From Planctomycetia bacterium (GTDB lineage Bacteria > Planctomycetota > Planctomycetia > Pirellulales > Thermoguttaceae): DNA of 40,414 nt. The translations under genes and the position numbers were made by a program. Within the stretch, counting starts at the first letter, position 1, and each line of letters starts with the position of its first letter. The notes under the pieces are model-generated. The model saw only the letters and a list, made by a program, of their open reading frames with translations, made no database searches and was not told where the DNA came from. Positions 1 through 40,414 of the stretch are shown one piece after another. The stretch is taken from contig JAPLNP010000435.1 in NCBI GenBank assembly GCA_026401055.1, forward strand, positions 1-40,414. The letters run 5' to 3'.

Positions 1-458
1 GGCTCTTTCTTGAGGAATTTGACCAACTGCGAGGCCGTCGAGCCGAGGATTGCGGCGGCGTGGGGGAGGTCGTCGTTGACGGCGGCGAGGGTGTCGAGGG
101 CTTCGGCGAGCATTGCGGGGAAATCGTCGTGGTCCGGGCGGATCGCGATGGTGCCGGCGGGCGAGCACCGCTCGCGCCACAGGGGACTGGGGGCCGCGTC
201 CGGCGCCACGGGCCGGCGGACCGCCAGCGCCAGACTCACTCGGAGACGGAACACCGCCGCGCCGCGGTTGGCCGCCTGGCTGCGACGCTCGTTGGCCTCC
301 GCGCGAACGCCCGTCGGCAAGTGTACGAGCACGACGGCCGTTTCGACCTTGTTTCGATGTTGTCCGCCCGGGCCGCCGCGACGCAGAAGCTGCATCCGGC
401 ACGACGCCAAGAGCTGCGGCGCCGGAAGCGAAGCGGGATGGGAGGCGTTGGGAGTCAT
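1..458 (-). CDS. RF-1 domain peptide chain release factor-like protein (3' end beyond window)
   Basis: Reading the minus strand from the ATG at 458 gives an open frame that runs off the left edge, about 152 residues visible. Near residues 27-33 it carries GGPGGQHRNK, the GGQ peptidyl-tRNA hydrolysis motif of class I release factors and of ArfB-type rescue proteins, followed by a region (VETAVVLVHLPTGV) typical of the RF-1 catalytic domain. The protein starts only about 25 residues before GGQ, so the codon-recognition domains of RF1/RF2 are absent. It is therefore a small stand-alone RF-1-domain protein that probably frees stalled ribosomes; this role is inferred from the family. The visible C-terminus ends in a basic stretch (VKFLKKE). 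It lies 100 bp downstream of the MscS gene on the same strand, with a strong hairpin between them. Confidence 0.85.
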   Translation of the reverse strand, partial: MTPNASHPASLPAPQLLASCRMQLLRRGGPGGQHRNKVETAVVLVHLPTGVRAEANERRSQAANRGAAVFRLRVSLALAVRRPVAPDAAPSPLWRERCSPAGTIAIRPDHDDFPAMLAEALDTLAAVNDDLPHAAAILGSTASQLVKFLKKE

Positions 459-477
459 GACCGAGCACCGCGAGGAA

Positions 478-551
478 GGGGACAGGTCCATCTTTCGGCC
501 GACGCTTCTCTTGCAGAACACGTCTTCCCGCCGAAAAATGGACCAGTCCCC
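478..551. repeat. Imperfect inverted repeat (GGGGACAG-type hairpin)
   Basis: The 22-nt arms at 478-499 and 530-551 pair with two mismatches around a 30-nt loop. The outer end reads GGGGACAGGTCCAT. It lies between the MscS gene and the release-factor-like gene, both on the minus strand. It may act as a transcript-processing or termination hairpin, or be a REP-like mobile repeat. Copies with the same GGGGACAG end occur near 14566, 20190 and 29056. Confidence 0.75.
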
Positions 552-558
552 AGCCGCG

Positions 559-1860
559 TCAAAGATCCTTGCCGAGCATCTCCATCGCCAGCTTGCGTTT
601 CGGATCGCCGGCCAGGTAGAGCGTCCGGGTCGGGAAAGCGAACTCGATGCCGGCTTTCTCGAACTCCTCGAAGATCCGGAGGTTCAGCCGCTGGGCGTGC
701 TCCATGTAGTCCCAATAAGCCGGCGGCGCGTACCAGTAGATGACGAACAGTCCCAGACTGTCGGCCTGGTAGTCCTTGAAGAACACCCGGGGCGGAAACT
801 CGTCGCCGTTGATGGTCGGGTGGATCGGCTCGCGGAGGCCCTCCTCGTCGAGGATCGCACGGAGGATATCGACCGCCTGTTGGATCTTCCCGCGGGACGT
901 GTCGTACGTGATCGTCAGGTCCATGGTCCTACGGATGTACGGCCGGCGGCCGGGGTTCTCGACGGGATTGTTGACGATCGTCGAATTCGGGATCGTCACG
1001 AGATTCCCGTCAGACGTCCGAACCTTGGTCGAGCGGAACCCGATCTCCTCGACCGCGCCGTCGTAGCCGCCGCAGATGATCTGTTCGCCGACGTTGAAAG
1101 GCCGGTCCAACAGGATCGTGATCGAGCCGAACAGGTTCTTGAGCGAATCCTGGGCGGCCAGCGAGACGGCCAGACCGGCGATCCCCAACCCCGCCAGCCA
1201 CGCCCCGATGTCCTGCTTGAACACGGACTCGACCACGAACAAAACGCCGATCACCACCAGGACGGCGCGGAGCGTCTTGCGAATCAACGGGACGAGCTGC
1301 GCGTCGAGCTTCGAGGCCGTGCGGGCCGTCATCCGCCGCAGGCCCGCGTCGACCACCGACACCAGGTTGTAGCCGTACCAGAACACGGCGATCGAGTAAA
1401 GCAACTGCAACGTTTTGAAAGAGAACGTTCGCAGCGGGTTGCTCATCTCCAGCGCGGCCAGTCCGACCGCCAGCCCCAGCGTGAACAGCGCCAGGCTCGC
1501 CGGACCCACCAGGTCGTTGGCCAGATGGGCCCGGGCGGTCCATCCCCGGGCGTCCAGCCGCCGCCCGACGCGGGCGAGCACGGCCGCGCAGATCTTGCCG
1601 ACCAAGATGCCCAGAAAAACGGCCGAGACGAAGACCAGCCAGTTGCCGAGCGGATTCTCGAAGAGTTTCGCCACGTTGATCCGCGCCAACAGCGACTCCG
1701 ACCCGGCCTCCGCACCGCCCTCACTCTCCGCCGCGACGGCCATTGCCTTCTCGAACAGCGCCGACGTCCGCTCGGGATAGAGGATCCCCGCCGCGCCGAG
1801 GGCTGCCAACCAGGCAACCACCAGAATGGTCAAGACGTGGGAGAAGATCGGGTGTTTCAT
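559..1860 (-). CDS. MscS-family mechanosensitive ion channel
   Basis: This 433-residue inner-membrane protein is predicted to open under membrane tension and release solutes during hypo-osmotic shock. Hydrophobic segments lie near residues 8-28, 72-97, 118-138, 150-170 and 197-213. The pore-lining helix follows at about 219-236 (GAWLAGLGIAGLAVSLAAQD), and the conserved beta-domain starts with KNLFGSITILLDRPFNVGE (241-259). The C-terminal alpha/beta cytoplasmic domain contains TIPNSTIVNNPVEN (289-302), typical of MscS proteins. The length fits a medium-sized YnaI/YbdG-like member. The gene starts 9 nt after the AlgH stop codon on the same strand, so the two are probably cotranscribed. No clear Shine-Dalgarno sequence is seen, which suits translation coupled to AlgH. 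Ion selectivity cannot be judged from sequence. Confidence 0.92.
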   Translation of the reverse strand: MKHPIFSHVLTILVVAWLAALGAAGILYPERTSALFEKAMAVAAESEGGAEAGSESLLARINVAKLFENPLGNWLVFVSAVFLGILVGKICAAVLARVGRRLDARGWTARAHLANDLVGPASLALFTLGLAVGLAALEMSNPLRTFSFKTLQLLYSIAVFWYGYNLVSVVDAGLRRMTARTASKLDAQLVPLIRKTLRAVLVVIGVLFVVESVFKQDIGAWLAGLGIAGLAVSLAAQDSLKNLFGSITILLDRPFNVGEQIICGGYDGAVEEIGFRSTKVRTSDGNLVTIPNSTIVNNPVENPGRRPYIRRTMDLTITYDTSRGKIQQAVDILRAILDEEGLREPIHPTINGDEFPPRVFFKDYQADSLGLFVIYWYAPPAYWDYMEHAQRLNLRIFEEFEKAGIEFAFPTRTLYLAGDPKRKLAMEMLGKDL

Positions 1861-1869
1861 GGCGTGGGA

Positions 1870-2421
1870 CTAGTTCAACGACGGGTCGCGCGGAACGTGC
1901 TTGATCCGGAGCGACTCGAGCAGCACCGCGTCGCCGATGTGCTTGGCGACGGTCTCCCAGAGGTCGTCGCCGTCGTGGAAGACGTACTCTCGCGTGGCGG
2001 GCGTGGTGAGCCAGGCGCCTTGCTCGAGTTCGCCCTCGAGCTGCCCGCGTCCCCAGCCCGAATGACCCAAGTAAACCCGATAGTGGTGCTCGTCCTGCGC
2101 CACCAGCCGGTCGAGGTTCGACTTCTGCGCGGCGAGATACACGCCGGGCAGGATCTCCATCTCGGCCAGGCTCTCGTCGGTATGGATGGCGATCAGGGGG
2201 CCCGAGACCGGACCGCCGAGGTTCACCGGCCGGGGGTCGTCACAGGCTTCGTCGCTCACCTCGTGCCACAACTCGGCGACCGACCGGTTGGCAAGCCGGT
2301 TGAGCACGACGCCCAAGGCGCCGTCTTCGGTGTGTTCGACCAGGAGGACGACGGTGCGGAAAAAGTTCTCGTCGGGCAACTGCGGCGTTGCCACGAGCAA
2401 TTGGCCGCGAAGCGATTTCAT
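1870..2421 (-). CDS. YqgE/AlgH family protein (UPF0301)
   Basis: This 183-residue protein matches the AlgH/YqgE family along its length. It opens with MKSLRGQLLVATPQLPDENFF, contains VVLLVEHTEDGALGVVLNRL and a NLGGPVSGPLIAIH block, and ends with YLGHSGWGRGQLEGEL, all hallmarks of the family. The molecular function is unsettled; the name comes from a proposed role in alginate regulation in Pseudomonas, which may not apply here. It has no signal peptide and is probably cytoplasmic. It is the first gene of a likely two-gene unit with the MscS channel, 9 nt downstream. A 197-bp gap separates it from the pepF stop codon, so it may have its own promoter, although none is obvious. Confidence 0.93.
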   Translation of the reverse strand: MKSLRGQLLVATPQLPDENFFRTVVLLVEHTEDGALGVVLNRLANRSVAELWHEVSDEACDDPRPVNLGGPVSGPLIAIHTDESLAEMEILPGVYLAAQKSNLDRLVAQDEHHYRVYLGHSGWGRGQLEGELEQGAWLTTPATREYVFHDGDDLWETVAKHIGDAVLLESLRIKHVPRDPSLN

Positions 2422-2622
2422 GGCACGTCCCCACTCGTTCGTCGCGTTTGCCCTATCCGTCTAACGACCGTGCAAAAACCGTACCGCGTCGCCGGGTTTC
2501 CGGCTACCCCCACAAGCGTACCGCAAAACCCGCCTCCCGGCAAGCCCCTCGTTCCGCTTCGCAAGGATCGTGCCGTCACCGTCAATTCGTTCTACCGAGA
2601 GCGGATTGCGTGAGTCCCGATC

Positions 2623-4425
2623 TCACAGCAGCGAGTCGAGTTCTTCGACCAGCCGACCGAATTGCTCCATGGCGGCGTCGACGGCCGAGGGCTGCTCCAT
2701 GTCGACGCCCGCGTCGCGCAAGAGGTCCAGGGGGTCTTTCGACGAGCCGCCGCCGAGGAAGTCGAGGTAGGCGGCAAGCTCCGCCGGCCCGCCGCCCGTG
2801 ACCCGATCGGCCAGGGCCAACGCGGCGGACATGCCCGTGGCGTACTTGTAGACGTAGAACGCCCGATAGAAATGCGGGATCCGGAAACACTCGAGGGCCA
2901 GCTCGTCGTCGAGCGTGAAATCCGGCCCGAAGTAGCGGCCGAGCAACTCGCGATAGGCGCTCTTGAACCGGTCGACGGTGAGCGGCTCGTTCCGTTCGGC
3001 CAGTTCGTGAATGGTCTTCTCGAACTCGGCGAACATCGTCTGCCGGAAGATGGTTCCGCGCATCGCGTCGATCTGGCGGTTGACGAGAAACGCCCGGTGG
3101 CGATCGTCCCGGATGCGGTCCATCATGTGCCGGGCGAGAAGCTGCTCGTTGAACGTGCTGGCCACCTCGGCCACGAAGATGACGTAGTCGTAGTAGGCGT
3201 AGGGCTGTCGCCGCGACGAGTAGTAGCTGTGCATCGAGTGGCCCGCCTCGTGGGCGAGCGTGAAAACGTGGTCCAGCACCTCGGGCTGATAGTTCAGGAG
3301 GATGTAGGGGTCGCCGTCGAACGAACCGCAACTGAAGGCCCCGCTCCGTTTACCGCGGTTCTCGTACTTGTCGCACCATCGCCCGCGCAGCCCCTTCTCC
3401 AACGCCCCGCAATAGTCGCTGCCCAAGGGCGAGAGCGATTCGAGGACCAGGTCGACGGCCTGGTTGAAGGTTCTTCGGACCTGCAAGTCGCCGAGGATAG
3501 GCACGTAGGTATCGTACTGGTGGATGTCCCGGAGACGCATCTTCCGCCGCCGCACGTCGTAGTAACGGTAGAGCGACGGCAGGTGCCGGCCGACCGACTC
3601 GATCAGGTTGGCGTAGACCGACGGCGGCACGCGGTCCGGAAACAATGCCGCTTCCAGCGAGCTTGCGTGGTTGCGCGCCCGAGCGTAGTAAACGTCGCGC
3701 TGGACCGAGCCGGCGAGCGTGGCCGCCAGTGTGTTCTCATGGGCGGCATATTGCGCGTAATGCTTCTCAAAGGCCTCGCGGCGGACGCTCCGCTTGGGCG
3801 AGTGCAACAGCGTGGAGAAGCTGGCGTGGGTCAACTCGATCCGCTCGCCCTTCTCGTTCGTGACCGCGCCGAATTTCATGTCGGCGTCGTTCAGTTGGCC
3901 GAACGCTTGCGACGCCGTCTGGGCCATTTCGGTCTGCATCGCCAGCAGCTTCTCCTCCCGCTTGCCGAGCGTGTGCGGCTTGAAACGCAACAGCCGCTCG
4001 AGCATGAGTCGGTACGGGTCGAGTCGGCCGTCGGCCAGCAGCGCGGTGATCCTGGCCTTGGGGATGGCGAGGATTTCGGGCCGGATGAAGCTGGCGACCT
4101 GGCCCGCCCTGCTGGCGGCGTTGACGTAGCGGCCCTGCATCCGCTGGTACGCGCTGTTGGCGGCGTCTTCGGCGGTCTTCAGGAAGGCATAGGTTCCCAG
4201 CCGTTCGCCGGCGCGATCCATGTCCAGATCGAACTGTAAACACGCGGCGAGCATCTCCGGGTTGTCGCCCAGTTTGCCCTGGAATCGGGCGTAGTCGGGA
4301 ATCCGCTCCTCCCAAGCAAGGAACGCCGATTCCCAGGCGTCATCGTCGGGAAACAGGCTTCCGAGATCCCAGCGATCCGCCTCCTTAACCTTGCCGCGCG
4401 GCGGGAGCTGCCGGAGCTTCTTCAT
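2623..4425 (-). CDS. pepF: Oligoendopeptidase F (M3 family zinc metallopeptidase)
   Basis: A 600-residue cytoplasmic peptidase predicted to cut short peptides. The zinc site is visible as HEAGH at residues 392-396, in a typical M3 context (FTLAHEAGHSMHSYYS), with the third ligand expected from the Glu in the EVAST motif about 25 residues later. The N-terminal half is the helical oligopeptidase F domain. A TTG codon at 4431 would add two residues, but AGGA lies 7 nt before the ATG at 4425 and only one base from the TTG, so ATG is preferred. That AGGA overlaps the fabH stop codon, which implies translational coupling. PepF beside fabH is probably a housekeeping arrangement, not a functional pathway. 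Confidence 0.95.
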   Translation of the reverse strand: MKKLRQLPPRGKVKEADRWDLGSLFPDDDAWESAFLAWEERIPDYARFQGKLGDNPEMLAACLQFDLDMDRAGERLGTYAFLKTAEDAANSAYQRMQGRYVNAASRAGQVASFIRPEILAIPKARITALLADGRLDPYRLMLERLLRFKPHTLGKREEKLLAMQTEMAQTASQAFGQLNDADMKFGAVTNEKGERIELTHASFSTLLHSPKRSVRREAFEKHYAQYAAHENTLAATLAGSVQRDVYYARARNHASSLEAALFPDRVPPSVYANLIESVGRHLPSLYRYYDVRRRKMRLRDIHQYDTYVPILGDLQVRRTFNQAVDLVLESLSPLGSDYCGALEKGLRGRWCDKYENRGKRSGAFSCGSFDGDPYILLNYQPEVLDHVFTLAHEAGHSMHSYYSSRRQPYAYYDYVIFVAEVASTFNEQLLARHMMDRIRDDRHRAFLVNRQIDAMRGTIFRQTMFAEFEKTIHELAERNEPLTVDRFKSAYRELLGRYFGPDFTLDDELALECFRIPHFYRAFYVYKYATGMSAALALADRVTGGGPAELAAYLDFLGGGSSKDPLDLLRDAGVDMEQPSAVDAAMEQFGRLVEELDSLL

Positions 4426-4434
4426 CGGCAAGTC

Positions 4435-5406
4435 CTACCACCGCATCAGCACGGTGCCCCATGCCAGTCCGGCGCCGAAGCCGCTGAAAAGGATGAGGTC
4501 GCCGGGCTGGATGCGCCCTTGGTGATAAGCATGATCGAGCGCCAGCGGGATGCTGCCGGACGACGTGTTGCCGTAGCGGTCCAGGTTGTTGAAAACCTTG
4601 GTCTCGTCGATTCCCATCGCCTTGACGGCCGAACCGATGATCCGCATGTTGGCCTGGTGGAAGATCACCAGGTTGACGTCGTCGAGCGTGGCGCCGGCGT
4701 CGTCGAGTACTTCGGTGATCGTTTCGCCGAGCACGCGGATGGCCCATTTGAAAATCGGGCGGCCCTCCATCGTGAGATAGTGCATTCCGTCGGCCGCGCC
4801 GCCCGGGGCATAGGGCATCCGCGACCCGCCCATCCGCCGGCACAGCAGGTCCGCCCCGCTGCCGTCGGAACCGACCGCGTACGACACCAGCCCCTGGTCC
4901 CGGCCGCCGGGGGCCACGAGCACGGCGCCGGCGGCGTCGCCGAACAGAGGATACGTCTTCTTGTCCGCCGGATTGACCACGCGGCTGTTGCAGTCGGCGC
5001 CGATCACCAGCGCCAACCGGCTGCATCCGGTCGCGACGAATTGCATCCCTGTGATCATCGCGTAGACGAAACTGGCGCACGCCGCCTGAACGTCCATCGC
5101 CGGCGCACGCAGACCCAGCTTCTCCTGCACCAGGCACGCCGTCGAGGGCAGCAGCATGTCGGGCGTGAACGTGCCGACGAGCACCAGGTCGATGTCGGCC
5201 GGGTCGACGCCGGCGTGCTCGATCGCCCGGGCTGCCGCGTCGACGGCCAGATCGCTGGTTGCCACCCCGGGCGGGGCGTGTCGTCGCTCGAGAATCCCGG
5301 TCCGCTGCACGATCCAGTCGGCGTCGTACCCCAACGAGGCGAGGTCCTCGTTGCGGATCGGTTTCTCCGGAGCGCAACTTCCAACGCCGACGATTTGGAC
5401 CCCCAT
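4435..5406 (-). CDS. fabH: 3-oxoacyl-ACP synthase III (beta-ketoacyl-ACP synthase III)
   Basis: The 323-residue enzyme condenses an acyl-CoA primer with malonyl-ACP to start fatty acid synthesis. All three catalytic residues are present: Cys110 in VQAACASF, His250 in IFHQANMRI and Asn280 in RYGNTSSGS. The N-terminus MGVQIVGVGSCAPEK is typical of FabH. The reading frame stays open 24 codons further upstream, but that extension has no FabH character and contains a TATAAT box at 5438-5443, so the ATG at 5406 is preferred. The pepF gene follows 9 nt after its stop codon. No plsX, acpP or fabD neighbours are seen. A related thiolase-fold enzyme for secondary metabolism is possible but less likely, given the full FabH motif set. 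Confidence 0.93.
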   Translation of the reverse strand: MGVQIVGVGSCAPEKPIRNEDLASLGYDADWIVQRTGILERRHAPPGVATSDLAVDAAARAIEHAGVDPADIDLVLVGTFTPDMLLPSTACLVQEKLGLRAPAMDVQAACASFVYAMITGMQFVATGCSRLALVIGADCNSRVVNPADKKTYPLFGDAAGAVLVAPGGRDQGLVSYAVGSDGSGADLLCRRMGGSRMPYAPGGAADGMHYLTMEGRPIFKWAIRVLGETITEVLDDAGATLDDVNLVIFHQANMRIIGSAVKAMGIDETKVFNNLDRYGNTSSGSIPLALDHAYHQGRIQPGDLILFSGFGAGLAWGTVLMRW

Positions 5407-5843
5407 CAATCGGCCTAGTCGGGACTGGCTTGTTTGGATTATACGTTCACTGGCGGTCGTGTGCTCGATGCTGGTCATAGGACGTCGATGTGCGGATCAC
5501 GGCGGTGGGGCTGCCCCTGCGCTTGACCGACTTTTGCCGGCCGCCCGAGGCTGAAAAACTGCAACCTACGCCTTTCCCGCAGATATCACAAGGCCGGTGG
5601 TCCTGTTTTCAGGTTCGGTGGGGCATCCCATACCCATCCCTGCTACCCCATCGACGCCGAATGTCGCCAAAATAGCTCCATAGAGGGGATACAACGGCGT
5701 GCCAAAACCAGCTAGACTGGAAAATTCTGCTGTCTATCTTGCGGGGACTGCTGGTGACATAGACCGTTGCAATGGAGGTCCGGGGGAGTGCGGGCGATCG
5801 TGGCAGGAGAGATCGGGTCGCCTGATTTCCGGCGTCAAGGCTC
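5407..5843. other. Intergenic region between divergent fabH and NRDE genes
   Basis: This 437-bp stretch separates two divergently transcribed genes. It holds a TATAAT on the minus strand close to fabH. I see no convincing small gene, tRNA or structured RNA; the short open frames present lack ribosome binding sites and family signatures. It probably contains both promoters. Confidence 0.5.
5438..5443 (-). promoter_or_regulatory. Possible -10 box upstream of fabH
   Basis: A perfect TATAAT on the minus strand, with its start-proximal end 31 nt upstream of the preferred fabH ATG. No good TTGACA-like -35 element is seen 16-18 nt further upstream, so this is only a partial promoter match. Its position argues against the longer upstream fabH start. 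Confidence 0.35.
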
Positions 5844-6644
5844 ATGTGTATTTTGGCCATCCAATACCAGATTGTTCAAAACGCTCCGATCCTGGTCGCC
5901 CATAACCGGGAAGAGTTCTTCGATCGGCCCACGCAGCCGCCGAAGATCCAGTCGGGAAAGCCCAGGGTGATCTGCGGGATCGACCGCAAGGCGGGGGGAA
6001 CCTGGCTGGGTGTGAATCAGCGCGGACTGTTCGTCGTGGCGGCCAACCGCGAAAAGGCCAATCCGCCCGCCGAACCCCGTTCCCGCGGACTGCTCTGCCG
6101 CGAGCTGCTCGGCCTGCCCAGCGCCCGAAAAGCCGTCCGATACGCCGTCAAGGAACTCAAGAGCGGCAACTACCACGGCGTGAACTACGTGTGCGCCGAC
6201 GCGAAGTACGCGGCGGTGGTCTACGGCGGCAATTGGGTCGAAGTTGTCGATCTGACGCCGGGCTTGCACCTGTTGACCAACGGCGACCTGGACGATCATC
6301 GCGACCAGCGCCAGGAGTTCATTCGCCGGCAGCTCACCCTGCAGAAGATCGACTCGGCGGTGACCTTCCTGGCGATGGCGAGCCGGGCCTTCGCCCGAAA
6401 GCCGGACGCCTCGGGTCGCCGCGGCGTGGTCCTGACCGGCGGGGAGCACGGCACGGTTTCGTCCACGCTCCTGTCGCTGTCGACTCGGATCCCCAACGCC
6501 ATCTACCAGTACTCTTCCGGTCCGCCCAGCGACACCGCCTACGACGACTACTCCGCCCTCTTGCGTCAGGTCCTTTCGACCGACAAGAGCAAGGAAATCC
6601 GCGACGCGCTGGAAGAGGAAGAGGGCCTGAGCCTGCTGGATTAG
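5844..6644 (+). CDS. NRDE-motif protein (TANGO2 family)
   Basis: This 266-residue protein belongs to the NRDE/TANGO2 family. Its N-terminus MCILAIQYQI places Cys2 ready to become the N-terminal residue after Met removal, as expected of Ntn-hydrolase-like members. The signature VAHNREEFFDRPT (residues 18-30) is the bacterial form of the Asn-Arg-Asp-Glu motif, with Glu in place of Asp. GGTWLGVNQRGLFVVAANR further on is also a family block. Human TANGO2 has been linked to Golgi organisation and heme handling; the bacterial role is unknown. AAGG lies 6 nt before the ATG. The gene is convergent with the rhamnose mutarotase gene, with only 5 nt between the stop codons. Confidence 0.9.
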   Translation: MCILAIQYQIVQNAPILVAHNREEFFDRPTQPPKIQSGKPRVICGIDRKAGGTWLGVNQRGLFVVAANREKANPPAEPRSRGLLCRELLGLPSARKAVRYAVKELKSGNYHGVNYVCADAKYAAVVYGGNWVEVVDLTPGLHLLTNGDLDDHRDQRQEFIRRQLTLQKIDSAVTFLAMASRAFARKPDASGRRGVVLTGGEHGTVSSTLLSLSTRIPNAIYQYSSGPPSDTAYDDYSALLRQVLSTDKSKEIRDALEEEEGLSLLD

Positions 6645-6649
6645 GTCGG

Positions 6650-6988
6650 CTACTGCTGGTAGAACACCGGCTCCATCAACGCCCAGACCTCGCCCGGGGG
6701 CAGGTTCTCGATGGGCTCGAAACACGGCTTGCACTCGGCCCACCAACGTTGCACTTCCGGGTCGGCGGCCATGCGGCGCATGTCAGCCTCGAAATTGTCG
6801 CCCGTGTATTCCACGTAGCTGAACAACAGGTGCGTGCCGTCGGGAAGCTCCTTGTGGAAGATCGAGTAGTTCTCGAGATGGCAGTCCTTGTTCCGCCGGA
6901 GCACCGCCGGCCAGGTGTTGGCGTGCAGGTCGATGTACTTGCGCGTCATCGGGGGCTTGAGTTGGCCGATCCATCCGAAGCGTTTCAT
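6650..6988 (-). CDS. rhaM: L-rhamnose mutarotase
   Basis: A 112-residue protein of the RhaM/DUF718 family, which interconverts the alpha and beta anomers of L-rhamnose. Family features are visible: GWIGQLKP at the start, His22 in IDLHANTWP at the position of the E. coli catalytic His, the block LENYSIFHKELPDG (residues 38-51), and DPEVQRWWAEC near the C-terminus. The length matches the family (about 104-114). The frame is open upstream for 50 more codons, but those overlap the intergenic region and the rhaT end, so the ATG at 6988 is preferred. It follows rhaT by 41 nt on the same strand and is probably cotranscribed with it. Isomerase, kinase and aldolase genes are not nearby. Confidence 0.92.
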   Translation of the reverse strand: MKRFGWIGQLKPPMTRKYIDLHANTWPAVLRRNKDCHLENYSIFHKELPDGTHLLFSYVEYTGDNFEADMRRMAADPEVQRWWAECKPCFEPIENLPPGEVWALMEPVFYQQ

Positions 6989-7029
6989 GACGGAACCTCG
7001 TTCGTGTATTCCTTCGCGGATCCTGATCC

Positions 7030-8094
7030 TTACGATTCGCCCAGGTAGTTGCCATAGGTGATGATCAACGTTGCCACGACGATCACGGCCATGCCGACAT
7101 GCAACACGCGGCGGGGGCGCGTGCCGACGCCCTCCCACTCTCGGAACAGCCAGCCGTAGACGTTGCTGAAAAGAATCAGCATGGCCATGTGCAGGGCCCA
7201 GCTCGTGAAGCCGTATTGCGTGCCCATGTAGTTGTGGCCCATGCCGTAGAAGAAGAACTGGAAATACCAGAACGCGCCGCTCGCGAGCGCCATGAGGTAG
7301 TAGAAGGCAAGCGTGCCGGCGCCCTGCCGCGGCAGGTGGAGAAACTCACCGCCGGTCCGGTTTCGCGTGATCAGCCACGCGCACCAAAGGAAGTTCGTGA
7401 TGAAGGCCCCGCCGTGGGAAACCGGATAGATGGCGTTCATCTTCAACAGGTCGCTGGCTCCGGCGGCCCGGGCCGCGTCGGCGATGGGCTCGCCCGCCAG
7501 AAGCGCGAAGTTGAACACGGCCGAAAGCGCGCCGGCGGTGATGGCCAACGGAACGCCGATCCGGAAGGAATACCGCGACGGCGAACCGCCGCCGGCCCGT
7601 TCCCGGAGAACGCCGGCCAATCCGCAAATCGCGATGCCGCCGAGCGAAATGAGGATGCCGGCGAGCACGATCTGGCCGGGCGTGCCGGAGAACTTCTCGC
7701 CGATGGTCCACACGAACCCCGCGTTGGGATCCCAGATGAGCGGAAACAGGGTCCCGAGCCCCGCCGAGATCCCGATGGCGATCGCGTAGTTCAACGAGAA
7801 TCCGATATAGCGAATACCCAGGCCGAATGTCAGGCCCCCGACGCCGTAGATCACGCCCAGAGCGAGCGATCGCAACATTGCGTCCTTCGGGCAGGCCGCG
7901 AGCACGCCGAGGTAATCGGGAATGGTCAGAAACGCGCCGGCAATCGGCAGGATCAACCACGCAAACGACGCGGTGGTGACCCAGTAGATCTCCCAGGACC
8001 AGAGCCTCGTCTGCTTCTGCGGCGTGTAGCAACTGGCCGCCGAGAACGCGCCGACGCCGTGCAGGGCGACTCCGAGAAAAGGATTGGCTGCCAT
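7030..8094 (-). CDS. rhaT: L-rhamnose/H+ symporter, RhaT-like
   Basis: This 354-residue inner-membrane transporter has about ten hydrophobic helices, matching the length and drug/metabolite-transporter-like architecture of RhaT. Recognisable blocks include a long N-terminal GVALHGVGAFSAASCYTP, then YGVGGLTFGLGIRYIGFSLN and, near the end, YFQFFFYGMGHNYMG. The reading frame is open 85 codons further upstream, but that extension is Arg-rich and not membrane-like. The ATG at 8094 has a GAGGTGA about 7 nt upstream and gives the right protein length. The adjacent rhaM supports rhamnose as substrate, although planctomycete RhaT-like proteins may carry other deoxysugars or sugar monomers from degraded polysaccharides. 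Confidence 0.9.
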   Translation of the reverse strand: MAANPFLGVALHGVGAFSAASCYTPQKQTRLWSWEIYWVTTASFAWLILPIAGAFLTIPDYLGVLAACPKDAMLRSLALGVIYGVGGLTFGLGIRYIGFSLNYAIAIGISAGLGTLFPLIWDPNAGFVWTIGEKFSGTPGQIVLAGILISLGGIAICGLAGVLRERAGGGSPSRYSFRIGVPLAITAGALSAVFNFALLAGEPIADAARAAGASDLLKMNAIYPVSHGGAFITNFLWCAWLITRNRTGGEFLHLPRQGAGTLAFYYLMALASGAFWYFQFFFYGMGHNYMGTQYGFTSWALHMAMLILFSNVYGWLFREWEGVGTRPRRVLHVGMAVIVVATLIITYGNYLGES

Positions 8095-8366
8095 GCTCCG
8101 CGTCACCTCGTGTGCCAGTTTCACGTCTTCTTTACCAGAACCATCGCGGCGGGTCAATGTGCGGCGGTCGGCCGATCCGGACCCCCCGGAATAGTCCGTG
8201 GGGAAAAGGTGTTTTGGGCGAAATCGGCAGTGGCGAGGCTTGAAATGCCCCCTTCGGCGAGTCACAATAGTGGGGGTAAATGGAGGGAGGGCCAGTCTGC
8301 CCGGCCCGTCGCGGGAAAAGTCAGCCAAGCTCGGCATTCTTGTCACCACCCGGAGAAACCGACCCC

Positions 8367-10106
8367 ATGAAACGCCTCATCTGCCATCTCGTGTTGTTTA
8401 CGCTCCTTGTCGCCTGGGGCTCTGTCCCGTCGGTCGCGGCAGAGGCCAAGCCCGAGCAGCCGACCAAGACTGAGAAGGCCGCCAAGGACGAGAAGGCCGC
8501 CAAGGACGAGAAGGCTTCCAAGAGCGAGAAGCCGGCCAAGGGCGATGAGAAATCGAAAACCAAGGAATCCGCCAAGGCCAAGGAGTCGCCCAAGGCGGAA
8601 AAATCGCCCAAGACCGAAGCGGCGAAGCCCGCCGAGGGCGCCGAATCCGCCGGTGCGGCGAAGCACGAGGTGAAGAAGGGGCCCTTCTCCATCGAGGTCG
8701 AACTCAAGGGGGTCTTCGAGGCCCGGAAGATGACCGACGTCGCCATCCGGCCCGAACAGTGGACTTCTTTCACGGTGCTCAAGGCGGTCGAACACGGCAG
8801 CCGGGTGAAGCGGGGCGATCTGCTGGTGGCGGTCGAGACGGACAAGATCGACCAGGCCATCGCCGACTTGAAGACGAAGCAGCGGTTGTCGGACCTCGAT
8901 ATCGAGAGGGCCAAGCAGCAGTTGGCCGCGCTCGAGAAGCTCACGCCGATGGACCTCGTGGCAGCCGAGCGGAGCCGCCGGATCGCCAAAGAGGACCTCG
9001 CCCAGATGCTTGAGGTCGAGCTTCCCACCGCCCGGAAAACCGTCGATTTCTCGCTGCAAATGTCGGCCGACAACCTCGCCTACGAGAAAGAGGAGCTTAG
9101 CCAGCTCGATAAGATGTACAAAGCGGACGATCTCACGGAGGAGACCGAGGAGATCGTCCTCCGCCGCGCGCGGGACTCCGTCCGCCGCGCCGAGTTCTTC
9201 CACACGTTGGCCAAGCTGCGTCACGACGAGGCGTTGAAGTTCGGGCTACCCCGCGAGGAAGAGGGCGCCAAGGAGTCGACCCAGCGGACGACGCTGGCCG
9301 CTGAGGGGGCGAAGATCATTCTGCCCCTGACGCTCAAGAAGCAGCAACTGGACCTGGAGAAGATGAAGATCGAACGGACGCGGGACGACGAGACGCTCAA
9401 GGAGCTTCTGGCCGACCGGGAGTCGATGGTCATCAAGGCGCCCGTCGACGGCGTGGTCTACTGCGGCAGATTCGTCGACGGCGAGTGGAACGCCACGTCA
9501 TCCGAACAGTTGCAGCGCGGCGCGAGCCTGCCGGCGGGCAAGGTGTTCATGACGATCGTCCAGCCGCGGCCGATGGCGGTCCGGGCCGAGACGCCCGAAA
9601 AAGACCTGCAATACGTCCACCCCGGCCTGAAGGGTTCCGCCCGGCCGACCGGCTATCCGGACGTCAAGCTCTCGGCCATCGTCGCGGACGTGGCCGCCGT
9701 GCCCTCGGCCACCAACACGTTCGACACCAAGATCACCGTCGGCGACGAGGGCGATTCGTCGCTGATGCCGGGCATGACGTGTACGGTGAAGATGATCGGC
9801 TACCAGAAGAAGGACGCCTTGACGGTGCCCCCGTCGGCCTTGAAGACCGACCCGCTGGACGACGAGAAGCACTTCGTCCGGCTGGTCGACAAGAAGGGCG
9901 AGGCCAAGGAGCATCCGGTGACCGTGGGCAAGCGGACCGACAAGCTAGTCGAGATCCTCAAGGGTCTGTCCGAAGGCGACCAGGTGCTGCGCGAATACCC
10001 CAAGGACGACGACAAGAAGGCCCCCAAGGACGACGATAAGAAGTCCCCCAAGCATGACGACAAGAAAGCCCCGAAGGACGACGACAAGAAAGCCGAGAAG
10101 AAGTGA
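8367..10106 (+). CDS. HlyD-like periplasmic adaptor (membrane-fusion) protein with Lys-rich flanks
   Basis: A 579-residue exported protein. Residues 1-25 form a signal peptide (MKRLICHLVLFTLLVAWG...VAA). A Lys/Glu/Ala-rich low-complexity stretch (about 26-95) follows, with repeats such as AAKDEK. The adaptor core runs to about residue 545: a barrel-sandwich/biotinyl-lipoyl half (VLKAVEHGSRVKRGDLLVAV), a long alpha-hairpin rich in coiled coil (about 170-350), the second lipoyl half (MVIKAPVDGVVYCGRF) and a beta-barrel/MP-proximal domain ending in GLSEGDQVL. The C-terminus has repeats of the form KAPKDDDKK. Such adaptors normally join an ABC or RND pump to an outer-membrane channel, but no pump gene is nearby; the next gene is a squalene-cyclase-repeat protein 6 nt away. 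The start was chosen for its signal peptide and an upstream GGAG. Confidence 0.85.
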   Translation: MKRLICHLVLFTLLVAWGSVPSVAAEAKPEQPTKTEKAAKDEKAAKDEKASKSEKPAKGDEKSKTKESAKAKESPKAEKSPKTEAAKPAEGAESAGAAKHEVKKGPFSIEVELKGVFEARKMTDVAIRPEQWTSFTVLKAVEHGSRVKRGDLLVAVETDKIDQAIADLKTKQRLSDLDIERAKQQLAALEKLTPMDLVAAERSRRIAKEDLAQMLEVELPTARKTVDFSLQMSADNLAYEKEELSQLDKMYKADDLTEETEEIVLRRARDSVRRAEFFHTLAKLRHDEALKFGLPREEEGAKESTQRTTLAAEGAKIILPLTLKKQQLDLEKMKIERTRDDETLKELLADRESMVIKAPVDGVVYCGRFVDGEWNATSSEQLQRGASLPAGKVFMTIVQPRPMAVRAETPEKDLQYVHPGLKGSARPTGYPDVKLSAIVADVAAVPSATNTFDTKITVGDEGDSSLMPGMTCTVKMIGYQKKDALTVPPSALKTDPLDDEKHFVRLVDKKGEAKEHPVTVGKRTDKLVEILKGLSEGDQVLREYPKDDDKKAPKDDDKKSPKHDDKKAPKDDDKKAEKK

Positions 10107-10112
10107 CCGCCC

Positions 10113-11366
10113 ATGACCACGCACCATCGACACGTCCGGCGAGGCGTCTGGGCGTTGCTCCTGCTGCTGGTTGCCGTGCCGGTAGGGGGCGACGAGTCGG
10201 CTGGGGATGACGGGTCGGCCACCGACGCGCTGCCGCGTCTGGACGCCGAGGCCCCGCGACCGGCCCCGATCACGCCGCCCTCGACCGAGGAGATCGACGC
10301 GGCAGTCCGTCGCGGCGTCGACTTCCTCGTCCGCCGGCAAAACCCCAACGGCTCGTGGGGCTCCGCCCGGAATACCAAGGACCTGAACGTCTATGCGCCG
10401 ACGCCGGGGGCGCATCATGCGTTCCGCGCGGGGGTCACCTCGCTGTGTCTTTCGGCCCTGATCGAAAGCGGCGACCGGCGCGACGAGGTTGCCGCCGCGA
10501 TCGACCGCGGCGAGGCGTGGATGCTCGAACACTTGCCGTCGCTGCGCCGGGCGACCCCGGACGCGATCTACAACACCTGGGGCCACGCCTATGGGATCCA
10601 GGGCCTCGCGAGCATGTATCGTCGCCACGACGGCGACCCGGCGACGCGCGACAAAATCAAACGCGAGGTCGAGCACCAGATCGAACTGCTCGGCCGCTAC
10701 GAGTGCGTCGACGGCGGCTGGTGCTACTACGATATGAACTACGAGACTCAAAAACCCAGCGGACCGACCATGAGCTTCGTGACCGCCACGGTGCTGGTCG
10801 CGCTGGCCGACGCGAAAGCGATGGGCGTCGAGGCGCCCAAGCGGCTGGTGGATCGCGCCATGGAATCGATCCGGCGCCAGCGCAAGCCCGACTTCACCTA
10901 CTGCTACGGCGAGTACCTCAAGTATCGGCCCATGCACGAGATCAACCGGCCGGGCGGAAGCGTCGGGCGCTCGCAGGCGTGCAACCTGGCGATGCATCTC
11001 TGGGACGACGAGAAGACGACCCCGGCGGTGATGCGGACCTGGTTGGACCGGCTGTTCGCCCGAAACCTGTGGCTGGACATCGGCCGCAAGCGTCCGATCC
11101 CGCACGAGTCGTGGTTTAAGGTGGCCGGCTACTTCTACTACTACGGCCACTACTACGCGGCCGCGACGATCGAGCACCTCGAGCCGGCCGAACGCCCGCA
11201 CTTCCAGAACCACCTCGCCCACATCCTGCTCGGTCTACAGGAGAAGGACGGTTCCTGGTGGGACTACCCGCTGTACGACTACCATCAGCAATACGGCACC
11301 GCCTTCGCCGTCATGTCGCTCTTGCGGTGCAAGCCAGACGGGAAGGCGGTGGACGGTAAACGGTAG
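10113..11366 (+). CDS. Prenyltransferase/squalene-oxidase repeat-containing exported protein
   Basis: A 417-residue protein with an Arg-rich N-terminus and a hydrophobic segment (residues 11-25, GVWALLLLLVAVPVG) that looks like a signal peptide. The rest resembles the alpha/alpha toroid of squalene/hopene cyclases: QNPNGSWGS near residue 77, a conserved WGHAYGIQGLASMY block, ECVDGGWCYYDMNYE, and a C-terminal QEKDGSWWDYPLYDYHQQYGTAFAVMSLL. These are QW-like repeats. The DXDD protonation motif of true class II cyclases is not visible, so catalysis is doubtful; planctomycetes have many such exported repeat proteins of unknown role. It starts 6 nt after the HlyD-like gene and is probably cotranscribed with it. 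Confidence 0.8.
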   Translation: MTTHHRHVRRGVWALLLLLVAVPVGGDESAGDDGSATDALPRLDAEAPRPAPITPPSTEEIDAAVRRGVDFLVRRQNPNGSWGSARNTKDLNVYAPTPGAHHAFRAGVTSLCLSALIESGDRRDEVAAAIDRGEAWMLEHLPSLRRATPDAIYNTWGHAYGIQGLASMYRRHDGDPATRDKIKREVEHQIELLGRYECVDGGWCYYDMNYETQKPSGPTMSFVTATVLVALADAKAMGVEAPKRLVDRAMESIRRQRKPDFTYCYGEYLKYRPMHEINRPGGSVGRSQACNLAMHLWDDEKTTPAVMRTWLDRLFARNLWLDIGRKRPIPHESWFKVAGYFYYYGHYYAAATIEHLEPAERPHFQNHLAHILLGLQEKDGSWWDYPLYDYHQQYGTAFAVMSLLRCKPDGKAVDGKR

Positions 11367-11388
11367 ACAATGGGCGGTTGGGGAAAGT

Positions 11389-11413
11389 AGCCGCGCGGCG
11401 GAAGCCCGCGGCT
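11389..11413. repeat. Short GC-rich hairpin after the squalene-repeat gene
   Basis: The 7-bp arms agccgcg (11389-11395) and cgcggct (11407-11413) enclose an 11-nt loop. It sits 22 bp past the stop codon of the plus-strand gene and before the end of the convergent lipoprotein gene. It lacks a T-run, so it is only a possible terminator or REP-like repeat. Confidence 0.45.
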
Positions 11414-11449
11414 CATGCCCCCTGGCCGGCCGTTCGCCCGCAATGCACC

Positions 11450-11887
11450 CTACGGCGTTTTGGGCGGCTCGGGCTTCTTCTCGTCGGCGGCCTTCTTCTC
11501 ATCGGCGGCCTTCTTCTCATCGGCGGCCTTCTTCTCGTCGGCAACCTTCTTCTCGTCGGCGACCTTCTTCTCGTCGGCGACCTTCTTCTCGTCGGCGACC
11601 TTCTTCTCGTCGGCAGCCTTCTTCTCGTCGGCGACCTTCTTCTCGTCGGCGGCCTTTTTCTCGTCGGCAACCTTTTTCTCGTCGGCAACCTTCTTCTTCT
11701 CGGCGGCCTTCTTCTCGTCGGCTTTCGTTTCGGAGGGCTCCACGGCCGACTTCTCGCCGCGGGGGCTCGTGACGGGCACTGACGACTTCTTCGGCTTCTT
11801 TGACTCTTGGCAGCCCCAGAACGGGCCCAAGAGCATGATCGTCAAGATCGAGAAACCGACCAACCAAAGACACTTTTTCGGTCGCAT
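11450..11887 (-). CDS. Small repeat-rich putative lipoprotein
   Basis: A 145-residue protein with an N-terminal signal segment (residues 9-25) ending in Cys26 (LLGPFWGC). The lipobox is non-ideal, but the neighbouring peroxidase gene has the same leader with Cys at the same position. After a Pro/Ser linker, residues 55-138 consist almost entirely of hexapeptide units of the form KKVADE or KKAADE, ending in PEPPKTP. This region is highly charged and probably forms an extended helix or disordered spacer. No catalytic domain is present. The leader and about 300 bp of upstream DNA are paralogous to the cytochrome peroxidase gene, so this may be a duplicate that lost its enzyme domain and expanded a repeat. 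Expression is unproven. Confidence 0.65.
   Translation of the reverse strand: MRPKKCLWLVGFSILTIMLLGPFWGCQESKKPKKSSVPVTSPRGEKSAVEPSETKADEKKAAEKKKVADEKKVADEKKAADEKKVADEKKAADEKKVADEKKVADEKKVADEKKVADEKKAADEKKAADEKKAADEKKPEPPKTP
11475..11726. repeat. 18-bp tandem repeat array inside the lipoprotein gene
   Basis: About 14 head-to-tail copies of an 18-bp unit (plus-strand consensus ttcttctcgtcggcggcc) encode the KKxADE hexapeptides on the minus strand. Units differ mainly at the codon giving Val or Ala. Such arrays often change copy number between strains. Confidence 0.92.
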
Positions 11888-12252
11888 TGCGAACCACTCC
11901 TTTCTATAAACCTACGGAACCCACGGCGGAGACCCGCGGATGGTTTTGCGCGGCGCAACGACCGCCGCGTTTTCCCCCTTCTCGCCGTGGTAACAACGGA
12001 CTGTTGCTTGGGATCGATTCTACGTCTGGCCGAACGGATCGGCAAGCATCCCCGAACCTTCAGAGACGAACTCGGCCCATGAATGGGCGAAAACTCGCAG
12101 TGCCGCCGGTTCTTGTCGGAACCGATTGTTTTCTCCAAACCCACCAAATCACCGAGAACCCCACCTGCGGAGGCGTTTCTCACTCTCGGGCGGGGAGCCA
12201 CGGTTTGCTCGGCCCACCCTGATCGTTCCTGAACGTTCGCTGTAACCATGTC
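11888..12252. other. Fossil copy of the region upstream of the peroxidase gene
   Basis: This 365-bp stretch carries no intact gene. About 11888-12078 aligns with 13441-13636, the region between the peroxidase and GAF-PilZ genes, sharing runs such as gattctacgtctgg and ggcaagcatcc. It then continues into a broken piece of the GAF-PilZ gene. Together these show an old tandem duplication that has mostly decayed. Confidence 0.75.
12060..12205 (-). pseudogene. Collapsed remnant of a GAF-PilZ gene copy
   Basis: On the minus strand this segment encodes GVLGDLVGLEK..GSDKNRR, which matches EVLGDLGDLEK..GSGKNRR at residues 187-206 of the intact GAF-PilZ protein. Its far end encodes FMGRVRL followed by a stop codon, matching that protein's C-terminus FMGRVHL. 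The two pieces are in different frames, and nearly all of the PilZ domain between them is missing. The GAF half is missing as well. The remnant is therefore a non-functional leftover of a duplicated gene. Confidence 0.75.
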
Positions 12253-13440
12253 CTAGGGCAACTTCGGCGGCTCGATGATCGGGTACTCGCCGGAAAGGGC
12301 CTTGAGGAACTCGACGACGTTCTTCCGGTCCTCGGGCGCGAACTTCTCCTCGCGGAGTCCCTTGAGCATGGGCGAGACGTCCGGGTCGTCCGCGCCGCCG
12401 GCCATCATCAAGGCGACCGCGTCTTCGAGCGTCGCGGCGCTGCCGTCGTGGAAGTACGGCGCCGTGTTGGCCACCTCGCGTAGCGGCGGCGCGCGGAACT
12501 TGCCCCGATCGCGGTCCTTGCCGGTAACGACTTTGCGTCCCTCGTCGGGCTTCTCCTTCTTCATCCCCACGCCCGCCGAATAGAACAGATAGTTGCTAAA
12601 CAGCGGCGCCTTGTGGCAGGTGTTGCAGTCCTCCATGAACAGGTCCATGCCCTTCTTCTGGGCGTCGGTCAGGGCCTTTTCGTCGCCGGCCTTGAACTTG
12701 TCGTAAGGGGAATTGCCGCTGAGGACCGTGCGTTCGAACGCGGCGACGGCCTTGGCGAAACCTTCTTCAGTCACGCCCGTGCCAAAGACCTTCTGGAATC
12801 GCGTTTGATACTCGGGGATCTTGTTGAACTGCTCGACCACGGCCGCCATCGAGTGGCCCATCTCGATAGGATTGCCCACCGGCCCGACCGACTGCTCCTC
12901 GAGCGTCTTGGCCCGGCCGTCCCAGAACTGGCTGGTCGCATACGCCGCGTTGATCACCGTTGGGGAGTTTCGCTGTCCGACATGTCCGCCGAAGCCCTTG
13001 CTCGCGGGCGTGTGTTCAGCCCAGGCCATCTTGGGATCGTGACACGTCGCGCACGAGATCTTGCCGTCCTTGCTCACCCGGGCGTCGAAGTACAGCAGTT
13101 TACCCAATTCAATCTTCTCGGCCGTCATGGGATTGTCGGCCGCGGTGGGCAACGGCGGCAGCCCCAAGGGCACCTTCACCTCGGACGCCGGTGTCGCGGC
13201 TTGCGATTCGGGCTTGGGCTCGGGTTTTGCCTCCGGCTTGGGCTCGGGTTTCACTTCCGGCTTGGGCTCGGTCTTTTCTTCCGTGGGGGCTTCCACCGAT
13301 TTCGGTTCTGTTGACTGCTTTGTGGTGGGCGGCGACGGTTTCTTCGGCGACTTGGACTCTTGACAGCCCCAGAACGAGCCCAACAGCATCGTCGTCAACA
13401 CCGAGAGACCGACCGACCCGAGACATCTTCGCCGATGCAT
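12253..13440 (-). CDS. Di-heme cytochrome c peroxidase (CCP/MauG family), lipoprotein-anchored
   Basis: This 395-residue exported enzyme probably reduces hydrogen peroxide or acts as a MauG-like oxidase outside the cytoplasm. Residues 1-26 form a signal with Cys26 as likely lipidation site (LLGSFWGC). Residues 40-85 are a Pro/Glu/Lys-rich linker with KPEPKPE repeats. The catalytic region has two heme c sites, CATCH (130-134) and CNTCH (272-276). It also has QRNSPTVINAAY and FWDGRAKTLEEQ after the first heme and FRAPPLREVANTAPYFHDGS after the second, all typical of the family. Its leader and upstream DNA are paralogous to the small lipoprotein gene. It lies upstream of that gene on the same strand, but a 365-bp fossil region separates them. 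The electron donor is unknown. Confidence 0.93.
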   Translation of the reverse strand: MHRRRCLGSVGLSVLTTMLLGSFWGCQESKSPKKPSPPTTKQSTEPKSVEAPTEEKTEPKPEVKPEPKPEAKPEPKPESQAATPASEVKVPLGLPPLPTAADNPMTAEKIELGKLLYFDARVSKDGKISCATCHDPKMAWAEHTPASKGFGGHVGQRNSPTVINAAYATSQFWDGRAKTLEEQSVGPVGNPIEMGHSMAAVVEQFNKIPEYQTRFQKVFGTGVTEEGFAKAVAAFERTVLSGNSPYDKFKAGDEKALTDAQKKGMDLFMEDCNTCHKAPLFSNYLFYSAGVGMKKEKPDEGRKVVTGKDRDRGKFRAPPLREVANTAPYFHDGSAATLEDAVALMMAGGADDPDVSPMLKGLREEKFAPEDRKNVVEFLKALSGEYPIIEPPKLP

Positions 13441-13616
13441 GGCGGACTACTCCTTTCCATGAGAGCTATGGAACCCACGGTGGAGACCGGAGGTCTCTTT
13501 TGCACGGCGCGATGACCGTCGCGTTTGTTCCTATCTCCCCGTCGCAACCGCGGGCTTGTTACCGCGGACCGATTCTACGTCTGGTCGAACGGACGGGCAA
13601 GCATCCCTGGGGACCC

Positions 13617-14525
13617 TCAGAGGTGAACCCGGCCCATGAATTGACAACCAAGTTGATACACTTCGCGGCCATCCCGTGCCTGGGGCGTGACCCGGACCAC
13701 GCGCGCGGTGAAGAATCGTTCGTCCGGCGGCGCGCCCAAGGCAACCACGAGACTGTTGAACAACGGCCGGGAGGCCACATAGAGCGAGACCCCGCCGTTG
13801 GACAGGTCGCAACATTCCACCTTGAAAAACTGTTGCAGCGTTGGCAGAACCCCCCCGTAAATTGGGGCGATCCGCTGCCAGTGCTGAAAGGGCAAACGCT
13901 TGCTGCTGCGCCGGTTCTTACCAGAACCGTTTGCTTTTTCCAAATCCCCCAGATCGCCAAGAACCTCGTCCGCGCCAGCGGCTCCTTCGCCCTCGGGCGG
14001 AATGTCCCGCGGCGCGCCCTGGCCACGGAGACTCGCAATGTCCTGGGCCCAGCTTTCGGCGCGGGAGACCTTGGTCGACAGCAGTCGGGCGATCGCTTCG
14101 GCCGCATGGACGTCCTCCGGTACGAATCGGTGGGCCCGCGTCCAGTAGATCCCCAACGTGCCCACCGGCTCGTCCCGGACGACGATCGGGACGATCATCG
14201 CGCTGGTGACGCCCCGTTCGGCGAGCAACGCGTCGGAGAACCGCGCTTCGCTCGGGAGGTCTGTCACGATGATCGCCGAGCCTCCGGCCAGGGCGTAGGC
14301 GTTCATTGACTCGGCGGTCGACGGGGGCGACCGGTGGACCGAGACCTCGCCGCCGGGAATGTCCGTCGGGGCGACGCTCACCTTGACTGCCGTGCCGCCG
14401 TCGCTCCATTCGGCCACGCCGCCGAGATCGGCTTCGTGGAACTCGCTGATGAGTTCCACCGCGCGAGGCAGCAGGGCCTCCAGAAGCGTGCCGTCGCCAG
14501 GTTGGACCATCGTGCCGCCGCGCAT
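13617..14525 (-). CDS. GAF-like and PilZ domain protein, probable c-di-GMP effector
   Basis: A 302-residue cytoplasmic protein with two parts. Residues about 15-155 look like a GAF sensor domain, including GVTSAMIVPIVVRDEPVGTL and the closing IYWTRAHRFVPEDVHAAEAIARLL. Residues about 203-300 form a PilZ domain with both c-di-GMP-binding motifs visible: RxxxR as RSSKR (206-210) and DxSxxG as DLSNGG (240-245). The protein probably joins a small-molecule or redox signal to c-di-GMP. The ATG at 14525 was chosen because the upstream extension translates a hairpin repeat; ATG at 14510 is an alternative. A response-regulator gene lies 110 bp upstream on the same strand, suggesting a signalling unit. 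A collapsed duplicate lies at 12060-12205. Confidence 0.85.
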   Translation of the reverse strand: MRGGTMVQPGDGTLLEALLPRAVELISEFHEADLGGVAEWSDGGTAVKVSVAPTDIPGGEVSVHRSPPSTAESMNAYALAGGSAIIVTDLPSEARFSDALLAERGVTSAMIVPIVVRDEPVGTLGIYWTRAHRFVPEDVHAAEAIARLLSTKVSRAESWAQDIASLRGQGAPRDIPPEGEGAAGADEVLGDLGDLEKANGSGKNRRSSKRLPFQHWQRIAPIYGGVLPTLQQFFKVECCDLSNGGVSLYVASRPLFNSLVVALGAPPDERFFTARVVRVTPQARDGREVYQLGCQFMGRVHL

Positions 14526-14560
14526 GCTCCCACCCACTCCAAATGGTCTTTTGCGTCCGG

Positions 14561-14635
14561 GAAAAATGGGACAGGCACCTATTGTGCGAAGCACCCGGAG
14601 GGCCGTTCCGGCAAAAGGTGCCTGTCCCCTTTTTC
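14561..14635. repeat. Inverted repeat (GGGACAGGCACCT hairpin)
   Basis: The 20-nt arms at 14561-14580 and 14616-14635 pair with one mismatch around a 35-nt loop. The right arm ends in cccctttttc immediately before the stop codon of the response-regulator gene. The sequence begins like the 478-551 repeat and is probably the same REP-like family. With its T-rich or A-rich ends it could also end transcription. Confidence 0.8.
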
Positions 14636-15085
14636 CTAGATGTCGCCGTCCGTGTTCCAGCCGTTGGCCTCTTCGATGGCCTGGCGGATCAGGACCAGCA
14701 GGGCGTTGGGGTCGTAGGGCTTGCGAACGAAGTAGTGACACCCGGCCAGCCGCGAGCGGCGAATGATGTCCGGTTGCTCCATCCCGCTGAGGATGATAAT
14801 GGGGATGTTGCACGTCTCGGCCGAATCGGCCAGTTCCTCGCAGATCGCGAATCCGTCGGTGTCCGGCAACCGCAGATCGAGCAGGATCAGGTCCGGATGG
14901 CCGGATCGCGCCAGGGCGAGCCCCTCGGCGCCCGACTCGGCCGTCTTGGTCGCGAACCCCTGTTGGCTCAGGCGGCGCGACAGGACGTCGGCCAGCGCTT
15001 CGTCGTCGTCGACCACGAGGATCGACTGCCGGTGGCCGACGGGGGCGAACTGGGGCGTTGGCTGTTTCAGCGTTTCGGCGAGCAT
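14636..15085 (-). CDS. Single-domain response regulator (CheY-like receiver)
   Basis: This 149-residue protein is a stand-alone receiver domain with a short N-terminal extension. The acidic pocket is Asp26-Asp28 (VVDDDEAL), the phospho-acceptor Asp70 (LILLDLRLPDTDG), the switch residue Ser100 (IIILSG) and the conserved Lys122 (FVRKPYD). There is no DNA-binding or enzymatic output domain, so it probably signals by protein contact. No histidine kinase gene is nearby. The start is uncertain: ATG at 15085 is used, while a TTG at 15151 would add 22 Pro-rich residues; neither has a strong ribosome binding site. The GAF-PilZ gene follows 110 bp downstream on the same strand, so the two may form a c-di-GMP-linked signalling pair. 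Confidence 0.9.
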   Translation of the reverse strand: MLAETLKQPTPQFAPVGHRQSILVVDDDEALADVLSRRLSQQGFATKTAESGAEGLALARSGHPDLILLDLRLPDTDGFAICEELADSAETCNIPIIILSGMEQPDIIRRSRLAGCHYFVRKPYDPNALLVLIRQAIEEANGWNTDGDI

Positions 15086-15191
15086 CGCGGCGAGGACTCG
15101 GACATGAGGGGGGGGCGACAACGCCGGCGGATGTCCCGTTCCGAGAATCAACCCGCTAGGCGGCGTTAGAGAACTCTAAGTCGCCTTCGGC

Positions 15192-15279
15192 GCCTGTCAA
15201 GCAGGAGGCCACTGTCAAGCAGGAGGCCACTGTCAAGCAGGAGGCCACTGTCAAGCAGGACGCCACTGTCAAGCGGGAA
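15192..15279. repeat. 18-bp intergenic direct tandem repeat, five units
   Basis: Four full copies and one 16-nt partial copy of the unit gccactgtcaagcaggag lie head to tail between the response regulator and the hypothetical gene at 15330. Copies 2 and 3 are identical, and copies 4 and 5 differ at a few bases. The units have no spacers, so this is not a CRISPR. In one plus-strand frame each unit reads TVKQEA, but no start codon or ribosome binding site serves that frame. Confidence 0.9.
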
Positions 15280-15329
15280 GCGTCGAGCAACCGGCCGGTC
15301 AGCGCGGTTGTGCGGATTATAGCGGAGGC

Positions 15330-16085
15330 TCACCAACGGTGCTCGGGACGCTGGAGGATCTCGTTGAGGACGATCGCCTGACGGATGCTATCGGCGTTGG
15401 CCAGCAGGGCGGCGAATCCGGCGGCGCTGGTGGCGGGCATGTCGGTCAGGGGAGTCTTCGCCTTGCGAGCCGCGACGGGCTTCTTGCGCGATTCGGCTCC
15501 AAGCGTGCCGACCTCGCGACTGAACTTCTCCCCCAATCGCTGTTCCACCACCTCGTGGACCGCTCGAGCGCCACTGCCCAACTCCGCCGCGTGGCGTTTC
15601 AACTCGCTGGTGTCCAGGTCCTTGGTCACCGCCTCTCGAACCCGCTGGCCCGTCGCCGGCGGCAGGGACTCGCCCACCACCTCGGCGACGACGGGGCGCG
15701 GGGCCAGACGCGATGGCTGGGGTTGCGGCATGGGACGCCTCGGCGGGACCGCCGCCGGAGGCCGCATGCCTTGCGCCGGCTGTCTCTGGCCCGCCGGTCC
15801 CGGGCGATTGGGTTCCTGGCCCGAGCGACCCCGGGCCGCCCGCCGCAAGAACTCGCCGATCTCGTCTTCCAGTTCGGCCGCCTTGGGAGGCTGCGCCTGC
15901 GGCTGGGGCTGCGGCGGCGCGCCGGCTGCCGCGGCTTGTCGTCGGGCGAGCCGCTCTTGCGCCGCCTTCGCTTCCCGCTGCTTGGTGAGAACCTGCCCAA
16001 TAATCGTGATCAACGCCACGACGACGAAGACGATCACCCCGAAGACATCGCCGATAGCGGCCAGCAGGCCAACGCCCCGGATCAT
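15330..16085 (-). CDS. Membrane-anchored hypothetical protein of the FloA operon
   Basis: A 251-residue protein of unknown function. Residues 5-34 form one strong transmembrane helix ([20 protein letters not shown]), followed by a charged segment and a long Pro/Gln-rich region (about 55-130) that should be disordered. The C-terminal part is helical and ends in a compact motif ([19 protein letters not shown]) that I would expect to be conserved among planctomycete homologues. Its ATG overlaps the end of floA by 4 nt (ATGA type), so translation is coupled, and it is the last gene of the NfeD-NfeD-FloA operon. I infer a membrane scaffold or partner of the flotillin-like protein. No enzyme motif is seen. 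Confidence 0.75.
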
Positions 16086-17143
16086 GCCGCGCCTCCTCCG
16101 ACGGCCCGCTTGCCGCCGGGCCGCGCGATCGACGTGCGCATCTCGGTGTCGGCCTGGACGTTGCGGAGCTTGTAGTAGTCCATGATCCCCAAGCTGCCCT
16201 CGCGGAACGCCTGCGCGATCGCCTTGGGCACCTCGGCCTCCGCCTGAACCACCTTCGCCCGATTCTCCTCGATCTGCGCAATCATCTCCTGCTCCTCGGC
16301 CACCGCCATCGCGCGGCGACCTTCGGCGTTGGCCCGGGCGACGCGCAGGTCGGCCTCCGCCTGGTCGGCTTGCAGCCTGGCGCCGATGTTGTCGCCGACG
16401 TCCACGTCCGCGATGTCGATCGAGACGATCTCGAAGGCCGTCTGCGAATCGAGCCGCCGGGCGAGCACCTTCTTGGAGATCTTGTCGGGACTCTGGAGCA
16501 CCTCGCCATGCGTGGCCGCCGAGCCGATCGCGCTGACGATCCCCTCGCCCACCCGGGCGACAATCGTCTCCTCCGTGGCTCCGCCGATCAACTGCCGCAG
16601 ATTCGCTCGGACGGTCACCAGGGCACGGACCTTCAACTGGATGCCGTTCTGCGCGATCCCGTCGAGGGAGTCTCTCGCGGAACCGCGCGCCGGGCAGTCG
16701 ATCACCTTGGGGTAGACGCTGGTTTGCACGGCTTCCAACACGTTTCGGCCGGCCAGGTCGATGGCCGTTGCCTGTTTGAAGTCGAGGTCGATGATCTTGG
16801 CCTTGTTGGCGGCGATGATCGCGCGGATGACCAGCGGGACGTTGCCCCCGGCCAGGTAGTGAGCTTCGAGCGACTTGGACGTAATGCCGGTCTCCTCGCC
16901 CAGTCCCGCCTGGACCGCCATGATCTTGGTGCGGACGATGACCCGCAGATCGACCTTGCGGAAAGTCATTCCCAACAGGTCGAAGATGCTGATCCCCGCG
17001 CCGGTCGTGACCGACTGGATCCAGAACCGGAAGTATCGCGCGAGGATGGCGAAGACCACGAGGACGAAAATCACCAGGGCGAAGATCCCCACGATCAACA
17101 GGATCTGGCCGAGATTGTCCGGCTGTTGGGCAAAAAGGGTCAT
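16082..17143 (-). CDS. floA: Flotillin-like protein FloA (UPF0365)
   Basis: This 353-residue protein is a bacterial flotillin of the UPF0365/YqfA family, which forms membrane microdomains. One hydrophobic segment lies at residues 12-37 ([20 protein letters not shown]), followed by the SPFH-like region with [16 protein letters not shown] and a family-typical [21 protein letters not shown]. The C-terminal third is a long coiled coil rich in Ala/Glu ([28 protein letters not shown]) and ends in the [19 protein letters not shown] block. Length and order match B. subtilis FloA. It follows the short NfeD gene by 72 bp, the classical partnership in which NfeD-type proteins pair with flotillins and stomatins. 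Confidence 0.95.
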
Positions 17144-17215
17144 GATGAGGGGCTGGGGGTTAGGGGTCAGGGATCATACCATCAGCCACCGGTTTAGCGG
17201 GCGGGGCTCGAATTG

Positions 17216-17806
17216 TCAAGTCGAAGAATTGTCGTCCGCGTCAAATGGCTCCAATCCAAGCGAGTCGATCGGCCGGGACAAGGGGTCCTCGGCGTCCGCC
17301 GCCGGTGGCAGTTCGTCGTCGTCCACGGGCCGGACCACGACGCGATTGCCCCGCACCTGGATCACGCGGACTTTCTGACCCTGCTCGACCGCCATGCCCT
17401 CGGTCACCGCGTCGATCGTGCGGCCACCGATCTTGACGGCCCCGGCCGGCAACATTTTGCATCTTGCCTGGCCTACGCAGCCTATCAGTTTTTTCAGGCT
17501 GTCCTTTTCGTCGTCGACGGGCAAGACATCGTCGCTGGTGGGCACCTTGAGGATCAGTTGCCGGCCGAAAGGCGTGTCGGGAAGCCAGTTCAAGGCGACG
17601 ACGACGACCGTTGGAAGGCCGAACAGGGCGGTCAACAGAATCAGGGTCCCGATGCCTGGCCCACTCTTGAAACCGAGCACCACGGCCGCCACGGTCGACG
17701 CAATACACAGGAACCCGAAAATCCCTCCCGAGGGGAAGATAACCTCCAAAACCGCCAGCCCCAAGCCGGCCGTCAAGAGCACCAGCGCTAACGCCCAATA
17801 GTCCAT
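17216..17806 (-). CDS. NfeD-family membrane protein, short form
   Basis: A 196-residue protein with three to four N-terminal hydrophobic helices (about residues 5-25, 28-47 and 53-75) and a C-terminal OB-fold-like domain (about 105-165) containing LIGCVGQARCKMLPAGAVKIGGRTIDAV and VRVIQVRGNRVVVRPVD, the hallmark of NfeD proteins. The last 30 residues are acidic. Short NfeD proteins lack the protease domain and are thought to help assemble flotillin or stomatin complexes. It lies between the long NfeD gene (40 bp upstream) and floA (72 bp downstream), fully consistent with that role. Confidence 0.9.
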   Translation of the reverse strand: MDYWALALVLLTAGLGLAVLEVIFPSGGIFGFLCIASTVAAVVLGFKSGPGIGTLILLTALFGLPTVVVVALNWLPDTPFGRQLILKVPTSDDVLPVDDEKDSLKKLIGCVGQARCKMLPAGAVKIGGRTIDAVTEGMAVEQGQKVRVIQVRGNRVVVRPVDDDELPPAADAEDPLSRPIDSLGLEPFDADDNSST

Positions 17807-17846
17807 CGGTCTGTAGTCTCCGTGCGGATTCCCACGACGTGCCTCT

Positions 17847-20141
17847 TCAAACGGTCTCGACCATCACGCGGTTCCCGTGGACTTCGACCACGGTGATCGC
17901 CGCGTTTTTGTCGATCAATTCCCCCCGGGCGATGACGTCGACCAATTCGTCGCCGAAGCGGGCCTTCCCGCTCGGGGTCAGTTGGGTCGTGGTGACGCCC
18001 TGCCGGCCGACAAGTCGACGGAAATCGACCAGGGATTCGCTCTGGGTAAGTTGTTGTTTCTCTTCGTCGGACAGCGGGGCAAGCATGACACGATTCAAGA
18101 ACGGCGCGCGGGGCAGCCACCGGTTCATCAGCGCGGCCAGAACGACAAAACCAAGCGATGCGCCCCCGACGATGGTCAGCGAGGTCTGAAGCTGGTCCAT
18201 CTGGTACTCGTTGTGCGGCAGGATGAACGTCTGGCTGGCCAGGATCAGCGAGGCGATGACCATCGCCCCGCCCCCGAGTCCGAAGATGCCGAATCCGGGA
18301 ATCACGAACACTTCCAGGACGAGACACGCGATTCCGGCGAGGAAAAGGATCGCTTCGAGCCATCCGGCGGTCCCGCCGAGAAACCGGCTCCAGAAGAACA
18401 AAAGGAAACAGACCGCGGCGATGAACGCGCCGATGCCGACGCCCGGCGCATGGAGTTCGGCATAAACGGCCGCGGCGCCGATCATCAAAAGCAACACCGC
18501 CACGCCCGGCGAACCCATCGCCCGGATCAGGAAATCGGCCCAGCTTGGCTCGACCAGCGTGGGATCGTCTTCCAGGCCGTAAAGCTCCTTGAACCGCGAA
18601 AAATCCTCGACCGTGCGATTGGCCAGCCGGAAATCGACCGCCGTCGCGCCGTCGGCCCGAAACAACCCGCCGGGCGTCGTCACCCGTTGCCCGGGCGTCC
18701 ACTGCTTCGGCTCCGGCTGATCGGAGCGTTCCTCTTCCGAGAAATACTCGACCGTACCCAGCCGCGTGCAGCGAAACACCTCCAAACTCCGGTCGACCAT
18801 CGCCACCGGCAGCGACCAGGATCGCGACTTGGCCGGCGCGAGGACCTTGCGGATCGTGTCGCGGACGCTCTCGACCTCGATGTCCGAGAGTTCATGGGCG
18901 CCGGGGCCGCCCAGCACGGCGTCCGGTCCCATCACTACCTGGTCGCACGCCAGGGCGACCACCGCCGCGTCGCTGCGCGCCTCCGACGGAACATAAGCCA
19001 CCGTGCGAACCTTGCTCGGCGAAAGGTCCGCGAGAAAACTCGCCAGGCGAACGCTGTCGGCGGGCGACCCGCCCGGACTGTCGATCCAGAGGCAGATAAA
19101 GTTCACGCCCTGCTGCTGGATCGCGTCGCTTATGAGTCGCTCGGCCTGGGTGATCTTCTCGGCGTCCAGCGGCCCCTTCAAGTGCACCTGGATCGCGTGC
19201 CACTTCTCCACGAGCGAGAGGTCTTCCTCGAGCGACTCCGGCGGGAGTTCCAGCGCCCGGGCCGCCGCGCGCCGATCGGTGGCCAGGTAGCTGACGAACC
19301 CCAGCCGCCGCGCCTGTTCGCCCGTGAACTGGCCCGGTTCGCCCTTGGGAATCACGACCTTCTGGCCGGCGATGGTCCGCCGCTGGCGGAGTTCGGCCAA
19401 TCCCTCGGGCGTGACGAACTCGCGGCTCACGTCGGTCTCGACCTCGAGGACCTCGCGGCTCGGGTCCAACATGCCCAGGGCCAATTCGACGGGCACGGTC
19501 CGCCGGCGGTTGGCGATCTCGCGGTAGCCGGCGAGCATGACGTCCGCGATCGTCTTCTCGTCGATGCCCGCCGAGCCGATCGAGGCGTCCGGGGCCATGA
19601 TAATCTCGTCGCAAGCCAGCGCGACCAGGACGGCGTGTCCTTGGATGGAGCGGGGGATGTAGGCGACGGTCGTGGCGGCGTTGAGTGCGTCGCTGGAGAG
19701 GTATCGGGCGAGTTCGAGCGAGGCGCCGAATTGGCTGCCGCGGCCGAATTGCTCCTTGCCGGCCGGAACGTCCAGTTGGAGAATCAATACCGGCCGGTAA
19801 TGGTTCTTCCGGGCGTCCTCCAGGACACGGTCGACAAATCGCTTCACCAGCCGGTCCGTGTCACTAACGATTGGTAGCGTAACGCTGAGCACGCGACCCA
19901 CCCGACGCGGTTCGGCCTCGTCCTTGGCAGCCTTATCCTTGGCGGGCTCGTCCGCCTCGGCCGGCAGCTTCTGGACGGCGGGCTCCTTTTCGGCCGGCGC
20001 GATCTTCTCGGCGCCGGGCTCGTTGTCCTTCGCCGAGGCAACGCCCCGGAGCGAGACGGCAAGACAGACCGCGACCATCGCGGTGCCGATGATTCGACAG
20101 CGCCCGAGTCGGGTCTTCGATGAACCGAGCCAACGTGTCAT
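17847..20141 (-). CDS. Long NfeD protein with two ClpP/SppA-like domains
   Basis: A 764-residue membrane protein. Residues 1-37 form an Arg-rich signal peptide ending in VASA, followed by a charged linker. Two crotonase/ClpP-like domains follow, about residues 85-310 and 315-500. In the first, the region expected to hold the nucleophile Ser reads IQGHAVLVALACDE, so Ser appears replaced; in the second, ARSDAAVVALACDQ keeps a Ser (about residue 390), and WIDSPGG precedes it. Four to five helices (about 530-660) and an OB-fold (about 690-762) complete the NfeD plan. The ATG at 20141 was preferred to the in-frame start at 20210 because it opens the signal peptide. It is the first gene of the NfeD-NfeD-FloA-hypothetical operon. 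Confidence 0.9.
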   Translation of the reverse strand: MTRWLGSSKTRLGRCRIIGTAMVAVCLAVSLRGVASAKDNEPGAEKIAPAEKEPAVQKLPAEADEPAKDKAAKDEAEPRRVGRVLSVTLPIVSDTDRLVKRFVDRVLEDARKNHYRPVLILQLDVPAGKEQFGRGSQFGASLELARYLSSDALNAATTVAYIPRSIQGHAVLVALACDEIIMAPDASIGSAGIDEKTIADVMLAGYREIANRRRTVPVELALGMLDPSREVLEVETDVSREFVTPEGLAELRQRRTIAGQKVVIPKGEPGQFTGEQARRLGFVSYLATDRRAAARALELPPESLEEDLSLVEKWHAIQVHLKGPLDAEKITQAERLISDAIQQQGVNFICLWIDSPGGSPADSVRLASFLADLSPSKVRTVAYVPSEARSDAAVVALACDQVVMGPDAVLGGPGAHELSDIEVESVRDTIRKVLAPAKSRSWSLPVAMVDRSLEVFRCTRLGTVEYFSEEERSDQPEPKQWTPGQRVTTPGGLFRADGATAVDFRLANRTVEDFSRFKELYGLEDDPTLVEPSWADFLIRAMGSPGVAVLLLMIGAAAVYAELHAPGVGIGAFIAAVCFLLFFWSRFLGGTAGWLEAILFLAGIACLVLEVFVIPGFGIFGLGGGAMVIASLILASQTFILPHNEYQMDQLQTSLTIVGGASLGFVVLAALMNRWLPRAPFLNRVMLAPLSDEEKQQLTQSESLVDFRRLVGRQGVTTTQLTPSGKARFGDELVDVIARGELIDKNAAITVVEVHGNRVMVETV

Positions 20142-20189
20142 GACACCGCCGTGTCGGTCCGGGGGAGAGGGCCACTGGCAGCCGATCAC

Positions 20190-20204
20190 GGGGGACTGTC
20201 CCCC
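20190..20204. repeat. GGGGGAC-T-GTCCCCC palindrome
   Basis: A perfect 7-bp stem around a single T. It lies 48 bp upstream of the long NfeD start and shares the GGGGAC core with the hairpin repeats at 478 and 14566, so it may be a short remnant of that family. An operator function is also possible. Confidence 0.5.
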
Positions 20205-20299
20205 TCGCACTCGCCTCGCCGTTCAGGCAGTGTATTATAGTAGCGCGGCCGGGGGGTCGTCAATTCAGCGCCAAGGGCGGAATGCCGCCCCTGGACTCT

Positions 20300-20434
20300 G
20301 TGGGAGGCGACTCCGTCGGCCGCGTTTGTGGGCGATTTGCCGCCCGGGCTTCTGGAGGGCCGTCCGGATGCCTACAATGGCCGACGGAGGCGCTGCAACG
20401 CTAGCCCGAAGTCGGCGACGGAGTTGCCTCCCAC
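20300..20434. repeat. MITE-like inverted-repeat element
   Basis: The arms at 20300-20322 and 20413-20434 pair over about 22 bp with one mismatch and one extra base; the outer end is GTGGGAGGC. The 90-bp interior codes for nothing obvious. The right arm ends just upstream of the GAGGG ribosome binding site of the next gene. The size and long arms fit a non-autonomous mobile element or a large REP. Confidence 0.7.
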
Positions 20435-20452
20435 AATTGAGGGAAATTCGCC

Positions 20453-21325
20453 ATGCACGGGACGATCGAAAAACTACTCGCCCGGGGACCGGTGGTAACC
20501 GATGGAGCCTGGGGGACGCAACTCCAACAACGGGGGCTGCCGACCGGCGCGTGCCCCGACGAGTGGAACCTGTCGCATCCCGACCGGGTCAAGGAGGTCG
20601 CCACGGCCTATGTCGCCGCCGGCAGCGACGTGATCCTCACCAACACGTTCGGCGCAAACCCCTTCATGCTCGCCCGGCACGATCTCGCCGAGCGAACCGC
20701 CGAGATCAACGCGGCCGGCGTCCGGATTTCGCGCGAGGCGGCCGACGGTCGGGCGAAAGTCTTCGCGTCGATGGGCCCCAGCGGCATCATGCTCATGATG
20801 GGCGACGTCAGCCTGGAGGAAGTCCAGGCGGGCTTCGAGGCCCAAGCCCGGGCGATGGCCGACGCCGGCGCCGATGCCATCGTCGTCGAAACCATGTCCG
20901 ACCCGGCCGAGGCGAAGCTGGCGGTGGCCGCCATCCAATCGACCGGGCTGCCGGTCGTCGCGTGCATGGTCTTCGACTCGGGGGCGAACAAGGACCGCAC
21001 GATGATGGGCACCACGCCCGAAGAGGCCGCCGAAGCCCTCACGGCTGCCGGGGTGGACGTGATCGGGTCGAACTGCGGCCGGGGCATCGAGGGGTTTGTC
21101 TCCATCTGTCGGCGTCTCCGCGCGGCGACGGATCGGCCCATTTGGATCAAGGCGAACGCCGGCCTGCCGGAGGTGGTCGACGGCAAGACCGTCTACACCC
21201 AGACGGCTGCCGAGTTCGCCGCGTTCGTCCCCGAGTTGATCGACGCCGGCGTCAGCTTCCTCGGCGGCTGCTGCGGCACCACGCCCGAGTTCATCGCCGC
21301 GGTGAAGAGCCGGTTGACGTCGTGA
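20453..21325 (+). CDS. Homocysteine S-methyltransferase family protein
   Basis: A 290-residue zinc-dependent methyltransferase of the BHMT/MmuM/MetH-N family, expected to move a methyl group to homocysteine or a related thiol. The zinc ligands are present: Cys208 in GSNCGRG and Cys273-Cys274 in GGCCGTTP. Other family blocks are [13 protein letters not shown] near residue 16, [15 protein letters not shown] near 59 and [11 protein letters not shown] near 144. The length suits a stand-alone enzyme without the MetH cobalamin domains. The methyl donor (betaine, S-methylmethionine or a corrinoid protein) cannot be told from sequence. GAGGG lies about 9 nt before the ATG. No methionine genes are adjacent, although a URO-D-family gene lies 10 kb away. 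Confidence 0.92.
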
Positions 21326-21345
21326 GATCGCGTCGAAAAGGCGAC

Positions 21346-21429
21346 CGGGTGGCACGTCCCTGAGCCTCCGGCGAAGGGCGTGGCGGACATCGACGTCAAC
21401 GCAACCACGCCCTTTCAGGGCGTACCACC
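21346..21429. repeat. Flanking repeat, copy A
   Basis: An 84-bp intergenic element starting cgggtggcacgtccctgagc. Its two ends are inversely complementary (GGTGGCACGTCCCT against AGGGCGTACCACC). A second copy with about 85% identity lies at 23954-24035 in the same orientation. Together they bracket the DUF1559-lipoprotein-DUF1559 cassette. Confidence 0.85.
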
Positions 21430-21566
21430 TGGCCGAGCGTTCTGTTCCCACCCCACCCCTTTTGTCTATTGACATGGACGTGTTATGTGGTACAAAAGGG
21501 GGGAAGGGGGAGATGTGTGACTCGATGACTTGTGAAGTCGGAATCGTGCTTCGGGAGGGAATCGAG

Positions 21567-22499
21567 ATGCGTTGTTCGAAGCGGGGATTTACGCTGGTCG
21601 AATTGTTGGTGGTGATCGCGATTATCGGGATCCTGATCGCGCTGTTGCTGCCCGCGGTGCAGGCGGCGCGCGAGGCCGCCCGGCGATCGCAGTGCCTGGC
21701 CAACGTGCGTCAGATCGCCCTTGGGATGCACGGCTATCACGACACGAACCGGGTCCTGCCGGTCGGGTGCTACAGTTGTTGTTGGGGGACTTGGCTGGAT
21801 GCGCTCTTGCCCTACGTCGAGCAGGACGAGCTTGCCAACCAGTATCATTACGACCACAAGTACGGCGTCTACGCGATTCCCCCCGTACCCGAAGACTGCC
21901 GCTACGGTTCTGCCCTGAACACGCCGGTGACGACCCAGCGGATCCCGGTGTACACCTGCCCGAGCGACACGCCTCGGGCGACGTGGGACATCACGAAGCA
22001 CAACTACGTGGCGAATTTCGGCAACACGACGTTTGCCCAGGTCACCCCGTACTACGACGCGACGTTCCTCGGAGCCCCGTTCCGATCGACGTCCCCGACG
22101 GATACGGCGCCGGGCCGCGCGTTTCGCGACATCCGCGACGGGTTGACCAACACGCTGATGCTCTCCGAGGTGGTGCAGGGGGTCGAGTTGGATCTGCGGG
22201 GATTCGCGTGGTGGGGCGACGCGTGCAATTTCACCACGTTCGCGACGCCGAACACGAGCATTCCCGATCGGATCTACGACCCGACGTACTGCCGCGCGGA
22301 TCTCATGCCGTTGCAGCCGTGCGCCGTGTCCACCTCGACTGACCCGTCGCGACACTCGGCCCGGAGCCAGCACGTCGGAGGCGTCAACTGCGCGATGCTG
22401 GACGGCTCGGCTCGGTTCTTTTCGGACAACGTCAGCCTGACCACGTGGCGCGCGATGGGAACGTCGCAGGGCGCGGAAGTCTTCGAGGCAGAAGACTGA
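21567..22499 (+). CDS. DUF1559 protein with prepilin-type N-terminus (paralogue 1)
   Basis: This 310-residue protein has a type IV prepilin/pseudopilin leader: MRCSKRG followed by [20 protein letters not shown], with processing expected between Gly7 and Phe8 by a prepilin peptidase. Next comes the [14 protein letters not shown] block and the DUF1559 (SBP_bac_10) domain, including a C-terminal [19 protein letters not shown] motif. These proteins are greatly expanded in planctomycetes; their role is unknown, but pseudopilin-like surface or secretion functions are suspected. The ATG at 21567 has GGGAGGGA upstream; an earlier in-frame ATG at 21462 lacks a leader. It is closely related to the gene at 23017 and lies in the repeat-bracketed cassette. 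Confidence 0.93.
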
Positions 22500-22558
22500 T
22501 CGCCGCCGGCGGCAACGGCAACGAAAACCACTGCCCGTTTCTTCCTCGGAGGAAATCC

Positions 22559-22996
22559 ATGCGATATCCCGTATCGGGGCTCTTGGGCCTCGCGGCGCTG
22601 TTGGCGACGATCGCGTCCGGTTGTGGGCCGGGCAATCCGCTGGGGCGGAAGGCCGTCTCCGGCACCGTGACGCTCAACGGCACGCCGCTGGCCGCCGGCA
22701 CCATCATGTTCGAGCCGCAAGGTTCTCAAGGCGCGTCGGGCGGCGCGCCCGTGACCGACGGCAAGTTCACCATCGCCACGCAGGGCGGACTGCCCCCGGG
22801 AACCTACCTCGTGCGGATCTCCGCCGCGGCGACGGGCAAAGCCGCCGCGGAGGGCCCTCCCGGAACCGGCGGCGGCATGCGCAGACCCGACCCGCCCGAG
22901 CTGATCCCCGCCGAGTGGAACGTCAAGAGCCAGCACACGGTCACCGTTGAGGAGAAAGGCAACAACACGTTCGATTTCCCAGTCAAGACGAAATAG
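22559..22996 (+). CDS. Small carboxypeptidase-regulatory-like lipoprotein
   Basis: A 145-residue exported protein with a lipoprotein signal ending in ASGC (Cys22). The mature part begins with [23 protein letters not shown], a pattern common in planctomycete small lipoproteins with a transthyretin-like/carboxypeptidase regulatory beta-sandwich, and contains [23 protein letters not shown]. It ends with a beta-rich tail (FDFPVKTK). These proteins very often lie beside DUF1559 genes, as here, and may be partners at the cell surface. A strong GGAGG lies 7 nt before the ATG. It is 59 bp after paralogue 1 and 20 bp before paralogue 2, so the three are likely one operon. Confidence 0.88.
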
Positions 22997-23016
22997 AATT
23001 CGAGAGAGCGTTTGAC

Positions 23017-23946
23017 ATGCGTCGCAATCGAGGCGGGTTTACGCTGGTGGAACTCCTGGTGGTGATCGCGATCATCGGCATCCTGATCGCGCTGTTGCTG
23101 CCGGCGGTGCAGGCGGCGCGCGAGGCCGCCCGGCGGTCCCAGTGCCTGGCCAACGTCCGTCAAATTGCCTTGGGGATGCTCACCTACGAGGACAGCAACC
23201 GCGTGCTGCCCGTCGGGGCCTACGGTTGTTGCTGGGGGACGTGGCTGGTCGCCGTGCTGCCGTACGTCGAGCAGGACGATCTGGCCAGACGGTATCATTA
23301 CGAGCACAAGTACGGCGCGGGCGCGACGCCCCCCGAGCCCGACGACTGCCGCTACGGCAATACCTTGAACTTGCCGGTCACGTCGCAGCGGATTCCGGTG
23401 TACACCTGTCCGGCCGACTCGCCCCACGCAACCTGGGAAATCACGAAGCACAACTACGTGGGCAATTACGGCAACACCATGTATTATGTCGAAACGGCTC
23501 CATTTTACGGCGTCACGTATGGTGGCGCGCCCTTCCGGTTCACGCCGCCCGGCGAGAAGGGCGTGACCCTCGGCGAGATCCGCGACGGGCTGAGTAATAC
23601 GCTCTTGTTGTCCGAAACCGTCCAGGGGCTCGAGTCGGACCTCCGCGGATTCGCCTGGTGGGGCGACGGGTCCCACTTCACCACCTTCGCCACTCCGAAC
23701 TCCAGCATCCCCGATCGGATCTACGACCCTAGCCTCTGCCGGGCGGACCTCATGCCGCAGCACCCCTGCGCCGTGTCGACCAGCACCGATCCCATCCGCC
23801 ACGCGGCGCGAAGCTATCACGCCGGCGGCGTCAACAGCGCCCTTCTGGACGCCTCCGCGCGGTTCTTCTCCAACGACGTCAATCTGGACGCCTGGCGGGC
23901 CCTGGGCACGGCAAGAGGCGGCGAACCCAGCGTCATCGTGGAATGA
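23017..23946 (+). CDS. DUF1559 protein with prepilin-type N-terminus (paralogue 2)
   Basis: A 309-residue paralogue of the protein at 21567 with the same leader architecture: MRRNRGG then [20 protein letters not shown] and [14 protein letters not shown]. The DUF1559 domain follows with matching blocks such as [36 protein letters not shown] and a C-terminal [20 protein letters not shown]. The two copies are near-identical in the first 50 codons at DNA level and diverge afterwards, consistent with tandem duplication and possibly local gene conversion of the leader. GAGAG precedes the ATG. It is the third gene of the cassette. The function is unknown, but the pairing suggests two subunits of one surface structure. 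Confidence 0.93.
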
Positions 23947-23953
23947 TCGGCGG

Positions 23954-24035
23954 CGGGTGGCACGTCCCTGAGCCCCCGACAAAGGGCGTGGCGGCATCGG
24001 TGGCAACTCAATCACGCCCTTGCAGGGCGTGCCAC
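23954..24035. repeat. Flanking repeat, copy B
   Basis: An 82-bp element homologous to 21346-21429 in the same orientation. It begins 7 bp after the stop codon of DUF1559 paralogue 2 and ends one base before the stop codon of the convergent 250-aa gene. Its ends are inversely complementary (GGTGGCACGTCCCT and AGGGCGTGCCAC). Confidence 0.85.
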
Positions 24036-24036
24036 G

Positions 24037-24789
24037 CTACAGGCTCCGCTTCAGCGCGATCGTTCGCTTCAACGGCTGGAGCACGTGTTCGATCACGTGC
24101 GCGTCGAGCATCTCGTGGCAGACCTGGGCGAGGCTCTCCAGAACCATCTTGAACGAGTTGTCCGGATCGAGGCTGCCGTACTGACGCGCGGTCACGTAGA
24201 CGCTGAGCTGCTCTTCGGTGAAGTCGCCCGTCCGAACCTGGTACGCGTTTGTGCGAGTTTCGACGCTCAGCCGGCACTGACGGCGGCAGTCCTCGTCCAG
24301 CGCGATCGTCACCGACGGCTCGTAGTTGATCACCGTCGTGCCCGGAATCTCCGGCATCCAGTCCATCGCGGGCCCAATCCCGAGGGCTTCGGAGACCACC
24401 TCGTTGTGATTGCCCCGGTAGGAGAAATCGAAGCCGAATAGCAGGTCGAGGGCTTCGCAGTCCAGCGGGCTGACCGAGAGCATGTAGGGGGCCAGCTCGA
24501 GAATCAACTGGTGCTGCTCGATCGCGCCGTCGATCGACTCCGGGTTGACCTGGCCCGAGCACACCCGGCGGTTCTCGATCGTCACCCAACGATAATCCCC
24601 CTGATCCTTATCCTCCTCGAGGACGAAGTCGCCCCGTTCGCGGCAGTAGAAGTTCCGCATCGAGGGGTACGTCTTCTGGACCCGCTCGAAGAAATGCAGC
24701 ACGGTCTCGCGGTTGGTCGGAAGCTCCATTTCCGTGCTGAGATTCATGTTGACGTAGAAGTCGTCACAAAGCGAACTGTAGCGATTCAT
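24037..24789 (-). CDS. Conserved-looking hypothetical protein, 250 aa
   Basis: I do not recognise the family. The 250-residue protein is acidic, has no signal peptide or membrane helix and is probably cytoplasmic. It begins MNRYSSLCDDFYVNMNLSTEME. It contains a region that looks like a measurement or binding domain (FERVQKTYPSMRNFYCRERGDF), a LLFGFDFSYRGNHNEVV segment, and NSFKMVLESLAQVCHEMLDAH near the C-terminus. The Cys residues do not form an obvious metal site. Codon use looks like that of neighbouring genes. A near-consensus promoter lies about 95 bp upstream, so the gene is probably transcribed alone. It is convergent with the DUF1559 cassette and divergent from the alkyltransferase gene. 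Confidence 0.8.
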   Translation of the reverse strand: MNRYSSLCDDFYVNMNLSTEMELPTNRETVLHFFERVQKTYPSMRNFYCRERGDFVLEEDKDQGDYRWVTIENRRVCSGQVNPESIDGAIEQHQLILELAPYMLSVSPLDCEALDLLFGFDFSYRGNHNEVVSEALGIGPAMDWMPEIPGTTVINYEPSVTIALDEDCRRQCRLSVETRTNAYQVRTGDFTEEQLSVYVTARQYGSLDPDNSFKMVLESLAQVCHEMLDAHVIEHVLQPLKRTIALKRSL

Positions 24790-24883
24790 CCGAAGGGTTC
24801 CTTCTCGGTCGGCCGCAAGAAATCGAACGCACCATCAACCGGGGGTTCCGTGCCACCAGAAGACAGACCGGGAGACTTCGTGT

Positions 24884-24913
24884 AGTATAGGGCCAGTCGC
24901 CCTCGGGTGTCAA
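24884..24913 (-). promoter_or_regulatory. Housekeeping-sigma promoter for the 250-aa gene
   Basis: On the minus strand TTGACA (24908-24913) is followed after 18 nt by TATACT (24884-24889), a near-perfect sigma-70-type promoter. Transcription would start near 24877, giving an untranslated leader of about 88 nt before the ATG at 24789. Confidence 0.7.
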
Positions 24914-24983
24914 AGCCGGGGGACGCTAGCACCCAGCCGGGGGATGTGAGTTCAAACACGACTCTGGCCGAAGGACCCCGAAC

Positions 24984-25520
24984 ATGCCGCGCCAAGCCAA
25001 AACACCACTGTCGCTGGTCACCGTGGAAACCGCGCTGGGCTGCGTCGCCATGCTCGGCTCGGGCAACGTGCTCCGGCAACTGACCCTGGGACATGCCACC
25101 GCCGAGGACGCCGCCGCCGCGCTCGACCGGGTGCTCGTGCATGACGCCGAGCCCGAGGCGTGGAACCCAAGCCTGGTGGATCGTCTCGAAGCCTATGCCC
25201 TCGGCGATCCGGTCGACTTCGGCGATGTCCGGATCGACCTCGACGGCATGAGCGACTTCCGCAAGAGTGTCCTCCGGGCGTGCCGCCGGATTCCTTACGG
25301 CCAGACGTGGACCTACGGCGAACTTGCGGCCAAGGCGGGCTATCCCGGCTCCGCCCGGGCCGTCGGCAATTGCATGGCCCGAAACCGCGTCCCGCTCGTC
25401 GTTCCTTGCCACCGCGTTCTGGCCGCCGGCGGCCGGCTCGGCGGCTTCTCCGCACCCGGCGGCGCCGCCTTAAAACAGAAGCTGCTCGAACTCGAGTCGG
25501 GCATGCCGGTGTTTTGCTGA
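24984..25520 (+). CDS. Methylated-DNA--protein-cysteine S-methyltransferase (O6-alkylguanine repair)
   Basis: A 178-residue suicide repair protein that takes alkyl groups from O6-alkylguanine onto its own Cys. The acceptor is Cys142 in VVPCHRVL, the defining motif. The preceding helix-turn-helix region is clear: RRIPYGQTWTYGELA and SARAVGNCMARN, including the Arg that flips the base. The N-terminal ribonuclease-H-like domain is weaker, as usual. The length is typical of Ogt. AAGGA lies 9 nt before the ATG. It is divergent from the 250-aa gene and convergent with the PIN/methyltransferase module. No ada regulator or alkA gene is adjacent. Confidence 0.95.
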   Translation: MPRQAKTPLSLVTVETALGCVAMLGSGNVLRQLTLGHATAEDAAAALDRVLVHDAEPEAWNPSLVDRLEAYALGDPVDFGDVRIDLDGMSDFRKSVLRACRRIPYGQTWTYGELAAKAGYPGSARAVGNCMARNRVPLVVPCHRVLAAGGRLGGFSAPGGAALKQKLLELESGMPVFC

Positions 25521-25634
25521 GATGCCGTCTTCGGGGGCAAGGGCTACCGGGGCAGCGTCGGCGTACAGAGCGGCCTCCCGCGATTTTCCGGAATGCCCCT
25601 ACTTCGCCGGCGCGCTCCAGAGCCCGCTGATCGC

Positions 25635-25652
25635 CTCGACCGTGCGGTCGAG
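25635..25652. repeat. Perfect 8-bp stem hairpin between convergent genes
   Basis: ctcgaccg and cggtcgag pair around a TG loop between the alkyltransferase gene and the PIN gene, which converge here. A TATAAT on the minus strand follows at once. It may be a terminator without a T-run or a regulatory palindrome. Confidence 0.4.
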
Positions 25653-25745
25653 CCCATTATACGCCGGACTGCAACCGCGTCACACCTGGGCGAAAAGGGC
25701 TGGTCCCCTATTGCCGGCCCGGCGACGCGCTTGGTGCAAGCATCG

Positions 25746-26246
25746 CTACTCGGCCCAGTCCTCGAAGGCGAGCAGATCGGAGGTCACCTCCCGGAGTCTG
25801 TCCATTTTGTCGTGCGTTACGAGGACGAGATTGGACTCATAGGCCTGAGCAGCTATCCACAGATCGTTCTCTTGGATGCCGAGGCACTTGGCTGTGAGCG
25901 GATCGACCAACTGGCACGGCCGTAGACGTTTCTTCCCGTTCCTTGGAGCGAATTTATTGAAGAGCCTGGCTCTGATCTGCCCATAGTAAGTCGAGGTACT
26001 CCGCTGAATAGTGAGCACGCGAGGAACCCTCGCGTTCACGAAACGCCTGAATGCGAACTGAACGGCCGTGTCCGCGTCAGAAACACAGCGATGGCCGTAT
26101 TCCGTCTCCCCCAATGAAATCGCAGATATTCCGAGCGGTGCGCTCGGGCCAAGAGCATCTATGCGATCGACGACCTTCTCATGCTCGCGCCGCTCCTCAT
26201 CAAACCAGTAGGCGAGCATGTTCGTATCGAGCAAGTACCCCTGCAT
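25746..26246 (-). CDS. PIN-domain protein (VapC-like putative RNase)
   Basis: A 166-residue protein with the PIN fold expected of VapC-type RNases. The acidic metal-binding residues are visible: Asp7 in LLDTNML, Glu47 in LGETEYG, Asp128 in ENDLWIAAQA and Asp146 in VTHDKM. The length is slightly above a typical VapC. No vapB-type antitoxin gene is found upstream; the gene before it is the large DNA methyltransferase, whose stop codon is only 5 nt away. This suggests the methyltransferase, or its C-terminal helical tail, may take the antitoxin or partner role. An alternative is an ordinary toxin gene picked up downstream of an unrelated methylase. Base composition is lower in GC than the flanking chromosome. 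Confidence 0.88.
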   Translation of the reverse strand: MQGYLLDTNMLAYWFDEERREHEKVVDRIDALGPSAPLGISAISLGETEYGHRCVSDADTAVQFAFRRFVNARVPRVLTIQRSTSTYYGQIRARLFNKFAPRNGKKRLRPCQLVDPLTAKCLGIQENDLWIAAQAYESNLVLVTHDKMDRLREVTSDLLAFEDWAE

Positions 26247-26251
26247 GGCCG

Positions 26252-28822
26252 CTACTCCTCGAACGCTTTCATTGCCTCATCCAGGGCGCGCAGCAATTCG
26301 GGTGGGACCTTGGGTTCAGTCCGACCTCGCAAGTACCCCGCGGTCGAGGCGGCATACGCATCGGACAGATAGTCGTGAAGATGGAAACATGGTTCATAAT
26401 CATCCGGATAGTAGCGATCAAAACGGAATGGCACGCCCTGCCGTTCCCAGCCCGCGAAGAGATCCAAGAGTTGCCGTTCCAGTCGGGGAGGGAAGTCGTA
26501 GAGGCGGAGAATCTCGGCGTCGATTCGCAGTAGGAGACGGCAAGCCACCTCTGCATCTGTGGACGCTTTCAGTCCCTCGTCATCCTTCCCGACCGCTTGA
26601 AGATAGTCGCTCACGGCGCCCGTCACACGATCCACGTCTGCCGCCGACGCGTCAGGCACCGGCAACTTGCGAATCATCCCGACAAGGTTGTCTCGTTTTC
26701 CGGAATGAGTGTAGGCAAACGCATTCGCGACCGGCGAATTGAGAACTGCCCAAAGGCATTCGAGCGACCACGCCTGCGACAGTGGTCTCACGGTGATGAA
26801 GCGGCTCGTTACGGCATGTCCTTCTCCGTCGAAGACCGCCTTCAACCTCCAAGGGCCGCGGCTCACCCGGGCGTAATTCAACAGGATCTGGGGAATGCCC
26901 GTCGTCGCGCCGGTAACCGTCCGGTCCACAACGGAAGGGTCGAGGTTCAGCCACACTTCACGAGGCTGCCCGTCCAGACGGACACCCTCGTACCACACGG
27001 CGAACCCCTTCTTTGCCCCGGCAAATCGCCGTTTGCTAACCGTGACGGCACCCGCCGGAAGGCTGCCGGCGCCCCGGAAAAACATGCCCTGGCCAACGAT
27101 GGCAAACTGCGAAAGGCGGGGCATGGCCTCGCAGAACGCCCACACATCCACGCGCTCGGGTACCCGCAGATCCCAGTTATTCTCCGACGAGACCTGTGCC
27201 TGGTCTGCGCGATGCGTGACGGAGAAGCAATAGTCGAGTCGGAAGCGATCCGCATCATGCCTCCGGACGATGCGGTGGTTATAGGTATGGCCTGTCTGGC
27301 GTCGATCGCCCACTTTCCGCCCGATCACCACCGCCGATTCCATGTCCGACAATTTGAAGATGTTGTCGGGAAACTCACAGACCTCCAAGACCTCGAAGTC
27401 CCGGACAAGGTACTGTCGCAAGTCCGCCGCATTCTTGCTCGAGAGAATTGTCTGTGGAACCACCAGTCCGAAAACCGCACCCATGGGAAGTGCCGGCAGC
27501 GTCCGCCCCAGCACTTCCGCCGTCTTGTTTGCGTATCGTGGCTCAACACCTCGCCTTCGATAGGCCGACTTCTCTCGGGGTGTGAAGTCCTCGAAGGGCG
27601 GGTTGGCCAGAAGCACCATCGCCGTCCCGGCTTGCCGCTGAAGAACTTCACCCTCGAACATGTCGCCCAGGCGCAAATCCCAGCCGTTAGGATTGGGGAT
27701 GTCGGCCAATGTCAACGAGAGACGAGCGATTTCAAGGGCAAAAGCATCGATCTCGTGCCCGTGCAGCCGCTGGCGCAAATACTCGTGCTGCGTCTCGAAA
27801 TGGGATATGTTCTGCGGAAGCATGTCCCTCAATAGACGCATCGCGGAAATCAAGAAGGCAGCATGTCCGCACGCGGGCTCAAATACGTTCCTTTGCTCGG
27901 GTGGAATCTCCTCGATCCAAGGCGCGAGTCTGCCGACGACGTAATCAACGAGGTAAGACGGCGTGCTGTGCGTTCCGAGTTCGAGACGAGTTTCTTTCGA
28001 AATGAGTGTGTTCTCGTAGACGTAGGCCAGGCACTCCGTCGTCGTGACCGCCAGGTTGCTGAATTGCGCAATGGTGGCCGCAGCTTCGATCAGCGCATCA
28101 CGCCGTCGGCTCCCGCCGACCGGAATGAGGGCACTTGTCCGGTAGTGTCGCGCCACGCGTCGGAAAACATCGTTCACGTCCGACAGATCGACGTCGACAA
28201 ACGCCGGCACCATCTTGTCACGGAGGATTCGGGCGGCCAGCAGCCAGAATGCGGACTTCAGCAGCCAATCGGGCGTCAGGCGTTCCCGCCGCAACCGTGA
28301 TTTGAGTCCGGAAACGGTCCTGGCAATCAAATCGCCCAGGCCCTTGCCAATATGGCTCTCGACAAGCGGCATCAGTCCAACGTCGACGAAAGTCCGTTGG
28401 TATTGCGCGTCGAACCGCCCCCAAGTCTTCGCCCGATATACCGCATTGGGCGAGAATTCATCGCCGTGACTCTGGAAGAAGCGGTCGACTTCCGCACAAG
28501 GAACGGTCTTGACGGACTCCGGGCCTTGCACCGCCTGTTTCCACCACTGCAAGTTCCCCTGCCAGCACGCAAAAACGACCGGCGCCCCTAGATCGCGGCA
28601 GTGAGAAACCGTGACCATCGGATCGGATTCGACATCAACCGCCACAACGCACGCCGACCGAGCGTCCGCCGGACTGTGAGCGAAACCAACGAGAGGAGCC
28701 ACTTCATTGCCAAAGCGATAGTCGACGCGCAGCAAGTCGCCCACATACCCACAGGCTTGCAGGCGTGGCTTCAAAGAGGCGGCATTGAATCCCCGGTCAC
28801 GAATGATGGAAGCAACCTCCAT
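26252..28822 (-). CDS. Large N6-adenine DNA methyltransferase (type IIG/Eco57I-like)
   Basis: This 856-residue protein holds the class I MTase motifs in order: THSTPSYLVDYVV (residues 284-296, motif X region), VFEPACGHAAFL (313-324, AdoMet motif I), HGHEIDAFALEIARLSL (354-370) and the catalytic LLANPPFEDF (404-413, motif IV). This order fits gamma-type N6-adenine enzymes. The long C-terminal part (about 520-750) probably holds target recognition. The first 135 residues might be a nuclease domain, but no PD-(D/E)XK motif can be asserted. The C-terminal 40 residues are helical and acidic. The start has AGGA just upstream. No specificity subunit or separate endonuclease gene is present; the PIN gene follows after 5 nt. 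The GC content and codon mix look foreign to the neighbours. Confidence 0.88.
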   Translation of the reverse strand: MEVASIIRDRGFNAASLKPRLQACGYVGDLLRVDYRFGNEVAPLVGFAHSPADARSACVVAVDVESDPMVTVSHCRDLGAPVVFACWQGNLQWWKQAVQGPESVKTVPCAEVDRFFQSHGDEFSPNAVYRAKTWGRFDAQYQRTFVDVGLMPLVESHIGKGLGDLIARTVSGLKSRLRRERLTPDWLLKSAFWLLAARILRDKMVPAFVDVDLSDVNDVFRRVARHYRTSALIPVGGSRRRDALIEAAATIAQFSNLAVTTTECLAYVYENTLISKETRLELGTHSTPSYLVDYVVGRLAPWIEEIPPEQRNVFEPACGHAAFLISAMRLLRDMLPQNISHFETQHEYLRQRLHGHEIDAFALEIARLSLTLADIPNPNGWDLRLGDMFEGEVLQRQAGTAMVLLANPPFEDFTPREKSAYRRRGVEPRYANKTAEVLGRTLPALPMGAVFGLVVPQTILSSKNAADLRQYLVRDFEVLEVCEFPDNIFKLSDMESAVVIGRKVGDRRQTGHTYNHRIVRRHDADRFRLDYCFSVTHRADQAQVSSENNWDLRVPERVDVWAFCEAMPRLSQFAIVGQGMFFRGAGSLPAGAVTVSKRRFAGAKKGFAVWYEGVRLDGQPREVWLNLDPSVVDRTVTGATTGIPQILLNYARVSRGPWRLKAVFDGEGHAVTSRFITVRPLSQAWSLECLWAVLNSPVANAFAYTHSGKRDNLVGMIRKLPVPDASAADVDRVTGAVSDYLQAVGKDDEGLKASTDAEVACRLLLRIDAEILRLYDFPPRLERQLLDLFAGWERQGVPFRFDRYYPDDYEPCFHLHDYLSDAYAASTAGYLRGRTEPKVPPELLRALDEAMKAFEE

Positions 28823-29051
28823 ATTCCTGCTGGATTCGATTCAGCCGAAGGGATACGGCTCCGGCCGCAAGGACGCCCGTACTCCCTAGTTGTCCCTCGC
28901 GAACCATTCTATACCAAACAGCCAGACGCCGCGATGCCCTCTCCGGGAAACTTGGGAATAATAGGTGATCTAGCGAACATACTCCATGAGTAGTCGGAAA
29001 CCAGGGATCGAAGCGAGAGTCGCCCATGCCGACCCACGCGCCAACGGCGGC

Positions 29052-29076
29052 GTCAGGGGACAGCGTACTTCCTGAC
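29052..29076. repeat. Hairpin with GGGGACAG core after the sigma-factor gene
   Basis: gtcagg (29052-29057) and cctgac (29071-29076) pair around a 13-nt loop containing GACAGCGTACTTC. It begins 6 bp past the sigma-factor stop codon, so it may end that transcript. The GGGGACAG core links it to the repeats at 478 and 14566. Confidence 0.5.
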
Positions 29077-29081
29077 AGTTC

Positions 29082-29870
29082 TCACGCCACCTTGAATTCC
29101 GGCCGGCGGTCGGCGAGTTGGATTTGGAGGCGTTCGACCAGGCTGCTGTGCATCTGGCTGACGCGGCTCTCGCTGAGGTCCAGCGTCGCGCCGACCTCTT
29201 TCATCGTCAACTCTTCGTAGTAGTACAGAATGAGGATCAGCCGCTCCTTGCGATTGAGCCCCTTGGTCACGAGCCGCATCAGGTCCGTCTTCTGAACGCG
29301 GCGCGTCGGGTCCTCGCCCTTGCGATCCTCGATCACCTCGATCTCGCTGACTTCCCGGGCGCCGTCTGTCTCCGACCATTTTTTGTTGAGGCTCACCAGG
29401 TTGACGGCCCTCGCGTCGAGCATCATCTTCTCGACCTCCGGCACGGTCATCTCCAAACGCCCGGCCAATTCCAATTCGGTGGGGCGGCGTCCGAGTTCGT
29501 TCTCCAGCGTCTTCGTGGCCTCGCCGAGCTTCCTCGCCCGGGAACGCACCAGACGCGGGACCCAGTCCGTGTTGCGAAGTTCGTCGAGCATTGCGCCGCG
29601 GATCCGGGGAACGCAGTAGGTCTCGAATTTCACGCCGCGGCCGAGGTCGAACGCGTCGATGGCGTCCATCAGGCCGAATACGCCCGCCGAAACCAAATCG
29701 TCCAACTCGACGCCCTGCGGCAGCCGCGACCAGACGCGCTCGCCGTGGTATTTCACCAGGGGCATGTAATGTTCAATGAGCGTGTTACGCAGTTCGGGGT
29801 TGGGGAACGTGGCTTTGTAGGTCTCCCAGAGTCCGGCAACCTCTTCCTGGGACGACAGCGTATAGGCCAT
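29082..29870 (-). CDS. FliA/WhiG-type RNA polymerase sigma factor
   Basis: A 262-residue alternative sigma factor of the sigma-28 group. Region 2 runs over about residues 25-100 with HYMPLVKYHGERV, LDDLVSAGVFGLMDAIDAFD and GVKFETYCVPRIRGAMLDELR, followed by DWVPRLVRSRARKL typical of FliA/WhiG. Region 3 covers about 110-195 and region 4 about 215-255, with KEVGATLDLSESRVSQMHSSLVERL as helix-turn-helix. GGAGG lies 7 nt before the ATG. FliA normally controls late flagellar genes, but no flagellar, chemotaxis or anti-sigma FlgM gene is nearby, so the regulon cannot be assigned here. It has its own upstream intergenic region. Confidence 0.93.
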   Translation of the reverse strand: MAYTLSSQEEVAGLWETYKATFPNPELRNTLIEHYMPLVKYHGERVWSRLPQGVELDDLVSAGVFGLMDAIDAFDLGRGVKFETYCVPRIRGAMLDELRNTDWVPRLVRSRARKLGEATKTLENELGRRPTELELAGRLEMTVPEVEKMMLDARAVNLVSLNKKWSETDGAREVSEIEVIEDRKGEDPTRRVQKTDLMRLVTKGLNRKERLILILYYYEELTMKEVGATLDLSESRVSQMHSSLVERLQIQLADRRPEFKVA

Positions 29871-30019
29871 TCGATCCTCCGTGATCTTGGGTATCGTCCG
29901 TGACCGGCTTGGCGGACGCCCCGACAGCGCAGATATCCCATATTGCGCGTTTTCCGCCGAGCGGCATGTAGATGAGGCTGCCTATTATCGGCCAGAACTG
30001 CAGGCAAACATGAGTTAAA

Positions 30020-30034
30020 AGGAAAATTCTTCCT
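30020..30034. repeat. Short AGGAA/TTCCT hairpin
   Basis: A weak 5-bp stem around AATTC in an AT-richer spot between the divergent sigma-factor gene and the Fe-S remnant. Possibly regulatory; poorly supported. Confidence 0.25.
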
Positions 30035-30142
30035 AGTTTACCCAAGGTGCCGCCAGCGAGATCCGTCGGCTCAGCCAAAATCCGCCTGATTTCGCCGCGG
30101 CTTGATCGAGGTCAAGGACGCCATCGCCCAAACGGCCTACCA

Positions 30143-30391
30143 AGCGATCGCGCGGTGGTGGTCGGCTGCCCCAAGCTGGACGACGCCCGCGCCCACGTCG
30201 AGAAACTGGCTGCCATCCTCGCCGGATCGTCGATTCGCAGTCTCACGGTGGTCCACATGGAAGTGCCGTGCTGCACGGGGCTCGCGCGAATCGCCGCCGA
30301 AGCCGTCCGCCTTTCGGGCGCGAACGTTCCGCTCGGGGACGTCACCGTCACGCTGCGGGGAGAGATTCTCGAAACGGCGAAATATGCCTGA
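30143..30391 (+). pseudogene. C-terminal remnant of a 4Fe-4S ferredoxin-type protein
   Basis: The frame from 30143 reads SDRAVVVGCPKLDDARAHVE, then SLTVVHMEVPCCTGLARIA, and ends GDVTVTLRGEILETAKYA before a stop. These blocks match the C-terminal Cys-containing domain of bacterial 4Fe-4S-binding proteins with the VGCPKLDD and MEVPCC motifs. The N-terminal ferredoxin domain, including its CxxCxxC clusters, is absent, and no suitable start or ribosome binding site is seen in the DNA upstream. I infer that the gene was truncated and survives as a fragment. A re-started small protein is possible but less likely. Confidence 0.65.
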
Positions 30392-30432
30392 CGGGCGGCG
30401 CGAGAAGCCGTTAGGATTGGCGCGGAAACGAG

Positions 30433-30497
30433 TGTCGCCATTCGCTCCGCGAAAGAAGCGAGGAAGGAAAAACACATTCGCGGTGCGAAAGGCGACA
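30433..30497. repeat. TTCGCGG-type inverted repeat
   Basis: The 21-nt arms at 30433-30453 and 30477-30497 pair with two mismatches around a 23-nt loop; the ends read TGTCGCC and GGCGACA. It lies between the Fe-S remnant and the URO-D gene. It differs from the GGGGACAG family, so a second REP-like repeat type is present. Confidence 0.75.
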
Positions 30498-30523
30498 ATA
30501 CGACAGTTATGATCCGTCGGTCC

Positions 30524-31564
30524 TTACCCCATCGCCTCGCTCGTGCGGCGGACGGATTCGACCAGGGCCTTCATGTTCTCCGCAGGCACGTCGCGAGGGT
30601 TCATCTCGCCGGTGTTGAAGAGGTAGCCGCCGTCGGCGTACCCGATCTGGACGATTCGTCGGGCTTCGTCGGCGACTTGGTCGGGCGTGCCCCGCATCAG
30701 GACCTCGATCGGGTCGAGGTTCCCGCTGAAACAGTTCTTGCCCGTCAGCGATTGCCGCACGGCGGCGAGGTCGGCGTCCGGACCGCAGTTGATGATGTCC
30801 GCGCCCAACTCGGCCTCGGCGAGCAGGTACTTGACCGAAATCTCGCTGTTGTGCAGGTGGACCAGCCCGCCGTGCTCGTGGATCCGCTCGACGAGTCTCC
30901 TGCACGAAGGGAAGGCGAACCGCCGGTATTGATCGACCGAGAGCATTTTGGAGAAGGCGTTGCAGTCGCCCACCCAGATGGCATGGGCGCCGGCGTCGAG
31001 TTGGGCCTTGGCGTGGCGTGATTGAAGCTCGACGAAGAAATCACATGCGTCGGCCAGCAGACCGGGATCGGTCGCGGTGAGCATCATCGTCTCTTGCAGC
31101 CCGAAGAGCAGCCCGACGGAACTATAGGGCGCCGCCAGGCTGCCCTCGACCAGCACCGTGTCGCCGAAGCGTTCGCGGACGAGGCGGATCGCCTTGAGCT
31201 TCTCCGGCATGCGACCGTCGGCGGCGGGGTCGGGCATGGGGAGGTTGTCGAGTGTCTCGCGCGTGGCCGGCAGGTAGGTCTTCGTCGCGCGGAGGATGTT
31301 CTCACGGCCCTGGGTTTCGACGCCCAGCGGCTCGAACTCGAAGCAATCGTCCACCTGCAGCCATGCCCAATCGTAGTCGAACTCCTCGATGGCGGCGATC
31401 CACACTTCGGCCATCTTCTCGCCGTCCTGGCACACCTCCTCGTAGGTGTACTTGCCGTGCCAGCGGACGTCGAACTCTTCGCTACAGGCGAACACCGGCA
31501 ACCGGCGAGGCTTCTCCAACCGAATCGCCGCAAGGATGTCGTCAATCACGCCGTCGTAGGCCAT
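30524..31564 (-). CDS. Uroporphyrinogen decarboxylase (URO-D) family protein
   Basis: A 346-residue TIM-barrel protein of the URO-D superfamily, which includes heme-pathway HemE and many corrinoid-dependent methyltransferases. Recognisable blocks are DWAWLQVDDCFEFEPLG, VLVEGSLAAPYSSVGLLFG (residues about 137-155), AIWVGDCNAFSKMLS, HEHGGLVHLHNSE and, near the end, CFSGNLDPIEVLMRGTPDQV and GGYLFNTGEMNP. The last resembles the GN-DP and G-Ihg-P stretches of the family. The N-terminus lacks the HemE PVWfMRQAGR motif, so it is not a heme enzyme; a methyltransferase-like role is more likely. It lies 69 bp downstream of the 590-aa unknown gene on the same strand, and the two may work together. Confidence 0.88.
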   Translation of the reverse strand: MAYDGVIDDILAAIRLEKPRRLPVFACSEEFDVRWHGKYTYEEVCQDGEKMAEVWIAAIEEFDYDWAWLQVDDCFEFEPLGVETQGRENILRATKTYLPATRETLDNLPMPDPAADGRMPEKLKAIRLVRERFGDTVLVEGSLAAPYSSVGLLFGLQETMMLTATDPGLLADACDFFVELQSRHAKAQLDAGAHAIWVGDCNAFSKMLSVDQYRRFAFPSCRRLVERIHEHGGLVHLHNSEISVKYLLAEAELGADIINCGPDADLAAVRQSLTGKNCFSGNLDPIEVLMRGTPDQVADEARRIVQIGYADGGYLFNTGEMNPRDVPAENMKALVESVRRTSEAMG

Positions 31565-31633
31565 GGAACACCTCTCGTCTTCGGGGTCGCGTCAGCCGGA
31601 GTGATTCTCGCTCCTTCGCGGTCGCGCCCGGCC

Positions 31634-33406
31634 TCATGCCGGCGCGGGGAGGAACACCGACTCCAGGGCGCGCTGGTGGACATCGAGTTCCTCGACGAAC
31701 GCGGTTCGAGCCTCCGGCGGAAGGTGCTCGGCGAACTGGTGGTAATACGCGATGCCTTCGACCATCGAGGCGTGAAACCGCCGCGCGTGGACGCAGCCGT
31801 CGGGCGAGGCGTCGCCCGCGAGTTTGCCGGCCAGCCAGGCAAAATACAGCCGCAGTTCCCGGAGAAACAGGTGCGGGCGCCCGGGCGCCAGCGGCAGCGA
31901 CCGGCGGCCATAGATGTGGTCGACCATTTCCCGGAGCGACGCGATCTTCGAGAAGTCGGCGATGCCGGGGCCGGGACAGACCGCGGGCGTGGCGTCCGGG
32001 TCGATTCCGTTCTTACGAGTGGCTCCGCCGGCAAGATCGTGGCAGATGCACGACTTCACGAGCACCTTTTCGCGCTCGCCGTCGGGACAATCGTCGCCGA
32101 GAGACTGCAATTTCAGCCGTTGATACTCGCGCGCGGCGACGCAGATCGGCGTGGACGTAAACTCCTTGTTGAACAGCCTGCTGTAGCCCTTGCGGCAGAT
32201 TGCCCCGGGCCGGCCTTCCGCGATCCGCCGCCGGCGAGCCTCCTCGCTCGCGGAGTTGCGCAGATTCCAGAACGGGTGCATGAACGGCGAACTCTCGCTG
32301 AGGAACACGTCGTCGCCGGTGGCCGCCGCCAACTTCGCCAGTTGCTCGTCGTCGACGTTGGTCACCTCGGGCACGAGGAGGAACGGAGTGGCCCAGCCCG
32401 TGCCGTCGAGTTCGTAATAGGCCAGCAGGAACCGATTTTCCTCGGCCGTGCCGATGCCGCCCTGGGCGGTGACGCGGGTTATGGCGGGCGCTCGGGTGGC
32501 GTCGCGGCCCGAGTCGGCCAGCCCCTCGAGGTAAAGCGTCAACAGTTCGGCGCGAAGCGAGTCGCGGTTTTGCTTGAACTCTTCGAGAATCGGCCCCATC
32601 AACTGTCCGCCGGTCGGGAACGAATGGCCGCCACAGTTCAATCCCGACTCGATCCGGAACTCGGACACCCACAGGCCGCGTTTGGCCAGATACTTGCCCT
32701 GGACGACCGCGGACCGGTAGTCGCTGACCTTGAGGATAATGTGCTTTCGCGGCTCGCCGTCGGCACCGGGGAAAAAATCGTCGAACTTCGCCATGTAGCC
32801 GTACAGACGGGGGTTCATGCCGGCCGAAAAGACGACCGACGATCCCCAACGGCTGTTGGCGAAACCGCGAAGCGCCGCCGAGGCGTCGGACACTTCGACC
32901 GGGGCCACGACGCCCGGCTCGAACTCGCGGCGGTCCGCCGCCGACATGATGTTGACGTCGATCCGCCCCGGCGCCACCAGTCGCCGGAGCCGCTGTTGCA
33001 GTTCCGCCTTGTCGTCACCGGACGCGGCGAGCATCTGGTCATACAGACGCCGCGGCGAGGAGCACTCGGGCAGGAGTTCGAAGTACTTGGTGATCTCGCT
33101 GCCGGCTTCAAACGGCGCGGCCCGCAGATCCTCGACCTGGCGGTGGACCACTCGGCCGAGCAGATCGAGGTAGGCCGTGATCCGCAGGGCCCTTGCGTCC
33201 TTTTCGGCGTTGGGAATCGGCTCGTAGGGCTCGCCCTCCCGTTCGCTGTGGAACTTCCGCATTTGCTCGATCAGGACGTCGTCGACCATGGAAATCACGG
33301 ACGAGATGCCGTACTTCGCCACCCGCAACGGCGTGTCGATCGTGAACCCCGTTCCCATGACGGGAATGTGGAACGTGTGCGAGCCCGGCGCCGTGGCCTC
33401 GTGCAT
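31634..33406 (-). CDS. Unknown 590-aa protein, possible FMN-type TIM barrel
   Basis: I cannot name this family. The protein has no membrane segments. Near its N-terminus FHIPVMGTGFTIDTPLRVAKYG resembles the opening of nitronate-monooxygenase-like barrels, and later ITRVTAQGGIGTAEENRFLL resembles the GGIG phosphate/FMN-binding strand of such barrels. Other striking blocks are RGLWVSEFRIESGLNCGGHS and, towards the end, several Cys residues (AICRKGYSRL, TPICVAA, KSCICHDL, AVCPGPG) that could bind metal. The start at 33406 was chosen because GAGGAA lies about 8 nt upstream; an in-frame ATG at 33436 is possible. The URO-D gene follows after 69 bp, so an operon is likely. Long, compact and rich in conserved-looking motifs, it should be a real gene. 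Confidence 0.8.
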   Translation of the reverse strand: MHEATAPGSHTFHIPVMGTGFTIDTPLRVAKYGISSVISMVDDVLIEQMRKFHSEREGEPYEPIPNAEKDARALRITAYLDLLGRVVHRQVEDLRAAPFEAGSEITKYFELLPECSSPRRLYDQMLAASGDDKAELQQRLRRLVAPGRIDVNIMSAADRREFEPGVVAPVEVSDASAALRGFANSRWGSSVVFSAGMNPRLYGYMAKFDDFFPGADGEPRKHIILKVSDYRSAVVQGKYLAKRGLWVSEFRIESGLNCGGHSFPTGGQLMGPILEEFKQNRDSLRAELLTLYLEGLADSGRDATRAPAITRVTAQGGIGTAEENRFLLAYYELDGTGWATPFLLVPEVTNVDDEQLAKLAAATGDDVFLSESSPFMHPFWNLRNSASEEARRRRIAEGRPGAICRKGYSRLFNKEFTSTPICVAAREYQRLKLQSLGDDCPDGEREKVLVKSCICHDLAGGATRKNGIDPDATPAVCPGPGIADFSKIASLREMVDHIYGRRSLPLAPGRPHLFLRELRLYFAWLAGKLAGDASPDGCVHARRFHASMVEGIAYYHQFAEHLPPEARTAFVEELDVHQRALESVFLPAPA

Positions 33407-34123
33407 CCAAGCTTCCTCGTGAGTATGGTCGTTCATTCGGCAAAGGCGCTGCTGGAAGCCGGTCGGCCGGCGCGTGACGTTCCCCCGGGCTGGTCCGCGC
33501 GGGAGTGGGGCCCAACCGCGCGACTCTCGGATGAGTTGAAATGACACACGCTGCGAGTGCCACGGGCACCCCGGATGCGTGCTCGGCTACATTGGCGCAA
33601 ACCTCCCCTCGATGGGGGTTTCACCGCGCCAACAGGCACGGCACGGATGAACGACGCCTGCCGAGGGCGATCCGGCGGTGGGCAAACGGTCAGTGATGTT
33701 CAGATCCAGTTCGATGGACAGTCGCCAGCGCGGAGTTTATTCTCCGCCCTATTGTTCCGACCCTTCGATCCGTGTCAAGCTCGACACGGGGCATTGGCTC
33801 GATATGGGCCGAGTATTACGGTAGTTTTACACAATGGGGCCGCCTCTCCCACGTCGACAAGCCATGGAAGAGGGAAATCCACGCCCGAGGAAGGGAACGT
33901 CCCTAACCGGCTGAATGCGACGCAGGCGTAAGCCGAACATCAACCGGTCGCCATACGCACAAGAGATGGGTATGCAGCCCCCGGTCGTAACCCCCACCCA
34001 GGGGAGGGTATCAGGATGCCCATTTCCTCATCAAATGATCTACCGCCGAATCCCGGAATTGGCTAAAAATGGCCCAGCGAGCACGGACGGAACGTCCGCC
34101 CCCCGGTCAAGGAGGATCCCGCG
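33407..34123. other. 717-bp intergenic region between divergent genes
   Basis: This gap lies between the divergent 590-aa unknown gene and kdsB. I see no convincing coding gene. It holds three small hairpins within 33730-33904 and a kdsB ribosome binding site (AAGGAGG) at its end. A weak TTGACA occurs on the minus strand near 33780 without a good -10 box. Confidence 0.5.
33730..33904. other. Cluster of three small hairpins, possible structured RNA
   Basis: Perfect stems occur at 33730-33747 (gcggag/ctccgc, loop tttatt), 33770-33789 (ccgtgtc/gacacgg, loop aagctc) and 33892-33904 (aggga/tccct, loop acg). They fit no small RNA or riboswitch that I recognise. Short stems can occur by chance in GC-rich DNA. 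Confidence 0.25.
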
Positions 34124-34906
34124 ATGGCCCAACCGGCACCGAGGCTGCGAGTCCGCGGCACGAGTTACATCGTCATCCCCGCAAGGCTCGCCTCGACGCG
34201 ACTGCCGCGAAAGCTGCTTCTGGACGAGACGGGCAAGCCGTTGATCCGGCACACCTACGAGGCGGCGCTCCGCGCGACACGGCCCGAGGGGGTCTGCGTC
34301 GCCGCCGACGACGAGGAGATCGTCCAAGCCGTCCGGGCGTTCGGCGGCCGGGTCGAAATGACCGATCCCAACGCCCCCAGCGGGACCGATCGGGTTGCCG
34401 AAGTCGCCCGGGGGATGAACGGCGTCGACATCGTCGTCAACGTCCAGGGCGACGAGCCCGAGCTGTCCGGCGAGTCGATCGACCTGGCGATTCGCCTGTT
34501 GGAGGAGGCCCCCGAGGCGGTGATGTCGACGCTGGCCACGCCGATTCGCAGCCGCGTGCAGTTGGAGGACCCGGCGTGCGTGAAGGTGGTTTTCGACGCC
34601 CGGGGCCGGGCGATGTACTTCAGCCGCAGCGTGATCCCTCACCCACGTTCGTGGAGCGACGACCTGCTCCGGGCGGATCCCCCCCATTTCTACCAGCACG
34701 TCGGCCTGTACGCCTACCGGCGTGATTTTCTCCTCCAAATTGCCCAAATGCCCGAGTCGGCGATCGAGAAGATCGAGAAGCTCGAACAGCTTCGGGTGCT
34801 CAATGCGGGCTACTCCATCATGGTGGGGGTCGTCGACGAACCCACGTTCGGGATCGATACCCCCGAGGATTACCGGGCCTTTGTCGAAAAGCGGCGCGCC
34901 GGCTAG
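34124..34906 (+). CDS. kdsB: 3-deoxy-manno-octulosonate cytidylyltransferase (CMP-Kdo synthetase)
   Basis: A 260-residue cytoplasmic enzyme that joins Kdo to CMP, using CTP, before lipopolysaccharide assembly. The N-terminal nucleotide-binding motif is IVIPARLASTRLPRKLL (residues 16-32). VCVAADDEEI, SGTDRVAEVA and VVNVQGDEPEL follow in order, as does RAMYFSRSVIPHP, all KdsB signatures. A C-terminal HVGLYAYRRDFL and GIDTPEDYRAF complete the match. AAGGAGG lies 7 nt before the ATG. It shows that this planctomycete makes Kdo-containing LPS. The downstream pyrG gene makes its CTP substrate and is likely cotranscribed (61 bp apart). Confidence 0.96.
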   Translation: MAQPAPRLRVRGTSYIVIPARLASTRLPRKLLLDETGKPLIRHTYEAALRATRPEGVCVAADDEEIVQAVRAFGGRVEMTDPNAPSGTDRVAEVARGMNGVDIVVNVQGDEPELSGESIDLAIRLLEEAPEAVMSTLATPIRSRVQLEDPACVKVVFDARGRAMYFSRSVIPHPRSWSDDLLRADPPHFYQHVGLYAYRRDFLLQIAQMPESAIEKIEKLEQLRVLNAGYSIMVGVVDEPTFGIDTPEDYRAFVEKRRAG

Positions 34907-34967
34907 AATGCACCGTTTGCGGTCAGCACGACGCTGCTTCGGCATTCTCAGGCGGTAATCCCGTTCC

Positions 34968-36593
34968 ATGACAAAACACATCTTCGTGACCGGCGGCGTG
35001 GTCAGCTCGCTCGGCAAGGGTCTGACCAGCGCGTCGATCGGCATGTTGTTGGAAAACCGCGGACTTCGGGTCCGCATGCAGAAACTCGACCCCTACATCA
35101 ACGTCGACCCCGGCACGATGAGCCCCTACCAGCACGGCGAGGTCTACGTGCTGGACGACGGCAGCGAGACCGACCTCGACCTGGGCCACTACGAACGGTT
35201 CACCAACGGCCCCTTGACCCGGGACAGCAACTACACGACCGGCCAGATTTACCTGTCGGTCATCAACAAGGAGCGACGCGGCGAATTTCTCGGGCAAACG
35301 GTCCAGGTGATTCCGCACATCACCAACGAGATCAAACACGTACTGGCCAAACTGGCCGGCGACGACGTCGACGTCGTGATCACCGAGATCGGCGGCACCG
35401 TCGGCGACATCGAAAGCCAGCCGTTCCTCGAAGCCATCCGGCAATACTCGCTCGACGTCGGCAAGGAGAACTGCGCGTACGTCCATCTGACGCTCGTGCC
35501 GTACCTCAAGGCCGCGGGCGAATTGAAGACGAAGCCGACGCAGCACTCCGTCGGCCAGCTTCGCCAGATCGGCATCCAGCCCGACTTCCTCGTCTGTCGC
35601 ACCGAACGCTCGCTCAGCCACGACGACCGCGCGAAGATCGCCCTGTTCTGCAACGTTCCGGTCGAGGCGGTGATCGAGGAGAAGGACAAGGACTTCTCGA
35701 TCTACGAAGTGCCGATCAGCCTGGTCGACAACGGGCTGGACGAACTGATCGTCCGGAAGCTCGGCCTCAAGGCCGGCAAGGTCAACCTCGACGAGTGGCA
35801 CGACCTGCTGCACCGCCTCCGGAATCCCGAACACGAGATCAGCATCGCGGTGGTGGGCAAATACGCCGAACATCACGACGCCTACAAGTCGATCTACGAA
35901 TCCCTCGACCACGCGGGCATCGAAAACCGCGCGCAGGTCCGCACCCACCGCGTCCACAGCGAGGCCATCGAACGCGAAGGGGCCGAACGGCTGCTCTCGG
36001 GCATCGACGGCATCCTCGTGCCCGGCGGATTCGGCGAACGGGGGATCGAAGGGAAGATCGACGCCGTCCACTACGCCCGGGAGCGGGGCATCCCGTTTTT
36101 CGGCATTTGCCTGGGCATGCAATGCGCGGTGGTCGAATTCGCCCGAAGCGTCGCCGGTCTGGCCGACGCCAATTCGACCGAGTTCAACAAGAACACGACC
36201 TCGCCGGTGATCTGCCTCTTGGACGAGCAAAGAACGATCACCGACATGGGCGGGACGATGCGGCTGGGGGCGCAGCCGACGGTCCTCGCCTCGGGCAGCA
36301 AGGTTCTGGCGCACTATGGCCAGCAGGACATCTCCGAACGGCACCGGCACCGCTACGAGTTCAACAACGTCTATCGCGAGCAGTTGGCCGCGCTGGGCTT
36401 GCAGGTCGTGGGCACGAGTCCGGACGGTTCGCTGGTCGAAATCGTCGAGGTTCCGGATCATCCCTGGTTCGTCGCCGTGCAATTCCATCCGGAGTTCAAG
36501 TCGCAGCCTACGCGGCCGCATCCGCTGTTTTCCGGTTTCATCGCCGCGGCAGTGGCGCGGCAACGCACGAAGACGGTAAGTGGCAAGTGGTAA
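34968..36593 (+). CDS. pyrG: CTP synthase
   Basis: A 541-residue enzyme that converts UTP to CTP using glutamine nitrogen and ATP. The synthetase half starts with [20 protein letters not shown] and has [21 protein letters not shown], while [19 protein letters not shown] lies near residue 140. The glutaminase half carries the nucleophile Cys381 in [15 protein letters not shown] and the His507/Glu509 pair in FHPEFKS. Length and motif order match canonical PyrG. It sits between kdsB and the DUF1844 gene; the kdsB link is biochemically sensible because KdsB consumes CTP. Possible control by CTP-dependent attenuation, as in Gram-positive bacteria, is not evident in the 61-bp upstream gap. Confidence 0.97.
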
Positions 36594-36629
36594 AGTGGTT
36601 GGTGGTGGGTGATCGGGGAGGAACGTGGC

Positions 36630-37016
36630 ATGGCTGAAGAATCGAGCGGCGAGAAGAAGCTCCACGTCGATGAAGACTGGAAGAGCCATGTGGAGACCGA
36701 GCGGGCGGCGGCCGAGAAGCCGAAGCCGCGGGAGGAGCCCGAGCGCGCGCGGCCGATCCAGTGGCCCGAGCCGTCGCTCGCCCTGCTGGTGACGACCTTG
36801 GCGACGCAGGCGATGTCGGCCTTCGGTTTCGCTGCGCACCCGGTCACCGGCAAGGCGGACGTCGACTTGCCTCAGGCCAAGCATTTCATCGACACGCTCG
36901 ACATGCTCCAGCAGAAAACCCGGGGCAACCAGACGCCCGAAGAGGCCGAGATGTTCGAGAGCGTCCTGCACGAACTGCGAATGACTTTCATCGCCGTCCG
37001 GGATCGGCAGGAGTAG
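36630..37016 (+). CDS. DUF1844 domain protein
   Basis: This 128-residue acidic protein has a charged, probably disordered N-terminal third followed by a DUF1844 domain. The domain is recognised from SLALLVTTLATQAMSAFGFA (residues about 50-69) and QAKHFIDTLDMLQQKTRGNQTPEEAEMFESVLHELRMTFIAV. Function is unknown; it is common in planctomycetes and deltaproteobacteria. The ATG at 36630 has GGAGG about 8 nt upstream; an earlier GTG at 36609 is less likely. It follows pyrG by 36 bp and probably ends this plus-strand operon. Confidence 0.9.
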   Translation: MAEESSGEKKLHVDEDWKSHVETERAAAEKPKPREEPERARPIQWPEPSLALLVTTLATQAMSAFGFAAHPVTGKADVDLPQAKHFIDTLDMLQQKTRGNQTPEEAEMFESVLHELRMTFIAVRDRQE

Positions 37017-37084
37017 GGTGGGTCGAGGCCGCCGGAGTCTGCCAGGTTTCGCGGACAACGTCGGATCGGCGGCCGAGCCCCACC
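37017..37084. terminator. Long-stem hairpin between convergent genes
   Basis: The arms at 37017-37033 and 37068-37084 share GGTGGG...GGCCGCC in inverse orientation with three mismatches, around a 34-nt loop. It fills the 72-bp gap between the DUF1844 gene and the end of the opposite 398-aa gene. It could act as a bidirectional terminator, although no U-run follows. Confidence 0.45.
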
Positions 37085-37088
37085 GGCG

Positions 37089-38285
37089 TCACTTGGCCAG
37101 CCACGCGGCGACGCCTTGCTCGACGCTCTTCATCTCGCCGAGGAACTCGCCGGTGATCTCCTCGGCCGGCAGAAAGATGGTCTTCGAGCCTGGGATTGGC
37201 TCGGGCGGAACGTGGACGGTGCCCTTCAGCGGCTTGTAGCTGAAGTGGACCTCCGGGATGTCGGAGTCGAGCGGATAGTGCATCGGCGCCCAGCCGCCGG
37301 TGGGAAGCTGGTTGTCCAGGAACGTGAAGACGGCCACGCGCTCCGCGACGCGGTACGCCGTCTCGATCAGTTCCTCGCTGCCCAGGCCGTGCCCGACCAG
37401 CACTCGCAACAGTTCGCCCGCGCCCCAGGCGACCTTGCACTTCGACGGCCACAGATAGGTGTCCAGCGCCGCAGTGCTCTCGAAGTCGAGCAACTCGATC
37501 GCGGCGTCGAGATACGGCCGGGCTCGCTTCTCATCATAGTTCCAGCGGGTCCGCATTGCCTCGTAGAGGACGACGAGGTAGGCCATTGTGGTGCCGAGTT
37601 GCCAGCCCTCCTGTTGTGGATGGTAGCGATCGACGACTTTGCCGATCCGCTCGCCCGGCCCGACGTCGGTCACGAGCCGGCCGTCGGGGGTCACCTGGCT
37701 GTAGAGCCGGCCCTCGGCGGCGTGGGGGCGATTCAGTTCGACCCAGTGTCGCATCCAATCGCCGGCCGAAACGGCCTGCTCGCGCATGTCCAGGGCAACC
37801 ATCAAGTGGCCGAAGAACGACGTGTTCAGCGTGCCGAGGGTCGGCTGCTCTTCGACCCGCTTGGGATCGTCGCCGATGTAGTGGAAGCACCCGCCGGACG
37901 GCTTGTGCCAGTACTGGAGGATTCGATCCAGCACGACGGGCTTGCGGATGATCGGGTGGCCGATCCACGCGGCCACCTTGCCGAACGTCATTGGGCGGTA
38001 CACCCGTTGGAGATCCTTGTACTCGGGCGGCTCGCTCGGGAAGTAGAAGTCGCCGTTGGGCCGCAACGCCTCCCGTTCGGTCCAGTCCAGCAGCCGGGCG
38101 ATCAGAGCGTGGTCGACGCCCGAGGCGTACATTCCCCACGTGGCCTTGTAGACGTAGCTGACGTTCTGCTCGCGGGCGATGGGTCCATAGGGCGCGACGC
38201 GGCCGGTCAGGAACGCGGCGCCTTGGGCCAGCGAAACGCGGATGGCACCCAACAGGTGCGCGGGGTCGGTGATTCGCCAGGTCAT
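37089..38285 (-). CDS. Unknown 398-aa protein with repeat-like helical sequence
   Basis: I do not recognise this family. The protein has no membrane helices or clear signal. Its content of Trp, Tyr and Gly and blocks such as VSYVYKATWGMYASGVDHALI, QYWHKPSGGCFHY, PQQEGWQLGTTMAYLVVLYEA and DNQLPTGGWAPMHYPL resemble helical-toroid proteins (glycosidase or cyclase-like alpha/alpha barrels), but no catalytic motif can be assigned. The ATG at 38285 has GGAG 7 nt upstream; the open frame continues 15 codons further without support. The Tat-exported sugar isomerase-like gene lies 25 bp upstream on the same strand, so the two are probably an operon concerned with sugar or lipid metabolism. The protein itself appears cytoplasmic. 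Confidence 0.75.
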   Translation of the reverse strand: MTWRITDPAHLLGAIRVSLAQGAAFLTGRVAPYGPIAREQNVSYVYKATWGMYASGVDHALIARLLDWTEREALRPNGDFYFPSEPPEYKDLQRVYRPMTFGKVAAWIGHPIIRKPVVLDRILQYWHKPSGGCFHYIGDDPKRVEEQPTLGTLNTSFFGHLMVALDMREQAVSAGDWMRHWVELNRPHAAEGRLYSQVTPDGRLVTDVGPGERIGKVVDRYHPQQEGWQLGTTMAYLVVLYEAMRTRWNYDEKRARPYLDAAIELLDFESTAALDTYLWPSKCKVAWGAGELLRVLVGHGLGSEELIETAYRVAERVAVFTFLDNQLPTGGWAPMHYPLDSDIPEVHFSYKPLKGTVHVPPEPIPGSKTIFLPAEEITGEFLGEMKSVEQGVAAWLAK

Positions 38286-38310
38286 GTCGGTCTCCAAAGG
38301 AAGAGTTTCT

Positions 38311-39150
38311 CTACAGCGTCGCCAGAACACCCTTGACGTAGCCGATCGATTCGGACAGGCCCGGCATCGGGTCGTCGGCGTCCTTCTCGTATTCGAACGA
38401 GACGATCCGCGAGTAGTTGGTCTCGACCAGGGCCCTGAGAAACGCGGGTATGTCGATCGCGCCGCGTCCGATCTCGAGCGTTTCGCCTTTCGCGCTGGCC
38501 TCGGAAACGTCCTTGACGTGGACGTCCAATAGGCGGTCGGCGTAGAGCTTCGCGTCGGCCACCGGGTCGGCGCCGATCCGCAACGTGTGGCCGATGTCCA
38601 TGCACAGGCCGATCCGCGGATCGAGATCCTTGATCCGATCGTAGGCGGACTTGGGCGTGGGATAAACCTTGTCGCCCGGACCGTGATTGTGGATCGCCAC
38701 GGCGATGTCGTACTGCTTCACCTTCTTGTCCACCAGCGGCAACACGTCCGGATGCGGCGAGCCGACAATCACCCGCATCCCGGCGGCCTTCGCGTAGTCG
38801 AACGCCTGGTCCACTTCAGCCGGCTTGCTCATGCCGACCACGCCGCAGCCGTACAGATCGAGCCCGGCGGCTCGGCACTTGGCGGCCGCCTCGGCGCACT
38901 GCTCGGCCGTGGCATCCATCGGCAGATGGAACGATTTCAGGCAAATGTGTTTCAATCCAACCCGGCAGGTCATCTTGATCGTCTCGTCCAGCGAGAACTT
39001 GCGAAGCGTGTACGACGCGAGACCGAGTTCGAACGGGATCTTCGTTTTCGCCTTTTCGCTTGCCCCGGTTTGCGTAAGGGGACTTCCGGCGAAGGTCACG
39101 GCCGCGGCGCCGGCGAGACCGAGGAATCGTCGTCTGGTGTGCTTCCGCAT
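38311..39150 (-). CDS. Tat-exported sugar phosphate isomerase/epimerase-like protein
   Basis: A 279-residue protein with a twin-arginine signal: RRRFLGLAGAAAVTFAG at residues 7-23. The mature domain is an AP-endonuclease-2/xylose-isomerase-like TIM barrel. Typical blocks are LGLASYTLRKFSLDETIKM, HICLKSFHLPMD, VAIHNHGPGDKVYPTPKSA, LCMDIGHTLRIGADPVAD and LDVHVKDVSEA, with metal-binding acidic and His residues in the expected strands, and a C-terminal IVSFEYEKDADDPMPGL. The family includes myo-inositol and hexulose isomerases and epimerases, and the substrate here is unknown. AAGGGAA lies 7 nt before the ATG at 39150. The downstream unknown gene probably shares the transcript. Many planctomycete genomes carry dozens of such Tat-exported proteins. 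Confidence 0.9.
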   Translation of the reverse strand: MRKHTRRRFLGLAGAAAVTFAGSPLTQTGASEKAKTKIPFELGLASYTLRKFSLDETIKMTCRVGLKHICLKSFHLPMDATAEQCAEAAAKCRAAGLDLYGCGVVGMSKPAEVDQAFDYAKAAGMRVIVGSPHPDVLPLVDKKVKQYDIAVAIHNHGPGDKVYPTPKSAYDRIKDLDPRIGLCMDIGHTLRIGADPVADAKLYADRLLDVHVKDVSEASAKGETLEIGRGAIDIPAFLRALVETNYSRIVSFEYEKDADDPMPGLSESIGYVKGVLATL

Positions 39151-39289
39151 GGTTGTTCCCTTTCTGAGATGGACGGAAGACAGAGGGCCCACGAGGCTTA
39201 TCCTACCGTAGCGGGAGGCGGGATGCAACCGGAGCCCTCGTGTGGAACCGTCGCCCCCGGCGGTGTTTGCCGGATGGTCAACACAGTCC

Positions 39290-39310
39290 GCCCAGCCGGG
39301 GCGGCTGGGC
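39290..39310. repeat. Perfect 8-bp stem hairpin between divergent genes
   Basis: gcccagcc and ggctgggc pair around a 5-nt loop in the 277-bp region between the Tat isomerase gene and the surface-protein gene. It could be an operator palindrome or a REP-like remnant. Confidence 0.4.
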
Positions 39311-39427
39311 CACATTCCACCCTACAAATGTTGTTTGCGTCGGGCCACCAGTTTGAGTATACTGGGCCGTGATCCATCGTTCGGATCGTACGAGGCGGCA
39401 TCGTCCCTTGCTCTGGAGAAACCGCTC

Positions 39428-40414
39428 ATGGCTGCCGCGCAGGCGAGTCGTCGGAACCCTCGTGGATCGTTTTGGAACACTTTTTCGGTCAGACAGCCGG
39501 GAAGGATGACGCCGCCGCGCCGGCTCCGGCTCGAGCCGCTGGAGCCTCGGGCATTGTTGACCGGCGCGACGCTTGTTCCCAGCGGGTTGATCCATCAATG
39601 GCGACTGGACGAGGCCCAGGGCGGCATCGCCTATGACGCCGTCGGATCGGCCGACGGGACACTGGTCGACTTGCAGGCCGACGCCTGGACCGACGGCCGT
39701 CTCGGCGGCGCGTTGGATTTCAACGGCATGGACGGCCACGTCTCGGTCGGCCAAGTCGCCTCACTACAGCGAACGGGTTCCATCACCGTCTCGGCCTGGG
39801 TCAACGTCGAGCGCTATTACGACTGGTCGGGGATCGCCGGTTGGCTTCACGACACGGGCACGACCGAGTCGGGTTACGTGTTGATGGCCAATGGCGCCGA
39901 CGGCCTGGGTTTCGGATTGAAAACCGTCAACGGTGGATTCAGCTATCTGATCGACGACGGCAATCCGACCGGCCAGTGGATTCACGTGGCCGGCACCTAC
40001 AACGGCACGTGGCAGAAGCTCTACATCAACGGGCAACTGGCCGGCCAGACCGCGATGACCGGCGCGATCGACTGGGATCCGCTGGGCGACGACGGCTTTG
40101 AGATCGGCCGCTATCACGACGACAACGAAGACTTCACCTTCGCCGGCCTGATCGACGAGGTGCGCGTCTACAATCGGGCGATCACCGGCGCCGAGGTCAC
40201 CATCCTCGCCGCCGAGCCGCCCTCCGCCAACCACGCGCCGGTCGCCATGAGCGACAGCGCCTTCGTCCCGGGCAGCGGCGCCTCGACGATCCACGTCCTG
40301 GGCAACGACCGCGACGCCGATGACGACGCGCTGGCGATTGGCAGCTTCACGCAGCCGCAGCACGGGCTCCTGGTCGACGGCGGCGACGGCACGCTCGTCT
40401 TCACCCCCAATGCC
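39428..40414 (+). CDS. Large surface protein with LamG domain (3' end beyond window)
   Basis: The first 329 residues are visible; the open frame continues past the window. The N-terminus is Arg-rich and hydrophobic-poor, then LRLEPLEPRALLTGA (residues 33-47) gives the LEPR-type motif seen at the start of many planctomycete extracellular proteins. Residues about 57-250 form a LamG/concanavalin-like domain (IHQWRLDEAQGGIAYDAVG, LDFNGMDGHVSVG, SITVSAWVNVERYY, WIHVAGTYNGTWQKLYINGQ, GLIDEVRVYNRAI). The next part, NHAPVAMSDSAF...VLGNDRDADDDALAIGSF, starts a tandem Ig/cadherin-like repeat series. GGAG lies about 9 nt before the ATG. It is probably a very large secreted adhesin or matrix protein. The C-terminal sorting signal is outside the window. 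Confidence 0.88.
   Translation, partial: MAAAQASRRNPRGSFWNTFSVRQPGRMTPPRRLRLEPLEPRALLTGATLVPSGLIHQWRLDEAQGGIAYDAVGSADGTLVDLQADAWTDGRLGGALDFNGMDGHVSVGQVASLQRTGSITVSAWVNVERYYDWSGIAGWLHDTGTTESGYVLMANGADGLGFGLKTVNGGFSYLIDDGNPTGQWIHVAGTYNGTWQKLYINGQLAGQTAMTGAIDWDPLGDDGFEIGRYHDDNEDFTFAGLIDEVRVYNRAITGAEVTILAAEPPSANHAPVAMSDSAFVPGSGASTIHVLGNDRDADDDALAIGSFTQPQHGLLVDGGDGTLVFTPNA

What the first reader, a model, noticed from the sequence alone, without database searches (positions are those of the whole stretch)
25746..28822. Two-gene N6-adenine methyltransferase and PIN-nuclease module
A large gamma-type MTase (motif I VFEPACGHAAFL, motif IV NPPF) is followed after 5 nt by a VapC-like PIN gene with intact acidic residues. 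There is no specificity subunit, no separate endonuclease and no vapB antitoxin. Visibly lower GC than the surroundings suggests transfer. One model is that the MTase, through modification or its helical C-terminal tail, restrains the PIN RNase, so that loss of methylation or arrival of foreign DNA releases the toxin. This would be an abortive-infection-type defence; the linkage is seen, the mechanism is inference.
Basis: partly seen in the sequence, partly recalled or inferred. Interest (0 to 1): 0.6.

Follow-up and report, generated by a model that had tools for sequence, protein, structure and literature searches.

The report
DNA methyltransferase with swappable toxin partner
Right behind a large DNA-marking enzyme sits a toxin-like RNA-cutting enzyme, and across bacteria the same marking enzyme is always followed by one of several unrelated nucleases or toxins, with its tail changing to match, which points to a rare, undescribed plug-in antiviral module.

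Summary
In detail: a gamma-type N6-adenine MTase (26252-28822, -) is followed after 5 nt by a VapC-fold PIN gene (25746-26246, -), with no vapB, S subunit or REase gene. The linkage is not chance. In all 84 homologous MTase loci with sequence downstream, plus 10 of 10 found later, an effector gene follows in the same slot. It is mostly the same dedicated PIN subfamily (63 of 84), but elsewhere HNH nucleases (14), HEPN (4), a second PIN type (2) or RES (1); two loci carry two PINs. The MTase tree forces at least 7 effector changes. The MTase's last 55-170 residues change in length and sequence with the effector while the other domains stay constant. The window MTase core is closest to HNH-paired enzymes, but its tail matches only PIN-paired ones. 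I read this as an MTase scaffold resembling type IIG enzymes, without a recognisable nuclease active site, that senses methylation state and carries an exchangeable effector on its tail, probably acting by abortive infection. The mechanism is inferred; linkage, swaps and tail matching are shown. PADLOC, NCBIfam and the searched papers do not describe this two-gene system.

The parts
26252..28822 (-). Gamma-class N6-adenine DNA methyltransferase (856 aa), the constant gene of the module
   Evidence: Pfam N6_Mtase 2.4e-16, MmeI_Mtase 8.4e-8; AlphaFold2 pLDDT 91.4, pTM 0.88; Foldseek best hits CamA, M.BseCI, BrxX/PglX, BpuSI, DrdV, MmeI
28499..28783 (-). MTase residues 14-108: alpha-beta3-alpha-beta2 N-terminal domain, topology like PD-(D/E)XK nucleases but without a D...ExK signature (inferred degenerate nuclease domain)
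   Evidence: DSSP of the model; column conservation shows A57/C58 and GAP 79-81, no E-x-K. The profile comparison with one type IIG nuclease domain was negative, so this is topology only
28067..28498 (-). MTase residues 109-252: helical connector
   Evidence: DSSP of the model
27188..28042 (-). MTase residues 261-545: catalytic core with motifs X (283-288), I (313-324) and IV NPPF (407-410)
   Evidence: NPP invariant in 87 of 87 relatives
26573..27187 (-). MTase residues about 546-750: putative target-recognition domain
   Evidence: position after motif IV and fold match to CamA/M.BseCI
26255..26437 (-). MTase residues 796-856: effector-matched C-terminal tail of PIN type (consensus VxFxF.xYxP.xF...IPLHxYxS)
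   Evidence: tail length and sequence track the effector type; tail-PIN co-variation, partial r 0.63 given core
25746..26246 (-). PIN-domain (VapC-fold) nuclease, 166 aa; acids D7, E47, D128, D146
   Evidence: Pfam PIN 2.3e-12; AlphaFold2 pLDDT 89.7; Foldseek best hits Shigella, F-plasmid, Salmonella and Rickettsia VapC; invariant acids in 59 homologues
25881..25946 (-). PIN residues 101-122: basic insert typical of this PIN subfamily, low model confidence
   Evidence: alignment A7, pLDDT 52-63; ordinary VapC proteins match only positions 3-121 or less of the family model

Best explanation
The pair is one member of a two-gene system made of a constant MTase and an exchangeable effector. The MTase resembles a type IIG restriction enzyme that has no recognisable nuclease active site of its own (N-domain, helical connector, N6-MTase, TRD). 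It methylates its site in the host genome and reads the methylation state of DNA. The effector, here a VapC-like PIN endoribonuclease, is bound and held inactive by the MTase's effector-specific C-terminal tail. It is switched on when the MTase meets unmethylated (incoming) target sites or is itself inhibited or lost, and then stops translation by RNA cleavage, ending infection at the cell's expense. Shown here: gene linkage, conservation of both active sites, effector replacement, tail-effector matching, patchy distribution. Inferred: methylation activity, physical binding, inhibition, trigger, RNA target, antiviral role.
For: 84 of 84 homologous MTase loci with downstream sequence have an effector gene right behind, and 10 of 10 in later whole-genome samples. 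The effectors are unrelated: PIN, second PIN types, HNH, HEPN, RES. The ones that are not DNases in any known case (HEPN, RES) argue that the shared output is damage to the cell. At least 7 effector changes are forced by well-supported branches. The tail is 55-65 aa with PINa, 90-101 with HNH1, 114-120 with HEPN, 126 with HNH2 and 172 with RES, while the core and other domains keep their length. In tandem-PIN loci the tail is the PIN type plus about 48 aa. Window tail score is 187 to a PIN-paired relative against at most 60 to HNH1-paired MTases whose cores are as similar or more so. Across the deep split of the tree (core identity about 30%) same-effector tails score a median 70, different-effector tails 29, against a shuffled 99th percentile of 36. 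The tail group called the effector correctly for 10 of 10 later loci, 8 of them clearly distinct. PIN distance correlates more with the tail than with the core, N-domain or helical domain. Strong hits of this PIN subfamily occur only beside the MTase (3 of 3 in 294 genomes). Precedent: PrrC is held latent by the PrrI R-M complex and activated by unmodified DNA or Stp (PMC3506569, PMC3710099).
Against: HNH partners (14 of 84) could be ordinary restriction nucleases, so the ancestral logic may be restriction rather than suicide. Neighbours are not visibly enriched for defence genes, and phage and viral-contig searches found no full-length homologue. The PD-(D/E)XK reading of the N-domain rests on topology only (negative). 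Catalytic competence of the HEPN copies is uncertain (a motif H is Q in L053). A tail that matches its partner could recruit it rather than inhibit it.
Confidence: 0.5

Rival explanations
1. Restriction-modification with a nuclease in trans: the MTase finds the site, protects host DNA by methylation, and its tail recruits the neighbouring nuclease (HNH, or PIN acting as a DNase) to cut unmethylated incoming DNA.
For: HNH nucleases occupy the slot in 14 of 84 loci; the MTase fold is that of restriction enzymes such as BpuSI, DrdV and MmeI; PIN-fold enzymes of the FEN1 group cut DNA (established knowledge).
Against: The PIN model is closest to VapC ribonucleases, and HEPN and RES are not DNases in any known case; PIN is the commonest and most widespread partner in the tree.
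Confidence: 0.25
2. Addiction or toxin-antitoxin module without a methylation-dependent trigger: the MTase protein is simply the antitoxin, neutralising the toxin by tail binding, and the pair maintains mobile DNA.
For: Two-gene operon with no vapB; found on large Rhizobiaceae plasmids; low GC and patchy distribution suggest transfer; strict linkage in both directions.
Against: A catalytically conserved 856-residue MTase (NPP in 87 of 87) is far more than an antitoxin needs, so its catalytic or DNA-reading activity probably matters; many copies lie among housekeeping neighbours.
Confidence: 0.17
3. Regulatory or housekeeping pairing: the MTase is an epigenetic regulator and the downstream genes are unrelated passengers.
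For: CamA-like fold; lone MTases with regulatory roles are known.
Against: 100% linkage with nuclease or toxin families only, coupled tail changes, and rarity (about 0.3-2% of sampled genomes in phylum or class samples) do not fit passengers or housekeeping.
Confidence: 0.03

Closest known systems
EcoprrI (PrrI) - PrrC anticodon nuclease
   Same: An RNase toxin without its own antitoxin is encoded with DNA-modification genes and held latent by them, activated by unmodified DNA or an anti-restriction peptide (PMC3506569, PMC3710099)
   Different: PrrI is a full type Ic hsdMSR system and PrrC is an ABC-ATPase-HEPN fusion; here there is one MTase and a small PIN, with no ATPase, translocase or S subunit
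Type IIG/IIL restriction-modification enzymes (MmeI, DrdV, BpuSI)
   Same: N-terminal domain, helical connector, N6-MTase and TRD in one chain; Foldseek matches
   Different: No recognisable nuclease active site in the N-domain; a separate effector gene is always present
VapBC toxin-antitoxin (VapC)
   Same: PIN fold closest to enterobacterial-type VapC, four acids kept
   Different: No VapB; PIN has a basic insert and an MTase in the upstream slot
BREX PglX/BrxX and MADS MAD2 MTases
   Same: Related N6-MTase fold; defence use
   Different: Far below the NCBIfam cut-offs (32 bits against 720 for MAD2, 24 against 500 for PglX); none of the other system genes is present
Xre-RES toxin-antitoxin
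   Same: A RES toxin occupies the effector slot in L010
   Different: The partner is the MTase, not an Xre antitoxin

Membership tests
Gamma-class N6-adenine DNA methyltransferase | Motif order X, I, IV (NPP[F/Y/W]) followed by a C-terminal TRD | tested here: met
   Motifs at 283-288, 313-324, 407-410; NPP 87 of 87; fold match to CamA and M.BseCI over MTase plus TRD-like region
PIN/VapC nuclease | PIN fold with four acidic active-site residues | tested here: met
   D7, E47, D128, D146 invariant in 59; VapC fold match
VapBC toxin-antitoxin system | VapB antitoxin (DNA-binding plus neutralising tail) adjacent to VapC | tested here: not met
   No vapB-like ORF next to the PIN in the window; MTase ends 5 nt upstream
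VapBC toxin-antitoxin system | Toxin is toxic alone and neutralised by its partner | not testable with these tools
   needs expression in the cell
Type IIG restriction-modification enzyme | Active PD-(D/E)XK nuclease in the same chain as the MTase | tested here: not met
   No E-x-K in the conserved N-domain columns of 75 MTases
Type II restriction-modification system | Separate DNA-cleaving REase specific for the same site | tested here: inconclusive
   HNH in 14 of 84 loci, but PIN, HEPN or RES in 70; cleavage not testable
Type I R-M / PrrC-type defence | hsdS and hsdR (S subunit, translocase) present | tested here: not met
   Absent next to the module in the window
BREX / MADS | PglX or MAD2 above curated cut-off with partner genes | tested here: not met
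   NCBIfam 24-32 bits against cut-offs 500-720
Known defence systems in PADLOC-DB 2.0 | Match to a system-specific model for both genes | tested here: not met
   MTase hits mostly generic MTase_I/II models, and mad2 at only 58 bits; PIN has no hit
Anti-phage defence system | Protects against phage | not testable with these tools
   experiment needed

The most novel reading that the evidence does not exclude
A stand-alone DNA methyltransferase works as a plug-in immune sensor: it marks self, reads methylation, and through a swappable C-terminal adaptor controls any of several unrelated killers (PIN, HEPN, HNH, RES, perhaps an MBL-fold hydrolase in a sister family). This would be a minimal two-gene system joining restriction-modification and toxin-antitoxin logic.
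Probability: 0.42. Interest if true: 0.85.

Novelty: new variant of a known kind. Interest (0 to 1): 0.72.

Why it matters
It is a minimal natural test case for the immunity-suicide coupling hypothesis of 2012 (PMC3506569), which proposed that immunity proteins themselves restrain associated toxins and that such toxins are repeatedly replaced. Here one DNA-reading enzyme appears to have accepted at least four unrelated effector folds (PIN, HNH, HEPN, RES), changing mainly its tail, so the coupling element can be located and tested. If the tail transfers control, it would show how a cell connects DNA methylation state to a chosen effector with two genes.

Tried and rejected
A genome-contig scan with the single window protein found nothing; the profile scan succeeded. 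No viral-contig relatives and no full-length phage relatives. hhalign of the N-domain against a BseRI-like type IIG protein and three own-genome MTases gave no match, so the degenerate-nuclease reading rests on topology. Empty-site comparison failed: only the sigma-factor gene itself is shared at 9 relatives' loci, so module borders could not be set. The PADLOC and Pfam neighbour scan gave mostly housekeeping genes, so a defence-island argument is not used. The upstream MerR-like gene is present in a minority and not in the window, so it is left out of the core module. Literature searches found precedents but not this pair; most subscription journals and preprints are not held.

Full report
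OBSERVATION. The minus strand of the window holds an 856-aa ORF (28822->26252) and a 166-aa ORF (26246->25746) separated by 5 nt. Pfam gives N6_Mtase (2.4e-16) and MmeI_Mtase (8.4e-8) for the first and PIN (2.3e-12) for the second. Neither matches a specific system model in NCBIfam or PADLOC: best specific scores are far below cut-off (MAD2 32 of 720 bits, PglX 24 of 500), and the PIN has no PADLOC hit. The module is 59.4% GC against 64.9% for the rest and coincides with the window's GC minimum. The genome carries one copy of this family. Flanking genes are an MGMT-type methyltransferase (convergent), a sigma factor and a URO-D gene.

LINKAGE. A six-member profile found 165 relatives in one-per-species genomes, of which 80 loci were kept. 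With plasmid and whole-genome hits this gives 87 distinct MTase loci; 3 are cut by a contig end. In all 84 others an effector gene follows on the same strand, nearly always within a few nucleotides or overlapping: 63 PIN of the window's type (two of these with an additional, different PIN in between), 13 HNH of one type, 1 HNH of a second type, 4 HEPN, 2 PIN of another type, 1 RES. Pfam confirms PIN, HNH and RES for representatives above cut-off; HEPN lies at the cut-off (21.9 of 22.0 bits, and lower for a second copy), so HEPN is likely but weaker. Ten later loci from whole-genome samples that did not enter the models all carry an effector. Seen from the PIN side, the three strong hits among 294 genomes of the phylum all sit beside the MTase, the rest being ordinary VapC-like proteins at 1e-10 to 1e-13. 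A caveat: the 80 kept loci are the nearest half of the 165 relatives found.

DISTRIBUTION. Hosts include Planctomycetota, Acidobacteriota, Verrucomicrobiota, Nitrospirota, Nitrospinota, Thermodesulfobacteriota, Pseudomonadota, Chloroflexota, Omnitrophota and others, by record titles. It is rare and patchy: 5 of 294 genomes of the window's phylum, 6 of 101 in its family, and 2 of 247, 1 of 289 and 3 of 385 in three other groups centred on known carriers.

EFFECTOR REPLACEMENT. On the MTase tree at least 7 effector changes are required by well-supported branches, with the window's PIN type on both sides of the deepest split. The window MTase is sister to the HNH-paired group (SH-aLRT 89) while itself paired with PIN, so it sits next to one replacement.

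THE TAIL. AlphaFold2 gives a confident MTase model (pLDDT 91.4, pTM 0.88): an N-domain (14-108), a helical connector (109-252), the MTase core, a TRD-like region, and helices at the C-terminus. Foldseek returns CamA, M.BseCI, BrxX and the type IIG/IIL enzymes BpuSI, DrdV and MmeI. All domains keep about the same length across effector types except the segment after residue 795: 55-65 aa with the common PIN, 90-101 with HNH1, 114-120 with HEPN, 108-109 with the double PIN, 126 with HNH2, 70 with the second PIN type and 172 with RES. Sequence agrees: at equal core identity (50-60%) same-effector tails score a median 205 and different-effector tails 43; across the deep split, at core identity about 30%, 70 against 29, with a shuffled 99th percentile of 36. 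The window's tail scores 187 to PIN-paired L011 and at most 60 to HNH1-paired enzymes whose cores are as close or closer. For 10 of 10 later loci the best tail match named the right effector; two of these are near-copies of earlier loci. The exception in kind is HNH2, whose tail starts like a PIN tail and then extends. Within PIN pairs, PIN distance follows the tail (r 0.87; partial r 0.63 given core) more than the N-domain (partial 0.36) or the connector (0.19). These pairs are not phylogenetically independent, so the correlation is a ranking of domains, not a probability. I conclude that the tail is the element that couples MTase to effector; whether it inhibits, recruits or both is not shown.

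THE PIN. The model (pLDDT 89.7) is closest to enterobacterial-type VapC structures, and all four acids are invariant. Relative to VapC it has a basic insert around 101-122, low in confidence. VapC enzymes cleave tRNA or rRNA (established knowledge), so an RNase function is the best guess.

MECHANISM. Because effectors as unlike as PIN, HEPN, RES and HNH replace each other behind one MTase, the constant part is probably the decision and the variable part the blow. The MTase has the layout of a type IIG restriction enzyme, but its N-domain lacks an E-x-K signature in 75 relatives, so I infer that it relies on an effector in trans. The nearest proven logic is PrrI-PrrC, where modification proteins hold an RNase latent until unmodified DNA or an anti-restriction peptide appears. 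I put 0.5 on restraint plus methylation- or damage-triggered release, 0.25 on in-trans restriction, and 0.17 on a plain addiction pair.

NOVELTY. Coupling of modification systems with toxins, and toxin displacement within them, were proposed for multi-subunit R-M systems and reported for BREX; PIN nucleases without antitoxins were recently validated as defence (DS-3, DS-5). A minimal MTase plus exchangeable effector with an effector-matched tail was not found in the databases and papers searched. I class it as a new variant of a known kind.

Noticed in passing
L008:5468-5965, L009:5516-5989, L010:5468-5956, L077:5504-5986, L087:5466-5966, L085:5423-5992, L051:3179-3703 and others: In about a dozen loci (Alphaproteobacteria and sulfate-reducer lineages) a 150-190 aa MerR-like or HTH-like gene lies directly upstream, often overlapping the MTase start; it may be a control protein. 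Absent from the window. Pfam MerR_1 confirmed for L077.
   Followed up: partly
L109:144-1205 (-) and L110:1-1188 (-): A distant sister MTase family with the same N-domain is followed immediately by an MBL-fold hydrolase (Lactamase_B, weak), perhaps yet another effector type.
   Followed up: partly
L042:8778-9278 and 9220-9828; L045:8772-9251 and 9196-9801: Two loci carry two different PIN genes in tandem, and their MTase tail is the PIN-type tail plus about 48 extra residues, as if each PIN had its own docking segment.
   Followed up: partly
L027, L055 (PIN broken); L005, L029 (MTase frame interrupted, effector intact): Some copies look decayed on one side or the other; assembly errors cannot be excluded, so these were not used as evidence on toxicity.
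   Followed up: no
L008:2499-4973 and 9139-9954; L010:2367-5372; L053:4717-5925: A few copies do sit beside other defence genes: a PADLOC candidate helicase (PDC-S28) and a Shedu-type protein on an Agrobacterium plasmid, a BseRI-like type IIG gene on a Rhizobium plasmid, and a type I S-subunit-like gene.
   Followed up: partly
G315 (contigs C235, C1151, C1334; loci L142, L146, L148): One genome of the same family carries three copies of the MTase module, all paired with HNH nucleases.
   Followed up: partly
window 17847-20210 (-): NfeD-type membrane protein gene with a ClpP-like protease domain (Pfam NfeD, SDH_protease).
   Followed up: no

Follow-up and report, generated by a model that had tools for sequence, protein, structure and literature searches.

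The 590-aa protein encoded on the minus strand of the planctomycete contig analyzed here (the whole stretch of 40,414 nt is called the window) is probably a divergent FabX-type enzyme that introduces the double bond in unsaturated fatty-acid synthesis and that has spread horizontally, displacing FabX. We used as the reference for this comparison FabX of Helicobacter pylori (HP0773; PDB 7e1q and 9lt8), an acyl-ACP dehydrogenase/isomerase. As described in passages of PMC8626469, FabX makes unsaturated membrane fats in Helicobacter, belongs to the nitronate monooxygenase (NMO) family, carries both FMN and a [4Fe-4S] cluster, and in H. pylori requires O2, and its authors were aware in 2021 of no other Fe-S enzyme of fatty-acid synthesis.

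A conserved and unnamed family

The ORF (31634 to 33406, minus strand) is intact, encoding 590 aa followed by a stop codon, and the sequence upstream offers a ribosome-binding-like site, GAGGAAG, 5 nt before the ATG (33412 to 33418, minus strand). Relatives were found at 34 loci in other genomes, mostly 43-60% identical to the window's protein across nearly its full length. With relatives of this kind in many phyla, conservation of the ORF by chance is excluded, and the earlier note was right to treat it as a real gene. The record titles of the 34 loci name Pirellulales, Phycisphaerae, and other Planctomycetota; Desulfobacterales, Desulfobulbaceae, and Desulfocapsa; and Eisenbacteria, Zixiibacteriota, Kiritimatiellae, LCP-89, Actinomycetes, Bacteroidetes, Spirochaetes, Omnitrophota, Calditrichota, Latescibacterota, Acidobacteria, and Pseudomonadota. 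These labels, mostly those of metagenome-assembled genomes (MAGs), were taken as written; they place the family under about a dozen phylum labels, with Hyunsoonleella jejuensis DSM 21035 as the only named strain, and they suggest that many carriers are anaerobes. The family is encoded by 17 of 392 genomes of Planctomycetota, the window's own genome counted, and, in the class that contains the Desulfobulbaceae, by 11 of 115, with identities again mostly of 43-60%. It is single-copy in 16 of the 18 genomes checked, and two spirochaete genomes (contigs L020, L018, and L030) have an adjacent second copy, which on L030 is split over two frames. For the family alignment and tree, duplicates were removed (L036, a duplicate of L009, and L131-L133, duplicates of L025, L013, and L012), and relatives covering fewer than 480 query residues were left out of the 52-row set used to score individual residues.

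The impression that the protein fits no family that can be named held up, as neither Pfam nor NCBIfam yielded a match to it at E 1. This includes the Pfam NMO family, PF03060, which is also absent from the 15 Pfam families matched at E 1 by 33 aligned members. The weak Pfam and NCBIfam matches that these members did give (CDK5RAP3, DUF6178, ketol-acid reductoisomerase, and others, the best at E 0.002) were read as chance, as were the matches to ribosomal L29/L35 and apolipoprotein in PDB sequence searches with the single protein and with the profile. In the open-licence literature on FabX, UfaA, FabM/FabN, and Desulfobulbus-type fatty acids, the family was not recognizable from titles and the starts of abstracts. 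Elsewhere in the window, two further long ORFs (37089-38330, minus strand, and 7099-8370, plus strand) are without a Pfam match at 1e-5, and an 856-aa N6 DNA methylase-type protein (PF02384; 26252-28822, minus strand) is possibly a restriction or defence gene.

The predicted fold is closest to FabX

We generated a predicted structure for the protein with AlphaFold2 from 33 sequences (pLDDT 84.6, pTM 0.87) and compared it to solved structures. The top solved structure in a Foldseek search was H. pylori FabX (E 5.6e-10), and VIA-align likewise ranked FabX (7e1q) best, with Z 25.4, rmsd 3.2, and 333 residues aligned at 18% identity, against Z scores of 20-21 for FabK and 17-20 for nitronate monooxygenases. 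This alignment covers residues 5-501 of the model and 12-363 of FabX and takes in 333 of 366 FabX residues, and must therefore include most of the FabX cluster subdomain (267-363).

Profile-profile comparison pointed in the same direction, giving a probability of 95.2 (E 2.8e-8) for FabX and 94.7 (E 6.3e-8) for pooled NMO/FabK, so that the two are tied by profile alone. IMPDH, DHOD, and DUS all fell below a probability of 1, PfaD reached 0.57 with a profile of two rows that amount to essentially one sequence, and the global mode of hhalign aligned nothing useful. The earlier note had likened the first segment of the protein and its AQGGIG strand to FMN-binding TIM barrels such as nitronate monooxygenases and had proposed structure prediction and profile searches as checks; both favor that likeness, the predicted fold being an NMO-like TIM barrel (Z 17-25 across FabX, PfaD, FabK, and NMO, with profile probabilities of 94.7-95.2). 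On the model and the alignments, the family belongs to the NMO superfamily as a divergent branch without a name, and the window's gene would encode an FMN-type TIM barrel followed by a FabX-like cysteine subdomain.

The family and FabX have in common the barrel, several FMN-contact residues, a catalytic GGH, the serine that partners its histidine, and four cysteines in a C-terminal subdomain. The differences are nevertheless considerable. At 590 aa versus 363 aa, the protein has a helical insertion that FabX lacks, predicted between the first barrel strands from the secondary structure of the model (residues 71-143; 32978 to 33196, minus strand), as well as C-terminal helices at residues 513-582; it carries an extra invariant cysteine, C258, just before the GGH, and it is without a Pfam NMO match. 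Its 18% identity to FabX lies below the criterion of more than 50% sequence identity that was applied to FabX homologues (PMC8626469).

Two other groups are built on the same barrel. PfaD and the trans-AT enoyl reductases (4z9r, 6lkc, and 4cw5) share an NMO-type barrel with extra helices and are similar in size (best Z 21.9), and we know of no four-cysteine cluster in them. FabK and the nitronate monooxygenases share the barrel and the GGH motif (Z 17-21) but are without the cysteine subdomain, whose place in FabK is taken by an NAD(P)H-binding motif. Since FabK and PfaD have the same fold, the protein could in principle be a FabX-fold enoyl-thioester reductase of the FabK kind, in which electrons would pass from NADH through a NuoE/NuoF-like partner to the Fe-S cluster and FMN and would saturate enoyl-ACP or enoyl-CoA. 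We consider this improbable, and the cysteine subdomain argues against it, being what FabX has in the position of FabK's NAD(P)H-binding motif (PMC8626469).

Invariant active-site residues and cysteines

All 52 relatives in the residue set share N152, E253, G259-H261, G316-G317, S373, C404, C422, C453, C455, and G479, and most of these fall at sites with assigned roles in FabX. In the portion of PMC8626469 that concerns them, the FabX FMN contacts include N99, E175, G220-221, Q240, T243, and F339-T340-G341, among others; the catalytic histidine, H182, has S273 as its partner; and C300, C304, C308, and C320 bind the [4Fe-4S] cluster.

In the profile alignment, N152 of the window's protein (in VNIM; 32951 to 32953, minus strand, as for all positions in this section) pairs with the FMN-contacting N99, and G259-G260-H261 (32624 to 32632) pairs with the FabX GGH that ends in H182. 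G316-G317 of the AQGGIG strand (32456 to 32461) pairs with G220-G221, which contact FMN, and S373 of an SSP motif (32288 to 32290) pairs with S273, the hydrogen-bond partner of the catalytic histidine. The match at E253 is less exact, as it lies 8 residues before the histidine and E175 of FabX lies 7 before, one residue out of register. Farther along, G479 of the GP motif (31970 to 31972) pairs with the FMN contact G341 in a relaxed alignment of low confidence.

A [4Fe-4S] subdomain is predicted at residues ~385-500 (31907 to 32254), going by its position after the barrel and by the span of the FabX alignment. Its candidate cluster ligands are C404 (32195 to 32197), C422 (32141 to 32143), C453 (32048 to 32050), and C455 (32042 to 32044), of which C404 and C453 pair, with low confidence in the relaxed alignment, with the first and last cluster cysteines of FabX. 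The motifs AQGGIG, CRKGY, KSCICHDL, and AVCPGPG that were first picked out in the sequence are all present in the protein, and the suggestion that a C-terminal cysteine cluster could hold metal is strengthened by the invariance of C404, C453, and C455 and by the precedent of FabX. The set of invariant cysteines is not quite the one first proposed: C422 lies outside the quoted motifs, and C477, the cysteine of AVC, is threonine in 7 of the 52 relatives. The spacing also differs, CX17CX30CXC in the window's protein versus CX3CX3CX11C in FabX, and for this reason the protein was not filed as FabX itself.

Exclusion with FabX in one bacterial class

One carrier of the family, the Desulfobulbaceae MAG G405, also has a true FabX (P0003), whose best PDB match is FabX with all four cysteines aligned. 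Using this protein as the query at E 1e-20 against the 115 genomes of its class, we found FabX in 104, a few of these matches being fragments at contig ends. The 590-aa gene is present in 9 of the 11 FabX-less genomes versus 2 of the 104 FabX-bearing ones (Fisher 4e-10, uncorrected for kinship). Both genes are kept in G405 and G459, and neither is found in G410 and G506. Among the FabX-less genomes, G426 is essentially one 3.98-Mb contig, so that the absence of FabX there is not an assembly gap.

To place these events, a tree of rpoB was made for 100 of the 115 genomes, including all 13 that carry the 590-aa gene or lack FabX. The 15 omitted genomes had no match (6) or an rpoB in pieces or cut (9), while G506 was retained with a partial rpoB. 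On this tree, the 590-aa gene was gained five times and FabX was lost five times, with three gains and losses on the same branches, namely those leading to a clade of six genomes that we informally label Desulfocapsa-like after the record titles of L025, L012, and L013, to G472 and G479, and to G491. When five losses were drawn at random, at least three shared branches arose in 25 of 200,000 draws weighted by branch length and in 13 of 200,000 uniform draws. An independent-pairs test gave three opposite pairs, none the same, and two without difference (p 0.25), and with only five pairs this test could not reach 0.05. As a separate observation, the rpoB matches of the Desulfocapsa-like clade and its sisters exceed the remaining full-length ones of the class (4059-4068 nt) by ~21-33 nt, at 4092 nt in G498, G490, G426, G394, G481, and G461 and 4089 nt in G422 and G473.

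That there are just three coincident branches, and a p of 0.25, leaves some room for the protein being an FMN/Fe-S oxidoreductase of another substrate (acyl-CoA, a cofactor, or C1 chemistry), with the exclusion arising by coincidence from the small number of events or from a niche held in common. We regard this as unlikely, though somewhat less so than the reductase, given a simulated coincidence of about 1e-4, a closest structure that is FabX, and a further FabX-less carrier lineage, G393, that lies outside the 115-genome sample.

Occupied and empty FabX sites

The genomic site of FabX is itself informative. In all nine FabX-bearing loci that show both genes, FabX adjoins pcnB (L277-L280, L282-L284, L286, and L287); the other flank is hisS-aspS in L280, L282, L283, L286, and L287 and HAD-nudix in other FabX-bearing relatives. 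FabX is in place in both double carriers as well (L298 and L299). In contrast, the site is empty in all nine of the FabX-less carriers in which it could be read, most of its flanks being preserved, and no FabX remnant was detected in these nine gaps at E 1.

For instance, the six FabX-less Desulfocapsa-like genomes have pcnB-hisS-aspS with no FabX between (L012, L273-L276, and L296). In five of the six, the 590-aa gene stands just past aspS and a small gene, which is DUF1456 where scanned; the contig of the sixth, L296, ends earlier. G491, G472, and G393 retain pcnB-bioB-bioF on one side and rpsA and nudix of the other, with FabX missing, and the HAD gene of the site is kept in G491 and G393 and was not found in G472. 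The site could not be read in G410, G506, and G479, as pcnB was not found in them at 1e-30.

The NMO-family search of G393 returned no full-length NMO protein. The pcnB of G393 falls outside the Desulfocapsa-like clade, on a long branch, whereas its copy of the 590-aa gene groups with the copies of that clade. This discordance and the case of G405 suggest that the 590-aa gene has spread horizontally.

Proposed reaction and its setting

If the protein is indeed of FabX type, FMN would be seated in the TIM barrel, and H261 of the GGH would deprotonate an acyl thioester at C2, the substrate being most likely an acyl-ACP of about ten carbons, with FMN accepting the hydride. A [4Fe-4S] cluster on C404, C422, C453, and C455 would store or relay the electrons, and the trans-2 product would be isomerized within the pocket to cis-3-enoyl-ACP, which would then be elongated to unsaturated fatty acids. 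The binding of FMN and [4Fe-4S], the acyl-ACP substrate, and the cis-3-enoyl-ACP product are all inferred. In anaerobes, the electron acceptor would presumably be something other than O2. The O2 requirement of H. pylori FabX speaks against the assignment, given that many carriers are anaerobes to judge by their titles.

The gene would have been gained by horizontal transfer in several lineages in which FabX was then lost, the gain presumably coming first, and gain together with loss in several lineages would mean that the 590-aa protein can replace FabX. Such repeated replacement could explain membrane fluidity in some oxygen-poor bacteria.

A precedent for this job being done without O2 by an NMO-family enzyme is NGO1024 (UfaA) of Neisseria gonorrhoeae. 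Parts of PMC11300592 describe NGO1024 as a FabX relative required for anaerobic unsaturated fatty-acid synthesis, with the electron acceptor unknown; at ~36% identity, it sits within the ordinary FabX family.

A broader proposal, which we put forward tentatively and with less conviction than the enzymatic assignment, is that the family is a second class of FMN/[4Fe-4S] enzyme for unsaturated fatty acids, found in many mostly anaerobic phyla, working without O2 by transferring electrons via the cluster to an acceptor protein, which in one lineage might be a NuoE/NuoF module, and spreading horizontally while displacing FabX. How unsaturated membrane lipids arise in bacteria that have no FabA, FabM, or desaturases is a long-standing and incompletely answered question, as the abstract of PMC2700279 sets out for Clostridia. 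An unnamed second FabX-like class, if real, would be a candidate enzyme for such bacteria, and the destination of the electrons of FabX-type enzymes without oxygen could then be studied in an anaerobic context.

Other routes to unsaturated fatty acids

FabA did not exceed its cut-off in any of 46 genomes searched (44 carriers plus G410 and G506) and did so in 2 of 14 control genomes. Sub-cut-off FabA matches, present in 43 of the 46, were taken as FabZ-type or synthase domains. G410, with its 2.77-Mb contig, and G506 are without a FabX match at 1e-20, a match to the 590-aa gene, or a FabA over the cut-off. An NMO-family search of 28 carriers led to nine strong-match loci that were read, of which only that of G405 has the FabX cysteine motif, and to a separate PfaD protein (L082) that G171 encodes besides its 590-aa family gene.

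The window's own genome, which is 87% complete, gave no FabX-like match at 1e-20, no fatty-acid desaturase match, and no FabA over the cut-off. The two other sampled members of the taxonomic family of this genome have a desaturase-family gene and are without the 590-aa gene. Across Planctomycetota, FabX/NMO-like proteins occur in 0 of 17 carriers versus 30 of 375 other genomes (p 0.63, not significant), a difference in the direction of exclusion but with no power. The 30 loci gave 31 relatives, 10 of which have the FabX-type cysteine motif. A fatty-acid desaturase family gene is present in 7 of 17 planctomycete carriers versus 254 of 375 others (p 0.03). We considered desaturase absence as a companion signature of the gene in this phylum and set it aside as weak; five of the 17 carriers share one genus code. 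The seven desaturase-bearing carriers speak against the 590-aa protein being strictly the sole route to unsaturated fatty acids.

Genomic neighbors

In the window, the 590-aa gene is followed on its own strand, after 69 nt, by a gene for a URO-D/MtaA-like protein (30524 to 31564, minus strand; Pfam E 1.4e-54). It scores well below the cut-off for HemE (TIGR01464, 71 versus 302.95 bits) and below that for MtaA/CmuA (TIGR01463, 119.2 versus 235.4 bits). The closeness of the two genes speaks for the idea in the earlier note that, as a likely operon, they could form a new redox or methyl-transfer pathway. The coupling did not survive a check of linkage, as none of 49 other loci has a URO-D gene next to the family member; 40 of the 49 extend at least 1 kb beyond it downstream, and two of the loci bear a URO-D gene on the opposite strand more than 2 kb off. 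L036-L048 and L050 were skipped in this count, being represented by longer stretches from their genomes or by the same contig. The URO-D-type gene is probably not part of the function, joint action of the two proteins is very improbable and already largely refuted, and the evidence points to fatty-acid metabolism in place of a shared pathway.

Once overlapping frames are excluded, each neighbor family is confined to 5 or fewer of the 49 loci, the largest raw neighbor clusters being mostly shadow frames of the 590-aa gene itself, and no fatty-acid synthesis genes were seen among the neighbors. An oxidoreductase acting on another substrate would draw some support from individual loci, such as those with the order gene-NrtR-NadA (L019) or gene-NadA-FAD enzyme, the last NadB-like (L024), the lone latescibacterotal locus in which the gene stands between an MTHFR/homocysteine methyltransferase gene and ThyX, followed by a pterin enzyme (L034), and the two with a PAPS reductase beside the gene (L017 and L031); the lack of a recurrent neighbor counts against it. 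The reductase finds support in an LCP-89 MAG (L014:1264-4927), where a NuoE-like and a NuoF-like gene closely flank the 590-aa gene and a NuoG-like gene follows downstream, but this setting occurs at one locus, whereas the pattern observed across genomes is exclusion with FabX.

We continue to favor a FabX-type function. The single-locus neighbors are suggestive of partners in redox reactions or of a role in the handling of oxygen. In two MAGs of sulfur bacteria, the gene is directly followed by a hemerythrin (L004:2845-3285) or, at the copy in G472, by a rubrerythrin (L269:5473-6078), and a link with oxygen or peroxide is possible at these loci.
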